Position numbers and translations under genes: made by a program. Shown here piece after piece: positions 1-64,000 of a stretch of 64,000 nt of DNA. Position 1 is the first letter of the stretch, and each line of letters opens with the position of its first letter. Where the stretch lies: contig CACOKN010000001.1 of assembly GCA_902627805.1 (NCBI GenBank), forward strand, positions 124,001 through 188,000. Reading direction: 5' to 3'. The notes beneath the pieces were generated by a model, which searched no databases, was not told the DNA's origin, and saw nothing but the letters and a program-made list of their open reading frames with translations. This DNA comes from an uncultured Pelagibacteraceae bacterium (GTDB taxonomy: Bacteria; Pseudomonadota; Alphaproteobacteria; Pelagibacterales; Pelagibacteraceae).

Positions 1-181
1 GATTACTTTTTACTGACTCGATACTCTCATCAGATGATGGATTTACTACATCCAATTTTAATTCCTCTACAAAATAATTGAGACTATCTTTTAAACTTTC
101 AGTGTGTGTTTGTATTCCTACTTTTTGAAAACTCTCATTCTCCTTTCTGGGATTTCCCTCGACTATAAGTATTTTTTTCAT
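1..181 (-). CDS. Class I glutamine amidotransferase-like protein, N-terminal part (truncated by window edge)
   Basis: Reverse-strand ATG at 181..179 overlaps the TGA of the next gene (ATGA). Hand translation MKKILIVEGNPRKENESFQKVGIQTHTESLKDSLNYFVEELKLDVVNPSSDESIESVKSN stays open to the edge. Resembles the GATase1 (GMP synthase-like) N-terminus. Confidence 0.6.
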   Translation of the reverse strand, partial: MKKILIVEGNPRKENESFQKVGIQTHTESLKDSLNYFVEELKLDVVNPSSDESIESVKSN

Positions 182-1338
182 TTAAATAATTTTCCTGAGA
201 TACTATATTCGTACATCTTTTTAAAATCATCTTTATTTACTTTTTTTGGATTTCCACTGGTTGAGGGATCTTCTAATGCCATCTGAGATAATTGATCAAG
301 ATTTATTTTAGTGCAATCCATTAGATCAGATAATTTATTCGGAATGTTTAAATTACTCCTTAAATCTAATATCCATTCTAAAAAACTTTCAAAATTTTTT
401 TTTAAATCCAGATAATCACATATAGTAACTATTTTTTTTTCGATTGAAGATTTATTGAATGTCAAAACGTATGGCATAAAAATTGCATTAGATAAACCAT
501 GATGGACATTAAACTGTGAGTTAATTGGATGACTCAATGAGTGTATTGCACCTAATCCCTTCTGAAAAGCTGTAGAGCCCATAGATGAAGCAGATAATAA
601 CTTTTGTCGTGCATCAATATTTTTTCCGTCTTCAAAAGCTATTAAAAGTGAATCTTTAATTAATTTCATCCCCTCCAAAGCTATTCCATCTGCCATCGGA
701 TGAAAGTTGGGTGCACAAAACGCTTCAAGATTGTGAGCCAATGCATCCATACCTGTTGCTGCGGTTAATCGTGGAGAAAGATCTAATGTTAATAGAGGAT
801 CTAATATTACAACTGATGGTAAAATTTTTGGATGAAATATAATCTTTTTTATTCCAGTTTTTTTGTTAATAATTGCAGACGCTCTTCCTGTTTCTGATCC
901 TGTTCCAGCTGTTGTTGGTATTGCAATAATTGGAGGGATGTTCTCTATTGTAGCTCTTTTCCAGTTTTCACCGAAATCCTCAAAGTCCCAAATAGGTCTT
1001 GTTTGAGCAGACATAAAACTGATTGCTTTACCAACGTCAAGGGCACTACCTCCACCAATCGCTATAATACCATCACAATTTTTTTTTTTAAATTCAACAA
1101 CACCCTCTTCAACATTTTCACCAATCGGGTTACCGGTGAAATTAGAAAAAACCTCTAATTCGTTGAATTTTTTAAGATTATCAGAAATAATATTTTTAAT
1201 AAAAGGTAAGTTTACTAAATCTTTATCAGTAACAAATAATGGTTTAGTTACATTCAAATTTTTACAAGCCTCACTCAATTCATAAATTCTATTTTCTCCT
1301 ACCCAAACTGTTGTTGGATAATTCCAATTAATTTTCAT
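178..1338 (-). CDS. Iron-containing alcohol dehydrogenase family protein
   Basis: 386 aa; GGGSALDVGKAI and IPTTAGTGSE motifs, His-rich metal site (MDALAHNLEAF, GLGAIHSLSHP). Confidence 0.88.
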   Translation of the reverse strand: MKINWNYPTTVWVGENRIYELSEACKNLNVTKPLFVTDKDLVNLPFIKNIISDNLKKFNELEVFSNFTGNPIGENVEEGVVEFKKKNCDGIIAIGGGSALDVGKAISFMSAQTRPIWDFEDFGENWKRATIENIPPIIAIPTTAGTGSETGRASAIINKKTGIKKIIFHPKILPSVVILDPLLTLDLSPRLTAATGMDALAHNLEAFCAPNFHPMADGIALEGMKLIKDSLLIAFEDGKNIDARQKLLSASSMGSTAFQKGLGAIHSLSHPINSQFNVHHGLSNAIFMPYVLTFNKSSIEKKIVTICDYLDLKKNFESFLEWILDLRSNLNIPNKLSDLMDCTKINLDQLSQMALEDPSTSGNPKKVNKDDFKKMYEYSISGKLFK

Positions 1339-1346
1339 AAATATAA

Positions 1347-2306
1347 TTAATTAATCTTTAGTTTTTTATTTTTTAAGATTGCTTTTAATAAATTCATCAT
1401 CAAGGGAATATTTTTTTTACTGATTTTCTTTAAGATAAAAGGAGCAATTTCTCTAGCAAGCTGCTCACCTTCAACAGTATCTTTGAACATAAATTTTTTT
1501 TTTGCTGATTTAAATGTATATCCTCTACCTAAATAACTACCCATTTTACTATTTCTTCCACCGGCAGCACTAACATACAAATCTCCAACACCTGCTAAAC
1601 TTAAAATTGTCTCTTCTTTGCCTTTAAAATATTTTACAAAATATTTGATCTCATTCATTGATTTTTGAAATAAATTTGATGACGTATTTAAATTTTGTCC
1701 AGCCCCTATTATCATAGAATATATATTTTTTATTGCTGAACTAACCTCAATACCAACAACATCTTTTGAATATTCTATTAAATAATAATTGGTAGATATA
1801 TATCTACCAATATCTTTTGCAGCCTTAATATTTTGATTTGCAATAATAACACTTGTTTTTTTTTTTCTTGCCAGTTCTTTAGCTAAACAAGGACCTTTTA
1901 AGACAGAAATATTTCTTAAGTTATAGATTTTTTTTAATTGGTCAGAAATTGTAAATATTTTATTTAGTTTCTTGTCATATTTTAAACCTTTGGTCAAAAC
2001 TAATATTGGAGCTTTTACCTTTAGTCTTTTTAACTCTTCACCTATGAAGTTTATTCCAGACAAACTCAAAGCTACAACTATCAAATCAAATTTTTCTATT
2101 AATAAATTTTTAGAAAAGTTTTTAAATCTTACCTTTTTTGGAAGTTTTACTTTGAGTGAAGAATGATATTTATATTTTGAAGATAAGTCTTTAATAAATC
2201 TTTTGCTATAAGGCTCGGTTATTGTAACTCTATTATTATTATCTATACAAGGAAATGTAAAAGCTGAACCCATGGCGCCACCACCTATGATCAAGATATT
2301 TTTCAT
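1347..2306 (-). CDS. NAD(P)-dependent glycerol-3-phosphate dehydrogenase family protein (GpsA-like)
   Basis: 319 aa; N-terminal GGGAMGSAF Rossmann motif, KGPCLAKELA, EVSSAIKNIYSMIIGAG and AGVGDLYVSAAGGRNSKMG motifs. Confidence 0.8.
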   Translation of the reverse strand: MKNILIIGGGAMGSAFTFPCIDNNNRVTITEPYSKRFIKDLSSKYKYHSSLKVKLPKKVRFKNFSKNLLIEKFDLIVVALSLSGINFIGEELKRLKVKAPILVLTKGLKYDKKLNKIFTISDQLKKIYNLRNISVLKGPCLAKELARKKKTSVIIANQNIKAAKDIGRYISTNYYLIEYSKDVVGIEVSSAIKNIYSMIIGAGQNLNTSSNLFQKSMNEIKYFVKYFKGKEETILSLAGVGDLYVSAAGGRNSKMGSYLGRGYTFKSAKKKFMFKDTVEGEQLAREIAPFILKKISKKNIPLMMNLLKAILKNKKLKIN

Positions 2307-2384
2307 AACTAATAATTATTTTATTGTAATTGTGGCCATTTTGTTAGTAAAATACATTTAAAAATTATTTATTTTTATAATTTA

Positions 2385-3716
2385 ATGACAAAAGTAGCGA
2401 TTATTGGTGCAGGGCCTTGTGGCTTATCAATGTTGAGAGCCTTTGAACTAGCGGAAAAAAATGGTGAAAAAATACCTGAGGTAGTTTGTTTTGAGAAACA
2501 AGAAACTTGGGGAGGATTATGGAATTATAGTTGGAGAACAGGTTCTGATCAGTATGGTGATCCAGTTCCAAATAGTATGTACAGATATCTTTGGTCGAAT
2601 GGACCAAAAGAATGTTTAGAATTTGCAGATTACTCCTTTGATGAACATTTTGGAAAACCGATACCATCTTTTCCACCTAGAGAAGTATTATTTGATTATA
2701 TTGTTGGGAGAGTAAGTAAAGGAAATTTAAAAAATAAGATTAAATTTAATACTAGAGTTGTTAATACAATTTTTAAAGACGATAAGTTTGAGCTGAGTTA
2801 TCAAGATAAAGTTAATAATAAAATTTTAAAAGATAATTTTGATTATGTGGTGGTTTCTACGGGTCATTTTTCGGTTCCATTTATTCCAGAGTATGAAGGA
2901 ATGAGTTCTTTTCCAGGAAGAATTATGCACTCACATGATTTTAGAGATGCAGAGGAATTTAGAGATAAAAATGTTATAGTGCTAGGTAGTAGCTATTCAG
3001 CAGAGGATATTGCTCTTCAGTGTAATAAATACGGAGCCAAGAGTGTTACGATTGGTTACAGACATAATCCGATGGGATTTAAATGGCCCGATGGTATGAA
3101 AGAAGTTCATTATCTAGATAAATTAGTTGGAAAAAAAGCAATATTTAAAGATGGAACTGAGCAAGAAGCTGATGTTGTAATTTTATGCACTGGTTATCTA
3201 CACCATTTTCCTTTTTTAGAAGAGAATTTACAATTAAAAACTAGAAACAGGTTATATCCACCAAAATTATTTAAAGGAGTGGTTTGGCAAGATAATCACA
3301 AACTTTTATATCTTGGAATGCAAGATCAATTCCATACGTTTAATATGTTTGATTGCCAAGCTTGGTACGCAAGAGATGTGATTATGAATAAGATTAAAAT
3401 ACCTGATGAAAGTGAAGTTACAAAAGATATTGATAAGTGGGTCGCAATGGAGGAAAAACTAGAAAATCCTGATCAAATGATTGATTTTCAAACTGAGTAT
3501 ACAAAAGAGCTTCATGAAATGTCTGATTATCCAAAAATTGATTTTGAGTTAATAAGAAAACACTTTAAGGAGTGGGAACATCACAAAGTTGAGGATATTT
3601 CAACTTACAGAAATAAATCTTTTTCATCACCTGTAACTGGCTCCATTGCTCCAATACATCATACTCCATGGGCAACTGCTATGGATGACTCTTCAAAAAC
3701 TTTTTTAGATAAATAG
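2385..3716 (+). CDS. tmm: Flavin-containing monooxygenase, probable trimethylamine monooxygenase
   Basis: 443 aa; GAGPCG FAD motif, GSSYSAED NADPH motif, FPGRIMHSHDFRD FMO fingerprint; next to TMAO transport and demethylase genes. Confidence 0.85.
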   Translation: MTKVAIIGAGPCGLSMLRAFELAEKNGEKIPEVVCFEKQETWGGLWNYSWRTGSDQYGDPVPNSMYRYLWSNGPKECLEFADYSFDEHFGKPIPSFPPREVLFDYIVGRVSKGNLKNKIKFNTRVVNTIFKDDKFELSYQDKVNNKILKDNFDYVVVSTGHFSVPFIPEYEGMSSFPGRIMHSHDFRDAEEFRDKNVIVLGSSYSAEDIALQCNKYGAKSVTIGYRHNPMGFKWPDGMKEVHYLDKLVGKKAIFKDGTEQEADVVILCTGYLHHFPFLEENLQLKTRNRLYPPKLFKGVVWQDNHKLLYLGMQDQFHTFNMFDCQAWYARDVIMNKIKIPDESEVTKDIDKWVAMEEKLENPDQMIDFQTEYTKELHEMSDYPKIDFELIRKHFKEWEHHKVEDISTYRNKSFSSPVTGSIAPIHHTPWATAMDDSSKTFLDK

Positions 3717-3723
3717 TCTTAAA

Positions 3724-5883
3724 TTAATCAATACCCAAGTGTTTTTTTCTTTTTTGAACATAGGCTCTAATTAAGTTATCGAATATTAAAGCAATAAAAG
3801 CTACACAAATACCAAGCGTTAATCCAATTCCAGCACCTTTTTTATCTGACAATGCTTTTAAAATATATTGACCTAAATCTTCTGTTCCAATAAATGCTCC
3901 TATGATCACCATAAATAAAGCAAATACAATTGTCTGATTTATACCAAGCATCATATGTGGGAATGCCAAAGGAAATTCTATTTTAGTTAGTCTTTGAAAT
4001 TTATTTACACCTGACATAGTTGCTGCATCATGTAGTCCAGCTGGAACACTTCTAAGTCCCTCAATTGTATATCTTGTAGCTGGTATTGTCGCATAAACTA
4101 TAACTGCAATAAGTACAGACGTATCGGTTATGCCAAACAACATCATCACTGGAATTAAATAGACAAAAGATGGGAATGTTTGAAAAATATCACAAACACC
4201 CAACATAAAGTTTGCTGAATGTTTATTTTGAAAACATAAAGTTCCTACAGTAAACCCAATCAAACAGGAAACTATAACTCCGAAGGTCGCCATATATGTT
4301 GTAACTAAAGCTCTATCCCACCAAGGGCTAAAAGCGATAAATAAAGTTAAAGTACAAACTATCAGCGCTGAACGTAAGCCTCCGATTAGATACCCTGCGC
4401 CAACAACTAACACTATTGTAGCTATTGCAGGCATTCTTAAATAAAGTGCTCTCATAGGCTGAAGCACATCCTGTATCAACCATGTATTAAACGCTTTGAT
4501 ATATATAAAGAAGGTCTCAAAAATCCAATCTACTCCTTTATTCCAAAAATCAGCAGTTGATATTCCTTTATTGTGTGGAATTTCAAATAAATAATTAAAA
4601 GTATCTTTAAATAAAAAAGTTCCTACATAAGCGAGCACTATTCCAATAACAAATATAATACCAAAAAATAAAAAATTTTTGTTTCTTTGATAAAAGGTAA
4701 GATTTCCAAAATAATCAGTTTGTTTATTAGCCCATGCCAAAGACATCTTATCTAAAAGAATTGCAATTAAGCTAATACATAAGCCTGCTTCTAAGGCCAA
4801 TCCGATATTTAGTTGGTTCAGTGCTAATAATAAATTGAATCCTAAACCTTTTGCTCCAATAAATGCGGAAATTACTGCCATCGAAAAACACACCATGATG
4901 ACTTGATTTACCCCAATTAAAATATCTCTTCTTGCAGTTGGAATTAATACTTTAAACATTAATTGAAAATTATTACATCCACTCATTCTACCCGCTTCAA
5001 TAACCTCTGGAGGCACTGCTCTTAAACCTAGTAATGTCAATAATATCATCGGAGGTATTGCTACAACCATAGTAATAATTACTGCAGCATGATCACCTAC
5101 TCCAAAAAGAACCAACGCTGGTACCAACACAGCGTATTGTGGCATTGTCTGCATTACCAGCAATATTGGATATAAAGCTTTTTCTACACGTTTACTTTTA
5201 AAAGCTGCTATTCCTAATCCTAAACCAAAAATAAACGATAATGGAGCAGCAACTAATATAAATGAGAGGGTTTGCATAGAAGGTTTCCATTGACCAAATA
5301 CAGAAATATAAATCATTGTTAAACCTGCAAACAAAGCTAGACCTTTACCGCTTAGCTTGTATGAAAGTAGCGCTGCACCTGCTGCAACGATAGTCCAAGG
5401 TAATCCTGGTAATTCAGCCCATGGGTTTTTATCTATCCAATCCCAACTCGTAAATGCAACTATAGTTTCAAGACCGCCTAATAAAATCTCTCTTATTAAT
5501 TCTATCAAAAAAGTCATGAAAGCAGTCAAATTTCTACTTATTTGCAAAACTATCGGGCGACTTTTAAATTCTTGCGTATCTTCATTCCAAACTTCAATTG
5601 GCATCCATTCATTCATTAAGAAAAATAATGAGTCGTTAATCCAGATAGGCAACCATCCAAGTAATGGTGGCAGTCTCCAAAAGACATCAAAAGCATAATA
5701 TCTCACCTCTTTACCTAAAAAGACGTAACTGCTTTGATTTGGATCTTTTACGAATTCTGCTTGACCACGAATGAATTTGTATGTTTCAGGAACTTCGATT
5801 GCAAAACATAAAGCAAAAAATACGACTAATAAAAATAACCACTGAAATGTTTTTGGATATTTCTTTAAAAGTTCCATAATCAA
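3724..5883 (-). CDS. tmoV: ProW/OpuAB-type ABC transporter permease with two permease domains, probable TMAO/betaine transporter (TmoV-like)
   Basis: 719 aa; two homologous BPD permease domains (EAGRMSGCNNFQLMFKVLIPTA and DAATMSGVNKFQRLTKIEFPLA); overlaps the ATPase gene by 4 nt. Confidence 0.8.
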   Translation of the reverse strand: MIMELLKKYPKTFQWLFLLVVFFALCFAIEVPETYKFIRGQAEFVKDPNQSSYVFLGKEVRYYAFDVFWRLPPLLGWLPIWINDSLFFLMNEWMPIEVWNEDTQEFKSRPIVLQISRNLTAFMTFLIELIREILLGGLETIVAFTSWDWIDKNPWAELPGLPWTIVAAGAALLSYKLSGKGLALFAGLTMIYISVFGQWKPSMQTLSFILVAAPLSFIFGLGLGIAAFKSKRVEKALYPILLVMQTMPQYAVLVPALVLFGVGDHAAVIITMVVAIPPMILLTLLGLRAVPPEVIEAGRMSGCNNFQLMFKVLIPTARRDILIGVNQVIMVCFSMAVISAFIGAKGLGFNLLLALNQLNIGLALEAGLCISLIAILLDKMSLAWANKQTDYFGNLTFYQRNKNFLFFGIIFVIGIVLAYVGTFLFKDTFNYLFEIPHNKGISTADFWNKGVDWIFETFFIYIKAFNTWLIQDVLQPMRALYLRMPAIATIVLVVGAGYLIGGLRSALIVCTLTLFIAFSPWWDRALVTTYMATFGVIVSCLIGFTVGTLCFQNKHSANFMLGVCDIFQTFPSFVYLIPVMMLFGITDTSVLIAVIVYATIPATRYTIEGLRSVPAGLHDAATMSGVNKFQRLTKIEFPLAFPHMMLGINQTIVFALFMVIIGAFIGTEDLGQYILKALSDKKGAGIGLTLGICVAFIALIFDNLIRAYVQKRKKHLGID

Positions 5884-6908
5884 TTATTATTCTTTCTTCC
5901 CCCAAAAACTGTATTAATTATTTTAGTTGGATTGATAGAACCCACAATTTGATCGTTATCATCTATTACAGCTACTGATTTCTCTTGAGTGAGAATTTTT
6001 TCAGCAACATTTTCTATAATTTCATCTTTTGAAACTTTTAAGTCACCTAGGTTATCTTTAGATATCTCCATGACATCTTTAATTAATAAAACTTTTTCTC
6101 TTGGTACTTCTTCAGTAAATTTTCTGACATATTCTGTAGCTGGGTTTAAAACAATATTGGCAGGTGTATCTAGTTGTTCAATTATACCATCCTTCATAAT
6201 TGCAATACGATCAGCAAGTTTTAGGGCTTCATCAAAATCATGAGTGATAAACATAATTGTTTTTTGTAATTTTTCTTGAAGTCTTAAAAACTCATCCTGC
6301 ATCTCTTTTCTAATTAATGGATCCAAAGCTGAAAAAGGTTCATCTAGAAACCAAATATCAGGCTCAACTGCTAGAGACCTTGCAATACCCACTCTTTGTT
6401 GCTGTCCTCCTGAAAGTTCTCTTGGAAAATAGTTTTCCCTGCCATCAAGACCAACTAGTTTAACCATATCCATTGCTTTGCTAATACTGTCTTTAGTCTT
6501 AACTCCTTTAATCTGAAGTGGAAAAGCTATATTTTCAACAACAGTTTTATGTGGAAGTAATGCAAAGCTTTGAAAAACCATTCCCATTTTATTTCTTCTA
6601 AGATCAATTAAGTCTTTATTATTTAATTGTAAAAGATCCTGGCCTTCTATAAAAATTTTTCCACCTGTTGCATCTGTTAATCGTGAAATACATCTTAATA
6701 AAGTTGATTTGCCTGAGCCTGATAAGCCCATAACAACTAACATCTCTCCTTTAGAAACTTCAAAGGAAGCATTATTTACGCCAACGATACAACCATTATC
6801 TTGAAAAGTTTTAGCATCAACATTACCATTTGAGTCTTGAAGCATCTTTTGAGCATTTGCTCCAAAAATTTTATAAACATTTTCACATTTGATTACTGGT
6901 TCAGACAT
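5880..6908 (-). CDS. tmoW: ProV/OpuAA-type ABC transporter ATP-binding protein, probable TMAO transporter (TmoW-like)
   Basis: 342 aa; Walker A GLSGSGKST, signature LSGGQQQR, Walker B IWFLDEP, C-terminal CBS-like region. Confidence 0.82.
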   Translation of the reverse strand: MSEPVIKCENVYKIFGANAQKMLQDSNGNVDAKTFQDNGCIVGVNNASFEVSKGEMLVVMGLSGSGKSTLLRCISRLTDATGGKIFIEGQDLLQLNNKDLIDLRRNKMGMVFQSFALLPHKTVVENIAFPLQIKGVKTKDSISKAMDMVKLVGLDGRENYFPRELSGGQQQRVGIARSLAVEPDIWFLDEPFSALDPLIRKEMQDEFLRLQEKLQKTIMFITHDFDEALKLADRIAIMKDGIIEQLDTPANIVLNPATEYVRKFTEEVPREKVLLIKDVMEISKDNLGDLKVSKDEIIENVAEKILTQEKSVAVIDDNDQIVGSINPTKIINTVFGGRKNNN

Positions 6909-6971
6909 AAATACTAAATAAGTTATATGAAATTAAGATAAAATTAAATCCATAATATTGTTACTTTCTCC

Positions 6972-7523
6972 TTAAAAATTTTTAATATAATAAACTCTTG
7001 TATCAATTCCTGTACTTAAAAAACTTAAAGCCTCTCCACTAACATTAATTGACTCGTCAACTCCAACATTATTCCCACTTACTGTAAACCCAGCAAAACA
7101 TTTATTTTTTTCCTCATCCCACTTAACAAATGTTTCATCAATTTTATTACCATTAATTGTGTAAATTTCATGTGCTCTGTAATTTAAAAAATTTGCCCCC
7201 ATAATTGCACGTTGTGGAATTAATTTTGTTGCTTTACAAACTTGTTCGTAAACTTCATCTGTTAGTTTGTAATGATCTGTGCCATCAAAAGTTACTAATA
7301 TACCCGAAGGTAGTTTAGATATTAATTCACTCAATTTTTTTTCTTTCGCAATTCTTTCCTCCTCTAGTTTCATTTTTCTAACAAGTTCGTCACCACCTCC
7401 AAACATTATGTTTAAAGCAAAAAAAGAGGATAATATAATTAGAATAATTAGTAACAAACCACCAAACTGCTTTGTAGTCTCAGGCAAATATTTTATTCTA
7501 TTAAAAAAATTTTCTTTAAACAT
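6972..7523 (-). CDS. Hypothetical membrane-anchored protein
   Basis: 183 aa; single N-terminal TM segment (FGGLLLIILIILSSFFALNIMF), abuts the MORN gene. Confidence 0.6.
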   Translation of the reverse strand: MFKENFFNRIKYLPETTKQFGGLLLIILIILSSFFALNIMFGGGDELVRKMKLEEERIAKEKKLSELISKLPSGILVTFDGTDHYKLTDEVYEQVCKATKLIPQRAIMGANFLNYRAHEIYTINGNKIDETFVKWDEEKNKCFAGFTVSGNNVGVDESINVSGEALSFLSTGIDTRVYYIKNF

Positions 7524-7901
7524 TTACTCTTGTAACTTTCCATTTTTCCATATTCCAGATTTTTGGGTTCCATCTGATGAGGTAAAAGTACCTTTGCCAT
7601 TCATAAATCCTTTTGCCCATTCCCCTTCATAAGTTGAGCCGTCCGGAAAAGTCAGAACACCTTCTCCACTCCATTCACTATTTTTAAACTCACCTTTATA
7701 GATGTATCCGTTGGGCCAAGTTTCAACTCCTTGGCCATTTTTCTTAGTGCCTACCCACTCACCTTCGTAAGTAGTCTTGTCAGTATAAACCCATTTTCCA
7801 AAACCATTTTCACAGTTTCCTTCTTTACATCCTGTGCTTCGCGCTAGCGCAACTGAACTAACAAAAAAGCTTAAAATAATAATATATAGATATTTTTTCA
7901 T
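7524..7901 (-). CDS. Exported MORN-repeat protein
   Basis: 125 aa; signal peptide then YEGEWxGTKKNGQG / YKGEFKNSEWSGEG / YEGEWAKGFMNGKG MORN repeats. Confidence 0.8.
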   Translation of the reverse strand: MKKYLYIIILSFFVSSVALARSTGCKEGNCENGFGKWVYTDKTTYEGEWVGTKKNGQGVETWPNGYIYKGEFKNSEWSGEGVLTFPDGSTYEGEWAKGFMNGKGTFTSSDGTQKSGIWKNGKLQE

Positions 7902-7935
7902 AATATTATTTTACACAAAATTAATTTAAAAAAAA

Positions 7936-8397
7936 TTATACTTTTTTGTCCTCTTTATTGCATGAATAAATAGAAATATATTTTTCAGAGTTTTCACTTT
8001 TTATATTTTTTGTTATTTCATGAATTAATTCACCTGTTTTTCTAGTAATAATACCAGACTCAGAATAATTTTTTTTTTGATCAATTGACTTGAATAAAAC
8101 TACATCTTTATTAACTACTTTAATGTTAAGTTTTGCTGAATCTGAAAGAAATAATGATAATCCTTTAATCGAAAGTGTTTCTGGTTTTTTGGATAAAATT
8201 TTGAATTTATCTAAACCTTTCTCATTTAAATCTTTAGCTAAAAAGGTTTGATAATTATATTCTGAATTTTTAATTATTTTTTTTTCTAAATCACAAGCAA
8301 ACTCAAGATCAATATTTTCACTTATACTTACATCTTTTGCGAAAGATTGATTAAAAAATAATAGACTAATTAATATACTTAAAAAATATTTAATCAT
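7936..8397 (-). CDS. Hypothetical secreted protein
   Basis: 153 aa; signal peptide MIKYFLSILISLLFFNQSFA, no recognised domain. Confidence 0.6.
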   Translation of the reverse strand: MIKYFLSILISLLFFNQSFAKDVSISENIDLEFACDLEKKIIKNSEYNYQTFLAKDLNEKGLDKFKILSKKPETLSIKGLSLFLSDSAKLNIKVVNKDVVLFKSIDQKKNYSESGIITRKTGELIHEITKNIKSENSEKYISIYSCNKEDKKV

Positions 8398-8408
8398 TTA
8401 ATTTGTAC

Positions 8409-8446
8409 TTAAAAAAAATCTCCCCCAACAATGTTGGGAGAGATTT
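8409..8446 (-). terminator. Intrinsic terminator downstream of tmoX-like gene
   Basis: Stem 8416-8429 / 8433-8446 (AAATCTCCCCCAAC-AAT-GTTGGGAGAGATTT, one mismatch), followed on the minus strand by an 8-T tract. Confidence 0.8.
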
Positions 8447-8468
8447 AAAGATTTAGTTGCTTCAAGCC

Positions 8469-9413
8469 TTATTTAGTAAAAGCTTTCCAAACTTTCTCGT
8501 TCTTTTTCAACCATGCTTTTGCAGCATCTTCGTGAGTCATTTTGTCAACGTCAACTAAAGCTGCCATTGCACCAATTTGACTTGTTGTGAAAGAAAGTTT
8601 TTTAAACATAGCCGCTGCATCTGGATGAGTTTTTGGAAAATCAGCATTAACTGCTTTTTTCAAATAACCATCTGGTGAACCACATTTTCCATCTCCACCA
8701 TCTTCTGGTCTACAACCAGCTGTGTATGGAGGAAAGTCGATGAATGTAAAACCAGCACCATCTGTAAAGTTTGGCGTCCAGTTAAAGATGATTGTTCCTC
8801 TTCCTTCTTTTTCAGCTGCTGCTAACTCTGCCCATAGTGCGTCTGCACTTCCAGCAAATTTAACCCACCAAAGATCTCCTAATCCTAAAGCGTCAACTCT
8901 TTGAGGGATTAAGTCACCATGCCAAGTTTGTGGACCTTCCAACATTCTTCCTTTTCCATTTGGTGAGTCAGGCGTTGTAAAGTTTTTAGCACAAGCTGGA
9001 TTTTTTAAAGCAGTCCAGTCTGGTAGTCCTGGGCATAATCCTTTTTCAGCAACCCAATTAGGATATCCCATATCCTCAAGAGTTCTTGCTTCATGGTCAC
9101 CCCAGTCAAGTAAACCACCCTTATCTAAAGCTGTTGTAAATGATTTACCAAAAGCAGACTCCCACACTTCATGGGATATTGTTACGTCGCCAATTCTAAT
9201 TGACTCGTATACTGCTTGTGAGTCAGCATTAACATATTTAACATTATTTCCCATACTTTCCATTATTCCACCAATAACATAAGCCATCACAATTTGACTT
9301 GACCAGTTATGGGTTGGGATAACGATGGGTTTTTTGCTATCTGCATTTGATAAACCAGCAAAACTTACCACTGAGATTATAAGTGCAGAAATTAATGATA
9401 TTATTTTTCGCAT
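8469..9413 (-). CDS. tmoX: Periplasmic substrate-binding protein of TMAO/glycine-betaine ABC transporter (TmoX-like)
   Basis: 314 aa; signal peptide, OpuAC-type fold motifs (PTHNWSSQIVMAYVIGGIMESMG, HEVWES, WTPNF); gene context. Confidence 0.8.
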   Translation of the reverse strand: MRKIISLISALIISVVSFAGLSNADSKKPIVIPTHNWSSQIVMAYVIGGIMESMGNNVKYVNADSQAVYESIRIGDVTISHEVWESAFGKSFTTALDKGGLLDWGDHEARTLEDMGYPNWVAEKGLCPGLPDWTALKNPACAKNFTTPDSPNGKGRMLEGPQTWHGDLIPQRVDALGLGDLWWVKFAGSADALWAELAAAEKEGRGTIIFNWTPNFTDGAGFTFIDFPPYTAGCRPEDGGDGKCGSPDGYLKKAVNADFPKTHPDAAAMFKKLSFTTSQIGAMAALVDVDKMTHEDAAKAWLKKNEKVWKAFTK

Positions 9414-9509
9414 TTATTCCCCTTTCTTAATATTAAGTTCCCTAGTATGTGCTTAAGTAAAATGATAGTCAACACTTAGATATTTTTATAGTATATAAGG
9501 TAATTAAAA

Positions 9510-11849
9510 ATGGCGCTTACAACCTTAGATATAAAAGAACCAGGACTTAATGTGTTACCACCTGGAGTTGAAAGACATGTAATTGTTGCTGGTGGTTTAA
9601 CTGGTGTGCAAATTTTTCCAGATGATGAAATTGAAATAATTAATGATGAGGGAAACCAAGTTTGCGAAATAACATGTTTTAATAAAGACGGAAAATATGA
9701 TTTAGGAATTTTAAACTTAAAAGAAAATGCTAAAGGTAATTTTATTAAAAAAATATTAAACAATAATGATGAAAGTTCATTAATTACAAACTACCAACTT
9801 AAAAAAAGAAACTTAAATGTTACTACATCAAAATCATCTATAGTTTTTGATGAAGATACCCCTTCAGGAGAAAAGCTAAAATTAAAGTCAAAAGATAAGT
9901 GCTATGTAATATTTTCGGCACCAAATAATGAAATGTTGATAAGTGATCAAAATCCATCCGGAGATTTAACTTTGTTTATCAAAAGAGCTAAAATAAAGAA
10001 TGACAAGGAATTAACAATAATTCCTGACCCAATGTATGAGCCAAATTATGAAAAAAATATCGACAGACAAACATCCGTTTCATACCAAGTAAAAGAAGGA
10101 GACTATATTCAGATCATAAGTCCAGCGGGAAGACAATGTTCTGATTTTGTCGCTTTCGACACAAGAAAACTTGATAAAGATATTGAAAAAGGCCTTGATT
10201 GGCAAACAACAAGAACTTTTATGGGAAATACTTTTCCTGGTCCGGGACTCTTTTCCAAATTTTACGATACTGATCATGAGCCTCTAGTTGAGGTAATTAG
10301 GGACACAGTTGGAAAGCACGATACTTTTAATTTAGCATGTACTTCGAAATATTATGAGGATATGGGATATTTTGGTCATCCAAATTGTTCGGATAACTTA
10401 ACAAAATCAATGGATAAATATGGAGTAAAAAAACAAAAAGGGTGGCATGCCATTAACTTATTTTTCAACACTTCTGCAACTGGCCTTAACTCAGTAATTT
10501 CTGATGAGTCCTATGCTAGACCAGGCGATTATGTAATGTTTCGAGCACTTAAAGATCTTACTATAGGCACTACTGCGTGTCCTAGTGATATAGATCCATG
10601 TAATTCATGGAATCCAACTGACATTTTTGTTAGAACCTATGACAAAAAAAAAGAATTTTCAAAATCATTTGCTTTTAGAATGAAAACAGATTCCGAAAAA
10701 AAACTTACTAGAAATTCTGGTTTTTATGAGAGAACATCGAAATTAACTAGAAATTTTATTGATGCTAGGGGTTTTTGGCTTCCAAATGATTACACAAAAC
10801 ACGGTGTCGTAGAAGAATATAATGCATGTAGAGAAAAAGCTGTCCTTATAGATCTGTCATCTTTGAGAAAATTTGAAATAATTGGACCTGATGCTGAGGA
10901 ATTAATGAATTACACATTAACAAGAAACATTAAAAAATTATCTGTGGGTCAAGTTGTTTATTCAGCAATGTGTTATGACAATGGTATGATGTTTGATGAT
11001 GGAACTTTATTTAGATTGAGTGAAACTGGTTTTAGGTGGATTTGTGGTGATGAATATGCAGGTGAATGGTTAAAAGAAATTGCAAAAAAGAAAAATTTTA
11101 AAGTTAATGTTAAAAATTCCACAGATCAAATAAGTAACGTTTCTATCCAAGGTCCAAAAAGCAGAGATATACTTAAAAAATTAATCTTTACTCCGCCTAC
11201 CCAACCTACAATCGATGAACTAGAATGGTTTAGATTTACTATTTGCCGTATTGAGGATCTTCAAGGAATTCCTTTAATAGTCTCAAGAACAGGTTATACA
11301 GGTGAATTGGGTTATGAAGTATGGTGTCATCCCAAAGACGCACCGGAAGTTTGGGATAAGTTAATGGAGGCTGGAAAAAATGATGGTTTAATCCCAGCTG
11401 GATTTGCGGCTTTAGATAAACTGAGAATTGAGGCAGGATTAATTCTTTTTGGCAATGAATTTGATGGTCAACAAGATCCTTATGAGGCAGGAGTTGGTTT
11501 TACTGTGCCTCTTAAAACTAAGGAAGAAGATTTCATAGGAAAAAATATACTAATTGATAGAAAAGCAAATCCGCAAAAAAAATTAGTTGGTTTAGAGCTT
11601 ATAGGCAAGGAACCTGCTGGACATGGTGATTGTGTTCATATTGGAAGATCTCAAGTTGGTGTAATTACAAGCGGGTGTTTGAGCACAACTTTAAATAAAA
11701 ATATTGCATTATGTAGAATTGATAACAAATACTCTGAAATTGGAACAGAAGTTGAAGTTGGAAAAATTGATGGTCATCAAAAAAGAATTTCAGCAAAGAT
11801 AGTAACTTTCCCACATTTCGATCCTAAGAAAAATAGAGTAAGAGCGTAA
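9510..11849 (+). CDS. tdm: DUF1989-GcvT fusion protein, probable trimethylamine-N-oxide demethylase
   Basis: 779 aa; N-terminal DUF1989 with Cys motifs (GRQCSDF, GTTACPSDIDPCN), C-terminal aminomethyltransferase/THF-binding domain (SRTGYTGELGYEVW, GFAALDKLRIEAG). This architecture matches characterised Tdm; next to Tmm and TmoXVW genes. Confidence 0.85.
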   Translation: MALTTLDIKEPGLNVLPPGVERHVIVAGGLTGVQIFPDDEIEIINDEGNQVCEITCFNKDGKYDLGILNLKENAKGNFIKKILNNNDESSLITNYQLKKRNLNVTTSKSSIVFDEDTPSGEKLKLKSKDKCYVIFSAPNNEMLISDQNPSGDLTLFIKRAKIKNDKELTIIPDPMYEPNYEKNIDRQTSVSYQVKEGDYIQIISPAGRQCSDFVAFDTRKLDKDIEKGLDWQTTRTFMGNTFPGPGLFSKFYDTDHEPLVEVIRDTVGKHDTFNLACTSKYYEDMGYFGHPNCSDNLTKSMDKYGVKKQKGWHAINLFFNTSATGLNSVISDESYARPGDYVMFRALKDLTIGTTACPSDIDPCNSWNPTDIFVRTYDKKKEFSKSFAFRMKTDSEKKLTRNSGFYERTSKLTRNFIDARGFWLPNDYTKHGVVEEYNACREKAVLIDLSSLRKFEIIGPDAEELMNYTLTRNIKKLSVGQVVYSAMCYDNGMMFDDGTLFRLSETGFRWICGDEYAGEWLKEIAKKKNFKVNVKNSTDQISNVSIQGPKSRDILKKLIFTPPTQPTIDELEWFRFTICRIEDLQGIPLIVSRTGYTGELGYEVWCHPKDAPEVWDKLMEAGKNDGLIPAGFAALDKLRIEAGLILFGNEFDGQQDPYEAGVGFTVPLKTKEEDFIGKNILIDRKANPQKKLVGLELIGKEPAGHGDCVHIGRSQVGVITSGCLSTTLNKNIALCRIDNKYSEIGTEVEVGKIDGHQKRISAKIVTFPHFDPKKNRVRA

Positions 11850-12199
11850 TGGCAAAAACTACCAAAGATTTGCTAGAATTCTGGGAAGACCAAGTAAAAC
11901 TATCTCATACTTCTAGCAATTATTTTTTTAGAAAATCTCCTTCACATTACCATATGATGTTATTAGTTATGAACGCTTTTAAAAATAGCGAGCATTTAAC
12001 TGTTGAAGAATTAAAAACTAGATTATTTAAAACATCTAGACCAAAGTCAGCTTTAATGATCAATGAAGCTTGTGAAAAAGGATTTTTTTTTTTAGAAAAA
12101 GCACCTAATGATCAAAGAAAAAAATTTATTAAACCAAGCAAATCATTCATTGCAGAATTTAATGAATACTTGGAGACATTAAAAAATTTAAGTTTCTAA
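11849..12199 (+). CDS. Small protein, possible MarR-like winged-helix regulator
   Basis: 116 aa; start overlaps the tdm stop (TAATG); HTH-like region TVEELKTRLFKTSRPKSALMINEACEKGFFF followed by a wing-like DQRKKFIKPS. Confidence 0.6.
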   Translation: MAKTTKDLLEFWEDQVKLSHTSSNYFFRKSPSHYHMMLLVMNAFKNSEHLTVEELKTRLFKTSRPKSALMINEACEKGFFFLEKAPNDQRKKFIKPSKSFIAEFNEYLETLKNLSF

Positions 12200-12289
12200 G
12201 GAAAAATCATTTAATATATTTAATACTTATATTTTTTATATATATAAAAAATTATATATTTAAGTCGCACGAAAAATAAAGATTAGAAT

Positions 12290-13615
12290 ATGTCATTACC
12301 GACAAAAGCAAAAGTAGTAATAATCGGTGGAGGTATTCACGGATTGAGTACTGCTTGGAAACTTTCAGAAACTTATAAAAATCCTGGTGATATTGTAGTT
12401 TTAGAAAAAAAGGACACTGCTGCTGGTGCAAGTGGAATAGCTTGCGGAGTAGTTCGTAATAATTATTTTCAACCCGCAATGAGAGAATTGATGGCTCACT
12501 CAGTTTCAGTATGGGAGAGTGATCCTAAAGCATTTAAATATAATCCAGTTGGTTATTTGCAAATATCACCTGAAGTTATGCACGAGGATGTTGCAAGTAT
12601 TTATGAGCAACAAAAAGCTATCGGTTATGAGTCTGAATTCATAGAAGGTGAAAAAGATTGCATGAGTTACATGAGGGGTATATTTGATGATTGGCAAGCG
12701 CAAGGAATTACGTCTATCCTGCATGAAAAAAAAGGTGGTTATGCTTTCAACAAAGACTCAATTAAAGCTTTAGAAAATAAGGCAAACTCAAACGGAGTAA
12801 ATGTTCATAAAGGGGTTAAGGTGACTGGATTTAAAAGAGGAAGTAATAGTAAAGCAGTGACTGGTGTTGAAACAGATAAAGGTACAATCGATTGTGAGCA
12901 AGTGGTCATTGGAGCAGGTCCATGGGCAAGAGACTTCTGGAACATGCTTGAACTTCCAAAGACTGCAAACATTAAAGGTAAAGATGGTAAAATGCATGTA
13001 ACAGATATGTGGACATATTGGTTTTTACAAGAAGGTGTAATTGGAGTTGAGCCAGATTTTTTGAAAACTAATGATGGCAAACAACCCCCTGTGGTTCATG
13101 TCGACTCTACTGCGCCATTGTATTCAGACAAAACAAAAAAATTAATTACAGATAAAATTTGGGGAATTTATTATAAACCAGATATTGAAGGGTTGGGGGT
13201 ACAAGGAGGAACATCCCCTTATATTGTTAAAAAACATTTTGATGATGTAAATGTTGATCCTTATGGATTGGATTCTCCAGAGTATCAAACTACAGACGCT
13301 TTTAGCGAAATGTGGTGTTCAGCATTAGCACATTGTCAAAAAAGATTTGAGGGGAAATCAGATTTATATAGGAAAGGTCCATCAGGTGGTCTTGGATGTA
13401 TGACACCAGACTCCTTTCCAATTTTCGATAGATTTTTAGAAAATGTTTATATGATCGCAGATGCCAACCATGGTTATAAAATGATTGGAGTTGGTGAGTT
13501 AGTTGCTAAAGAAATTTTAGGACAAGAAAGTGACTTGTTGAAACCTTTTAGATTCAACCGATACGAGAAGGGTGAACTTCACCCTACTTCGAACAGTCCG
13601 TTTCCTTGGAGTTAG
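12290..13615 (+). CDS. FAD-dependent oxidoreductase, sarcosine oxidase beta/MgdA-like
   Basis: 441 aa; GGGIHGLSTAW dinucleotide motif, AAGASGIACGVVRNNYF, C-terminal ADANHGYKMIGVGELVAKEI. Confidence 0.78.
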   Translation: MSLPTKAKVVIIGGGIHGLSTAWKLSETYKNPGDIVVLEKKDTAAGASGIACGVVRNNYFQPAMRELMAHSVSVWESDPKAFKYNPVGYLQISPEVMHEDVASIYEQQKAIGYESEFIEGEKDCMSYMRGIFDDWQAQGITSILHEKKGGYAFNKDSIKALENKANSNGVNVHKGVKVTGFKRGSNSKAVTGVETDKGTIDCEQVVIGAGPWARDFWNMLELPKTANIKGKDGKMHVTDMWTYWFLQEGVIGVEPDFLKTNDGKQPPVVHVDSTAPLYSDKTKKLITDKIWGIYYKPDIEGLGVQGGTSPYIVKKHFDDVNVDPYGLDSPEYQTTDAFSEMWCSALAHCQKRFEGKSDLYRKGPSGGLGCMTPDSFPIFDRFLENVYMIADANHGYKMIGVGELVAKEILGQESDLLKPFRFNRYEKGELHPTSNSPFPWS

Positions 13616-13680
13616 TTATCTAAGTAGACAGACGATTTGTTTTCAGTTACCTTTTTGACTTAAACATTTAAAGGGGAAAC

Positions 13681-15150
13681 ATGACAGATTTAGAAAAACA
13701 CGTAAACAGACCAGGTAGAGATAAACAAGTCAAAAAAGTAAGAGAAAAAATTAACGAATTAGGAATAACCTATATTTATTATCAATTTATTTCTGTAACA
13801 GGAAGAGTGGTTGGAAAAGGAATACCTGCTGATCATTGGGAAAGAACGGCCGAAAAAGGTTTCCAATTAGTTTATGGAGCAACTGCAAACTTATTTTTAG
13901 ATAGACACAATAATTATATTGGTTATGGACCAGAGGCAATGGAATTAGTTGGAATTCCTGATCCTGAAACTTTTTGCCAGTTACCATGGGATAAAAGAGT
14001 AGGAAGAGTTTTTGTTACTTGTTTTAGAAACAGAGAAGAGAGAAATAATCCTGGAGGTCATTTAACTTCTGATTGCAGAGGAAATTTAAGAATTTTCATG
14101 GATGAATTCCAAAAGAAACATGGTTTAGAACTAAGAGTAGGAACTGAGCCTGAAATGATGTGGCTAACTAAAAATGAAGACGGAACTCCAACTGGAAAAG
14201 GGTTTTCAAAACCATTTTGTTATCATATAGACCAATTTGAATCATTAAGACCTGTATTTATGAAAGTAATTGAGTATGCAAAAGCAATGGGTCTAGACAT
14301 GATTCAAGGAGATCATGAAGATGCACCCGGTCAATTAGAATTGAACTGGACATATGACAACGTCCTAAGAAATGCAGATAGATTATCAACTTATAGACAA
14401 ATATGCGCTCAAGTTGCAAGAGAACATAATCTAATTGCGTGTTTTATGACTAAACCATTTATGGGAGTTTCGGCAAGTGGGTGTCATACTAATATGTCTT
14501 TATGGAAAGGTGGAAAAGTTAAAACAAATAAACTTGGGCATAAATCTTTGCCAGGTGTAGAGGAGGTTTTTGGTTATGTTGAAGGAGGAACAAACACTTT
14601 TATGCCGGACACTAAAGATATGCAATTACCCGGAAAAATTGGATTACAATCAATAGCGGGTATTATGGAGCATTTGCCAGCATTAACAGCTTTAGGATCT
14701 TCAACTGTAAACTCATATAGAAGATTATGGGATCAAGGTTTTTGGGCACCCGTTTATGCTGACTGGGGTTATCAAAATAGAACTTGTGGATTAAGAGTAT
14801 CGGCGCCAGGTAGATTTGAATACAGATCAGTAGACTCAATGCATAATCCATATTTACTAGGTGCAGCTTTACTAAAAGCTTGTGATCATGGAATTACCAA
14901 AAAACTCAAACCAGCTGATCCAGAGTCTAGAAATATTTATGAGGCTCAAAAAGCCGGGAAGGATGTAAAAAAACTTCCATTAAGTTTGGGTGAAGCGTTA
15001 GAAAGATTATCAGAAGATGAGGTTATCAAATCTGCGATGCCTGATGAGATGTATAAAGTTTTCCATTGGTATAAAAATGATGAATGGGAAAGATTTTTAG
15101 GAGCAACAACTCAATGGGATTTAGATACCTATTTAGATTGCTTACCTTAA
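13681..15150 (+). CDS. Glutamine synthetase-family protein (gamma-glutamylmethylamide synthetase-like, copy A)
   Basis: 489 aa; GTEPEMMWL, GDHEDAPGQLELNW, ASGCHTNMSLW, GRFEYRSVDSMHNPYLLGAALL. Confidence 0.78.
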   Translation: MTDLEKHVNRPGRDKQVKKVREKINELGITYIYYQFISVTGRVVGKGIPADHWERTAEKGFQLVYGATANLFLDRHNNYIGYGPEAMELVGIPDPETFCQLPWDKRVGRVFVTCFRNREERNNPGGHLTSDCRGNLRIFMDEFQKKHGLELRVGTEPEMMWLTKNEDGTPTGKGFSKPFCYHIDQFESLRPVFMKVIEYAKAMGLDMIQGDHEDAPGQLELNWTYDNVLRNADRLSTYRQICAQVAREHNLIACFMTKPFMGVSASGCHTNMSLWKGGKVKTNKLGHKSLPGVEEVFGYVEGGTNTFMPDTKDMQLPGKIGLQSIAGIMEHLPALTALGSSTVNSYRRLWDQGFWAPVYADWGYQNRTCGLRVSAPGRFEYRSVDSMHNPYLLGAALLKACDHGITKKLKPADPESRNIYEAQKAGKDVKKLPLSLGEALERLSEDEVIKSAMPDEMYKVFHWYKNDEWERFLGATTQWDLDTYLDCLP

Positions 15151-15174
15151 AATAAAAATATAAAGAAAGAAAAT

Positions 15175-16119
15175 ATGTGCGGAATAGCAGGATTAATACA
15201 TAGAAACAAATCTTCAAATGTAGGCTTTGAGTTGCAAGGAATGTTGCAAGCCTTGAAACATAGAGGAGAAGATTCTACAGGTTACGCTCTTTACGGGGAC
15301 ACGGATGGAAAAAATTTTATTGCAAGGATTAAGATAGGTGAAAATGTTGGTGAGGGAAGTTCATCAGTGGCTGAGGATGTTTCTGTATATGACCAAAGAA
15401 AAAAAGAAGTTGACACTTGTATAAATGAATTAGGAGCTAAAATTGTAAAGGAAGAACGTATTCTGCCATATTCACTTAGATATGAGATAGAATATAATAA
15501 AAAAGACTTGTTAGAGTTTTCTCAAAGAATCGAGAGTATTCCAGGAGTAGAGATTTTATCAATGGGTAAATCTCTAGAGGTTATTAAAGATCTAGGAAAC
15601 GCAAAGATGGTTTGTGATAGATATAATTTAGATAAACTTATTGGAACACATGCTATAGGTCATGCCCGAATGGCAACTGAGTCAGGTGTTGATATTAAGT
15701 CTGCCCATCCTTTTTGGGGATATCCTTTCAGTGACGTTTCGGTAGTTCACAATGGACAGCTCACAAATTATTGGAATAATAGGAGAGCTTTAGAGAACAA
15801 GGGAATGAGATTTATGTCAGAATGTGACTCTGAACTCATTGCAGTTTATTTAGCTGAAAAAATGCGAAGTGGAGCAACTTTAGAGGAAGGTATGAAAGAA
15901 TCTCTATCAGGTCTTGATGGGGTTTTTACATACTTTGTAGCAACTAAAAATTCCTTGGGCATGGCTAAAGATACGATGGCAGCAAAACCCCTAGTGCTCT
16001 ACGAGTCAGATGATTTGGTAGCAATGGGTTCTGAAGAGATTGCTATAAGATCTGTTTTACCTCAGGAAATAGATACTTACGATCCTTTTGATGGAGAGGT
16101 GAAAGTATGGCAAATTTAA
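15175..16119 (+). CDS. Class II glutamine amidotransferase domain protein, MgsA/GlxB-like (copy A)
   Basis: 314 aa; N-terminal MCGIAGLIHRN catalytic Cys, GTHAIGHARMATES, VVHNGQLTNY, ECDSELIAVYL. Confidence 0.82.
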   Translation: MCGIAGLIHRNKSSNVGFELQGMLQALKHRGEDSTGYALYGDTDGKNFIARIKIGENVGEGSSSVAEDVSVYDQRKKEVDTCINELGAKIVKEERILPYSLRYEIEYNKKDLLEFSQRIESIPGVEILSMGKSLEVIKDLGNAKMVCDRYNLDKLIGTHAIGHARMATESGVDIKSAHPFWGYPFSDVSVVHNGQLTNYWNNRRALENKGMRFMSECDSELIAVYLAEKMRSGATLEEGMKESLSGLDGVFTYFVATKNSLGMAKDTMAAKPLVLYESDDLVAMGSEEIAIRSVLPQEIDTYDPFDGEVKVWQI

Positions 16120-16961
16120 AGAATGTTACTAAAAAAACTAAAGCCCAAGAAATGGGTATGCATAGTGAAGTTTTAACTGGAAGAACTCAACAAAAATTTT
16201 TCAATCCAGATGAAGCTGAAAACTTTTATTATTTTGGTACTTACGATGTAGATTTTAATAAAAGAACTAATCTGGATGTAAAAGATATGACTGCAGCTGA
16301 AGCAAATAAAAAAATTGATAATTTGATGAGTGAAGGTTACGGAACCATTGTTATAAAGAATCCTCAGGGAAAACATAGCTTAGGGGTAGGAATATTAAAT
16401 AAACTAAATTTGATTTTTGAGGGAAGTTTAGGTTACTTTGGTATCGGTTCTTGTGATGGCCCGGTAGTTAGAATTAACGGAAGAGTTGGTTGGTCTTGTG
16501 CCGAAAATTTAATGGCTGGCAAAGTTGTTATTGAGAAAAATGCTGGATCTTGTTTTGGTGCAGCAATTAGAGGTGGTGATTTAATTTGCAAGGGAAGTGT
16601 TGGAGCAAGAACGGGTATTGATATGAAAGGTGGAACAATCATAATTGGAGGTGATGCGGGAGCATTTACAGGTTTCATGATGCAAAGGGGTAGAATAATA
16701 ATTTTAGGCGATGTAGGAATTAATTTAGGTGATTCTATGTATGACGGAACAATTTTTATTGGTGGCAAAATCGGATCCTATGGTAGTGACGCTGTGCCAT
16801 CAGATTTAACAAAAAGTGACCAGGATTGGCTTAGAAGAAAGTTAAAAGTTGCAGAAATTGGTGAAAATTTCGACGTAAGCAAGATGACAAAAGTAGTCGC
16901 AGGGAAAAAATTATGGAATTATGATAACTTAGAACCTACAGAGAAAAAAGGAGCAATTTAA
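16107..16961 (+). CDS. Glutamate synthase alpha-subunit C-terminal (GXGXG) domain protein, MgsB/GlxC-like (copy A)
   Basis: 284 aa; repeated Gly-rich beta-helix motifs (GYFGIGSCDGPVVRINGRVGWSCAENLMAGKVVIEKNAG, IIIGGDAGAFTGFMMQRGRIIILGDVG). Confidence 0.82.
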   Translation: MANLKNVTKKTKAQEMGMHSEVLTGRTQQKFFNPDEAENFYYFGTYDVDFNKRTNLDVKDMTAAEANKKIDNLMSEGYGTIVIKNPQGKHSLGVGILNKLNLIFEGSLGYFGIGSCDGPVVRINGRVGWSCAENLMAGKVVIEKNAGSCFGAAIRGGDLICKGSVGARTGIDMKGGTIIIGGDAGAFTGFMMQRGRIIILGDVGINLGDSMYDGTIFIGGKIGSYGSDAVPSDLTKSDQDWLRRKLKVAEIGENFDVSKMTKVVAGKKLWNYDNLEPTEKKGAI

Positions 16962-18376
16962 TGGCTAAGAAAAAAAAGAAAAAAAATAACAAAAAATTAA
17001 AAAATAATGTCGGCGGCAAAGCTGATGTACATTTAAATAATAATGGTGGAAGAAATAAGAGTTTGCTTGGCTATAATGCAATTTTTACTCCAGAAGTAAT
17101 AGACGATATTCATATTAAATCACAATTAGGAAGATACAGAATGCGGGGAATGGCGTTAATGAAAAAAATTCCTACATTTGATGATCTTGTTTTCCTTCCT
17201 GGAACTTTAACAAGGTTTGTTATTGAAGGTTATAGAGAAAAATGTGAAACAAAAACTGTAATTGGTCCAAGATGTGAGAACCCAATAGAATTAGATATTC
17301 CTGTTTACATAACAGGTATGAGTTTTGGAGCTTTATCTTATGAAGCAAAAACTGCTTTAGCGCGTGGTGCAACAATGGCTGGTAGTGCTACATGTTCTGG
17401 TGAAGGTGGAATGATACCAGATGAAAGAAGATATTCTGAAAAGTGGTTCTATCAATGTATTCAATCAAGATATGGATTTAACCCACATCATGCACAACTA
17501 GCAGACGGTATAGAAGTTTTTATTGGTCAAGGTCAAAAAGTTGGTATGGGAGGACATTTAATGGGTCAGAAAGTAACTGATCAAGTAGCAGAAATGAGAT
17601 CACTACCTTCAGGGATCGACCAACGATCTCCTGCAAGACATCCTGACTGGTTAGGTCCTGATGACTTAGCTTTAAAAGTAGAAGAATTAAGGCAACTAAC
17701 AAAAAATAAAGTTCCTATTCAATTAAAATTAGGTGCTTCAAAAGTTTATGATGATGTTCGTATGGCTGCAAAATGCGATCCTGACTCTATATATCTAGAT
17801 GGAATGGAAGGATCAACTGGTGCAGGACCTCACATTGCTGCTGCAAATACTGGTATACCAGGAATTGCTGCCATTAGAGAAGCTAGAAGAGCAATTGATG
17901 ATGTGGGGAAGACGGGAAAGGTAACTTTAATTTATGCAGGCGGTGTTAGAGATGGTGCTGATATGGCAAAAGCATTAGCGCTAGGTGCTGATGCAATAGC
18001 AATTGGAACTGGATCTATGATTGCTTTAAATTGCAATAAAGACATTCCAGAAGCTAACTTTGAAAAAGAGATGGGTGTTAAAGCTGGTGAGTGTTATCAT
18101 TGTCATACAGGAAGATGTCCAGTTGGTGTAGCAACTCAAGATCCAAAATTAAGAGCTAGATTAAATCCTGATGATGCTGCGATCAGAGTTTACAATTATT
18201 TGCATTCGATGACACTTGAAGCACAATTGTTAGCTAGAGCTTGTGGAAAAACAAATATACATTCTTTAGAACCTGAGGATTTAGCTGCATTAACATCTGA
18301 AGCTTCAGCGTTAGCTAAGGTTCCTCTTGCTGGAACAAACTATACAGTTGGAGTTGATAATTATCACAAAATATAA
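16961..18376 (+). CDS. Glutamate synthase FMN-binding domain protein, MgsC/GlxD-like (copy A), with Fe-S cysteines
   Basis: 471 aa; GMSFGALSYEAK, MEGSTGAGP, ECYHCHTGRCPVGVATQDP, EPEDLAALTSEAS. Confidence 0.83.
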   Translation: MAKKKKKKNNKKLKNNVGGKADVHLNNNGGRNKSLLGYNAIFTPEVIDDIHIKSQLGRYRMRGMALMKKIPTFDDLVFLPGTLTRFVIEGYREKCETKTVIGPRCENPIELDIPVYITGMSFGALSYEAKTALARGATMAGSATCSGEGGMIPDERRYSEKWFYQCIQSRYGFNPHHAQLADGIEVFIGQGQKVGMGGHLMGQKVTDQVAEMRSLPSGIDQRSPARHPDWLGPDDLALKVEELRQLTKNKVPIQLKLGASKVYDDVRMAAKCDPDSIYLDGMEGSTGAGPHIAAANTGIPGIAAIREARRAIDDVGKTGKVTLIYAGGVRDGADMAKALALGADAIAIGTGSMIALNCNKDIPEANFEKEMGVKAGECYHCHTGRCPVGVATQDPKLRARLNPDDAAIRVYNYLHSMTLEAQLLARACGKTNIHSLEPEDLAALTSEASALAKVPLAGTNYTVGVDNYHKI

Positions 18377-18384
18377 TTTCAATT

Positions 18385-18795
18385 ATGGCTAAAAAAAAAG
18401 GTAAATCATTAACAAAAACCAAAGAGATCAAGGGTCAATTAGGAAAGAAAAAAGAAACAGCCAGAGAAAAAATGATCGGTCAATCAATTGGTTACCGATA
18501 TGACGTAAACCTACTGCCAGATTATAGTAAAATTACTCCGTTTCTTGAAAAGTATATTGAGGCGATGGGTTGGGATGATCTAAATTGGTTAGAAGATGTC
18601 CATATGGGTTACGAAGAGGATAGACCAGCCGTTTTTTGTAGAAATGCTAATGGTTGGGTAACTATTCCAAAATCAATTAAGTTACCAAACAATCAACAAG
18701 ATAGAGATATGATAGCTAGAGAGCTATTGGTCAAATTTCAAATGTCTCCTAAGCATCCTCTTGTTGATTTGAAAAAAGCTTACTTGAAATTTTAG
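18385..18795 (+). CDS. Conserved-looking hypothetical protein in methylamine cluster
   Basis: 136 aa; starts 8 nt after the MgsC-like stop; Lys-rich N-terminus then a compact acidic/aromatic domain. Confidence 0.65.
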   Translation: MAKKKGKSLTKTKEIKGQLGKKKETAREKMIGQSIGYRYDVNLLPDYSKITPFLEKYIEAMGWDDLNWLEDVHMGYEEDRPAVFCRNANGWVTIPKSIKLPNNQQDRDMIARELLVKFQMSPKHPLVDLKKAYLKF

Positions 18796-18920
18796 TACCA
18801 CAATCTTAAGTTGATTTTATTTTCTAGCTATACACTATTGTAAGGTTTTTTAATCATTCTTTTAATTGTCACTTCTTTGAAAATTTTATAGGATTTTTAA
18901 AACTAATATGGAGAGAGGAT

Positions 18921-20321
18921 ATGACTGATCAGTTAGCAGCTCTCACGACCATATTTACAGAGTTTTACTACTGGGTAACAGTGGTGCTGATGTTTTTAAT
19001 TCACGTCGGTTTCTGTATGTATGAAGTTGGAGCTTCTCGATACAAACACCATCAACATACCTTAATGAAAAACACAATGCTGATACCATTAGTAACAGTA
19101 ACTTGGTTTTTATTTGGTTGGTGGATTTATTGGGCTTTTCCAACAGGACCTGGATTAGCACCATCAATAATGAATGAAAGCAGTGCATTGATTACCGATG
19201 ACTCAGCTTTTAGTTCTAAATTTTACGTAGCAACAAGTCAATTAATGGCTGTCAACTTAGGGGATCACATTTCGGGTGTTTTCTGGGCTGCATTCTTATT
19301 ATTTTCTTGGACTGCTGCATCTATCGTTTCAGGAGCAATTATTGAAAGGATAACAACTTTTGCATTTGGAATTTTAGCAATTGCAATTGGTTCTGTTTTC
19401 TGGGTAATTGATGCTGCTTGGGGATGGCACTTCGATGGATGGATGTTAAAACTTTTAGGATATCATGACGCTTATGCATCAGGAGTAATTCACGCAATTG
19501 CAGGTGGATTTGCTTTAGGAGTTCTAATGGTTTTAGGACCGAGAATTGGAAAATTCTCATCAAGTGGTGAACCAAGAAATATTGGACCAAGAAATCCTTG
19601 GCTAGTAACAATTGGATTGTTTCTAATTTATACTGGCTTTTGGGGATTCTATGCGGCATGTAATATACCGATATTTGATCTTGGACCTGAGTACGGTATG
19701 GAAGGTATATCATATTGGACAGCAACAAACATTTATGTAACGCCTACTACACTAAGTGGTATTACTTTTAACTTCTTGATGTCATTATCAGGAGGCTTAT
19801 TAGCTGGATACTGGATTGCTAAAGGAGATCCTTTCTGGACTTACTCTAGCGGTCTAGCAGGTATCATATGTGCTTCAGCTGGAAATGATTTATATCATCC
19901 AATTCAAGCAATGATCATTGGAATGATCGGTGTTGTAATTTCATACAAGCTTCATTATTGGGTTGAACGTAAGTTCAAAATTGATGATGCAGTTGGTGCA
20001 GTTGCAGTACATGGTTATGCTGGATTTATAGGTCTAGTAATTTGTGGATTTGTCTTAAATGGTTACCCAGCATCTGGATACAGTGTTGGAGCTATGTGGG
20101 ATGGAACTACTTATGCTTCTATTAACCCATTAGGACAATTTCTAGGGGCACTAATAATGTTCGTGGTTCTTGGACTGATACCAGGTTATGTCATAGCTAA
20201 AGTTTTACACGGAATGGGTAAACTTAGAATTCCGCGTGAAGTTGAAATAGCTGGACTTGACTATGAAATAATGGAGACTGCTAAATCAGATGAAAAAGCA
20301 GTTGCGTCCGCAACCAGGTAA
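18921..20321 (+). CDS. amt: Ammonium transporter (Amt/Rh family)
   Basis: 466 aa, about 11 TM segments; AHAIAGG-like GVIHAIAGGFALG, DDAVGAVAVHGYAGFIG. Confidence 0.85.
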   Translation: MTDQLAALTTIFTEFYYWVTVVLMFLIHVGFCMYEVGASRYKHHQHTLMKNTMLIPLVTVTWFLFGWWIYWAFPTGPGLAPSIMNESSALITDDSAFSSKFYVATSQLMAVNLGDHISGVFWAAFLLFSWTAASIVSGAIIERITTFAFGILAIAIGSVFWVIDAAWGWHFDGWMLKLLGYHDAYASGVIHAIAGGFALGVLMVLGPRIGKFSSSGEPRNIGPRNPWLVTIGLFLIYTGFWGFYAACNIPIFDLGPEYGMEGISYWTATNIYVTPTTLSGITFNFLMSLSGGLLAGYWIAKGDPFWTYSSGLAGIICASAGNDLYHPIQAMIIGMIGVVISYKLHYWVERKFKIDDAVGAVAVHGYAGFIGLVICGFVLNGYPASGYSVGAMWDGTTYASINPLGQFLGALIMFVVLGLIPGYVIAKVLHGMGKLRIPREVEIAGLDYEIMETAKSDEKAVASATR

Positions 20322-20332
20322 AGGAGGAAAAT

Positions 20333-20563
20333 ATGGCGACAGTTACAAACTGGATTGATCACCTAAACAAGCCTGCAGATCAAGTTGCAGGTGCTGTTTA
20401 TCCTGGTGCCGGATCTAGTGAAGGCTTACTAGTAATACTTGCTATAATTTTATGGGTAGGTTGGCATGTGTTAACCTCAAGATCTGAAAGCGAAGAGCTT
20501 GAAAGATTAGCGAGGAAAAGACATGGTGCAAACGACCACAAAAGCAATATTACTGATTGGTAA
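20333..20563 (+). CDS. Small single-TM protein downstream of amt
   Basis: 76 aa; AGGAGG-like RBS (aaaggaggaaaatATG); TM GLLVILAIILWVGWHVL. Confidence 0.65.
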   Translation: MATVTNWIDHLNKPADQVAGAVYPGAGSSEGLLVILAIILWVGWHVLTSRSESEELERLARKRHGANDHKSNITDW

Positions 20564-20578
20564 TACAAACTAAAATTT

Positions 20579-20610
20579 GGGCGCTACATTTATTTGTAGC
20601 GCCCTTTTTA
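20579..20610 (+). terminator. Intrinsic terminator after amt operon
   Basis: Perfect 10-bp GC-rich stem GGGCGCTACA-TTTATT-TGTAGCGCCC followed by TTTTT. Confidence 0.9.
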
Positions 20611-20625
20611 ATCTAAAAAATCAAA

Positions 20626-20781
20626 ATGTCTGACGAAAATAATAATGAGGAATTAAGGCCAAGAAAGATGCGTGGTGTAGCTTTTCCGAAAGCTAAATAT
20701 GGAGCAATACTTGCGGTCATATTAATCATTGTTGTAAATCTAATTTACTATAAAGATTTTTTAATATCTCTTTTTAAGTAG
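20626..20781 (+). CDS. 51-aa single-TM protein (not in supplied ORF track)
   Basis: Hand translation MSDENNNEELRPRKMRGVAFPKAKYGAILAVILIIVVNLIYYKDFLISLFK, stop 20779-20781, ends 7 nt before the next gene. Confidence 0.6.
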   Translation: MSDENNNEELRPRKMRGVAFPKAKYGAILAVILIIVVNLIYYKDFLISLFK

Positions 20782-20788
20782 AAATATC

Positions 20789-21673
20789 ATGTGTGGAATT
20801 GTTGGAATTTATTTAAAAAATGAAAAGTTAAACAACTCTCTTGGATCATTGTTGGCTGAGATGCTAATTAATATGGGTTCTCGCGGTCCTGATAGTGCTG
20901 GTTTTGCAATTTATAATAATGAAAAAGGAGAAAAATTAAAATATTCAATATGTATCAATAATTTAGATTATGAAAATTTTAAAAAAGAATTAAGTGAATA
21001 TTTAGATGATGCTGATATTAGAAAGAATTCAGATCATGTTATTTTAAAAACAAAAAAGAAAGCAAACGATGTTTTAAAAATATTAAAAGATCATTTCAAA
21101 AACACGTCTCTTGTCGGTTATGGAAAATCAATTGAAATATTTAAACAAGTTGGAAGCCCAAATGATGTAGTTAAAAAATTTAATCTTAATAAATATTCTG
21201 GAACACATGCAATAGGTCATACACGAATGGCAACTGAAAGTGCTATTACTACAGATGGCTCACACCCCTACTCTACTGGAGAAGATGAATGTTTGGTTCA
21301 TAATGGATCTTTGTCTAATCATAATAACCTTAGAAGAAAATTAAAAAAAAAGGGTATTAATTTTGACTCTGAAAATGATACAGAGGTTGCTGCGGGATAC
21401 ATTTCAAATCATTTAGCTAATAAAAAAAATTTAAAAGAAACTTTAAATGATGGTCTGAGAGATTTAGATGGTTTTTATACCTTTATTACTGGCACAAGAA
21501 ATGGCTTTGCAGTCCTTCGTGATGAAATTGCATGTAAACCAGCAGTAATAGCTGAAACCAAAGACTATGTTGCTATAGCATCTGAATTTCAAGCTATGGC
21601 TCACTTACCAGGAGTGAATAATGCAAAAATTTTTGAGCCAGAACCTGGCGTAGTTTATTCATGGGGTAGTTAA
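20789..21673 (+). CDS. mgsA: Class II glutamine amidotransferase domain protein, MgsA-like (copy B)
   Basis: 294 aa; MCGIVGIYLKN, GTHAIGHTRMATES, CLVHNGSLSNH. Confidence 0.8.
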   Translation: MCGIVGIYLKNEKLNNSLGSLLAEMLINMGSRGPDSAGFAIYNNEKGEKLKYSICINNLDYENFKKELSEYLDDADIRKNSDHVILKTKKKANDVLKILKDHFKNTSLVGYGKSIEIFKQVGSPNDVVKKFNLNKYSGTHAIGHTRMATESAITTDGSHPYSTGEDECLVHNGSLSNHNNLRRKLKKKGINFDSENDTEVAAGYISNHLANKKNLKETLNDGLRDLDGFYTFITGTRNGFAVLRDEIACKPAVIAETKDYVAIASEFQAMAHLPGVNNAKIFEPEPGVVYSWGS

Positions 21674-22350
21674 TGGAACTAGATTTAAAAAAACTCAAAC
21701 TTAGAAATGTAAATGACACTTTACAAAATTTGGACAGAAAGAAAAATGAAAGAGATTTTACAATAATCAATCCTGAGGGAAATCATGCAGTATGCGCAGG
21801 TTTAAATAAGGAAATGAATGTAACTATTAAAGGTCATGTAGGATATTATTGTGCTGGAATGAATCAAAAAGCAAACATTACTATTGAAGGTAATGTTGGT
21901 ACAGGTGTGGCAGAAAACATGATGTCCGGGAAAGTTCATGTAAAAGGAAACGCATCACAATCTGCCGGTGCAACTGCCCATGGGGGACTTTTAATTATTG
22001 ACGGAGATGCTAGCTCAAGATGTGGAATTTCTATGAAAGGAGTTGATATAGTAGTAAAAGGTTCAGTTGGTCATATGTCTGGTTTTATGTCTCAATCTGG
22101 AAATTTAATTGTTTGTGGTGATGCTGGTGAGGCATTAGGAGACAGTTTATATGAAACAAATATCTATATCAGGGGTAAAGTTAAGTCATTAGGTGCTGAT
22201 TGTATTGAAAAAAAAATGGATAAAAAACACTTAAATAAATTAAAAAAGTTTTTAAAAGATGCTGAAATCAAAAATTTTAAAGCTGAAAGCTTTAAAAGAT
22301 ATGGATCAGCAAGAAAATTATATAATTTCAAAATTGACAATAGTTATTAA
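21673..22350 (+). CDS. mgsB: GXGXG domain protein, MgsB-like (copy B)
   Basis: 225 aa; Gly-rich repeats GHVGYYCAGMNQKANITIEGNVGTGVAENMMSGKVHVKGNASQSAGATAHGG. Confidence 0.8.
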   Translation: MELDLKKLKLRNVNDTLQNLDRKKNERDFTIINPEGNHAVCAGLNKEMNVTIKGHVGYYCAGMNQKANITIEGNVGTGVAENMMSGKVHVKGNASQSAGATAHGGLLIIDGDASSRCGISMKGVDIVVKGSVGHMSGFMSQSGNLIVCGDAGEALGDSLYETNIYIRGKVKSLGADCIEKKMDKKHLNKLKKFLKDAEIKNFKAESFKRYGSARKLYNFKIDNSY

Positions 22351-22352
22351 TA

Positions 22353-23681
22353 ATGAAGAAAAAAATTAAAACCCACCCACGACAATCCTGGACTTTTGAT
22401 GAATACACAAATTCAGAAATAAGACGAGCTGCAGCTACTGGTATCTATGATATAAGAGGAGGTGGTTCAAAAAGAAAGTTACCACACTTTGATGATTTGT
22501 TATTTTTAGGAGCATCAATGTCTAGATACCCTTTAGAAGGGTATAGAGAAAAGTGTACAACAAATGTTACTCTAGGCACTAAATATGCAAAAAAGCCTTT
22601 GAAACTAGATATACCCATTACTATTGCAGGTATGAGTTTTGGTGCTTTATCTGGACCTGCTAAAGAAGCTTTAGGCAGAGGTGCAAGTGCTGCAGGTACT
22701 TCAACAACCACTGGAGATGGTGGTATGACTCCTGAAGAAAGAGGTCAATCTAAATATCTGGTTTATCAATTGTTACCCTCAAGATATGGAATGAATCCAG
22801 ATGACTTGAGGAAAGCTGATGCAATAGAAGTAGTTATTGGTCAAGGAGCAAAACCAGGTGGTGGTGGAATGTTATTGGGCCAAAAAATAAATGATCGTGT
22901 TGCTCAAATGAGAACATTGCCAAAAGGTGTTGATCAAAGATCTGCCTGTAGACATCCAGATTGGACAGGTCCAGATGATTTAAAAATTAAAATATTAGAG
23001 TTAAGAGAAATTACAAAATGGCAAGTTCCAATATTTATTAAAATTGCAGGTGCTAGACCTTATTACGATACTGCCTTAGCTGTTAAAGCAGGAGCTGATG
23101 TCGTTGTGCTTGATGGGATGCAAGGAGGTACTGCAGCAACTCAAGAAGTTTTTATTGAAAATGTCGGACAACCTACATTGGCTTGTATTAGACCAGCAGT
23201 AGATGCGTTGCAAGATTTGGATGCTCATAGAGAAGTACAGCTTGTAATTTCAGGAGGAATAAGAAATGGTGCTGATGTTGCTAAGGCACTTGCGCTTGGA
23301 GCAGATGCTGTTTCTATTGGAAGTGCAGCAATGATTGCAATTGGAGATAATGATCCAAAATGGGAAAAAGACTATAATAAACTTGGTACAACATCGGGAG
23401 CTTATGATGATTGGCACGAAGGTAACGACCCTGCAGGCATATCAACTCAAAATCCAAAATTAATGAAAAGATTAGATCCTGTTAAAGCTGGAAAAAAACT
23501 CACAAATTACTTAAAAGTAATGACATTAGAAGCTCAAACACTTGCAAGAGCTTGTGGAAAAAATAGCCTACATAACTTAGAACCAGAAGATTTATGCGCT
23601 TTAACTGTTGAAGCTGCTGCAATGGCGAGAGTTCCATTGGCTGGAAGCAATTGGATACCAGGAATTAAAGAAAAAAAATGA
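22353..23681 (+). CDS. mgsC: Glutamate synthase FMN-binding domain protein, MgsC-like (copy B), lacking Fe-S cysteines
   Basis: 442 aa; GMSFGALSGPAK, LDGMQGGTAATQ, GGIRNGADVAKALALGADAVSIG; the region equivalent to CxxCxxxxCPVG reads YDDWHEGNDPAGISTQNP. Confidence 0.82.
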   Translation: MKKKIKTHPRQSWTFDEYTNSEIRRAAATGIYDIRGGGSKRKLPHFDDLLFLGASMSRYPLEGYREKCTTNVTLGTKYAKKPLKLDIPITIAGMSFGALSGPAKEALGRGASAAGTSTTTGDGGMTPEERGQSKYLVYQLLPSRYGMNPDDLRKADAIEVVIGQGAKPGGGGMLLGQKINDRVAQMRTLPKGVDQRSACRHPDWTGPDDLKIKILELREITKWQVPIFIKIAGARPYYDTALAVKAGADVVVLDGMQGGTAATQEVFIENVGQPTLACIRPAVDALQDLDAHREVQLVISGGIRNGADVAKALALGADAVSIGSAAMIAIGDNDPKWEKDYNKLGTTSGAYDDWHEGNDPAGISTQNPKLMKRLDPVKAGKKLTNYLKVMTLEAQTLARACGKNSLHNLEPEDLCALTVEAAAMARVPLAGSNWIPGIKEKK

Positions 23682-23715
23682 TTGATACGTGTCTTTTAAA
23701 TAAATAAGATTAAGG

Positions 23716-25041
23716 ATGCCTAAAAACCTAGCTCAAATAGCAAAATCAAAAAAAATAAAATATTTTTTAATAAGTTTTGTCGATTTGTTTGGGTCACTAA
23801 GATCAAAACTTGTACCAGCTCAAGCTATTGGTGAAATGCAAAAAAATGGAGCTGGATTTGCTGGATTTGCAACTTGGCTTGATATGACTCCAGCTGATAG
23901 TGATATGTTTGGTATTCCAGATCCTGACAGTTTAATTCAATTACCATGGAATAAAGAAGTTGGTTGGTTAGCATCTGATCTTTGGATGAATGGTAAACCA
24001 GTAGAAGCTTCACCACGAGTAATGTTAAAAAAACAAATTAAAGAACTTGCAAAAAAAGGCTTAGTAATGAAATCAGGAGTGGAATGTGAATATTTTTTAA
24101 TTTCAGCTGATGGAAAATCAATTGCAGACTCAAGAGATATACAATCTAAACCATGTTACGATCAATCTGCATTAATGAGAAGATATGATCTTATTAAAGA
24201 GATTTGTGACTGCATGATCGAAATGGGATGGGGTCCTTACCAAAATGATCATGAAGATGCAAACGGACAATTTGAAATGAATTGGGACTATTCAGATAGT
24301 TTAACAACAGCTGATAGACATACCTTCTTTAAATATATGGTTAAAACTCTTGCCGAAAAACACGGATTAAGAGCAACGTTTATGCCAAAACCATTTCAAA
24401 ATTTGACTGGTAATGGCTGTCACGCGCATGTCTCAGTTTGGCAGGGAAAAAAGAATAAATTTTTAGATCAATCAGATAAATTGGGTTTAAGTAAAATGGC
24501 ATATAATTTCCTAGGAGGAGTAATCAAAAATGCTTCCTCATTATCTGCATTTTTTAATCCGACTATTAATAGTTATAGAAGAATTAATGCTCCACCTACA
24601 AAATCTGGAGCAACCTGGTCTCCTAGTAGCATTTCATACACAGGCAATAATAGAACTCACATGATCAGAATTCCAGATCCTGGTAGATTTGAATTAAGAT
24701 TGATGGATGGATCTGCTAATCCGTATTTATTACAAGCAGGAGTTTTAGCTGCCGGACTTCATGGTTTAAAAAATAAGATTAATCCAGGAAAACCTTTGCA
24801 TTGCAACATGTACACGGACTATAAAAAATATCCTAATCTTCCTAAACTTCCAAATGAATTAAAACAATCCCTGGATCAATTAAAAAAAAACAAGGAGATG
24901 AACAAAAGCTTTGGCAAAGAAACTATCAATAGTTTTGTTAAACTACGAACTTCAGAAATTAAAGAATTTAATAGGAAAGAAAAATTTAATAAGTCAAAAC
25001 CCGTCACTAAATGGGAAAGTCAAAATACTTTAGACTGCTAA
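23716..25041 (+). CDS. gmaS: Type III glutamine synthetase-like protein, probable gamma-glutamylmethylamide synthetase (copy B)
   Basis: 441 aa; GVECEYFLI, NDHEDANGQFEMNW, NGCHAHVSVW, NNRTHMIRIPDPGRFELRLMDGSANPYL; follows mgsABC-like genes. Confidence 0.82.
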   Translation: MPKNLAQIAKSKKIKYFLISFVDLFGSLRSKLVPAQAIGEMQKNGAGFAGFATWLDMTPADSDMFGIPDPDSLIQLPWNKEVGWLASDLWMNGKPVEASPRVMLKKQIKELAKKGLVMKSGVECEYFLISADGKSIADSRDIQSKPCYDQSALMRRYDLIKEICDCMIEMGWGPYQNDHEDANGQFEMNWDYSDSLTTADRHTFFKYMVKTLAEKHGLRATFMPKPFQNLTGNGCHAHVSVWQGKKNKFLDQSDKLGLSKMAYNFLGGVIKNASSLSAFFNPTINSYRRINAPPTKSGATWSPSSISYTGNNRTHMIRIPDPGRFELRLMDGSANPYLLQAGVLAAGLHGLKNKINPGKPLHCNMYTDYKKYPNLPKLPNELKQSLDQLKKNKEMNKSFGKETINSFVKLRTSEIKEFNRKEKFNKSKPVTKWESQNTLDC

Positions 25042-25042
25042 A

Positions 25043-26155
25043 GTGAATTGGAAACTCACGAAATTTCAAATCAACGATAATTTTAAATTTAAGAGGAATC
25101 ATGTCCTTAAATATTTGCCTGCAGCATTGCTTGCTAATGCCTTTAAATCAGTTTCTAAATGGAGAAGTTATAAGGCCACCCCCCTTTTAAAACTTAATAA
25201 ACTTCAAAGAAATTTAGATCTCAAAAATATCTTCTATAAAGATGAATCTAAGAGGTTTCATTTAAAGTCTTTTAAAGCTTTGGGTGGCGCGTATGCGGTA
25301 GAAAAAATATCTAAAGGAAAAAAGAATATTACTATCTCTTCAGCAACAGCTGGTAATCACGGAAGATCAGTTGCTTGGGGTGCAAAAAGATTAAAACTTA
25401 AATGTAAAATTTTTGTAAGCCAATATGTTAGTGAAACAAGGGTAAAGGAAATAAAAAAGTTTGGTGCTCAAGTTATAAGAGTCAAAGGAGATTATGAGGA
25501 CTCTCTCAAGGAATGTCAAAAATTATCAAAAAAGAATAATTGGAAAATTGTCCAAGATGTATCAACAAAAGATTATAAGTATATTCCTCAACTTACTATG
25601 GCAGGATATTCAATCATGATTAAAGAAATTTCTAAGCAGACTAATCAATATATAACTCATATATTTCTTCAAGCAGGTGTTGGAGGATTAGCAGCTGGTT
25701 TGGTTGGTGGAGTAGCAAAATATTTTAAAAGAATACCAAAAATTATAATTGTCGAACCTGATCAAGCAGATTGTGTGCTGCAAAGTGTAAAAAGCAATAG
25801 ACTAAAAAAGATCAGAATTAAAAAAGAGAGTATTATGGGTGGAATGTCGTGTAATGAGATGTCTCTAGTACCCTGGCAAATATTAAAAAATGCTAGCAAT
25901 TGTTGTGTCTCAATCTCAGATAAAAATATTGCAAAAACTATAGCTGGCTTAAAAGATAAAAAGTTTAGCAAGACTTCTATTACAGGTGGTGAATGTGCAG
26001 CTCCAGGTGTTATCGCTTTAATAGGAATATGTAACAATATCAAAGCTAAAAAATTCCTTAATCTCAATGAAAACTCAAATATTCTAGTTATTGGATGCGA
26101 AGGAAATGCAGATGTAAAACTTTACAAACAACTGCTATCTAAGGGCAGAAAATAA
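25043..26155 (+). CDS. PLP-dependent ammonia-lyase/threonine dehydratase family (diaminopropionate ammonia-lyase-like)
   Basis: 370 aa, GTG start; KSFKALGGAYAV PLP-Lys motif, SATAGNHGRSVAWGA, GGLAAGLVGGVA. Confidence 0.75.
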   Translation: MNWKLTKFQINDNFKFKRNHVLKYLPAALLANAFKSVSKWRSYKATPLLKLNKLQRNLDLKNIFYKDESKRFHLKSFKALGGAYAVEKISKGKKNITISSATAGNHGRSVAWGAKRLKLKCKIFVSQYVSETRVKEIKKFGAQVIRVKGDYEDSLKECQKLSKKNNWKIVQDVSTKDYKYIPQLTMAGYSIMIKEISKQTNQYITHIFLQAGVGGLAAGLVGGVAKYFKRIPKIIIVEPDQADCVLQSVKSNRLKKIRIKKESIMGGMSCNEMSLVPWQILKNASNCCVSISDKNIAKTIAGLKDKKFSKTSITGGECAAPGVIALIGICNNIKAKKFLNLNENSNILVIGCEGNADVKLYKQLLSKGRK

Positions 26156-26164
26156 AAAATTTCT

Positions 26165-27586
26165 ATGACAAAAAATGCTATTACTTGGATAAGAGAAGAT
26201 TTTAGGATTGAGCATAACCCAGCTCTTTCTTATGCTACACAAAATCATGACAATGTTGCTGCTTTATATATATATAATAAAGTAGACTTTGATAATAAAA
26301 GAGAAGCACAAAAATGGTGGCTTTCAAAATCTTTGGAAGTATTTCAATCAGAATTATTAAAATATAAGATTAATCTTCAGATATTAGAAGGTGATGAATT
26401 AGAAGTTTTTTCTAAAATAAAAAGAAAAGACGATGTTTCGATATATTGGAACAAAATTTATGAGCCTGATGTAATTGCCAAAGGAAAGAAAATCAGAGAT
26501 ATTTTTATTAAAAATGAAATCGAATTTAAGTACTTCAAAGGAAATATTTTAAATGAATTTCAAGAAGTAACTAAAAATGATGGAACTCCATTTAAAGTAT
26601 TTACCCCATTTTGGAGAAATGCTGAGCAAAAATTTTTAGGCTTGCCTCCAAGTAAAAATTACGTCGTTAAGAAAAAAATAAAAACTTTCTCCTTGTTTAA
26701 AAATTCTATTGAACCAACAAAAATTCTACCAAAAAAAAACTGGTACAAAAAATTCGAAAATTATTGGAGTGTATCTGAAAATGACTCGAAAAAAATTCTT
26801 AATAATTTAATTGAGAATAAAATAAAAGATTATGGAACCGCTAGAGACTATCCATCTATTGAAGGTACCTCAAAATTATCACCCTACATAAAGCATGGAC
26901 AAATTCATGTAAATACAATTTGGAATAAGTGTAAAGAGATGAAATCTAAAGGGATTGGATATAGAAAATATATCAACGAATTAGGATGGAGAGAATTTTC
27001 ACATAGTTTAATAAATTATTTTCCAGAGTTCTTAAAAGGTAACTTTAGAAAAGAATTTGATAAGTTTCCTTGGGTAAAAAATGAAAAATTTTTAAAAGCT
27101 TGGAAGTCAGGTATGACAGGTTATCCAATAGTTGATGCTGGAATGAGAGAGCTTTATGAAACTGGATGGATGCATAATAGAATAAGAATGGTGGTTGGAT
27201 CTTTTTTGGTTAAACATTTGAGAATTAATTGGACTGAAGGAGAAAAGCATTTTCGAAACTGCTTACTTGATTTTAACAAAGCTAATAATGTTGCTCAATG
27301 GCAATGGGTTGCTGGCTGTGGCGCGGATGCAGCACCTTATTTCAGAATATTTAATCCTATCCTTCAAGGAGAAAAATTTGATAAAGAAGGAAAATATGTA
27401 AAAAAATGGGTACCAGAATTAAATAAAGTCCCACAAAAATTTATTCACAAACCTTGGGAAATGGAAACTAAATATCAAGAAGCAATCAATACAATCATAG
27501 GAAAAAATTATCCTAAGCCAATAGTTATCCACGAAGAAGCACGTACTTCTGCCCTTAAAGCTTTTCAAAGCTTAAAGAAGAAATAG
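26165..27586 (+). CDS. phrB: Deoxyribodipyrimidine photolyase
   Basis: 473 aa; ITWIREDFRIEHNPAL, GRTGYP-like GMTGYPIVDAGMRELYETGWMHNRIRM, WQWVAGCGADAAPYFRIFNP. Confidence 0.92.
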   Translation: MTKNAITWIREDFRIEHNPALSYATQNHDNVAALYIYNKVDFDNKREAQKWWLSKSLEVFQSELLKYKINLQILEGDELEVFSKIKRKDDVSIYWNKIYEPDVIAKGKKIRDIFIKNEIEFKYFKGNILNEFQEVTKNDGTPFKVFTPFWRNAEQKFLGLPPSKNYVVKKKIKTFSLFKNSIEPTKILPKKNWYKKFENYWSVSENDSKKILNNLIENKIKDYGTARDYPSIEGTSKLSPYIKHGQIHVNTIWNKCKEMKSKGIGYRKYINELGWREFSHSLINYFPEFLKGNFRKEFDKFPWVKNEKFLKAWKSGMTGYPIVDAGMRELYETGWMHNRIRMVVGSFLVKHLRINWTEGEKHFRNCLLDFNKANNVAQWQWVAGCGADAAPYFRIFNPILQGEKFDKEGKYVKKWVPELNKVPQKFIHKPWEMETKYQEAINTIIGKNYPKPIVIHEEARTSALKAFQSLKKK

Positions 27587-27615
27587 ATATCTTCTAATAA
27601 ATTTTTACGAATTAC

Positions 27616-27798
27616 TTATGCTTTTTGTTGAGAGCAAACATCCTTTATTACTGGAACATTTGCACAATCATTGCATTTAGTTTGTTGAACTATGCAACCA
27701 TTGTCAAGAAGCTTTACATCAACGACTTTATCACACTTAGAACATATTGATGTAATTGTTAATCCGCATTTTTTACAACTATAGTTTTGTGTCTCCAT
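27616..27798 (-). CDS. Small Cys-rich (zinc-ribbon/metal-binding) protein
   Basis: 60 aa with eight Cys: CKKC, CSKC, C, CNDC, C; palindromic Fur-like box 45 nt upstream. Confidence 0.65.
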   Translation of the reverse strand: METQNYSCKKCGLTITSICSKCDKVVDVKLLDNGCIVQQTKCNDCANVPVIKDVCSQQKA

Positions 27799-27842
27799 AA
27801 CAAAACCTTAAACTTTTTGTAAAAATATACAATTAAATTGCG

Positions 27843-27863
27843 TGTGAATGATAATCATTCACA
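27843..27863. promoter_or_regulatory. Fur-box-like palindrome upstream of Cys-rich gene
   Basis: TGTGAATGATAATCATTCACA is a perfect 21-bp palindrome containing the GATAATCATT core of classical Fur boxes. Confidence 0.75.
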
Positions 27864-27885
27864 ATTTTTTTCCAATAAAAAAAAA

Positions 27886-29991
27886 TTAAAATCCACTTTC
27901 TCTAACAAAAAGTGAAAATATATTTTTAAAAAATTTAACGAAAGGACTATATCTGTTACCATCAATATGCACATAACCTGGTACTTCCCATTCGATTAAA
28001 TCATTTTTATCAATAGTAGAAAAGGTAACCTGATAATGAGCGGTCATTGGTCTATTTTCATATTCTTCATTTGAAGAATTTCTTGTAGCTATGGGTCCAT
28101 CAAATTGTGAAGATAAAGACAAATAAGGAAGAATAGAAATTGCAGATCTATCTAAATTCTTTGATACTAATTTTACTCTTGAGTGTTCTCCGTTAGATGG
28201 GATGAAAATTGCGTATTCGTTAATTTTAAATCGATCAATTTCTCCCTCTGTTAGATAGCCCACAACTGAACCTGGTCCATATTTACTTACTCCACCAAGA
28301 GGATCTAAATTACTAACCCATTGATTTACAGATAAGTTAGAAAAATCCTTAATTTTCCCATTTACAGGAGATTTAAGTAATAATTTGGATTTTGTTTTAC
28401 TAAGACCATCTAATTCATTTTGAAGAAATATTAATTGTTGTTGAAGTATCATATATTCACTGAGATTATTAGCCAACTTACTCAATCTATTAATTTTAGT
28501 TTTTGTAAGTTTTATTTTTCTTCTGACTTTATTAATTTGTAAATCTAAGTCAGGTGATGATAATTCAATTAATTTTTGTCCCTTTTTAACCTCTTGATTC
28601 TTTGATACAAAAATTTCTTTTACTTTAGCAGGATACGGTGAATAAATTTTTGTATATTGTTCAGAAACATATACTGCAGGAATTTTAATTGATGATTTCC
28701 ATGGAAAAAATAAGATTATAAATAAAATAAATAAAATTGAAAAAAGTCTTTTCGTTTTAAAGTTAAATTTAATTTGGGATTTAAGATTATACCAGTTTTT
28801 AGTTTCGGTAAAGATAGGTCTTAAAATGAACCAATAAATCTCAATTACAAATAAGATAATACCTAAAGTTTTGAATGCTAAGTGATAAACTAACAACGCA
28901 ATCCCTAAAAATATAAAAAATCGATAAACCCAAGTTAACCATGCGTAAGAAATAAAAGTCCATCGTCTTGTAGGATTTAAATCTTCAGGTGGTGGATGAT
29001 TAAAGCCAAATAAAATTTCTCGTAATTGCCATCTTGCAAGTGCAAATGATCTTGGTTGTAAATTTTCAGCTTTAAGCCAATCAGAAAAAACATAATAGCC
29101 ATCAAATCTCATAAAGGGACTAACATTGATTGCTAATGATGAAATCCAGCTTGTGGTAGCAATAAAAAAAGCAACACTTTTTAAGCCACCATCTGGAAGG
29201 ATAGCCCATAAAAAAGTTGAGATTAATGCAAGATGAAGTTCAGTTAAAATTCCTGCAAAATTAATTAACAATCTATCTTTGTGATCTCTTAGTCTCCAGG
29301 CATCAGAAGTATCAGTATATAAAAATGGAAAAAAAACGAGAAAAGCTATCCCAATCGAAGATACTCGACAACCAAAATATTTTGAGACAAATGCATGACC
29401 AAGTTCATGTAAAGATTTTACAAAAACCAATGTGATTAAATAAAGCATAAGTCCTTTGAAAGAAAAAAAATATAAAAATGTATTTTTAAAACTTTCAATT
29501 TGCTGAATTACCAGACAAATCCCTATGAAACCTAGTATGTAAATTAAATTTCTAACTTTTTTTGATCCAAGTATTTTTGCATATCTAAGTGTTTTACCAA
29601 GCCATTCATCAGGTTTTACTAAAGGTATTTTAAAAAAAAGATAACCATGAATTAAAAATAGTAACCAATTTTTTTTTTGAGCGTTTTTTTGTTTCAATAG
29701 AATATTATCAAATTGACCTCGCGGCTGAATAATTAAATTATTCAATTGTAAAAAATCAATAAATTTTTTTATTTCATCACCATCTGCTTCTATACCATCG
29801 CGATTAATTTTTTTTTCAAAAACTTTAATATCTTCACCCCCACTCCAGTTTTTGATTAATTTAAAAGCTGTCAGTCCAAGAGTAAAATATTTATTTCTTA
29901 AAGCATCATATAAGAGCCAAGCAGGAGAACCATCTTCCCTGCTGTTTCCTCTGAGTATTTCTAAATCTTCTCTTAAATATGGAATGATCAT
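27886..29991 (-). CDS. PqqD-like/M50 (site-2) metalloprotease/HlyD-like membrane fusion hybrid protein
   Basis: 701 aa; HELGH motif (KSLHELGHAFVSKYFG), NVSPFMRFDGYY second metal motif, multiple TMs, C-terminal lipoyl/HlyD-like (YSPYPAKVKEIFVSKNQEVKKGQKLIEL), N-terminal PqqD-like segment. Confidence 0.78.
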   Translation of the reverse strand: MIIPYLREDLEILRGNSREDGSPAWLLYDALRNKYFTLGLTAFKLIKNWSGGEDIKVFEKKINRDGIEADGDEIKKFIDFLQLNNLIIQPRGQFDNILLKQKNAQKKNWLLFLIHGYLFFKIPLVKPDEWLGKTLRYAKILGSKKVRNLIYILGFIGICLVIQQIESFKNTFLYFFSFKGLMLYLITLVFVKSLHELGHAFVSKYFGCRVSSIGIAFLVFFPFLYTDTSDAWRLRDHKDRLLINFAGILTELHLALISTFLWAILPDGGLKSVAFFIATTSWISSLAINVSPFMRFDGYYVFSDWLKAENLQPRSFALARWQLREILFGFNHPPPEDLNPTRRWTFISYAWLTWVYRFFIFLGIALLVYHLAFKTLGIILFVIEIYWFILRPIFTETKNWYNLKSQIKFNFKTKRLFSILFILFIILFFPWKSSIKIPAVYVSEQYTKIYSPYPAKVKEIFVSKNQEVKKGQKLIELSSPDLDLQINKVRRKIKLTKTKINRLSKLANNLSEYMILQQQLIFLQNELDGLSKTKSKLLLKSPVNGKIKDFSNLSVNQWVSNLDPLGGVSKYGPGSVVGYLTEGEIDRFKINEYAIFIPSNGEHSRVKLVSKNLDRSAISILPYLSLSSQFDGPIATRNSSNEEYENRPMTAHYQVTFSTIDKNDLIEWEVPGYVHIDGNRYSPFVKFFKNIFSLFVRESGF

Positions 29992-31325
29992 ATGCCGATT
30001 AATTGTCGAATAAATGTAATGGGTTTTCTAAATAAATAATAAAATAAAATAGTTCTATTTCCATAAACTTTAGCCGTTCCTCGTAAACCAATTCGTGGAG
30101 TATCCTTATTCCCCTCAAAACTTGATATTAACTTATATGAAAGAACTTCCTCGGGTGAAAGTTCTGGCTCATAAGTAGATCGTAAAATCTTACCTTTGTA
30201 AGAACTCATAGGATTTATGTCTAAAAAGATATTTGCATCAGCATTTTCGTTGATAACGATTGAGTCTTTTACTGGTAGCCATATAAGAAATTCAATGTTC
30301 GCAGGATCTGCAATAGTTAATATTTTTTCACCAACAGATACGGGTTTACCTTGCCAATCAGATTTTCTATCCACAATAACTACACCTTTCTTTTCAGCAT
30401 ATATTTTTGAATTTTTTAATTTTCTTTCTGCAGAACTTAATTCTACCCTTCTTAAATCAACTTGTGCCATAAGCTCAGCCAATTTTGATTTTTGTTCATT
30501 ATCGGTAAAAGACGATTGTCTTGTTCTTAGAAGTTCTTTTTCAGAAACTTGCAATGATTGTTTTGCAAGATTAAATTCATTTAATAAATCAATATCCTCT
30601 AATAAAACTAATAACTCACCAGGTTTTGTTTGATCATTATTATTAGCAACTATTTTTTTGACCACCCCATCAAATGGTGACGTAATTAAAAAAGGATTTT
30701 TTGCTACCACCTCAACTGGAGCAGTACTGGTCATTCGAACTGGAAAAAGAAATATTAATATAATTACCGAAATTGTAATCCAACGTTTTTTTCCAGTAAA
30801 ACTTTTTTTAAAAAAATCTCTAATTGAATAATTAATCAAAAATGTATTATAAGCATGACCATAAGTTCTTGATAAGTGTGATATTAACTCGTTTTCATTC
30901 TCAGAAAAAATTTCATTTCGAGCTAATAAAAGAAATCCTTGCAGACCTCTTTGAGGTGAAAAAATTGGTATGCGCAGTAAATATTGAGGAATATTTTTTG
31001 GTTTCTGTTTTTTTATTTTTTTTGAAAATTTATCTAAATCAACTTGCTCTATCTCTTTAAGATTTTGATTTGATTTATGATTAACAATACTCTCAACGAA
31101 CGTAATTAATGGTGCGGTTCTATCAACTGAGGCGATATCCGACACTGCCTCCACATGATATTTGTCTGTTGGGCTTTTCAGTAGCAAAAATGAAGTTGTG
31201 TAATTAATTATTTCCCTAGTTTCATTTACAACAAGAAAACTTAATTCGTCTTTACTTTTTGCCTCTCTAGTTTTTTTTTCTAGACTAATTAATCTTGCAA
31301 TCTTAATATTCTTATCTTGGCTCAA
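29988..31325 (-). CDS. GAF-domain HlyD-family membrane fusion protein
   Basis: 445 aa; N-terminal GAF-like region, TM (WITISVIILIFLFPV), HlyD/lipoyl domain (ITSPFDGVVKKIVANNNDQTKPGELLVLLED). Confidence 0.75.
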   Translation of the reverse strand: MSQDKNIKIARLISLEKKTREAKSKDELSFLVVNETREIINYTTSFLLLKSPTDKYHVEAVSDIASVDRTAPLITFVESIVNHKSNQNLKEIEQVDLDKFSKKIKKQKPKNIPQYLLRIPIFSPQRGLQGFLLLARNEIFSENENELISHLSRTYGHAYNTFLINYSIRDFFKKSFTGKKRWITISVIILIFLFPVRMTSTAPVEVVAKNPFLITSPFDGVVKKIVANNNDQTKPGELLVLLEDIDLLNEFNLAKQSLQVSEKELLRTRQSSFTDNEQKSKLAELMAQVDLRRVELSSAERKLKNSKIYAEKKGVVIVDRKSDWQGKPVSVGEKILTIADPANIEFLIWLPVKDSIVINENADANIFLDINPMSSYKGKILRSTYEPELSPEEVLSYKLISSFEGNKDTPRIGLRGTAKVYGNRTILFYYLFRKPITFIRQLIGI

Positions 31326-32062
31326 AACTTAACAATCCCACTCATTCCAGGAATTAAACTCTCATATTTCTCATTGAATTGAGCTTTTAATTCTATTGTT
31401 TGACTTGCAGCATCTACAGCTGCACCTAAGCTAATTATTTTTGCATTCAACTCATCTCCTGTCTCATCAATAATTATTTTGACTTCATGCCCTTTTTTTA
31501 ACCAGCTTAACCATTTACTTGGAACAACAACCGCAGCTTCTAAAAGACCATCACCAACTATATCCATTAATGGCTGTCTCTGCTCTATGCTTGTAAATAC
31601 ATTTGTATAAACATCCATTACTCTACCATCATAAGGTGCAATAATATTACATCTGTCGACATTAAGTTTAGCAATAGTTAATTCTGCTTCAGCTTTTTTA
31701 AGAGCTGACTCAGATAATTGATATTGCAACTCACCAATAGATCTCATATCTAAAAGTTCTTTATCATTCTTAAGTTGAACTTGAGCACTTTTATGATCAG
31801 CTTTAATTACTTCTAGTTGTGCATTGTGGAGTTTGCAGTCAAAACTAATTAGGATATCTCCTTTTTTAAAAGCATCTCCCATTAAGTAATTAATCTTTTC
31901 AACTCTAGCTGAAATTTCACTTGAAATAGAAACCTTTTCAGTGGCGGTTACTAAAGTTCTAGCTTCTCTAGTTTCTTCCTCAACCGAATTAGATGAGTCA
32001 TGACTATCAGCTTTAGCCAAATTAATTAGCACCAACAAAATTATAAAAACTAATTTTTTCAT
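31322..32062 (-). CDS. Periplasmic adaptor (HlyD/RND MFP family)
   Basis: 246 aa; signal peptide, SSEISARVEKINYLMGDAFKKGDILISFDC, IIAPYDGRVMDVYTNVFT. Confidence 0.82.
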   Translation of the reverse strand: MKKLVFIILLVLINLAKADSHDSSNSVEEETREARTLVTATEKVSISSEISARVEKINYLMGDAFKKGDILISFDCKLHNAQLEVIKADHKSAQVQLKNDKELLDMRSIGELQYQLSESALKKAEAELTIAKLNVDRCNIIAPYDGRVMDVYTNVFTSIEQRQPLMDIVGDGLLEAAVVVPSKWLSWLKKGHEVKIIIDETGDELNAKIISLGAAVDAASQTIELKAQFNEKYESLIPGMSGIVKF

Positions 32063-32083
32063 AATTGAAATTAAGGATATATA

Positions 32084-35000
32084 CTATAATCTATCTATTA
32101 ATTTAGAGCCATAATTATCCCATTCAGAATATTCTTTGGATAATTGGGATGATAATGATACAAATTTTGTTTCGTTATCTGAAATCTTTTTAGCATCTTC
32201 TGCATTTTCATTAACAAAATTTAATTTAACTTCTTTTACTGCTAATTCACCATTAGGTTTTTCAAAAATAACTTTTAAGTTAATAGATTCTACATTTTCA
32301 GGTGGCTTAGCGATTACTTCTCCTGTTTTTGAGTTATACTCTATCCATTCAGGAAGTTCTTGACCATTGTTTAAGAAAATTTTTAAATTTTGCCATGGTA
32401 GTTTTACTTCAAAATTATCTTCTACAATTTGACTTTTAAAATTCAAGAATTCATCTGGTTCAATAGTTTTTACTAAATCATCAAAAGATTCTGTATTATT
32501 TAGCACATCTGTTTTATTTGTATCAATTTTTCCATCTTCTTTTAAAGAGTTGATTTTAACTGATCCATCATTTTTAACTTCAAGTTTATTTACTTTAACT
32601 ATCTTTCTTGATTGTTTTAATATTTCTTTATCTTCAGCAATTTTTTTTGAGTCAATAACTACAGTTACTTGCTTCTTATTATTATCTACATCAACAGCAA
32701 TAATCTTAAACTCCACCATCTTCATACCTTTAGGAATATCAGTCTTTGTTTTCCCTGTTTTTGGATTTATCTTAATCCAATCTGGCAAGGCGCTTCCATC
32801 TTTCATTTCACCATAGTACTTTTGAACCTCTTTGCCCTCATCGTTAAATACTTTAAATTTTACTTTGAGTGCTTTATCTGAATGTTTTGCAATAATTTTA
32901 TCAACGTAAATATCTAAATCTTTATCTTTAAGTTCTAAAGAATTCGATTCAGCAACTAAGTCTACAAGTTTCAAGCCTTGATTAAATTCGGCTCTTTTAG
33001 CTAATTTAGATTTAGGTATTTTTAATTCTTTTCGTTCGAGTCTTTTTTCTCTTTTTAATTTTTTTAATTGTCTATCTTCATCTCGCTTTTGTCTTTTTTC
33101 CTCTCTTTTTTCTTTCTTAGGTTTTTTAACTTCATCCGGGTCTGGTTCACCTATGGCATCCCCATCTATACCAGTTATTGTAAAAGTTATTGTCCCAATA
33201 TCTATTGCTTTAGAACCAGCATTTGTTTCATCATCCATTACTTTATAAGAAAAAATATCAGTTGCGGTCTCACCTGCTCTTAAAGCAGTTGTTGCATCAT
33301 TACCTGTTACACTATAAGTGTAAGCACCTGCACTACCGATAGTCAAGGTACCATACGTACCTGAAACAGCACTACCCACATTTGAATTAGCTAATGTTGA
33401 TCCTTCAGCACCTGCACCAACTCCTCTAACTCCTAAAGCTGATGAGGCATCATCACTATCTGTATCATTTGTTAAAACATTTCCTGTAGCATCATCATCA
33501 CCCGCTGTAATACTACCTGTATCATTAACAGCAACTGGTGCAGCGTTTACAGAAATTGAAATTGTATATGTTACTGCCTGAACTGTTTCACCATCATAAG
33601 CTCTATAAGTGAAACTATCATCAGCCTCAGAATTTGCATCTGGAGTATATCTCAAATTAGTAATATCAGTTATTGTGTCATTGACTGAGGGTTCGGCTCC
33701 GTTATTTATTTTTGTTAATGTACCTGAAGATGGTAAAGATTTAATCTTAATACCAACATCATCATCTGGATCAGTATAGTTAGTAAAATCAGAGGCAGCA
33801 AAATCTTTTCTAATATTTAATGAAGTCCTAGCTCCATGAGTAGCATCTATATTATTTTCATTAATATAAACTGTTTCATTCCCTGCAGTAGGTGCATCAT
33901 TAGAACCTAATATTGTAAATGTAATTGTAGCAGTGTCTGAACCACTACCACCATCAGAAAGTGTATAATTAAATACGTCAGTTGCACTATCCCCAGTATC
34001 TAAAGCATTGGCTGCATCCTTGTTAGCAACATAAGTATAAGAACCATTAGCATTTAAAGTTAATTGACCATATGTTCCATCCAAAGCTTGTCCAACAGTT
34101 CCAGCTGTTCCACTCCCCTCCGTACCTCCAGTTCTTATCGCACTTATGGTCAATGAAGCATCAGCATCTGCATCACTGTCTGCGTGAGAGCTTGAGCTTG
34201 TATCAATCACATCTCCTGAATGTTCACCTGTTGCATCAAAAGATCCTGATACATTTGCATTGTCTCCGTTACTGACAGATAAAGTTCCACCCTCAACAAT
34301 TACACCAACATCATTTTGTGCAGTTGTTGCATCATTAATACCTGTAACTGTAATCGTTAAAGTTGCAGTGTCAGTAGATGTTCCGTCAGAAACAGTATAG
34401 GTAAAAACGTCTGTTACTGTATCTCCTGCATCTAATGCATCTGCAGCATCTTGATCAGCAACATAGGTATAAGTTCCGTCAGCACCTAAAGTTAAAGTTC
34501 CATAAGTTCCTGTAACAGTGGTACCACTGCTATTATAAGAACTACCAGATGACACTGCACTTGCAGAACCACCACTGGGTTGGATTTGTGTAATTGTAAA
34601 TGTAGATGTAGTGTCTAAATCATCAGCATCAGTGTCATCTGCAACTAGTAAACTTGAACCAGAGCTTTGAGTTATTGTTGCATCTTCATTTACGCTATCT
34701 GTATCATTTACCCCAACAATTGTGTCATTAATACCAACTATTGTAATTTCAATTACTGCTATATCTGTTGCTGAACCATCTGAAACTGTATAATTAAAAC
34801 TTTCAGTTACGACGTCTCCAGAATCTAGTGCATCAGTAACATCTTGATTTGCAACATAAGTATAAGAACCATTAGCATTTAAAGTTAATTGACCATAAGT
34901 TCCTGTCAAAGCTTGCCCTACAGTTCCAGCAGTTCCACTTCCTTCACTAGATCCTGTTCTTACTGCTGTAACAGTTAAAGAGTCACTGTTTGCATCCGTA

Positions 35001-38000
35001 TCATCACCTAAAACATCTCCATCATGTTCACCATGAACATCAATCAAATTAAATGGACTGACTAATTCGTATTCATGAACATCATCACTATTATAACCCA
35101 TCATAAACATTTTAGTTCCATGTTTATTGAATAAAAGACTGAAAGGTTCGGTATCAACATCAGTAGATCCATCATTTGGATCCTTTCTTATATTATATTC
35201 ACCGACATAAGTTCCGGTTGATACATCGTAGGCAGTTGATAATTTGTATTCTGTAATATCTTTACCTTGACCTCCCACAACAAACATTCTTGTTCCGTCA
35301 ATATTGAATTCTATATCTCTAGGCGAAGACTCTTTTGCAGATATATCTAAACGATTAGAATCTGAACGAGATGCTGTTGAAAGATCATATGCGGTTGAAA
35401 GATGAATTTCCTCAATGTTACCACCAGCAAAACCTGCTACAAATAATTTTGTTCCATCATTGTTAAATCTAATTCCACATGCCCTAGTATCTCCAGCTGC
35501 AAATTCTACTACACTACCAGTTTGCGTGCTAACATCATAAGCAGTTCCAAGTGTATATTGAAAAATTTTAGCCGCATCGCCACCACTTACATATAATTTT
35601 GTTCCATCGTTATTAAAAGTTAAACCAAATGGTTCATCTGTTTGGCTGCTAACATCTAACTTTTGAGCGTCACCCTGATAGGTTGCAGTTGAAACATCAT
35701 AAGCAGTAGACAAGTGATATTCTTTTATTGCATCACCATCATTTCCTCCATGAAACATTCTTGTGCCGTCATTATTAAAGGCTAAGCCCGCAGTATTTCC
35801 TTCACCTGACACAGCTGACATATCAAATACGTCATTTGCATCATAGGTAATTGCTGCAGTTGTAATACTATTTGCACTAGCTCCATCACTAACTGTAAGA
35901 GTGCCATCCTCATTTACAATCCCTGTGTTGTTTGCTGCAACAGGAGCAGAATTAACTGTTATGGTTAATGTTGCAGTGGTTGTTGCAGTACCGTCGTATA
36001 ATGTATAGGTAAATACATCAGTTCCTCCAGTGCTACCTGCTATATATTGATATGTTCCATCTGCACCGATTCTTAAAGTACCATAACTACCTGTTACAGA
36101 AGTATAACCCGAACTATAAGTAGTTCCAGGATTGACATCCGTCGCGCTACCACCAGCTGTAGTAGCTGTAATACTATATACACTTAAAGATGCATGAGCA
36201 TCTACATCAGTGTCATTATGTAAAACGTCTGAACTTCCATCTGTTACAGTTAAAGTTTGACTAGCTGCAACACTATTAGTATCGTTATTAGCAACTGGGT
36301 TATCATTGATACCTATTATAGTTATAGTAATAACTGCTATGTCTGTTCCACCATTTCCATCTGAAACAGTATAGTTAAAACTTTCAGTAACCATATCACC
36401 TGGGTCTAAAGCATCAGCAGCAGCAGTATTAGCTGCATAAGTGTAAGAACCATTTGCATTTAAAGTTAATTGACCATAGGTACCTGTCAAAGCTTGCCCC
36501 ACAGTTCCAGCTGTTCCACTTCCCTCTGATGATCCCAATCTGACTGATGAAACTGACAAAGTATCACCATCTTGGTCAGTGTCTTGACTATCTGCATCAT
36601 TGGTGGTGATTACATCTCCTGTATATATGCCCGAATAAGTACATAAACTAAAAGGTGATGTAAGTGCATATTCGTTTACTTCATCCCCACTATTTCCTAC
36701 AATAAACATCTTAGACCCATCATTATTAAATGCTATTCCAGATGGATTTACCTCTTGACTGCTTACTCCAAGAAAACATACATGGCTTGCTGTTGAAATA
36801 TCAAAACCAGTAGTTAATTTATATTCATCTACTCCATTACCACGTGTTCCAACTATGAACATTCTAGTACCATCAGTATTAAATTCTATACCAAATGGCT
36901 CATCATCATAATCATCAAGATCTAAAGATCGCACAAGATTTATTGTAGATGAAAGATCAAAACCTACTGAAAGCGAATATTCATATATAAAATCAGTATT
37001 ATTACCAGTGATGAACATTTTTGTACCATCGTTATTAAAATCAAGACCAAAAGGATTACCATCTTGACTAGAGACACTGTAAGTAGTCTCAGGTGTAGTA
37101 CCATTTGCAGTTGTTGTAATGTCAAAAGCTGTATTTAGTAAAAATTCTTTTACCCCAAAACTGCTTAGGGTAAACATTTTTTTTCCATCGCTACTAAACT
37201 TTACACTCATGGCATCACCACCAAAAGCAAATCTGTCTCTATAAGATGCTGTAGATACATCGAAGGCAGTAGTAAGTGTGTACTCGTTTATGTCATTACC
37301 AGTAGTTCCTGTGACATACATTTTTGTACCATCGTTATTAAAAGTTATACCCCTTGGAGCTGTATCTTCACTCGAAACATCTTTTGGACTTGAGTCATGT
37401 GTTATTGCAGATACACTTGATGGATTATCTCCATCATCGACAGTTAAAGTTGAATTTTCATTTACAGTTCCAGAATCATCTCGAGCAACTGGGTCCCTAT
37501 TACCTTGCGCTGCTGTAATTACACGAATGTAATCACCTTTATCACCATTCTTAGCTCCTAATCTTAATGTTGTTTTATTAGAACCAATTGATACCCAATC
37601 CCCACTTGTAGTTTGGTCAGAAGTACTATTTGCATAAAAAACAAAATCCTCAAAAGTTCTACCATTATATCCAGTATTCCCATGCGTTGGATAAGTTGCT
37701 CCTGATTTAGAAATATTATTATAAAAAATGGTATTTGAATTTTGCGTAAAGATACCATAGATCTCATTTGTAAATTCTATTTCACCAATGATACTTGTTC
37801 TATCACTAGTGCCATGATCATCATTTAAAAAAACTAAATAAGAATTTACTGCGAAATTCGCAGTATTTAGTGATACGTTTTGATTTCCATCATCATCGTA
37901 ATCTAAAACTAGTGAACCTGCATTACTTACATTCTCACTTTCAAGAGCAACAATAAAATCTTGTCCACTCGTTGAACGTTGTCCACTAGAATTTTGTGCT

Positions 38001-38776
38001 CTAGCTCTAAAATCTGTTGCACTTGGTTTTTCCTCTACATTTGAATTAATACTTGAAATACCATTTTGTAATAATGAGTGATCGTACTCAACAACTTTGA
38101 CATTTTGTGTTTCAACAATACCAATTTTTTTCTCTAATTCCCAGTCACCACCTTTACCAGTGACATCATCTGATGCCGCAATATCAGCTTTAGTAATTTC
38201 TGAAATTTTACTGATTAAAACTTTACCACCTTCTGTGCTTGCAACATTACATCCATAGAATAAAATATCTCCGTCTTCCGTCAAAGATTGACCTATCGAT
38301 CTCAACGTTTGGTTGTATGATTGAATGGTATCGTTTGAAAGTGTTGCATTACCGAATAAAATTTTTCCAGCACTACCATGACCAATTATATGTAATGAGG
38401 AAATTTCTTGATCATTTTTAAGAACTTTATCAATCTTTTTAAAACCATCCTCGCTAGATTGGATTAGATAAACTTCCGTATCTTTATTAAAGGCATTAAT
38501 CAAAGTTTGATAATCTTGTACCTGCGAGTCTATAAATACAACTTGTTTTCGATCGTTTCTTTTTTGATCTCTTGCCAATTGATCAAATGGAAGTTTTTGA
38601 GAATTATCATCAATTTTATGCTCTGAAAATTTTGATATTTTTTGAGTATTTTTATTTAATAATTTATCTTTACTTCTTTCATCTATTACATCTAGTGCTG
38701 TGGAAGCTCCAGCACCATCAAGCATGATTCTTTGTTCTAATGCTTCAATGAATATTTTTTTTTTATTATTCTTCAT
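32084..38776 (-). CDS. Giant multidomain surface/secreted protein (LEPR-XLL-like N-terminus, DUF4347, beta-propeller-like repeats, VCBS repeats, cadherin-like C-terminus)
   Basis: 2230 aa; ALEQRIMLDGAG near the N-terminus; DUF4347 motif HIIGHGSAGKILFG...DILFYGCNVAS...GGDWELE; repeated FNNDGTKMFxxG; repeated TYGxLTLxADGTYTYVA...SDGxxTDTATxTITVxGxNDA; repeated LPxWIxxNxKTG. Confidence 0.85.
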   Translation of the reverse strand: MKNNKKKIFIEALEQRIMLDGAGASTALDVIDERSKDKLLNKNTQKISKFSEHKIDDNSQKLPFDQLARDQKRNDRKQVVFIDSQVQDYQTLINAFNKDTEVYLIQSSEDGFKKIDKVLKNDQEISSLHIIGHGSAGKILFGNATLSNDTIQSYNQTLRSIGQSLTEDGDILFYGCNVASTEGGKVLISKISEITKADIAASDDVTGKGGDWELEKKIGIVETQNVKVVEYDHSLLQNGISSINSNVEEKPSATDFRARAQNSSGQRSTSGQDFIVALESENVSNAGSLVLDYDDDGNQNVSLNTANFAVNSYLVFLNDDHGTSDRTSIIGEIEFTNEIYGIFTQNSNTIFYNNISKSGATYPTHGNTGYNGRTFEDFVFYANSTSDQTTSGDWVSIGSNKTTLRLGAKNGDKGDYIRVITAAQGNRDPVARDDSGTVNENSTLTVDDGDNPSSVSAITHDSSPKDVSSEDTAPRGITFNNDGTKMYVTGTTGNDINEYTLTTAFDVSTASYRDRFAFGGDAMSVKFSSDGKKMFTLSSFGVKEFLLNTAFDITTTANGTTPETTYSVSSQDGNPFGLDFNNDGTKMFITGNNTDFIYEYSLSVGFDLSSTINLVRSLDLDDYDDEPFGIEFNTDGTRMFIVGTRGNGVDEYKLTTGFDISTASHVCFLGVSSQEVNPSGIAFNNDGSKMFIVGNSGDEVNEYALTSPFSLCTYSGIYTGDVITTNDADSQDTDQDGDTLSVSSVRLGSSEGSGTAGTVGQALTGTYGQLTLNANGSYTYAANTAAADALDPGDMVTESFNYTVSDGNGGTDIAVITITIIGINDNPVANNDTNSVAASQTLTVTDGSSDVLHNDTDVDAHASLSVYSITATTAGGSATDVNPGTTYSSGYTSVTGSYGTLRIGADGTYQYIAGSTGGTDVFTYTLYDGTATTTATLTITVNSAPVAANNTGIVNEDGTLTVSDGASANSITTAAITYDANDVFDMSAVSGEGNTAGLAFNNDGTRMFHGGNDGDAIKEYHLSTAYDVSTATYQGDAQKLDVSSQTDEPFGLTFNNDGTKLYVSGGDAAKIFQYTLGTAYDVSTQTGSVVEFAAGDTRACGIRFNNDGTKLFVAGFAGGNIEEIHLSTAYDLSTASRSDSNRLDISAKESSPRDIEFNIDGTRMFVVGGQGKDITEYKLSTAYDVSTGTYVGEYNIRKDPNDGSTDVDTEPFSLLFNKHGTKMFMMGYNSDDVHEYELVSPFNLIDVHGEHDGDVLGDDTDANSDSLTVTAVRTGSSEGSGTAGTVGQALTGTYGQLTLNANGSYTYVANQDVTDALDSGDVVTESFNYTVSDGSATDIAVIEITIVGINDTIVGVNDTDSVNEDATITQSSGSSLLVADDTDADDLDTTSTFTITQIQPSGGSASAVSSGSSYNSSGTTVTGTYGTLTLGADGTYTYVADQDAADALDAGDTVTDVFTYTVSDGTSTDTATLTITVTGINDATTAQNDVGVIVEGGTLSVSNGDNANVSGSFDATGEHSGDVIDTSSSSHADSDADADASLTISAIRTGGTEGSGTAGTVGQALDGTYGQLTLNANGSYTYVANKDAANALDTGDSATDVFNYTLSDGGSGSDTATITFTILGSNDAPTAGNETVYINENNIDATHGARTSLNIRKDFAASDFTNYTDPDDDVGIKIKSLPSSGTLTKINNGAEPSVNDTITDITNLRYTPDANSEADDSFTYRAYDGETVQAVTYTISISVNAAPVAVNDTGSITAGDDDATGNVLTNDTDSDDASSALGVRGVGAGAEGSTLANSNVGSAVSGTYGTLTIGSAGAYTYSVTGNDATTALRAGETATDIFSYKVMDDETNAGSKAIDIGTITFTITGIDGDAIGEPDPDEVKKPKKEKREEKRQKRDEDRQLKKLKREKRLERKELKIPKSKLAKRAEFNQGLKLVDLVAESNSLELKDKDLDIYVDKIIAKHSDKALKVKFKVFNDEGKEVQKYYGEMKDGSALPDWIKINPKTGKTKTDIPKGMKMVEFKIIAVDVDNNKKQVTVVIDSKKIAEDKEILKQSRKIVKVNKLEVKNDGSVKINSLKEDGKIDTNKTDVLNNTESFDDLVKTIEPDEFLNFKSQIVEDNFEVKLPWQNLKIFLNNGQELPEWIEYNSKTGEVIAKPPENVESINLKVIFEKPNGELAVKEVKLNFVNENAEDAKKISDNETKFVSLSSQLSKEYSEWDNYGSKLIDRL
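33160..36625 (-). repeat. VCBS-type internal tandem repeat region (interrupted by second propeller-like block)
   Basis: Near-identical DNA blocks around 34020-34120, 34855-34945 and 36435-36525 (ACCATTxGCATTTAAAGTTAATTGACCATA...CAAAGCTTGxCC.ACAGTTCCAGC.GTTCCACT), plus more diverged copies. Confidence 0.85.
35040..35850 (-). repeat. Second FNNDGTKMF beta-propeller-like repeat block
   Basis: Repeated LAFNNDGTRMFHGG / LTFNNDGTKLYVSG / IRFNNDGTKLFVAG / IEFNIDGTRMFVVG / LLFNKHGTKMFMMG at about 40-50 aa spacing. Confidence 0.75.
36630..37400 (-). repeat. First FNNDGTKMF beta-propeller-like repeat block
   Basis: Repeated ITFNNDGTKMYVTG / VKFSSDGKKMFTLS / LDFNNDGTKMFITG / IEFNTDGTRMFIVG / IAFNNDGSKMFIVG. 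Confidence 0.75.
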
Positions 38777-38940
38777 TCAAATAAATTATAAGTCATATAA
38801 GTCTAATCAAAAACACCTTGCTTCAAAAAGCACCTAATTAAATGTTAAAAAATAGACAAATTTAGTACCATAAAACTTAAAAACCCAAATTGAACATATA
38901 TTGATTTCAATTTAAAGTATATATTATTAACATTTCTAAA

Positions 38941-41472
38941 ATGCTTAATAAAACACTAATTTCGCTACTCGCCTTTTTAATCATATTTTCTTCGTGCGCG
39001 CGTACACCAAAAGAAATTAGTTTAAACGACTCTCAAGAAAGAGTTGATCAAGATATTTTGAAAATTGAACAAATCAAAAAACAAAATGAAACCTGGGAAG
39101 AAAATATTAAAATTGATCTTTATACAGCCATTGCCCTTGCTATTAAAAATAATAGGGAATTAAAGATAAAACAATTAGAGACAGGGATCGCTTATAGACA
39201 ATTAGATAAAGTCGAATTTGAAATGTTACCAGCAATAGCCGCTAATGCCGGTTATTCAGGTAGCGAAAGATACAACGCGAGTGCGAGCGCAACTGTGCCA
39301 AATACTGATTTAGCGGGATCAATTGGAACTTCTTTTTCAACTTCAAGAGAAAGAGATGTTAACAGTCAAGACATTGGTTTTACCTGGAATGCTTTAGACT
39401 TTGGTTTATCATATATTAGAGCAGGTCAAGAAGCTAATCGATATTTGATTACTGAAGAAATGGAAAGAAAGGCTGAACATAATATTGTAAGAGATGTAAT
39501 TAAAGCATATTGGAACACCATTTCAGCGGATAAATTAATAAAAAAATATGATCCTTTATTAGTTGAAGTTGATAAAGCTTTAAATGACTCACAAAAAATT
39601 GAGGAATTATTGTTAACAAAACCGATGGATGCACTTTTATATCAAAAAGAATTATTAGACATTCAACGAGCCCTTCAATCTCAAAAAGAAATATTTATAG
39701 ATGCAAGAATTCAACTTGCAGGATTAATGGGGTTATTGCCAAATCAAAAATTTACTATTGTTCCAACAGAGGATCCTCTTACTATTTTAGATATGAATTT
39801 AGATGGAATGGAAAAATATGCTTTAATTAACAGGCCCGAACTTAGAAAAAGTCACTATGATGAAAAAATATCTATTCAAGAAACAAAAGCGAGTATGTCT
39901 TCTTTATTACCAGGCTTAAATTTTAATGCAGCCTGGACACATTCATCTAATGATCATTTAATGAATAAAACAAATCTTGAATATGGATCCGTCATGGGGG
40001 CGAATTTATTAAACGTTTTTATGTATCCTAAGGTAAAAAGAATTAATGAAACTAATACGGAGGTAATAAAAGAAAAAAGATTAGCTTTATCTATGGCAGT
40101 ATTATCTCAAGTGCATCTAGCAAATATTGATTATTCTTTAGCTCTTGAGGAGTATGATACGGCAGAAAGATATTATCAAGTTTCAAAAAAAATCACAGAA
40201 CAAATTAAGAATGCTCAAAAAATTGCACGATTTGGAAATTTAGAACTTATAAGAGAGCAGGCAAGTTTATTAGTAGCTGAACTGAGATACGATATCGCTT
40301 ATTCTAAATTACAGCATGCAATTGGAAAAATTTACACTTCTGTTGGTCTTGATATTACAAGAGAAAATGTAAAAAATACAAATTTTAAAGACTATGCGTA
40401 TATTATCAAAAATAATTTTAAAACTTCTGGTAAAAGATATTATGCTAAAATTAGAAAACCTATTAAAGATCAAAATCCTATAGTTAAAAAAAATAATGAA
40501 GGTAGAACGAGCCAGTTCTCTTTCTCTGAAAAAACTTTTGATTTAGATGGTGAAGGTAGAACAATATATGATGCCTTATTAAGCAACGACAAACCGCTAC
40601 CAAGCTGGATCACATTTTTACCATCACAAAAAACATTTTTAGTAAATAATTTAGATAAAGATAATACAGAGGAACTAGAGATAAAAGTCATTGCTAAAAA
40701 TATTAATACTAGAATTGAAGATAAGTTTACTTTAATGGTTGATCCCGAACTAAGGGCTACAAGGTTAGAAAATGAGAAGAGGCTTAAAGAACAAAGAAAA
40801 TTAGCTAAAAAAAGAAAACAAGAAGAGATTGAAAGACTTAAGGCTGAAAAAATCTTAGAGGAGAAAAAAGCTAAAGAAAAAGAAGCCTTATTAGCAAGAC
40901 AAAAAGTAGAAGAAACTCTTAAGCAAGAAAAAGAAAAAATATTATTAGAAAAAAAACAAGAAGAAGAATTATTAGCTAAACGGAAAGCTGAAGAACAAAG
41001 AATTATAGAACAACAAAGAGCAGAAGAATTGTTAGCTGAACAAAAAAAATTGGCAGAGGAGCAAAAAAGAGAGGAATTATTAGCTATACAAAAAGCAGAA
41101 GAATTGAGAGTTGAACAAACTGAAAAAATGAAAGAACTTTTAATGGCTCAAAGAAAGCAAATATATTTGCAACTTCCAGAAAATGCTACAGAGGTGCAAT
41201 TTGTAAATACTAATACAAATAAGAGCAATTTGGGTGAAAATTTAATTAATGAATTAAAAAATATAGAGAATAAAATAAACGATGTAATGCTTAATTTAGA
41301 TTTGGACAAGAGATTAGATCTAACAAAAAAAATTGTCCAAGACGTTTTTAAATCAAGTACAGCTACAAAGGAAATTGATCCAAAATATGAAACTTTAAAC
41401 TTACAAATAGTTAATCAAAGAAAATTGCTTGAAGAAATGTTAGACTATTCAAATAAATATACTAGTTATTAA
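38941..41472 (+). CDS. TolC-family outer-membrane protein with C-terminal cadherin-like domain and charged coiled coil
   Basis: 843 aa; lipoprotein-like start (IIFSSCAR), OEP helices (IALAIKNNRELKIKQLE), PLPSWITFLPSQKTFLVNN...DKFTLMVDP domain, then a long KKRKQEEIERLKAEKILEEKK coiled coil. Confidence 0.82.
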   Translation: MLNKTLISLLAFLIIFSSCARTPKEISLNDSQERVDQDILKIEQIKKQNETWEENIKIDLYTAIALAIKNNRELKIKQLETGIAYRQLDKVEFEMLPAIAANAGYSGSERYNASASATVPNTDLAGSIGTSFSTSRERDVNSQDIGFTWNALDFGLSYIRAGQEANRYLITEEMERKAEHNIVRDVIKAYWNTISADKLIKKYDPLLVEVDKALNDSQKIEELLLTKPMDALLYQKELLDIQRALQSQKEIFIDARIQLAGLMGLLPNQKFTIVPTEDPLTILDMNLDGMEKYALINRPELRKSHYDEKISIQETKASMSSLLPGLNFNAAWTHSSNDHLMNKTNLEYGSVMGANLLNVFMYPKVKRINETNTEVIKEKRLALSMAVLSQVHLANIDYSLALEEYDTAERYYQVSKKITEQIKNAQKIARFGNLELIREQASLLVAELRYDIAYSKLQHAIGKIYTSVGLDITRENVKNTNFKDYAYIIKNNFKTSGKRYYAKIRKPIKDQNPIVKKNNEGRTSQFSFSEKTFDLDGEGRTIYDALLSNDKPLPSWITFLPSQKTFLVNNLDKDNTEELEIKVIAKNINTRIEDKFTLMVDPELRATRLENEKRLKEQRKLAKKRKQEEIERLKAEKILEEKKAKEKEALLARQKVEETLKQEKEKILLEKKQEEELLAKRKAEEQRIIEQQRAEELLAEQKKLAEEQKREELLAIQKAEELRVEQTEKMKELLMAQRKQIYLQLPENATEVQFVNTNTNKSNLGENLINELKNIENKINDVMLNLDLDKRLDLTKKIVQDVFKSSTATKEIDPKYETLNLQIVNQRKLLEEMLDYSNKYTSY

Positions 41473-41473
41473 A

Positions 41474-41659
41474 ATGCCAAAATCAAATACCAAAGCTTTA
41501 AGTTTTAAAAGAACACTTAATCTTAATTCTAGTTCAAATCGAATCAATGGAAATATATTTATAAAAAGAAAAACTTTAACTTTAAAAACTCCAAAAACTA
41601 TTAAAGTCAAAGTTGGAAAAAAAATTACTGGAAAAATTTCTTTAAAAAAAGATAAATAA
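41474..41659 (+). CDS. Small highly basic hypothetical protein
   Basis: 61 aa, starts immediately after the TolC-like stop; very Lys-rich (MPKSNTKALSFKRTLNLNSSSNRING...). Confidence 0.45.
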   Translation: MPKSNTKALSFKRTLNLNSSSNRINGNIFIKRKTLTLKTPKTIKVKVGKKITGKISLKKDK

Positions 41660-41660
41660 T

Positions 41661-42083
41661 CTAGATCTCACCAATAAAGTGATGAATTATAGTTCTTTGT
41701 TGGGGATTTAATCTATGCTCAAATAAATATATACCTTGCCAAGTACCTAATAATAACTCTTTATTTTTAACACTAAATGAAATTTGATTATTGGTTAGAG
41801 CAGACTTGATGTGTGCCGGCATATCATCTTTTCCCTCAGTGGTGTGAATATATAATTTATTATTCATTGGCACCAACTTATCAAAATAATTAATTAAATC
41901 TGTTTGAACATCTGGATCAGCATTTTCTTGAACAATAATTGAAGCGCTCGTATGTTGTATACTTAAGTTTAAAATTCCATTTTTAAAATTGTTTTTTTTA
42001 ATCCAATTTAATGTTTGATCAGTAAATTCATACAATCGTTGACCATTGGTATCTATTTTAAGATTATAAAATTCTTGTTTCAT
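41661..42083 (-). CDS. YjbQ/UPF0047 family protein (secondary thiamine-phosphate synthase enzyme family)
   Basis: 140 aa; NGILNLSIQHTSASIIVQENADPDVQTDLINYFDKLVP, LGTWQGIYLFEHR. Confidence 0.85.
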   Translation of the reverse strand: MKQEFYNLKIDTNGQRLYEFTDQTLNWIKKNNFKNGILNLSIQHTSASIIVQENADPDVQTDLINYFDKLVPMNNKLYIHTTEGKDDMPAHIKSALTNNQISFSVKNKELLLGTWQGIYLFEHRLNPQQRTIIHHFIGEI

Positions 42084-42084
42084 A

Positions 42085-43137
42085 TTAATAATTTTTTGTT
42101 GTTAACTCAAATAAACGACTAATTGTACGTTTAAATGGTTTTTCTAAAGACTTAGAACTCGACAAATTTTCTAAACTTTGTTCAGCAGTTACTGCTATTG
42201 CTCTATCTTTATCGTAAATTACGTCAATAAGGGTTATAAACCTTTGTTGTTGATTTGAGTTGATATCATTAAATTCTGGTACATTTTCAATTATTATAAA
42301 TTCAGAAATTTCAGCAATTTTTAAATAATCTTCACCTCCTAGGTTTTGATTACATAATTCATCAAAATGAAACTTTGAAATTCCCTCATAAAAATTTTTT
42401 ATTTCAAAACTCCTACCTTTAATATTCAAAGTTTTGGATGACAATTTTTTATTTTTAGTAATTATTCTAGAAAACTTATTTATCTTAAAATTAGTTTCTT
42501 GGTTTAAAGGATGGAAATATCTTCGTTTTTCGTTTTCTTTGCTTTTTCTGTAATCATCGTCAATTATTAGCTCATATTCTGTTGATTTTTCCTGCATTAT
42601 TTGAATAAAGGGTTTAAATTGATCCCTTTGTAGCCCGTCTTTATATAGTTCTGATATTTTTGTGTTCGAGGTGACAATAATCTTTATATTTTGATTAAAC
42701 ATTTCCTGAAATAATTTGCCTAATATCATAGCATCGACAATGTTGGTAACTTGAAATTCATCAAAAAAGATGAGTGAAAATTTTGATTTTAAATCTTTGA
42801 CAAATACAGTAATTACATTCTCCTCATTTTTATCTTTATTATCATGAACAAAATCATGAAAGTTTAACATAAATTCATTAAAGTGAAGACGTTGTTTTTT
42901 TTTATTAATTAAATTAAAAAAAAAATCTAAAATCATAGTTTTTCCAACACCAACTCCACCATAAAGATAAAAACCTTTTTTTGAGGATTGTTTGGAAAAA
43001 AAATTTAAAAAGGTACTTTTAAAATTTTCTTTGTAAAAATTATCTAAATGTTTAACTAAAATTATTTGATTTGGATTTAACTCTAGATTTTGTGTATTAC
43101 AGTGAGTTCTAAATTTTTCCTCAAGATTTAAGGACAT
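42085..43137 (-). CDS. zapE: AFG1/ZapE-family ATPase
   Basis: 350 aa; KGFYLYGGVGVGKTMILDFFF, LIFFDEFQVTNIVDAMIL. Confidence 0.88.
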   Translation of the reverse strand: MSLNLEEKFRTHCNTQNLELNPNQIILVKHLDNFYKENFKSTFLNFFSKQSSKKGFYLYGGVGVGKTMILDFFFNLINKKKQRLHFNEFMLNFHDFVHDNKDKNEENVITVFVKDLKSKFSLIFFDEFQVTNIVDAMILGKLFQEMFNQNIKIIVTSNTKISELYKDGLQRDQFKPFIQIMQEKSTEYELIIDDDYRKSKENEKRRYFHPLNQETNFKINKFSRIITKNKKLSSKTLNIKGRSFEIKNFYEGISKFHFDELCNQNLGGEDYLKIAEISEFIIIENVPEFNDINSNQQQRFITLIDVIYDKDRAIAVTAEQSLENLSSSKSLEKPFKRTISRLFELTTKNY

Positions 43138-43568
43138 TAATTTTTTTTACTTTTAAAATTAATTCCGTATTCAGATCTTGGTCCTTTCCTTAGTCCAAAC
43201 GGACCAGATATAAATAATGTTAAAGGCTTTGTCCCAGGTTTTAAGTCTACTCTGTGTAAGTTATTTGCAGATCTAAATCCTATATAACCAGGGGGTCTCC
43301 AGAATTTTCCTGTGCTTAATGTCTCCCAATATCCTCCTCTTAATATTATGGTGATATATGGAAATGTATGATTATGAACACCTTCACCATGATCATCTGC
43401 TAACATTTCATGAATTAGAATATTAAATGGAAACCACTTTGGTCTATGTCTAAAGATAAGATAATATCTATTCATCCATGGTTTAGCCTCATGATATTTA
43501 GGATGTGTGGGACCTCTATCTAAAACAACTTTTTTTCTTCCTATTTTATCTAAAAATTTTAAAAACAT
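43137..43568 (-). CDS. Cupin-fold hypothetical protein
   Basis: 143 aa; DDHGEGVHNHTFPYITIILRGGYWE...HRVDLKPGTKPLTLF metal-cupin pattern. Confidence 0.65.
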   Translation of the reverse strand: MFLKFLDKIGRKKVVLDRGPTHPKYHEAKPWMNRYYLIFRHRPKWFPFNILIHEMLADDHGEGVHNHTFPYITIILRGGYWETLSTGKFWRPPGYIGFRSANNLHRVDLKPGTKPLTLFISGPFGLRKGPRSEYGINFKSKKN

Positions 43569-43570
43569 AA

Positions 43571-44869
43571 CTAATCATATTGGGTTATTGAGCCATTTTT
43601 AACAATAAATAAATTTTCATTATATATTAAAGGTTTTGATATTAAATCTCTTGCAATTTTTTCAATTTTTAAAATGTTTCCAGCACTTAAACTTATAACA
43701 ATTAAATTTCCATCAGAATTTGTTAAATAAAGATTATTTCCACCTATGGTAAATCCTGTTGGTTTAATTTTTTTTCTTTTTTTTAAATTAAAATTTTTAT
43801 AAATATCGTTAATTCTAATTATGTTTCCTTCATTCTTTTGAATTGTAAAAAGATATCCGTTTTCAGATACAGTAAAAATAAAATTACTAATTATGATTGG
43901 TGTAAGAATAGAATTAATTTCACTTACCCAATTTGTTGTACCTGATGATAAATCTACAGAATAAAATTGATTTTTGTTATTAGAAAAAAAAATTGAGTTT
44001 CCATCACTAACTAATTTTGAGAAATTAAAACCATATGTTTCATTAACAATACTGCTTTTTTGTGTTGGGAGCTGCCATTGAATTAAACCTGATGAAATAT
44101 CAACTGCTGTGATATCCCCAACAGAGTTATTATATATCACTAAATTATCTTTTATTAGCATTGAGAATTTTGAATTTGAAACAGTAAAAGACTCTTCGGT
44201 TTTTATATTCCAGCACTCTGATCCATCCTTTATATAAAAACATCTTAAAGTATTTTTAAAATCAACTACAAAAAATTTGTCCTTAAAAATTTTGACTTCT
44301 GAATTAAATGGGTATTCACTTTTTTTTGACCAAATTAAATTTCCAGTTTGTAAATTGATACTTGAAATTTTTGCTATACTATCTGCAACCAACAAATTTT
44401 TGTCTGTCATAGCAAATGATAAGGTGGGCTGAATTTTCTTTTCTGTTTTTGAATAAAAGTTATTTTTCCAAACAACCTTTTTATTATCATTGAACCTGAT
44501 AATAGTTCCCTTCTTTTCGAAAACTATTACGCCATTATTTAAAATCAGTGGCTCAAAATTAAATTGATTAAAATTTTCTAGTTTTGAAAATTTATATTGA
44601 TTAACTTTATCAAGTTGACCATTATATTTTGATGATCCAAAGTTGTTTAGTAGATCAAAAATTTTATTATTATGCTCATTTTTTGATAAGTCTAATTTTA
44701 ATAAAGGATTAAATTCTCTTGAAATTATCTCTTTTTTGGTAAGAATTTTTTTAGAGACCTTATTCTCATTTTCAATATTTTCTTTTTTATTCCATATACG
44801 TGAATTTTCATTCAGAGAGCAATTAGATAAAAAAATTGAAAATATTAATATTACAAATACTTTATTCAC
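43571..44869 (-). CDS. bamB: BamB-like PQQ-repeat outer-membrane lipoprotein
   Basis: 432 aa; lipobox LSNC, PQQ-like repeats (LQTGNLIWSKK, ISSGLIQWQLP, LSSGTTNWVSE); adjacent to TPR-like gene. Confidence 0.7.
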   Translation of the reverse strand: MNKVFVILIFSIFLSNCSLNENSRIWNKKENIENENKVSKKILTKKEIISREFNPLLKLDLSKNEHNNKIFDLLNNFGSSKYNGQLDKVNQYKFSKLENFNQFNFEPLILNNGVIVFEKKGTIIRFNDNKKVVWKNNFYSKTEKKIQPTLSFAMTDKNLLVADSIAKISSINLQTGNLIWSKKSEYPFNSEVKIFKDKFFVVDFKNTLRCFYIKDGSECWNIKTEESFTVSNSKFSMLIKDNLVIYNNSVGDITAVDISSGLIQWQLPTQKSSIVNETYGFNFSKLVSDGNSIFFSNNKNQFYSVDLSSGTTNWVSEINSILTPIIISNFIFTVSENGYLFTIQKNEGNIIRINDIYKNFNLKKRKKIKPTGFTIGGNNLYLTNSDGNLIVISLSAGNILKIEKIARDLISKPLIYNENLFIVKNGSITQYD

Positions 44870-45506
44870 TCAAATCTCTGTTTAGTCTTTTTTGTGTTTC
44901 CTTGAGTATATCCAAATTAGCGTTTTCTAAAGTAATTATTTGACTAAAAAATTCTTTGGATTTTTGCCTTTCACCTTTAGAGTAAAAATACTCTGCTATC
45001 AAATATAAAGCATGAGACTTCCAAACACTTTTTGAATTGATTACAGGTTTTAAAATTTCTAAAATTTGACCTTCATTGATTGTATCAGCATTATAAAGAG
45101 CTTTTTTATAAATAATAAGATTCTTAATTTCACTATCCAATGAAGTTTTGTCAATCAATATATCAAACAAGCTATTAATTTTATTTTTATCACTCACTAG
45201 CTCATTATCTATTAAGTAATATAAAGCCAATGGAGAATAGGTTGGATCTTTGTTTTCTACTAACTCTTGCATCACTGATATAATCCCAGAATTGTCTCCA
45301 TTCTTATGTTTAATGATTGCACTATTATATTTGTCTGAAATTTTTATTTTATTTTTATCTTGATAAATTTGATATGAATAAAAACCGAGCAGAATCAATA
45401 TCAAAAAAATTAAAACAGATATGAGTAATTTTTTATTTTTTATAAAAAAATCTTTTATTCTCTGATTTCTGGTATTGCTATTAATGATTGCTATATCTTC
45501 ATCCAT
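44862..45506 (-). CDS. YfgM-like membrane-anchored TPR-family protein
   Basis: 214 aa; single TM (LLISVLIFLILILLGFYSYQIY), helical repeats, upstream of BamB-like gene. Confidence 0.6.
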   Translation of the reverse strand: MDEDIAIINSNTRNQRIKDFFIKNKKLLISVLIFLILILLGFYSYQIYQDKNKIKISDKYNSAIIKHKNGDNSGIISVMQELVENKDPTYSPLALYYLIDNELVSDKNKINSLFDILIDKTSLDSEIKNLIIYKKALYNADTINEGQILEILKPVINSKSVWKSHALYLIAEYFYSKGERQKSKEFFSQIITLENANLDILKETQKRLNRDLSE

Positions 45507-45508
45507 AA

Positions 45509-48178
45509 TTAAATCATATTTCGAAGAACATATTGTAATATGCCTCCATTTTTATAATACTCTAGCTCATTTTTAGTATCTATTCTACAAAGTGCTTGGA
45601 TTGTTTTAATCTCACCTGAAGCATACTTAATTTCTACTTTAACTTTATCAGAAGGATTAATTCCATTTTCAAGATTGATTACACTTATCAATTCTGAACC
45701 AATTAATTTTAAGTTTTTCCTATCAATATTATCAATAAATTGTAATGGTAAAATACCCATCCCAATTAAGTTAGATCTATGAATTCTCTCAAAACTTTCA
45801 GCAATTACAGTCTTTACTCCTAAAAGTTTGGTTCCTTTCGCTGCCCAATCTCTTGACGAGCCAGTTCCGTATTCTTTTCCACCTATAACAACTAAATCTA
45901 TTCCTCTTTTTTTATATTCAACCACTGCATCATAAATTGGCATCACTTTTTTTTCTGGGTAAAGCGTTGTAAATCCACCTTCTGTGCCAGGTGCCATCTC
46001 ATTTCGTATTCTAATATTAGCAAATGTTCCTCTCATCATCACTTCATGATTTCCTCTTCTGGCGCCATAAGAATTATAATCTTTTGGTAAAATTTGGTGT
46101 TTCATAAAATATTCACCTGTAGGACTTTCTTTTTGAATATTACCAGCAGGAGATATATGATCTGTTGTTACCATATCACCCAAAATTAATAATGGACGAG
46201 CATCATGAATTTTTTTAAAACCTTCGGGTTGATCCGTAAGATTTTCAAAAAAAGGTGGTTTTTTTACATATGTAGAATTTTCTTCCCAATTATAAATACT
46301 ACTTTTTTCAGTTTTAATTTGTTGCCATTGTTTTGGTCCCTCAGAAACATTTGAATATCTTTTCACGAACATTTCTGGATTTAAAGATGATTTTAACACA
46401 TCTTCAATTTCTTTATTTGATGGCCAAATATCTTTCATAAAAATATCTTTGCCATTTTTATCTTTGCCGAAACTATCTTTATAAAAATCAAAATTCATAT
46501 GGCCAGCAAGAGCATAAGCAACGACTAATGGAGGTGAAGCGAGATAATTTGCTTTTATATGCGGTGAAATTCTACCCTCGAAATTTCTATTACCAGACAA
46601 TACTGAGACAGCATAGATGTTTTCTTTCTGAATAGAGTCAACAATCTCATCAGCTAATGGACCCGAATTTCCAATACATGTTGTGCAGCCATAACCAACT
46701 AGATGAAAACCAAGTTTATCTAAATAAGTATTCAAACCTGCATTCTCTAGATAGTCTGTAACAACTTGTGAACCAGGTGCTAATGAAGTTTTAACCCAAG
46801 GTTTTACCTCTAATCCTAATTCTACTGCTTTCTTAGCTAAAAGCCCTGCACCGATTAAAACATTTGGATTAGATGTGTTTGTACAAGATGTGATTGCTGC
46901 AATTAAAATAGATCCATCTTTTATTGAATATTCTTTATCTTTAACTTTTGAAGTTGAAAAATTTTTTTTACCAGTTACATCAGAAAAACTTTTCTTAAAA
47001 CTGGTTGAAGCATCGGTTAATAAGACCTTATCTTGTGGTCTTTTAGGTCCTGATATAGTAGGAACAATGGTTGTCATATCTAAAGTTAAAGTATCAGTGA
47101 ACTCAATATTTTCACTAGACCATAATCCTTGGGCTTTGGCATATTCCTCAACTATTTTAACCATAGTTTCATCTCTTCCTGAAAATTTTAAATACTTTAA
47201 AGTTTCTTCATCTATTGGAAAAAAACCACAGGTAGCTCCATACTCAGGTGCCATATTTGCAATTGTTGCACGATCAGCTAAAGTTAAATTTTTAAGACCA
47301 TCACCAAAAAACTCTACAAACTTTCCAACCACACCTTTATCTCTTAACATTTTTACAACTGTTAAAACTAAATCTGTTGCAGTAGTGCCTTCTGGCATTT
47401 TGTTTTTTACTTCAAAACCTATTACTTCAGGAATAAGCATCGAAATAGGTTGACCTAACATGCCAGCTTCTGCTTCAATACCACCTACTCCCCATCCTAA
47501 AACTGAGAGTCCATTAACCATGGTAGTATGACTATCGGTTCCTACTAATGTGTCTGGAAAAAGATAATTTTGTCCTTCAAACTCTTCACTCCATACTACT
47601 TTGGATAAGTATTCTAAATTTACCTGATGACAAATTCCAGTTCCAGGAGGAACTATTCTAAAGTTATTGAATGCTTGCTGACCCCATTTTAAAAAAGAAT
47701 ACCTCTCACCATTTCTATTAAATTCAATTTCAACATTTTTGTCGAATGAATCTGCTTTAGCAGACTGATCAACTTGAACTGAATGGTCGATAACAAGATC
47801 TACTGCGGAAAGTGGATTAATTGTATTAGGATCTTTATTTTTTTCTTTCACAGCTTCTCTCATAGCTGCCAGGTCAGCCACTGCAGGAATTCCTGTGTAA
47901 TCTTGTAATAATACTCTTGCAGGTCGATAAGCAATTTCTGTTTTAGATTTTTTTGATTTAAGCCAACCTTTAATTGCGTCAATTTGATTTTTTGTTACTG
48001 AAACATCATCTTCGTACCTTAATAAATTTTCTAACAAAACTTTAAGAGATTTTGGTAACTTTGAGATGCCCTCCAAACCATTTGCTTCTGCTTTTTTTAG
48101 TGAATAAAATTTGAATTTTTTGTTGTTTATTTCTATTTCAGATAACGTCTTGTATGAGTTGATTTTTCCTGGTTTCAT
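45509..48178 (-). CDS. acnA: Aconitate hydratase A
   Basis: 889 aa; VGTDSHTTMVNGLSVLGWGVGGIEAEA, ITSCTNTSNPNVLIGAG, GCTTCIGNSGPL, GGKEYGTGSSRDWAAKG. Confidence 0.96.
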   Translation of the reverse strand: MKPGKINSYKTLSEIEINNKKFKFYSLKKAEANGLEGISKLPKSLKVLLENLLRYEDDVSVTKNQIDAIKGWLKSKKSKTEIAYRPARVLLQDYTGIPAVADLAAMREAVKEKNKDPNTINPLSAVDLVIDHSVQVDQSAKADSFDKNVEIEFNRNGERYSFLKWGQQAFNNFRIVPPGTGICHQVNLEYLSKVVWSEEFEGQNYLFPDTLVGTDSHTTMVNGLSVLGWGVGGIEAEAGMLGQPISMLIPEVIGFEVKNKMPEGTTATDLVLTVVKMLRDKGVVGKFVEFFGDGLKNLTLADRATIANMAPEYGATCGFFPIDEETLKYLKFSGRDETMVKIVEEYAKAQGLWSSENIEFTDTLTLDMTTIVPTISGPKRPQDKVLLTDASTSFKKSFSDVTGKKNFSTSKVKDKEYSIKDGSILIAAITSCTNTSNPNVLIGAGLLAKKAVELGLEVKPWVKTSLAPGSQVVTDYLENAGLNTYLDKLGFHLVGYGCTTCIGNSGPLADEIVDSIQKENIYAVSVLSGNRNFEGRISPHIKANYLASPPLVVAYALAGHMNFDFYKDSFGKDKNGKDIFMKDIWPSNKEIEDVLKSSLNPEMFVKRYSNVSEGPKQWQQIKTEKSSIYNWEENSTYVKKPPFFENLTDQPEGFKKIHDARPLLILGDMVTTDHISPAGNIQKESPTGEYFMKHQILPKDYNSYGARRGNHEVMMRGTFANIRIRNEMAPGTEGGFTTLYPEKKVMPIYDAVVEYKKRGIDLVVIGGKEYGTGSSRDWAAKGTKLLGVKTVIAESFERIHRSNLIGMGILPLQFIDNIDRKNLKLIGSELISVINLENGINPSDKVKVEIKYASGEIKTIQALCRIDTKNELEYYKNGGILQYVLRNMI

Positions 48179-48181
48179 ATC

Positions 48182-48772
48182 TTATATATAAAATGTAATT
48201 ATGCTTAATAAAAGAAGCCCTGACATAACATAATTAAAGTACTTAATAAATTTATCATTTGTCGCAAATTTCCTCAAAAATTTACCTACAAAGGTCCACA
48301 ATGTAATACTTGTGACAGAAAATAGAAAAGCAAGAACAACTATTTGAGTCGCATAACTTATATAATTTACCCCTAATTCAACATAAGTAGAGACAACAAT
48401 AATTGCAACAGTGACGCCTTTAGGATTTAAATATTGAAATAAAAAAGTTTCAATAAATTTTACAGGATTTTCTTTTTGAGTTTCATTTGAAGAGGTTGAG
48501 AATGCGATTTTGTAAGCTAGATATATCAAAAATAAAGTCCCAAGATATCTAATGACTATTTGAATGATTGGAAATAATTTAAAAATATTTATTAAACCAA
48601 TCGACAAAAAAATCACTAATGAAGTAAACCCTAAAGTCACACCAAGAATATGAGGTATTGTTTTTTTTATCCCAAAATTAAATCCAGAGTAAGATGCGAC
48701 TACATTATTTGGACCCGGCGTATACGCTGTGACAAACCAAAATAAAGAAATTGATAATATTTCAGGATGCAT
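48182..48772 (-). CDS. LysE/RhtB-family amino-acid exporter
   Basis: 196 aa; TPGPNNVVASYSGFNFG, multiple TM segments, LNPKGVTVAI. Confidence 0.85.
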   Translation of the reverse strand: MHPEILSISLFWFVTAYTPGPNNVVASYSGFNFGIKKTIPHILGVTLGFTSLVIFLSIGLINIFKLFPIIQIVIRYLGTLFLIYLAYKIAFSTSSNETQKENPVKFIETFLFQYLNPKGVTVAIIVVSTYVELGVNYISYATQIVVLAFLFSVTSITLWTFVGKFLRKFATNDKFIKYFNYVMSGLLLLSIITFYI

Positions 48773-48774
48773 AC

Positions 48775-49116
48775 TTAGGCTATTGGAAGACCATTTTCTG
48801 ATTGTTGAGATGGATGAACGAGAATCACTTTGCCTTCCTTATCAATCGAACCTAAAATCAAAACTTGAGACACCACTCCAGCAATATTTTTTTCAGGAAA
48901 ATTACAAATCCCAATTACTTGTTTGCCTTTTAAATTATCCTCATTGTAATAATGAGTAATTTGTGCTGAAGATTGTTTAATTCCTATCTCTTTTCCAAAA
49001 TCCACCTCAATTACTAAAGATGGTTTTCTTGCTTTCTCATTTTTTTTTACAGAAATTACTGTCCCTACTCGTATGTCAACTTTATCAAATATATCGTATG
49101 TTATTTGTTCTTTCAT
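48775..49116 (-). CDS. csaA: CsaA-like tRNA-binding-domain protein
   Basis: 113 aa; FDKVDIRVGTVISVKKNEKARKPSLVIEVDFGKEIGIKQSSAQI. Confidence 0.85.
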   Translation of the reverse strand: MKEQITYDIFDKVDIRVGTVISVKKNEKARKPSLVIEVDFGKEIGIKQSSAQITHYYNEDNLKGKQVIGICNFPEKNIAGVVSQVLILGSIDKEGKVILVHPSQQSENGLPIA

Positions 49117-49145
49117 AAATCCCGTATATATATTAGTTATTATTC

Positions 49146-50336
49146 ATGAGTACAGAAATTAATATTGAAAAATTATATGAAAATTGCATCAAAATTTTGA
49201 CCGATTTAATCGGTTTTAAAACAATTTCTGGAGACGATAATAGTAATTTAATTAATTATTGTGAAGAGTACCTTCACAAATTAGGTGCAACCTCATTTAA
49301 AACTTTTGATCAGGAAAAGAAAAGAGTTAATCTTTTTGCTACATTTAAAGCGAAAAAAACAAACGGAATAAAACCAATTATCTTATCTGGTCATACTGAT
49401 ACTGTTCCAGTTTCGAAAAATTGGAGCACTGATCCTTTTAAAGCTACAATCATAGATGATAAACTTTATGGTAGAGGTGCATGTGATATGAAAGGTTTTA
49501 TCGCGTGTGTTTTAGCTTATGCCCCAATCTATTCAAAAATTGAGTTAAATAGAGATATTCATTTTTCATTCACATTTGATGAAGAGACTGCTTGTCTTGG
49601 TGCGCCAATCTTGATTGAGGAATTAAAAAAAAGAAAAATTCAAGACGGCATATGTATAATTGGTGAGCCGACTAAAATGAAAATTATAGATGCTCACAAA
49701 GGTTGTTATGAGTATACAACTTATTTTGAAGGTCTAGCTGGTCATAGTTCAATGCCACATAAAGGGGTTAGTGCTGTTGAGTTTGCTTCACGTTACGCAA
49801 ACAAACTCATTGAATTAAGACAGAACTTAAAAAAAAGAGCCCCTAAGGACTCGATATTTGATCCGCCCTTTTCAACTTTGCAAGTAGGAGGAATATTTGG
49901 TGGCATAGCACACAATGTGATAGCTGATAAATGTTATATTGAATGGGAGACTAGACCGGTAGTGAAAGAAGATGGAGTTTTTTTAAATCAAGAAATAGAT
50001 AGGTATGCTAATGAAATTTTACTGCCAGAAATGAGAAAAGTTTTTCCAAATTCAAAGATAACTAAAAAGATAATTGGTGAAGTAACTGGTTTTGATCGTG
50101 TTAAAAACTCAGAGGCTTGTGAGCTAGTTTCAAGTTTGACTGGGGACAATTCGAGAGAGGTTGTTTCTTTTGGCACTGAAGCTGGCTTGTTTCAAGAGAT
50201 TGGGATGAGCACTGTTGTTTGTGGCCCTGGTTCGATTGAACAAGCTCACAAAGTTGATGAGTTTATTGAATTAAATGAAATAAAAAAATGTTTAAAATTT
50301 TTAGAGGGTCTTAAAAAAAAGTCTACTTTAAATTAA
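49146..50336 (+). CDS. argE: Acetylornithine deacetylase (M20 family)
   Basis: 396 aa; LSGHTDTVPVSKNWSTDPF, LYGRGACDMKGFIA, FTFDEETACLGAP, GEPTKMKII. Confidence 0.85.
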   Translation: MSTEINIEKLYENCIKILTDLIGFKTISGDDNSNLINYCEEYLHKLGATSFKTFDQEKKRVNLFATFKAKKTNGIKPIILSGHTDTVPVSKNWSTDPFKATIIDDKLYGRGACDMKGFIACVLAYAPIYSKIELNRDIHFSFTFDEETACLGAPILIEELKKRKIQDGICIIGEPTKMKIIDAHKGCYEYTTYFEGLAGHSSMPHKGVSAVEFASRYANKLIELRQNLKKRAPKDSIFDPPFSTLQVGGIFGGIAHNVIADKCYIEWETRPVVKEDGVFLNQEIDRYANEILLPEMRKVFPNSKITKKIIGEVTGFDRVKNSEACELVSSLTGDNSREVVSFGTEAGLFQEIGMSTVVCGPGSIEQAHKVDEFIELNEIKKCLKFLEGLKKKSTLN

Positions 50337-51766
50337 TTCCAGCCACCAACAGCTTTCACTTCTAAAAATTCTTCAAGACCATGTTCACCAGCTTCTCTAC
50401 CAATTCCAGAATGTTTAAAGCCTCCAAATGGTGCATCTACAGCAATACCAGCTCCATTTACGTCTACCATTCCTGATCTTAACTTTCTTGCAACTCTTTT
50501 AACTTTTTCTTTGTCTTGCGTTTGAATGTAATTTGTCAATCCATAAGGAGTATCATTAGCAATTTTAATTGCTTCCTCTTCATTTTCAAAAGGCATTACT
50601 GATAACACTGGACCAAAAATTTCTGTTCTTGCAACTTCCATATCATTTTTAACATCAACAAAAACTGTAGGTTTGACAAAGTATCCTTTTTCAAATCCCT
50701 CTGGTTTACCAGCTCCTCCAGCAACTAATTTTGCACCCTCATCAATACCCTTTTTAATTAAAGTTTGGATTTTATTATATTGAGTTTCAGAAATAACAGG
50801 ACCAATATGCTCTCCCTCCTTCTTTGGATCACCAACCTCAAAATTTTCAGTATATTTTTTTAATCTTTCTACAGCTTCATTATACATTGATTTTTCGACA
50901 AGCATCCTAGTTGGAGCATTACACGACTGACCAGAATTCCTGAAACATCTTAAAGCTCCTCTTTCAATAGCATCTGGATCAGCATCTTTAAAAATTATAT
51001 TTGCTCCCTTTCCTCCTAATTCTAAACTTACTCTTTTGAAATCTTTAGCTGCATTTTGTGAAATTAATGCTCCAGCTCGAGTAGAGCCAGTAAATGAAAT
51101 CATATTGACGTCAGGATGACTTGTAAGTGCATTACCAGTAGTTTCACCATCTCCATTTACTAAATTGAATACCCCAGCAGGAAATTTTGTTTCATCAATT
51201 AATTCTGCTAGAATCATTGAAGATAAGGGAGCAAGTTCAGATGGTTTTAAAATCATAGTACAGCCAGAAGCTAAAGCTGGTGCAACTTTAAGACAAACTT
51301 GGTTCATTGGCCAGTTCCATGGTGTAATCAAAGCACACACACCTTTTGGCTCATAAATTAATCTTTGATTTGGAGCATGCTCACCTAAAGGTTTTTCAAA
51401 TTCAAAATTTTTAAGATATCTAATAAATGATTTTAGATGTGCCGCACCTGTACCTGCTTGTAGTTTTGTTGCAAAGTCTTTGGGAGCTCCCATTTCTGTG
51501 GTAATAGCTGCAGCAATATCTGCCCATCTTTTTTTATAATTTTCGTACAATTTTTCTAATAATCTTATTCTTTCCTCTTTAGGGGAAAATGCCCAAGTGC
51601 TATAAGCTTTTTTTGCTGAACTTACTGCATAATCAATATCTTCTTTATTACCTAAAGAAATAACCGCACAATTTTCCTCTGTAGCAGGATTAATTACTTT
51701 TATTTCTTGTTTACTTTTCGGAGCAACCCATTTTCCATCGATGTAAAAATTTTTTTTATTTTCCAT
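50333..51766 (-). CDS. NAD(P)-dependent aldehyde dehydrogenase
   Basis: 477 aa; TPWNWPMNQ, SFTGSTRAG, LELGGKGANI, GQSCNAPTR catalytic Cys. Confidence 0.92.
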   Translation of the reverse strand: MENKKNFYIDGKWVAPKSKQEIKVINPATEENCAVISLGNKEDIDYAVSSAKKAYSTWAFSPKEERIRLLEKLYENYKKRWADIAAAITTEMGAPKDFATKLQAGTGAAHLKSFIRYLKNFEFEKPLGEHAPNQRLIYEPKGVCALITPWNWPMNQVCLKVAPALASGCTMILKPSELAPLSSMILAELIDETKFPAGVFNLVNGDGETTGNALTSHPDVNMISFTGSTRAGALISQNAAKDFKRVSLELGGKGANIIFKDADPDAIERGALRCFRNSGQSCNAPTRMLVEKSMYNEAVERLKKYTENFEVGDPKKEGEHIGPVISETQYNKIQTLIKKGIDEGAKLVAGGAGKPEGFEKGYFVKPTVFVDVKNDMEVARTEIFGPVLSVMPFENEEEAIKIANDTPYGLTNYIQTQDKEKVKRVARKLRSGMVDVNGAGIAVDAPFGGFKHSGIGREAGEHGLEEFLEVKAVGGWN

Positions 51767-51786
51767 ATCACACTCCTAACCTTTCC

Positions 51787-52749
51787 TTATTTTTTTGCAA
51801 ACAAATTAGTAAGTTCATAAACAATTGTTGCTGCAGCTAAAGATGTTACCTCCGCATGATCATATGCTGGGGATACTTCAACTACATCTGCTGAGATTAA
51901 ATTCATTCCTGACAAACCCCGAATTACATTAACCATTTCTCTTGAAGTCATTCCTGCAATTTCTGGTGTACCTGTTCCTGGGGCAAAAGCTGGATCTAAA
52001 ACATCTATATCAATTGATAAGTAAAATGGATTATCTCCAACTCTTTTTTTTATCCTTTCAGCTATTTTATCAGTTCCCTCTGTTTGAAATTCATCACAAT
52101 GAATTATTTTAAATCCAAAACTTTCATCATTTTTAATATCATCTCTACTATACAAAGGTCCTCTAATACCTACATGCATAGAAGCATCGTCTAAAAATAA
52201 ATTCTCTTCTCTTGCACGTCTGAATGGAGTTCCATGCGTATAAGGTGCCCCAAAATAAGTATCCCATGTATCTAAATGAGCATCAAAATGAACTAAAGCA
52301 ACTGGGCCTTTATTAATTTTGTTTACTGCTTTTAATAAAGGAAATGCAATTGTATGGTCACCACCTAAACTAATTATGCCTCCAGTTTTTTTCAGTAAAT
52401 CTGTAGCACCTTCTTCAATTTGTTTGATCGACTCATTAATATTAAAAGGATTACACGAAATGTCTCCAGCATCAGCAACTTGTTGTACTTTAAATGGTTC
52501 TACATCATAACTCGGATGATAATTTGTTCTTAAGTGTCTCGAAGCTTGTCTAATGCTTTGAGGACCAAACCTTGCTCCTGGCCTATAACTTGTGCCTGCA
52601 TCAAAAGGAATACCAACTATTGCAACATCACAATACTCAACATCTCTCAATTCTGGTAATCGTGCAAAAGTCGAGGGTCCTGCAAATCGTGGTACTTTGG
52701 TTCCACTTACTGGTTGGATTGGTTCCTTGGTACTTTTTTTTTTCATCAT
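51787..52749 (-). CDS. speB: Agmatinase/ureohydrolase family protein
   Basis: 320 aa; GGDHTIAFPL, VHFDAHLDTWD, SIDIDVLDPAFAPGTGTPE. Confidence 0.85.
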   Translation of the reverse strand: MMKKKSTKEPIQPVSGTKVPRFAGPSTFARLPELRDVEYCDVAIVGIPFDAGTSYRPGARFGPQSIRQASRHLRTNYHPSYDVEPFKVQQVADAGDISCNPFNINESIKQIEEGATDLLKKTGGIISLGGDHTIAFPLLKAVNKINKGPVALVHFDAHLDTWDTYFGAPYTHGTPFRRAREENLFLDDASMHVGIRGPLYSRDDIKNDESFGFKIIHCDEFQTEGTDKIAERIKKRVGDNPFYLSIDIDVLDPAFAPGTGTPEIAGMTSREMVNVIRGLSGMNLISADVVEVSPAYDHAEVTSLAAATIVYELTNLFAKK

Positions 52750-52799
52750 AAAACTCTATCACATTCTTACAATTTGGAATATCTTCAATAATACTTTTT

Positions 52800-53522
52800 A
52801 TGAAATTATTTAAGTTCATTTTATTATATTTATTTTTAATTTCTTCTGTGCAAGCAGATACGATTTATCAATTGATTAAGATCCCAAATCTTGAAATTTA
52901 TAATATCAAAACTACTAATAGTCTGAGATATCTTTACGCTAAAAAACCTTTTACGATTGGGGTAGATAACAATATTAATTGTTTTAAATCATCAAAACGA
53001 GATTTAGATCAAAAGTACGAAATTATAGAAAAAAATTTAAAAAGATATTCTCGAAGTTTTTTAAAAAAAATAAATTTAAAATATATTGTTCTTTGTGAAG
53101 ATTTATCAATTTCAGGAATTAATACTGCTGGAATACCTGACAATGTGATGAAAACTTTAATTGTTGATATTAAATTTAATAATAAATATTTTGAAAGAGT
53201 ATTACATCATGAAGTCTTTCATATAATCAATGATAGTTTTAAGGAAATTTTTAATGAAAAAACTTGGTCAAGTTTCAATTCAGATAGCTTTAATTATGCA
53301 AAATGTTCTTCTTGCACAAAAAAAATAGGTCTTGATACTTATTCTAAAACTGATGGTTTTATTACTGAATATTCAAAATCAACCGCTTCTGAAGATATGG
53401 CAGAAGTTTTTTCTCATTTAATGCATGGGAATTTACCAAAACAAATTGATCCTATTCTTCAAAAAAAGATAGATTTTATCAGATCAGGTTTGCTTAGAAT
53501 TGATCAAAGTTTCAATTTATGA
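52800..53522 (+). CDS. Secreted putative zinc metallopeptidase (HExxH)
   Basis: 240 aa; signal peptide, VLHHEVFHIIND, downstream FITEYSKSTASEDMAEVFSHLM. Confidence 0.65.
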   Translation: MKLFKFILLYLFLISSVQADTIYQLIKIPNLEIYNIKTTNSLRYLYAKKPFTIGVDNNINCFKSSKRDLDQKYEIIEKNLKRYSRSFLKKINLKYIVLCEDLSISGINTAGIPDNVMKTLIVDIKFNNKYFERVLHHEVFHIINDSFKEIFNEKTWSSFNSDSFNYAKCSSCTKKIGLDTYSKTDGFITEYSKSTASEDMAEVFSHLMHGNLPKQIDPILQKKIDFIRSGLLRIDQSFNL

Positions 53523-54166
53523 TTAAAAAAATTAAAGCTTCAAAGTCAGAGAAGATAATTTTTTTTTTCTTAATATCTTTAGCTATTTTTTCTCTAAGTT
53601 CCTTTTTTTTGATAAAGAATAAATGCTTATTTGTTAAAAATTATAATCCAGAAAAACTTTCTTTTGATAAGCCAAATAATATTGCGATTTTAAATGTTGA
53701 ATGTGGGAATGTAATTATTGAATTATATCCAAATATTTCTCCAAACGCGGTTGAAAGATTTAAAACATTGGTGAGGTCCAAAGCTTACGACGATGTTGCA
53801 TTTCATAGAGTAATTAAAGACAATCTTGTACAGGCAGGTGATTTGGAATTTGGTAAAAAAGGAAATATTGATTATGGAAAAATCGGAACAGGGCAATCAG
53901 GATTAGGAACCATAAAATCAGAAATAGGTGTCCCATTTGACTATGAAAGAGGAAGTGTGGGTCTTGCAAGAACTCAAAAATATAACACTGAGGATAGTCA
54001 ATTTTTCATCACGCTCAAAGATGAGCCATTATACGAGAGTGAATATACACCGATTGGAAAAGTAATTTATGGAATAGAAGCACTAGAAAAAATAAAATAT
54101 CTGGATAAGTCTGAGTATGTTCTAAGGCCTGACTTTATAAATTCTATTAAAATGTTAATTGACTAA
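53519..54166 (+). CDS. Membrane-anchored cyclophilin-type peptidyl-prolyl isomerase
   Basis: 215 aa; N-terminal TM, FHRVIKDNLVQAGD, SQFFITLKDEPLYESEYTPIGKV. Confidence 0.88.
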   Translation: MIKKIKASKSEKIIFFFLISLAIFSLSSFFLIKNKCLFVKNYNPEKLSFDKPNNIAILNVECGNVIIELYPNISPNAVERFKTLVRSKAYDDVAFHRVIKDNLVQAGDLEFGKKGNIDYGKIGTGQSGLGTIKSEIGVPFDYERGSVGLARTQKYNTEDSQFFITLKDEPLYESEYTPIGKVIYGIEALEKIKYLDKSEYVLRPDFINSIKMLID

Positions 54167-56377
54167 AGGTTTACCAGTAGCCAAGGTGTGTTTAATCCTA
54201 TCTTGAGTATTTTTAGTTTCAATTAATTTCATAAAAGCATCTAGTTCTAATTTAAATAAATCATCTTCTGTCAACACTTTATCAATTGTAGTTTCACCAC
54301 CACTCAAAACGTAGGCTAATTCTTTTGCAACTTCTACCCCATGATCTAAGATTATTTTATCATTATAGAGTTTTTCTAAGATTTTATACATTTCTCCAAT
54401 AACTGCTTTCCCAGGTAAGTTAAACTTAAGTTCGTTAGGTGCTTTAAAATCTTTGTTTTCATCTAAGATTTTTTTTGAAACTTCTAATAAACTATTTCTA
54501 TTCATAATTTTTTTATTTTCAGGCAGTAAGTATTTCAATGGCTCAGCTTCAACAGGTGATGTTGCTGTTTTTCCATAACCAATGATATCAAAAACTTTTA
54601 ATGGTGCATAATTTGGATCTTTTTTTGCCTCTTCTGTATCTAGCCATCTAGCTAACATTTCTTTACATCCTCCACCAGCTGGAATTAAACCTACAATAGT
54701 TTCTACCAGACCAATTACAATATTTGTATGTGAAGCAACAAAATTACTTTGTACTAAAACTTCAAATCCACCTCCTAAAGTAAGTCCTGATGGTGCAGAT
54801 ATAACTGAGTGTTTAGAGTACTTTAGATGTTTACATGTTTCTTGGAAATATTTAATAAATTTCTCAATTGATTTAAAATCATTTTTGTCAGCGAATTCCA
54901 TTGTATAGGTTAAATTTACGCCTGCAGAAAATTGCATACTTTCATTAATTATAATCAAAGGCTTATCGGTTGCTTTCTTTAAAGCATCCATTGAATCATA
55001 ATCTAATGCGTTAGCTTTTGTGGTAAATTCAACTATATTATAATCATTGAATCTATAAATAGATGCTGAACTATTTCCGTCAACACTCGTCGCTGTTTTC
55101 TTAACCTTACCTAGAGTTTCTATTGCTGTATATTTTTGCCTCCCACCATAAAAGTTTTCATTTTTTGTCTTACTTAAATTTTCTAAAAAATTATTTTCGT
55201 TAAAATTTTCAACTTTCTCAAAAAAGTTTTTAACGCCAATCTCCTCTAGCATTTCAAAGGGTCCTTTAGCCCAGTTAAACCCTAACCTCATAGCCTCATC
55301 AATATCATTAAATTCTTTTGTTATTTCGGGCACTAATGATGAAGCATATTTAATGATCTTTTCTAATACTGACCAAGCATATTCACCATATTTATCATTC
55401 CTGTTAATGAGACTTTTCAGATCAACTTTATCAGATTTAATATCAATTTTTTTACTCGGAGAATAATCACCAGTTTGCAGATTGATAGCTTCCATTACTT
55501 TGCCACTATCAGTTTTCTTCATTCTGTAGAAACCCCCCTTGCCCTTTCTACCTGTATATCCAGTTTCAATTAACTTTTTTACTAGAGGAATTTCTTTTGC
55601 AACTTCATGAAATTTATCTGTTTCAGGTAATTCTTTAATAAAACTTTTTAAGACATCAGCCATTAGATCAATGCCAATTAAATCATAAAGCCCAAAAACT
55701 CCTGTTTTTGGAATGCCCATTGGTCTACCAAATATTGCATCCGCTTCCTCTACGGATAGTTTCATTTTGAACGCTTCAGTCATTGCTATTTGCATTGCGT
55801 AAACGCCAACTCTATTACCTAAAAAACCTGGAGTATCATTACAAACAATAGCTCCTTTTCCAAGCTCAAGTTCACAAAATTCTTTTAATTGGTTTATTTT
55901 ATTTAAGTCATTGTCTTCATTTTTAACAATTTCCAAAAGACCCATATATCTGACAGGATTAAAAAAATGAGTTATACAAAAATCCTTTTTTTGTTCTTTA
56001 TCTAAATTTTGAGATAAAACTTTAATAGGTATTGAAGAGGTATTGGAGGAAACAATTGCACCATCTTTTCTGCTTTTAAAAATTTTTTCATAGATTTGAT
56101 GTTTGATATCTATTCTCTCCACTACTGCTTCAACAACCCAATCAGCTTTTTCAACAACTGAAAAGTCATCTTCAATATTTCCAACTTTAATATTTTTTAT
56201 TTTTGATTTATCAATTAATAAAGGTGGTCTAGATTTGTGAATTCTTTCTCTGGCATTTTCACTAATTTCAGTTTTTAAATCTAAAAGAGTTACAGGGATA
56301 TTAGCATTACACAAATGAGCTGCTATACCACTTCCCATTGTTCCAGACCCAATCACTACTACATTCTTTATTTTCAT
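54155..56377 (-). CDS. 3-hydroxyacyl-CoA dehydrogenase/enoyl-CoA hydratase bifunctional protein (FadB/FadN-like)
   Basis: 740 aa; GSGTMGSGIAAHLCNANIPVTLLDL, THFFNPVRYMGLLEIV, C-terminal crotonase-like GLTLGGGFEVLVQSN. Confidence 0.88.
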   Translation of the reverse strand: MKIKNVVVIGSGTMGSGIAAHLCNANIPVTLLDLKTEISENARERIHKSRPPLLIDKSKIKNIKVGNIEDDFSVVEKADWVVEAVVERIDIKHQIYEKIFKSRKDGAIVSSNTSSIPIKVLSQNLDKEQKKDFCITHFFNPVRYMGLLEIVKNEDNDLNKINQLKEFCELELGKGAIVCNDTPGFLGNRVGVYAMQIAMTEAFKMKLSVEEADAIFGRPMGIPKTGVFGLYDLIGIDLMADVLKSFIKELPETDKFHEVAKEIPLVKKLIETGYTGRKGKGGFYRMKKTDSGKVMEAINLQTGDYSPSKKIDIKSDKVDLKSLINRNDKYGEYAWSVLEKIIKYASSLVPEITKEFNDIDEAMRLGFNWAKGPFEMLEEIGVKNFFEKVENFNENNFLENLSKTKNENFYGGRQKYTAIETLGKVKKTATSVDGNSSASIYRFNDYNIVEFTTKANALDYDSMDALKKATDKPLIIINESMQFSAGVNLTYTMEFADKNDFKSIEKFIKYFQETCKHLKYSKHSVISAPSGLTLGGGFEVLVQSNFVASHTNIVIGLVETIVGLIPAGGGCKEMLARWLDTEEAKKDPNYAPLKVFDIIGYGKTATSPVEAEPLKYLLPENKKIMNRNSLLEVSKKILDENKDFKAPNELKFNLPGKAVIGEMYKILEKLYNDKIILDHGVEVAKELAYVLSGGETTIDKVLTEDDLFKLELDAFMKLIETKNTQDRIKHTLATGKPLVN

Positions 56378-56388
56378 GAAATTTTTTT

Positions 56389-57243
56389 TTAACGATTAAT
56401 ACCTCTGAGCCTTTCAGATCTTCGTCTTAAAAGCTCAGCAGTCACTAATATCAATGTTGATAATATAATTAGACAAGTCGCAACAGCTAATATTGTTGGA
56501 CTTAATTGCTCTCTTAAACCAGTCCACATTTGAATAGGGATTGTCGTATTTTCTAATCCTGCTAAAAATAAAACAACCACAACTTCATCAAACGAAGTTA
56601 CAAACGCAAATAACCCGCCTGAAATTACTCCAGGTAAAATTAATGGCAAAGTAATTTTCATAAAAGTATTCACTGGATCGCTTCCCAAACTTGCAGCTGC
56701 TCTAGTTACACTATGGTCAAACCCTGACAGAGTTGCGGTGACTGTAATTACCACAAAAGGTGTTCCTAATATAATATGAGCTAATACTATTCCTGTATGA
56801 GTTGCTGCTAAACCCGCTTTTGCCATAAAGAAAAATATTGCAACACCAGAAATAATTAATGGAACAATCATTGGTGAAATTAACACAGCCATTATTAATC
56901 CTTTATAAGGCATATGTCTGCTACTTAGTCCTAAGGCTGCAACTGTTCCAAGTATTACTGATCCAATTGTTGCAAAAATTGCAATAATAAAACTATTCTT
57001 AGCTGCTAATCCCCATGGATTTTTTGTTCCATAAATCATATCCTTATACCATCTTAAAGAAAACGCATCTGGATCTAGACGTTTCATTCCATCAGAAAAA
57101 CTCAAAAATTCTTCTGCATTGAATGATAATGGAAAGATTACAAATAAAGGTGCAATTAGGAAAAAGAAAACTGCACCACAAATTGTAAGATAAATATAAT
57201 GCCAAATTCTATAATGTGGTTCAGTATATTTTGGTAAAGCCAT
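56389..57243 (-). CDS. potC: Spermidine/putrescine-type ABC transporter permease
   Basis: 284 aa; 6 TM, RAAASLGSDPVNTFMKITLPLILPGVISG. Confidence 0.82.
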   Translation of the reverse strand: MALPKYTEPHYRIWHYIYLTICGAVFFFLIAPLFVIFPLSFNAEEFLSFSDGMKRLDPDAFSLRWYKDMIYGTKNPWGLAAKNSFIIAIFATIGSVILGTVAALGLSSRHMPYKGLIMAVLISPMIVPLIISGVAIFFFMAKAGLAATHTGIVLAHIILGTPFVVITVTATLSGFDHSVTRAAASLGSDPVNTFMKITLPLILPGVISGGLFAFVTSFDEVVVVLFLAGLENTTIPIQMWTGLREQLSPTILAVATCLIILSTLILVTAELLRRRSERLRGINR

Positions 57244-57247
57244 TTGA

Positions 57248-58501
57248 TTATCCTAATTTAATATTATCAATTCCAACTATTTTGTTATAAAGCCAATAAA
57301 TTACCAATACTCCACTCAACAACATTAATCCCATTGCTGATGCAAAACTCCAGTCAAGGGTACTTTTCATATGAAATGCGATCTGGTTACTGATTAAAGT
57401 TCCGGATGCACCACCAACTAAGGCTGGTGTAATGTAATATCCGATTGCCAATATGAATACCAATAAACATCCTGCACCTATTCCTGGTATTGTTAACGGG
57501 AAATAAACTTTCCAAAATGCCACAAATGGCGTTCCACCTAGTGATTTTCCTGCCCTCATTAAGCTAGGTGAGATAGTTTTCATGACACTATAAAGTGGTA
57601 ATACCATGAACGGCAGTAATATTTGTGTCATCGCAACATAACTTCCTGTTTTGTTGTACATCATCTCAGGTCTATTATCGTCAGCTACTAATCCTATTCC
57701 GACAAAGAAATCATTAACAATTCCTTGTTGTTGCAACAAAATCATCCAGCTGGCAGTTCTTACAAGTAATGAAGTCCAAAACGGGAGCAGCACACAGATC
57801 ATTAATAAGTTACTATATTTCATTGGCAGAGTAGCTAATAAGTGAGCTATTGGATAAGCCATTAAAAAACAAAAGACAGTTACAAAAAATGCAATCTCCA
57901 GAGTTCTTAACCATAATACTCTGTGAATTCTCCTATCTTCTTCAACGCTTACTATTTTCCCTTCCTCATTTACATACATATCCATTCCTTTTAAATATTT
58001 TTGACCTGTAAATTCAGGGGCTCTTCTTTGAATTGCTCTCCAGTACTCAACATCAGCCCATCTTTTATGAACTGACATTATTTGTTCTTTGTAGTTTCCC
58101 TCTTCAAATGATTTAGATTTTCTTCGTAATTTTTTAATAATACTTTTAAATCCATTTTTAGTATAGTTTAATTGAGTAGATAACTTACCTTCACGTTTAT
58201 TCTCAACTAATTTTATAAAATCTTCATGAAAAGCAGCAAAAACTTCTTCATCAGGTAGCTCTTGACCATCCCAATTCTCCATTGCTTTAAAAGTTTTTGG
58301 AAGCATTTGTGTTACCATTTTATCGTCAACACTTCTGAACAGCATATCACCTATTGGAAAGACATAAGTTATTATTAAGAAAAGCAATAAGGGGGCAACA
58401 AGTAAAAAGGCTTTGATCTTATTCTTTCTCTCTGCCTTTTTAAGACTTACCTCTAAAGGTATACCATCTGTTGTTAAAATTTGTTTTGTTTCAGAGCTCA
58501 T
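57248..58501 (-). CDS. potB: Spermidine/putrescine-type ABC transporter permease with long periplasmic insertion
   Basis: 417 aa; RAGKSLGGTPFVAFWKVYFPLTIPG motif; about 150-aa hydrophilic stretch between TM1 and TM2. Confidence 0.82.
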   Translation of the reverse strand: MSSETKQILTTDGIPLEVSLKKAERKNKIKAFLLVAPLLLFLIITYVFPIGDMLFRSVDDKMVTQMLPKTFKAMENWDGQELPDEEVFAAFHEDFIKLVENKREGKLSTQLNYTKNGFKSIIKKLRRKSKSFEEGNYKEQIMSVHKRWADVEYWRAIQRRAPEFTGQKYLKGMDMYVNEEGKIVSVEEDRRIHRVLWLRTLEIAFFVTVFCFLMAYPIAHLLATLPMKYSNLLMICVLLPFWTSLLVRTASWMILLQQQGIVNDFFVGIGLVADDNRPEMMYNKTGSYVAMTQILLPFMVLPLYSVMKTISPSLMRAGKSLGGTPFVAFWKVYFPLTIPGIGAGCLLVFILAIGYYITPALVGGASGTLISNQIAFHMKSTLDWSFASAMGLMLLSGVLVIYWLYNKIVGIDNIKLG

Positions 58502-58508
58502 TAATAAA

Positions 58509-58534
58509 AAGGGCGGTTACGAATAACCGCCCTT
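58509..58534 (-). terminator. Strong hairpin between substrate-binding protein and permease genes (attenuator/partial terminator)
   Basis: Perfect 11-bp stem AAGGGCGGTTA-CGAA-TAACCGCCCTT, followed on the minus strand by TTTATTAA. Confidence 0.75.
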
Positions 58535-58571
58535 AAATTATAATATATAATTAAGTTTAATAAAACTTAAA

Positions 58572-59699
58572 TTATAGACCAGCTTTCATAGCTTCCCATT
58601 TTTCACCAAGCTCTGTACCGTTATCAGCCCAGAAAATTGGATCTACTAGGAAATAGTTTTTAGTGTTAGCCGGTGCAGTTGGCATTTGTGGTACCATGTT
58701 AGTCTTACCATCTTTATACCAAGGCTCACCTTTTTCCATAATACCAATTGAAGATTTTCTCCAAGGAGCATATGCAATGTATTTAGCACTTCCTGCTAAC
58801 ATCTCTGAGCTAGTCATCATTGCTAAAGCTTTTTTAGCCATACCATTAGCATCGTTTGGTCCACCTTTAACTTGTACGAAATATTCGTAGTCAAGACCCT
58901 GGCCATCCCAAACTTGTTTAATTGGTGCACCTTCTCCAATTTCAGCATTGAAGAATCTACCATTCCAACCAGTAGCCATTACTACTTCACCTGATACTAA
59001 TAGTTCTGGTGGTTGAGCACCTGCAGACCAAAATACACATCCACCTTTAGGGTCTGTGCATAGTTCTTTGATCTTATTCATTGCTCTTTCAACACCTTTT
59101 TCTGTTTCTAAAGCTTTGTAGATTTTTGCTCCACCTTTTCCTGGTTTAATACCATCTGCTGCTAAAGCGATCTCTAAGTTAGTTAAAGCGCTTTTATAGA
59201 TAGCTCTTTTTCCAGGGAATTTTTTAGTGTTAAAGAAATCTTTGATAGTCTTTGGAGTACCCTTAACATTGTTAGTGTTATAAGCATAATTCCAAGAATA
59301 CAAAATATTTCCTACAGCACACTTACTAGGCATTGCGGTAAAGAAATCTTTACTTGCTGGAGTTCCATCTGGAGCTGGTGGGAAGTCTTTATCGAAATCA
59401 AATTCAACAAATAATCCTTCATCACATCCAGTAATAGTATCCATTGCAAACACGTCGATTATATCCCACGTGATTTTACCAGCTTCTTTTTGTGCTTTTA
59501 TTTCAGACAATCCACCAGAATAGTCAACCCAGGCAATATTTATGCCAAGTTTTTTAGCTGTAGGATCACCATAACCTAACTTTTGAGACTCAGTATAAGC
59601 CCCACCCCATGACACTGCAGTTACTGTTGTTGCAAATGCTGAAGTAGTTAGTGAAAGTACAAAAGAAATAGCTAGTAATACTTTACTTAGTTTTTTCAT
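58572..59699 (-). CDS. potD: Periplasmic polyamine-type substrate-binding protein
   Basis: Start reassigned to ATG at 59699 (signal peptide MKKLSKVLLAISFVLSLTTSAFA) preceded by CGGAGGAAA RBS; ORF track start 59762 is upstream of the RBS. Confidence 0.8.
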   Translation of the reverse strand: MKKLSKVLLAISFVLSLTTSAFATTVTAVSWGGAYTESQKLGYGDPTAKKLGINIAWVDYSGGLSEIKAQKEAGKITWDIIDVFAMDTITGCDEGLFVEFDFDKDFPPAPDGTPASKDFFTAMPSKCAVGNILYSWNYAYNTNNVKGTPKTIKDFFNTKKFPGKRAIYKSALTNLEIALAADGIKPGKGGAKIYKALETEKGVERAMNKIKELCTDPKGGCVFWSAGAQPPELLVSGEVVMATGWNGRFFNAEIGEGAPIKQVWDGQGLDYEYFVQVKGGPNDANGMAKKALAMMTSSEMLAGSAKYIAYAPWRKSSIGIMEKGEPWYKDGKTNMVPQMPTAPANTKNYFLVDPIFWADNGTELGEKWEAMKAGL

Positions 59700-59799
59700 T
59701 TTTCCTCCGTTTAAACGTTTTTTATAAAAATCAATTACAACAAGATAGATAATGAGAGTCAACAGGCCATTTTAGTTAATTTAACAATATATATGTAGT

Positions 59800-60897
59800 C
59801 TATGAAGGATCTAGCGCTCTTGCATCTTCGCTGTTCCAGCCTATCTTAATATCTTTACCAAGCTTGATATCCAAATTCGCTGAACTATTAGGAACTTTTA
59901 AGATAAATTGATTATTGCCTAAAAGATTAATTCTAACTCTTGTGTGATCTCCGTGATATATTACTTCCTCAATCTTTCCAGAATGTATATTATCCATTTT
60001 ATCACTTGGATTAATCAAAGCTCTTTCAGGTCTTAAAGAAATTTTAGTTTTTTCACCTTTGCCTTTTACAGAAATAGGGTTTGCAAGTATATCTGTATTA
60101 GCTATTTTAACTTTACACTTACCACCTGAAATATCTGAAACCTCACCCACAAAAGTATTATTTTCCCCAATGAACTCAGCGACAAAAGAATTCACAGGTT
60201 TTTCATAAAGTTCATCCGGACTTGAAAGCTGCTGAACTTTTCCATCATTAAAAACAGCAATACGATTAGACATTGTTAATGCTTCACTTTGATCATGAGT
60301 TACATAAACAACAGTTACTCCAATGTTTTCATGTATATGCTTGATTTCATATTGCATACTCTCTCTTAAGTTTTTATCTAAAGCTCCTAGAGGCTCATCC
60401 ATTAAAACTAGTTGAGGGTCAAATACTAATGATCTTGCGACAGCCACTCTTTGCTGTTGACCACCTGATAATTGCCCTGGCATCCTAGATGCAAAACCTT
60501 GAAGTGAAACCATTGATAATGCCTTATCAATTTTTTTATCTGCCTCATCTTTTGGAATTTTTCTAACTCTTAGTGGAAAGGCAAGGTTCTCATAAACTGT
60601 CATATGAGGAAATAGCGCATAATTCTGAAAAACCATTCCAATACCTCTTTTGTGTGGAGGTATACTTGAGATGGCCTTACCATCTAAATATATTTCCCCA
60701 TTTGTTGGTGTTTCAAATCCTGCCAGCATCATTAAGCAAGTTGTTTTTCCAGAGCCCGAGGGTCCTAGCATAGTTACAAACTCACCTTCTTCAATATCTA
60801 ACTGAAGATCCTTAACGACTAAAACTTTGCCGTCATAGCTTTTATCTACTTTGTCGAATTTGACGAAATCTTTTTTAAGAGCCATAATTTTAATCAA
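59800..60897 (-). CDS. potA: Spermidine/putrescine-type ABC transporter ATP-binding protein
   Basis: 365 aa; GPSGSGKTT, LSGGQQQRVAVARSL, VLMDEPLGALD, C-terminal TOBE-like region. Confidence 0.9.
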   Translation of the reverse strand: MIKIMALKKDFVKFDKVDKSYDGKVLVVKDLQLDIEEGEFVTMLGPSGSGKTTCLMMLAGFETPTNGEIYLDGKAISSIPPHKRGIGMVFQNYALFPHMTVYENLAFPLRVRKIPKDEADKKIDKALSMVSLQGFASRMPGQLSGGQQQRVAVARSLVFDPQLVLMDEPLGALDKNLRESMQYEIKHIHENIGVTVVYVTHDQSEALTMSNRIAVFNDGKVQQLSSPDELYEKPVNSFVAEFIGENNTFVGEVSDISGGKCKVKIANTDILANPISVKGKGEKTKISLRPERALINPSDKMDNIHSGKIEEVIYHGDHTRVRINLLGNNQFILKVPNSSANLDIKLGKDIKIGWNSEDARALDPS

Positions 60898-60936
60898 CTT
60901 AAAACATTTGTAAGAATAAATTTCAACCTTTAATAA

Positions 60937-62109
60937 CTAGCTTTTAACGTGAAGTTCTTTAGACATATTACAAAATAATTCTGCCCCTTCATCTGTAACT
61001 CTTATTGCCTCTGATGCTTCAACACCCCATTCGCCAAATTGCATAACCGCTATCATGTGAAAACAAACATTAGGTTCCAAAATTGTCATGTCACCTTTAT
61101 AGATATTTAATGTATGTTCTCCCCAATCTGGTGGATAACCAATTCCAATCGAATAACCTGTCCTAGATTTTTTTTCTATTCCATATTTATCTAAAATTTT
61201 CCAAAATGCTTGAGCAACGTGATCTATAGTATTTCCAGGTTTTGTTGCATCAATTCCAGCTTCAAGTGCCTCAATAGTTTTTTTCATCGTATCAATTTTA
61301 AGTTGATCAGGTTTTCCAAGCAAAATAGTTCTGGCCATCGGCGCATGGTAACGCTTATAAACTCCAGAAAGTTCAACAATTGTGGCCTCACCATCAATAA
61401 ATTTATCTTGTGTTGCGGTTAAATGTGAAGCAGATGTTCCTTTTCCAGTAGGAAGTAATGTTGCAATACTTGCATATTCCCCACCAAATTCAGGAGTTCC
61501 ATAAAACAAAGCTTTTTGAATTTCGCCGACAGCATCACATTGTCTAACCCCAGGACTTATTACTTCATAGGCTTTTTTCATTCCAACTTCTGAAATTTTT
61601 GCGGCAGATTTCATGAAATTTATTTCACTATTTGATTTTACCAGACGAGCCCAGTTAACTAATCTTTCAGAGTCTTTGATCTTGGCATCAGGTAAACCAT
61701 CTTTAATTTTCTGATAACAGAATGCTGTAAAATAATGAGCATCCATCTCTAAACCAATAGAAAGCTTATCCCATTTTTTATTCTTAATTACCTCTACTAA
61801 ATAATCATAAGGATGCTTAGGCCAAGTGTGAATGTAGTGTTCATCATATACGATTATATTCTCCTTCTTTAAATATGTTTTTAGATAAGCTCCTCCTGCA
61901 TCTTGATCTCTAACAAAACATAAAGGTTCATCAGCATTGACATGAACTATTGCACATTGAGCATAATAAAAAGACCAAGCATCATAACCTGTTAAGTAAT
62001 TTATATTATTCGTATCGTGAGAAATTAATAATTCGATGCCTTTATCCTGCATCATTTTTTGAACCTTTTTTAATCTATTCCTATATTCTTCTTTTGTAAA
62101 AAGACTCAT
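60937..62109 (-). CDS. M24-family (Xaa-Pro aminopeptidase/creatinase/ectoine hydrolase-like) protein
   Basis: 390 aa; NINYLTGYDAWSFYYAQ, VELSGVYKRYHAPMARTI, RTGYSIGIGYPPDWGEHTLNI. Confidence 0.82.
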   Translation of the reverse strand: MSLFTKEEYRNRLKKVQKMMQDKGIELLISHDTNNINYLTGYDAWSFYYAQCAIVHVNADEPLCFVRDQDAGGAYLKTYLKKENIIVYDEHYIHTWPKHPYDYLVEVIKNKKWDKLSIGLEMDAHYFTAFCYQKIKDGLPDAKIKDSERLVNWARLVKSNSEINFMKSAAKISEVGMKKAYEVISPGVRQCDAVGEIQKALFYGTPEFGGEYASIATLLPTGKGTSASHLTATQDKFIDGEATIVELSGVYKRYHAPMARTILLGKPDQLKIDTMKKTIEALEAGIDATKPGNTIDHVAQAFWKILDKYGIEKKSRTGYSIGIGYPPDWGEHTLNIYKGDMTILEPNVCFHMIAVMQFGEWGVEASEAIRVTDEGAELFCNMSKELHVKS

Positions 62110-62855
62110 TTATCTAAATTAAATAATTTTCCAAAGCCTAGAATATCTTTGTTCATTCCAATGCTTTCTAAAGTATCCCATATTAATGATTGATTGCTTG
62201 TAATGACAGGCTTACCTAATTCTTTCTCTAATCTTTCAATTATGTTTAAAACTGGTAAAGCCGTGCACGAGATAAATAAGGCATCAGCATTTTTGATTTC
62301 TATTTGCGATAAAGTTTTAAATAAAAAATTTTGATCTACTTTTCCGATATCATAGTCAGCTGCAATATCTAGATAAGTATTTACAACAATATCAAAACCT
62401 TGACTTGAAAAATAATCTATAACCTCATCATTTAATTTTTTACTATAAGGAGTAAATATTGCTATTTTTTTTATATTTAACTTTTTTAATGCTTTAATAG
62501 CGGCAGTGCTTGGTGTTGTAATTTTTGCTTTTGGTTTTGCTTCTTTAACTTTTTTTTCAATAGTATCATGTCCGACAGCTATAGTTCCAGAAGTACACCC
62601 GTATACAACACAATCTATATTTTCATCTGGTAAAATATTTTTAGTAACATCTGTAACTTTTTCGGACATTTTAATTAAATTTTCTTTTGATAAAGGATTA
62701 TAACATTCAATTCTATTTACAAAAAAATCTATATCTTTATCTTTAATTATTTTGATAAAATCTTTTTCAATTATAAAATCTGTAGCTAGAGCAATTAATC
62801 CTATTCTAGGATTATATTTTTTTATGAATTGAGGTTGAATTTTATTAGACTTCAT
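62106..62855 (-). CDS. Asp/Glu racemase / maleate isomerase-like family protein
   Basis: 249 aa; VVYGCTSGTIAVGHD and ALFISCTALPVLNII paired Cys motifs; overlaps the M24 gene by 4 nt. Confidence 0.8.
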   Translation of the reverse strand: MKSNKIQPQFIKKYNPRIGLIALATDFIIEKDFIKIIKDKDIDFFVNRIECYNPLSKENLIKMSEKVTDVTKNILPDENIDCVVYGCTSGTIAVGHDTIEKKVKEAKPKAKITTPSTAAIKALKKLNIKKIAIFTPYSKKLNDEVIDYFSSQGFDIVVNTYLDIAADYDIGKVDQNFLFKTLSQIEIKNADALFISCTALPVLNIIERLEKELGKPVITSNQSLIWDTLESIGMNKDILGFGKLFNLDK

Positions 62856-62992
62856 TAAAATCGTTTAAAATCTTTAATAATCAGTCTAGTTTAAATAAAG
62901 ACATTATAAAATAAGATAATTTGGCGGTTGAAAATCTATATAAATAGGATTTAATTTAGTCTTTATAAATTGTTAACAAATAGAGGAATATA

Positions 62993-64000
62993 ATGAGAAA
63001 ATTAATTATTGCTGCATTTATATTTGTATCAAGTTTTACAACAAATGTTTTTGCAGAAGTAAAAATGGGAATAATTTTAGGATTTACTGGTCCTATAGAA
63101 TCTCTTACACCCGCTATGGCTGCATCTGCAGAGCTTGCTTTTAAAGAAGCATCTGACTCAGGTTCACTATTAGGTGGAGAAAAAATTTCAGTAGTAAGAG
63201 CAGACTCAACTTGTGTTGACTCAGCAGCAGCAACAGCAGCAGCTGAGGGTGTTATTGCACAAGGTGTAGCTGCAATCATGGGTGCTGATTGTTCAGGTGT
63301 AACAGGTGCTATTGCATCAAATGTTGCTGTACCAAATGGTGTGGTAATGATTTCACCTTCTGCAACATCTCCAGGATTAACAACTTTAGATGATAAAGGG
63401 TATTTCTTTAGAACTGCTCCATCAGATGCTAGGGGTGGACAAATCCTTGCAGATATTACTAAAGATAGAAAAGTAAAAAGTGTAGCTATTACTTATACAA
63501 ACAACGATTATGGTAAAGGTTTAGCTGATGTTTATAAAGCAGCAGTAGAAGCTCACGGAATAAAAGTAACTACAGTAAATGCTCATGAAGATGGAAAAGC
63601 AGATTATTCTTCTGAGGTAGCAACACTTGCTTCAGCAGGTGGTGATGCGGTAGCTGTTATTGGATATCTTGACCAAGGTGGAAAAGGTATTATTCAAGCT
63701 TCTTTAGACTCTGGTGCATTTGATAGATTTATTTTGTCAGATGGTATGATCGGTCAATCATTGGTTGATGCATTTGGAAAGGATTTAAGAAAATCTTTTG
63801 GTTCAATGCCTGGATCAACTGGAAAAGGTGCTGGAGTTTTTGCTGGTGTAGCAAAAGCTGCTGGTATTGATAGTTCTGGTCCATACACTGGTGAGTCATA
63901 TGATGCAGCTGCTTTAATTGTTTTAGCAATGCAAGCAGGTAATTCAGCTGATAGAGCATCAATTGCAAAAAATGTGATGGATGTTGCAAACGGCCCTGGA
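62993..64000 (+). CDS. Branched-chain amino-acid-type ABC transporter substrate-binding protein (3' end outside window)
   Basis: Open frame from ATG 62993 to the edge: MRKLIIAAFIFVSSFTTNVFAEVKMGIILGFTGPIESLTPAMAASAELAFKEA...; absent from the ORF track because it has no stop in the window. Confidence 0.88.
   Translation, partial: MRKLIIAAFIFVSSFTTNVFAEVKMGIILGFTGPIESLTPAMAASAELAFKEASDSGSLLGGEKISVVRADSTCVDSAAATAAAEGVIAQGVAAIMGADCSGVTGAIASNVAVPNGVVMISPSATSPGLTTLDDKGYFFRTAPSDARGGQILADITKDRKVKSVAITYTNNDYGKGLADVYKAAVEAHGIKVTTVNAHEDGKADYSSEVATLASAGGDAVAVIGYLDQGGKGIIQASLDSGAFDRFILSDGMIGQSLVDAFGKDLRKSFGSMPGSTGKGAGVFAGVAKAAGIDSSGPYTGESYDAAALIVLAMQAGNSADRASIAKNVMDVANGPG

Follow-up and report, generated by a model that had tools for sequence, protein, structure and literature searches.

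A five-gene cassette of SAR11 bacteria that probably exports and matures its own giant LEPR-tagged surface protein

A locus described in 2015 (Kamneva, Poudel, Ward; PMC4452313) encodes an M50 peptidase fused to HlyD (M50–HlyD), a GAF–HlyD protein, a HlyD protein and a secondary SecA_DEAD ATPase, with no ABC transporter; its main text does not mention LEPR or any giant substrate. This was the only close precedent found among open-licence papers, and another description may exist. The same M50–HlyD, GAF–HlyD and HlyD proteins stand together in the DNA analysed here, a stretch of 64 000 nucleotides (the window) from a member of the Pelagibacteraceae (SAR11; assembly GCA_902627805.1, contig CACOKN010000001.1, positions 124 001 to 188 000). 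The initial annotation of the window had called its system a candidate undescribed one; a homologous locus was thus already in print, but the SecA-less clade with its own TolC-like protein (OEP) and its link to LEPR appears undescribed. We put at roughly two in three the probability that the cassette suffices by itself to export and mature the giant surface protein that it encodes, by the full mechanism set out below; secretion, tag reading, cleavage, the conduit and the energy source are parts that we infer from sequence.

The compact arrangement proposed in the initial annotation, with four minus-strand genes and a divergent TolC-like gene, was confirmed: all five predicted genes were present as open reading frames at 27886–41472 and gave domain matches. 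The start of the span proposed there (27886–41659) was correct and its end was not, as the OEP gene stops at 41472 and 41659 is the edge of yjbQ. The features are as follows (window coordinates).

27587..41660, no strand: the inserted cassette as a whole, flanked by photolyase and yjbQ; the site is empty in closed relatives
27886..29991, minus: PqqD-like, M50 and HlyD fusion protein, 701 aa; Peptidase_M50 (8e-10), Biotin_lipoyl_2/HlyD
29395..29409, minus: HELGH zinc site of the M50 peptidase, residues 195–199, conserved across homologues
29707..29991, minus: N-terminal PqqD-like (RiPP-recognition-type) domain, residues 1–95, assigned by profile homology to the sister clade
29988..31325, minus: GAF–HlyD protein, 445 aa, TTG start, one TM helix
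31322..32062, minus: HlyD/RND-type periplasmic adaptor, 246 aa; TIGR01730 above cut-off; hydrophobic N-terminus
32084..38776, minus: giant surface-type protein, 2230 aa, with cadherin/VCBS repeats and without a Sec signal
32087..32179, minus: conserved tail at the C-terminus of the giant (PLxxQL...DxYG...), following two Ig-like modules
38099..38542, minus: DUF4347 domain; His133 and Cys176 are invariant, a caspase-like dyad by pattern
38711..38740, minus: LEPR tag LEQRIMLDGA, residues 13–22 of the giant, proposed export leader
38941..41472, plus: TolC-like OEP, 843 aa; OEP 2e-28
40522..40800, plus: Ig-like module in the OEP extension, resembling the giant's C-terminal modules (hhalign prob 91, E 9e-7)

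The M50–HlyD, GAF–HlyD and HlyD genes overlap by 4 nt at both junctions, as had been noted; 21 nt separate the giant gene from the HlyD gene downstream of it, and a gap of 164 bp lies between the giant gene and the divergent OEP gene. Promoter and terminator scans of the locus gave nothing above shuffled controls. In closed cassette-free relatives (G003, G020 and G005) photolyase and yjbQ are 11–20 bp apart, and the cassette is therefore a single unit of gain or loss. It occurs widely across Pseudomonadota and also on E. coli plasmids, and the operon order is the same in named plasmid records from E. coli, Kosakonia, Azospirillum, Niveispirillum and Variovorax; non-pathogenic carriers that can be cultured include Magnetospirillum gryphiswaldense MSR-1, whose machine genes lie on pMSR-1, Azospirillum brasilense and Cupriavidus metallidurans CH34; recurrence in dozens of genera shows that the gene set is not a chance assembly. 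At 40 Pseudomonadota loci M50–HlyD was accompanied by an adjoining GAF–HlyD gene (38) and by HlyD (37), and by an OEP gene at at least 26 and a giant ORF at at least 29, the last two counts being minima because many loci end at contig or sequence-segment edges. It speaks against the export reading that the OEP gene is not adjacent at every locus. Among 398 genomes DUF4347 occurred in 64 of the 70 with the cassette versus 23 of the 328 others (Fisher p 6e-47, kinship ignored). The clean insertion, this association and the matching N-terminal tag support the initial proposal that the five genes form a single unit serving the giant beside them; the export and maturation also claimed there belong to the inferred part. 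A further point against it is that some cassettes occur in large genomes and have genes of other secretion systems close by (T2SS in Variovorax).

When the flanks were clustered in search of a further conserved neighbour, most of what emerged were shadow ORFs or unrelated genes of the two-component or GGDEF kind. Histidine kinases or GGDEF proteins do lie close to some loci and the GAF and M50 families often signal, so that the cassette might be read as a signalling or stress device in which GAF senses, M50 carries out regulated intramembrane proteolysis, HlyD acts as a scaffold and the giant is a mere neighbour. Such a device would hardly be expected to have HlyD, usually TolC and a tagged giant constantly alongside, or a tag whose form tracks the M50 clade, and no anti-sigma or regulator target was found in the cassette; we regard it as scarcely credible.

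Both a HlyD-type membrane fusion protein and a TolC-type outer channel are present, as would be the case if type I secretion of the classical kind relied here on an ABC exporter encoded elsewhere and the cassette supplied adaptors and TolC only. The initial annotation had found no ABC ATPase in the locus, and this held: no dedicated ABC exporter (PF00664 plus ABC_tran) was detected in the window locus or in its own genome, and a type I exporter was present at 0 of the 40 loci, where the one ABC match was an oligopeptide importer. The zero count for the genome probably reflects an assembly gap, because its 98%-identical sister (G110) has MsbA. A search of the genome and its relatives for a hidden exporter, and for a type I ABC ATPase always co-occurring elsewhere, found none consistently present except MsbA, which is the only ABC_membrane protein of the closed SAR11 carrier G011 and is found in non-carriers too. 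Several SAR11 and large-genome carriers have ABC exporters beyond MsbA, and some untagged DUF4347 giants adjoin such exporters, both of which speak for an unlinked exporter; in SAR11 that explanation is already contradicted by G011, and overall it is very unlikely.

The giant gave strong matches to DUF4347 (7e-51), Cadherin_4 (8e-54) and VCBS (2e-59). His133 and Cys176 are invariant in 20 sequences; the core of the DUF4347 structure model has a pLDDT of about 75–93, and its best fold match was 9qpe (T6SS Hcp3–Tce1 complex, E 3e-4), with caspases (peptidase clan CD) following only at E of about 0.01–0.03. RTX and T1SS C-terminal models did not match the giant, whose C-terminal tail is nonetheless conserved in SAR11 and could hold the signal instead of LEPR. 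Neither a hydrophobic Sec signal nor, in the Pfam scan, a β-barrel domain was found in the giant, both being features expected of an autotransporter (type V). The coastal SAR11 'autotransporter adhesin' is described as always beside type IV pilus or type II genes (PMC12636525), unlike the window locus, and the giant was for this reason not equated with it.

The giant scores 17.6 bits for LEPR-8K (cut-off 17), just above the model cut-off for LEPR-XLL (NF012209). Among 1030 ORFs of at least 250 aa the N-terminal tag was confined to 40 module-associated giants and one unrelated ORF. It marks giants of both the window clade and the sister clade that carries SecA_DEAD, and its form co-varies with the clade: LExRxxxD[GA]A was found in 34/34 tags of the former versus 0/8 of the latter (p 8e-9), counts that related sequences may inflate. 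Two cassette giants outside the strict pattern are still tagged (LEQRIAFDAAG and LERRIAFDAAA). The tag is present in 0 of 13 DUF4347 giants from genomes without the cassette; four of these begin with Sec-like signals and others adjoin ABC exporters. No role had been assigned to the tag of LEPR-XLL (NF012209) giants in the sources searched. The co-variation suggests that it is recognized, and perhaps cleaved, by the machine; our best reading is of an export leader that the PqqD-like domain would recognize and M50 might cut.

The M50–HlyD protein is predicted to have eight hydrophobic segments followed by a periplasmic HlyD part and to be the inner-membrane core. Across 27 diverse homologues neither the HExxH residues nor Asp297 vary. 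The PqqD-like call of the initial annotation has indirect support, by a transitive route: direct PqqD HMM searches gave no match in the N-termini of the window clade, but these align with sister-clade N-termini (hhalign prob 97.2, E 3e-11) that themselves pass Pfam PqqD (PF05402). A weak comparison by hhalign with one single canonical PqqD sequence gave no match, and the structure model of the domain is of low confidence at residues 1–38. The domain is a candidate leader reader. Similarly, the GAF call is invisible in the window protein taken alone (no Pfam match) and emerges in 8 of 25 GAF–HlyD homologues (E up to 0.01); the GAF-type part is predicted to be cytoplasmic and the HlyD part periplasmic. 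HlyD_3 matches were obtained in the GAF–HlyD and HlyD proteins, the latter carrying a Sec-type signal peptide. The OEP has a lipobox-like N-terminus and a SAR11-specific C-terminal extension.

In the M50 tree the window and SecA_DEAD clades are split by a branch of 1.61 (SH-aLRT 100), which places the window M50 outside the clade of the 2015 locus. No secondary SecA_DEAD ATPase was found in the SAR11 carriers G000, G011 and G015 or in the others of the window genus, each of which has one canonical SecA; in the closed G011 it is the single SecA. Extra weak SecA matches in SAR11 carriers look like other helicases. In genomes with both M50 types the second SecA adjoins the sister type. A canonical SecA in every SAR11 carrier searched, and the pairing of the same proteins with a SecA-type ATPase in the sister clade (PMC4452313), would fit a route in which LEPR serves as an atypical signal for housekeeping SecA/SecYEG, which carries the giant through the inner membrane, while the cassette only processes the giant (M50) and takes it from the periplasm via HlyD–TolC. 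Against this, a hydrophobic core is missing from the tag region (its best 12-mer reaches 1.1, versus 2.9–3.4 in the OEP and HlyD signal peptides), and tagged and Sec-signalled DUF4347 giants form separate groups; we consider this route unlikely, though the most serious of the competitors.

In the mechanism preferred here, the giant would be made without a Sec signal and with the N-terminal tag (LExRxxxD[GA]A), which the PqqD-like domain of M50–HlyD would read in the cytoplasm. At or within the inner membrane, the M50 site would probably cleave the tag or a stretch next to it. M50–HlyD, GAF–HlyD and soluble HlyD would form an adaptor assembly joined to the dedicated TolC-like lipoprotein and pass the unfolded chain across both membranes. 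Outside, the giant would fold, its cadherin/VCBS repeats probably on Ca2+, and the DUF4347 domain may process it further. Since the cassette encodes no ATPase, where the sister clade has SecA_DEAD at the same step, some other source must supply the energy, most likely the proton motive force together with outside folding, or else housekeeping SecA. More tentatively, and with rather less than even odds, this may be two-membrane secretion without a dedicated NTPase: a PqqD-like domain would recognize an N-terminal LEPR leader, an intramembrane metalloprotease belonging to the conduit itself would cleave it, and proton motive force and outside folding would drive the chain. LEPR-XLL would then be the general address tag of a pair of sister machines, of which one is driven by SecA_DEAD and the other has no motor.

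A testable role is thereby proposed for the orphan LEPR-XLL tag and for genes that have been annotated separately as 'HlyD', 'site-2 protease' or 'TolC', and the question is posed of how a protein of 2,000 to 16,000 residues crosses two membranes without a dedicated motor. A 14 kb cassette for a giant surface-type protein is kept in streamlined SAR11 genomes of 1.1–1.4 Mb, and its presence in culturable bacteria too makes the question accessible to genetics.

With type I secretion (HlyBD–TolC; LapBCE with LapA-type giants) the cassette has in common the HlyD adaptors, a TolC-like OEP and a cadherin/VCBS-type giant passenger; it differs in lacking an ABC exporter, in an N-terminal tag replacing a recognized C-terminal signal and in its M50 and PqqD-like parts. 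The M50 domain is related to that of the daptide protease NF041824 of RiPP maturation and export (136.5 bits over 287 residues, below the equivalog cut-off of 300). The cassette would share a PqqD-like reader logic with RiPP systems that have a PqqD-type reader and an M50 protease, but their substrate is a small peptide, whereas the cassette has a giant protein substrate and HlyD fused to M50. The 2015 locus is closest: M50+HlyD, GAF+HlyD/biotin-lipoyl and HlyD are common to both, as are the lack of an ABC transporter and, sometimes in the 2015 locus, an OEP; it has a PqqD domain at the M50 N-terminus, and LEPR giants are adjacent wherever the start of the giant is in the available sequence. 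That locus differs in its adjacent SecA_DEAD ATPase, a longer GAF–HlyD protein (about 610 aa) and another LEPR form; the window clade is separate and without this ATPase, and an OEP of its own and a DUF4347 giant are usual in it.

The window host was a member of the Pelagibacteraceae (SAR11) with a genome of 1.14 Mb, and gene 1 of the cassette was carried by 47 of the 297 genomes of its order. The 14 kb cassette sits between photolyase and yjbQ, which lie 11–20 bp apart in three closed cassette-free relatives (G003, G020 and G005); the five genes have therefore been gained or lost together. Family f2 carries the same cassette among different surrounding genes. All five ORFs of the initial annotation were confirmed in position and domain content, gene 1 being

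27886–29991, M50 with an HlyD-type periplasmic part

An AlphaFold2 model of gene 1, built from 37 SAR11 homologues (mean pLDDT 72), was matched by Foldseek to the adaptors EmrA, MacA and MexA. The HExxH motif and Asp of M50 were invariant in 27 diverse proteins, which argues that proteolysis matters. Gene 2 has a single TM helix and an N-terminal part with a Pfam GAF match in eight of 25 homologues; gene 3 is an HlyD protein with a signal peptide and the OEP has a lipobox-like N-terminus. No hydrophobic signal was found in the window giant. In SAR11 an Ig-like module, perhaps used for docking or anchoring, is common to the OEP extension (window 40522–40800) and the giant C-terminus (window 32084–32800). 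The C-terminal tail, PLxxQL...DxYG, is conserved among SAR11 giants. Self-processing of DUF4347 is possible, since its His and Cys are invariant and its modelled core was closest to 9qpe, a chain from a T6SS effector complex, with weak matches to caspases.

The same gene set recurs elsewhere. Full-length matches were present in ∼70 of the 398 Pseudomonadota genomes searched with a profile; the weaker, partial matches were of the SecA_DEAD type (clade B). At the 40 loci studied, many of them cut by contig or fetch ends, the partners were GAF-HlyD (38), HlyD (37), OEP (26) and a giant ORF (29). Carriers included Azospirillum, Niveispirillum, Magnetospirillum pMSR-1, Kosakonia, Variovorax and E. 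coli plasmids, and the machine genes were present in 22 of 5426 complete E. coli genomes. In the database records examined they appeared under separate generic names, never as one system. Giant genes can be very long: one of 48.7 kb adjoins the cassette on Variovorax paradoxus plasmid CP063167.1 (L286), and in G302 (L253) an open reading frame with DUF4347 extends over 14 920 residues. DUF2126 amidoligase/transglutaminase and ATP-grasp/alpha-E genes adjoin the cassette at L184, with similar-sized ORFs in the equivalent position at L186 (same genus). At L167 (2150–4803) a DISM histidine kinase and a response regulator follow M50-HlyD with 4 nt overlaps, which suggests regulation.

The proposed lack of a dedicated type I ABC ATPase was borne out. 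At the 40 loci the only ABC genes were oligopeptide-importer ATPases (L179). PF00664 had no match in the window's own draft genome, G000; MsbA is absent from this draft yet present in its 98%-identical sister G110, probably owing to an assembly gap. Each of the 32 relatives searched had at least one ABC exporter, and the closed carrier G011 had exactly one, MsbA. SecA was single in carriers of the window's genus (PF07517 search). A closed carrier thus has neither a type I ABC exporter nor a secondary SecA.

The two types separated along a long branch (SH-aLRT 100) when 69 M50-HlyD proteins were placed in a tree, which was built by a quick method, rooted at the midpoint and contained one very long branch; the window protein fell in SecA-less clade A. 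A SecA_DEAD ORF of ∼670 residues adjoins M50-HlyD in most of the 20 clade B loci, and genomes with both types have the second SecA beside B. No SecA was seen near four B-type loci (L224, L226, L227 and L231), which means that not every clade B locus has the motor either; these are possibly further motorless lineages.

The M50 N-terminus of clade B scored above the Pfam PqqD cut-off. That of clade A gave no direct PqqD match, its sequence having diverged too far, and was homologous to that of clade B over 94 columns (probability 97.2, E = 3e-11). In RiPP pathways leader peptides are bound by PqqD-type domains, which suggests that this domain of M50-HlyD reads a leader.

A candidate leader is the LEPR tag. 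At non-SAR11 loci the LEPR pattern occurred within the first 110 residues of 41 of 1030 ORFs of ≥250 residues: 40 module-associated giants and one chance hit. A near form is present in two further DUF4347 giants of the cassette that the pattern did not capture. LExRxxxD[GA]A was found in 34/34 clade A tags and 0/8 clade B tags (p = 8e-9, which overstates independence because some clade A sequences are close relatives); an E. coli plasmid giant starts with RFALESRQLFDGAALAETA, the clade A form. As a natural control, 14 DUF4347 loci were taken from genomes without an A cassette (one, G529, has a B cassette elsewhere). None of the 13 giants with a resolved N-terminus was tagged; four (L288, L290, L291 and L292) start with Sec-like signals and are apparently exported by a different route, and ABC exporters adjoin those at L294–L296. 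How a giant begins thus corresponds to the exporter that it is likely to use.

The best-supported reading of these sequences is a dedicated exporter, in which the PqqD-like domain would read the leader, M50 would carry out processing and the HlyD parts and OEP would make the conduit. Secretion may be powered by proton motive force with folding outside, the preferred option, by housekeeping SecA or by an unrecognised ATPase.

The initial description of the system as undescribed holds in part. Kamneva and colleagues (PMC4452313) have described bioinformatically a gene set in which M50-HlyD, GAF-HlyD and HlyD are accompanied by a secondary SecA_DEAD ATPase, and proposed export driven by this ATPase through a pore formed by M50. 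Apparently new are the SecA-less variant and the proposed role of LEPR-XLL, which was not found in the searchable literature. The 2015 locus and the window cassette share the three genes, whereas the SecA_DEAD ATPase belongs to the former only.
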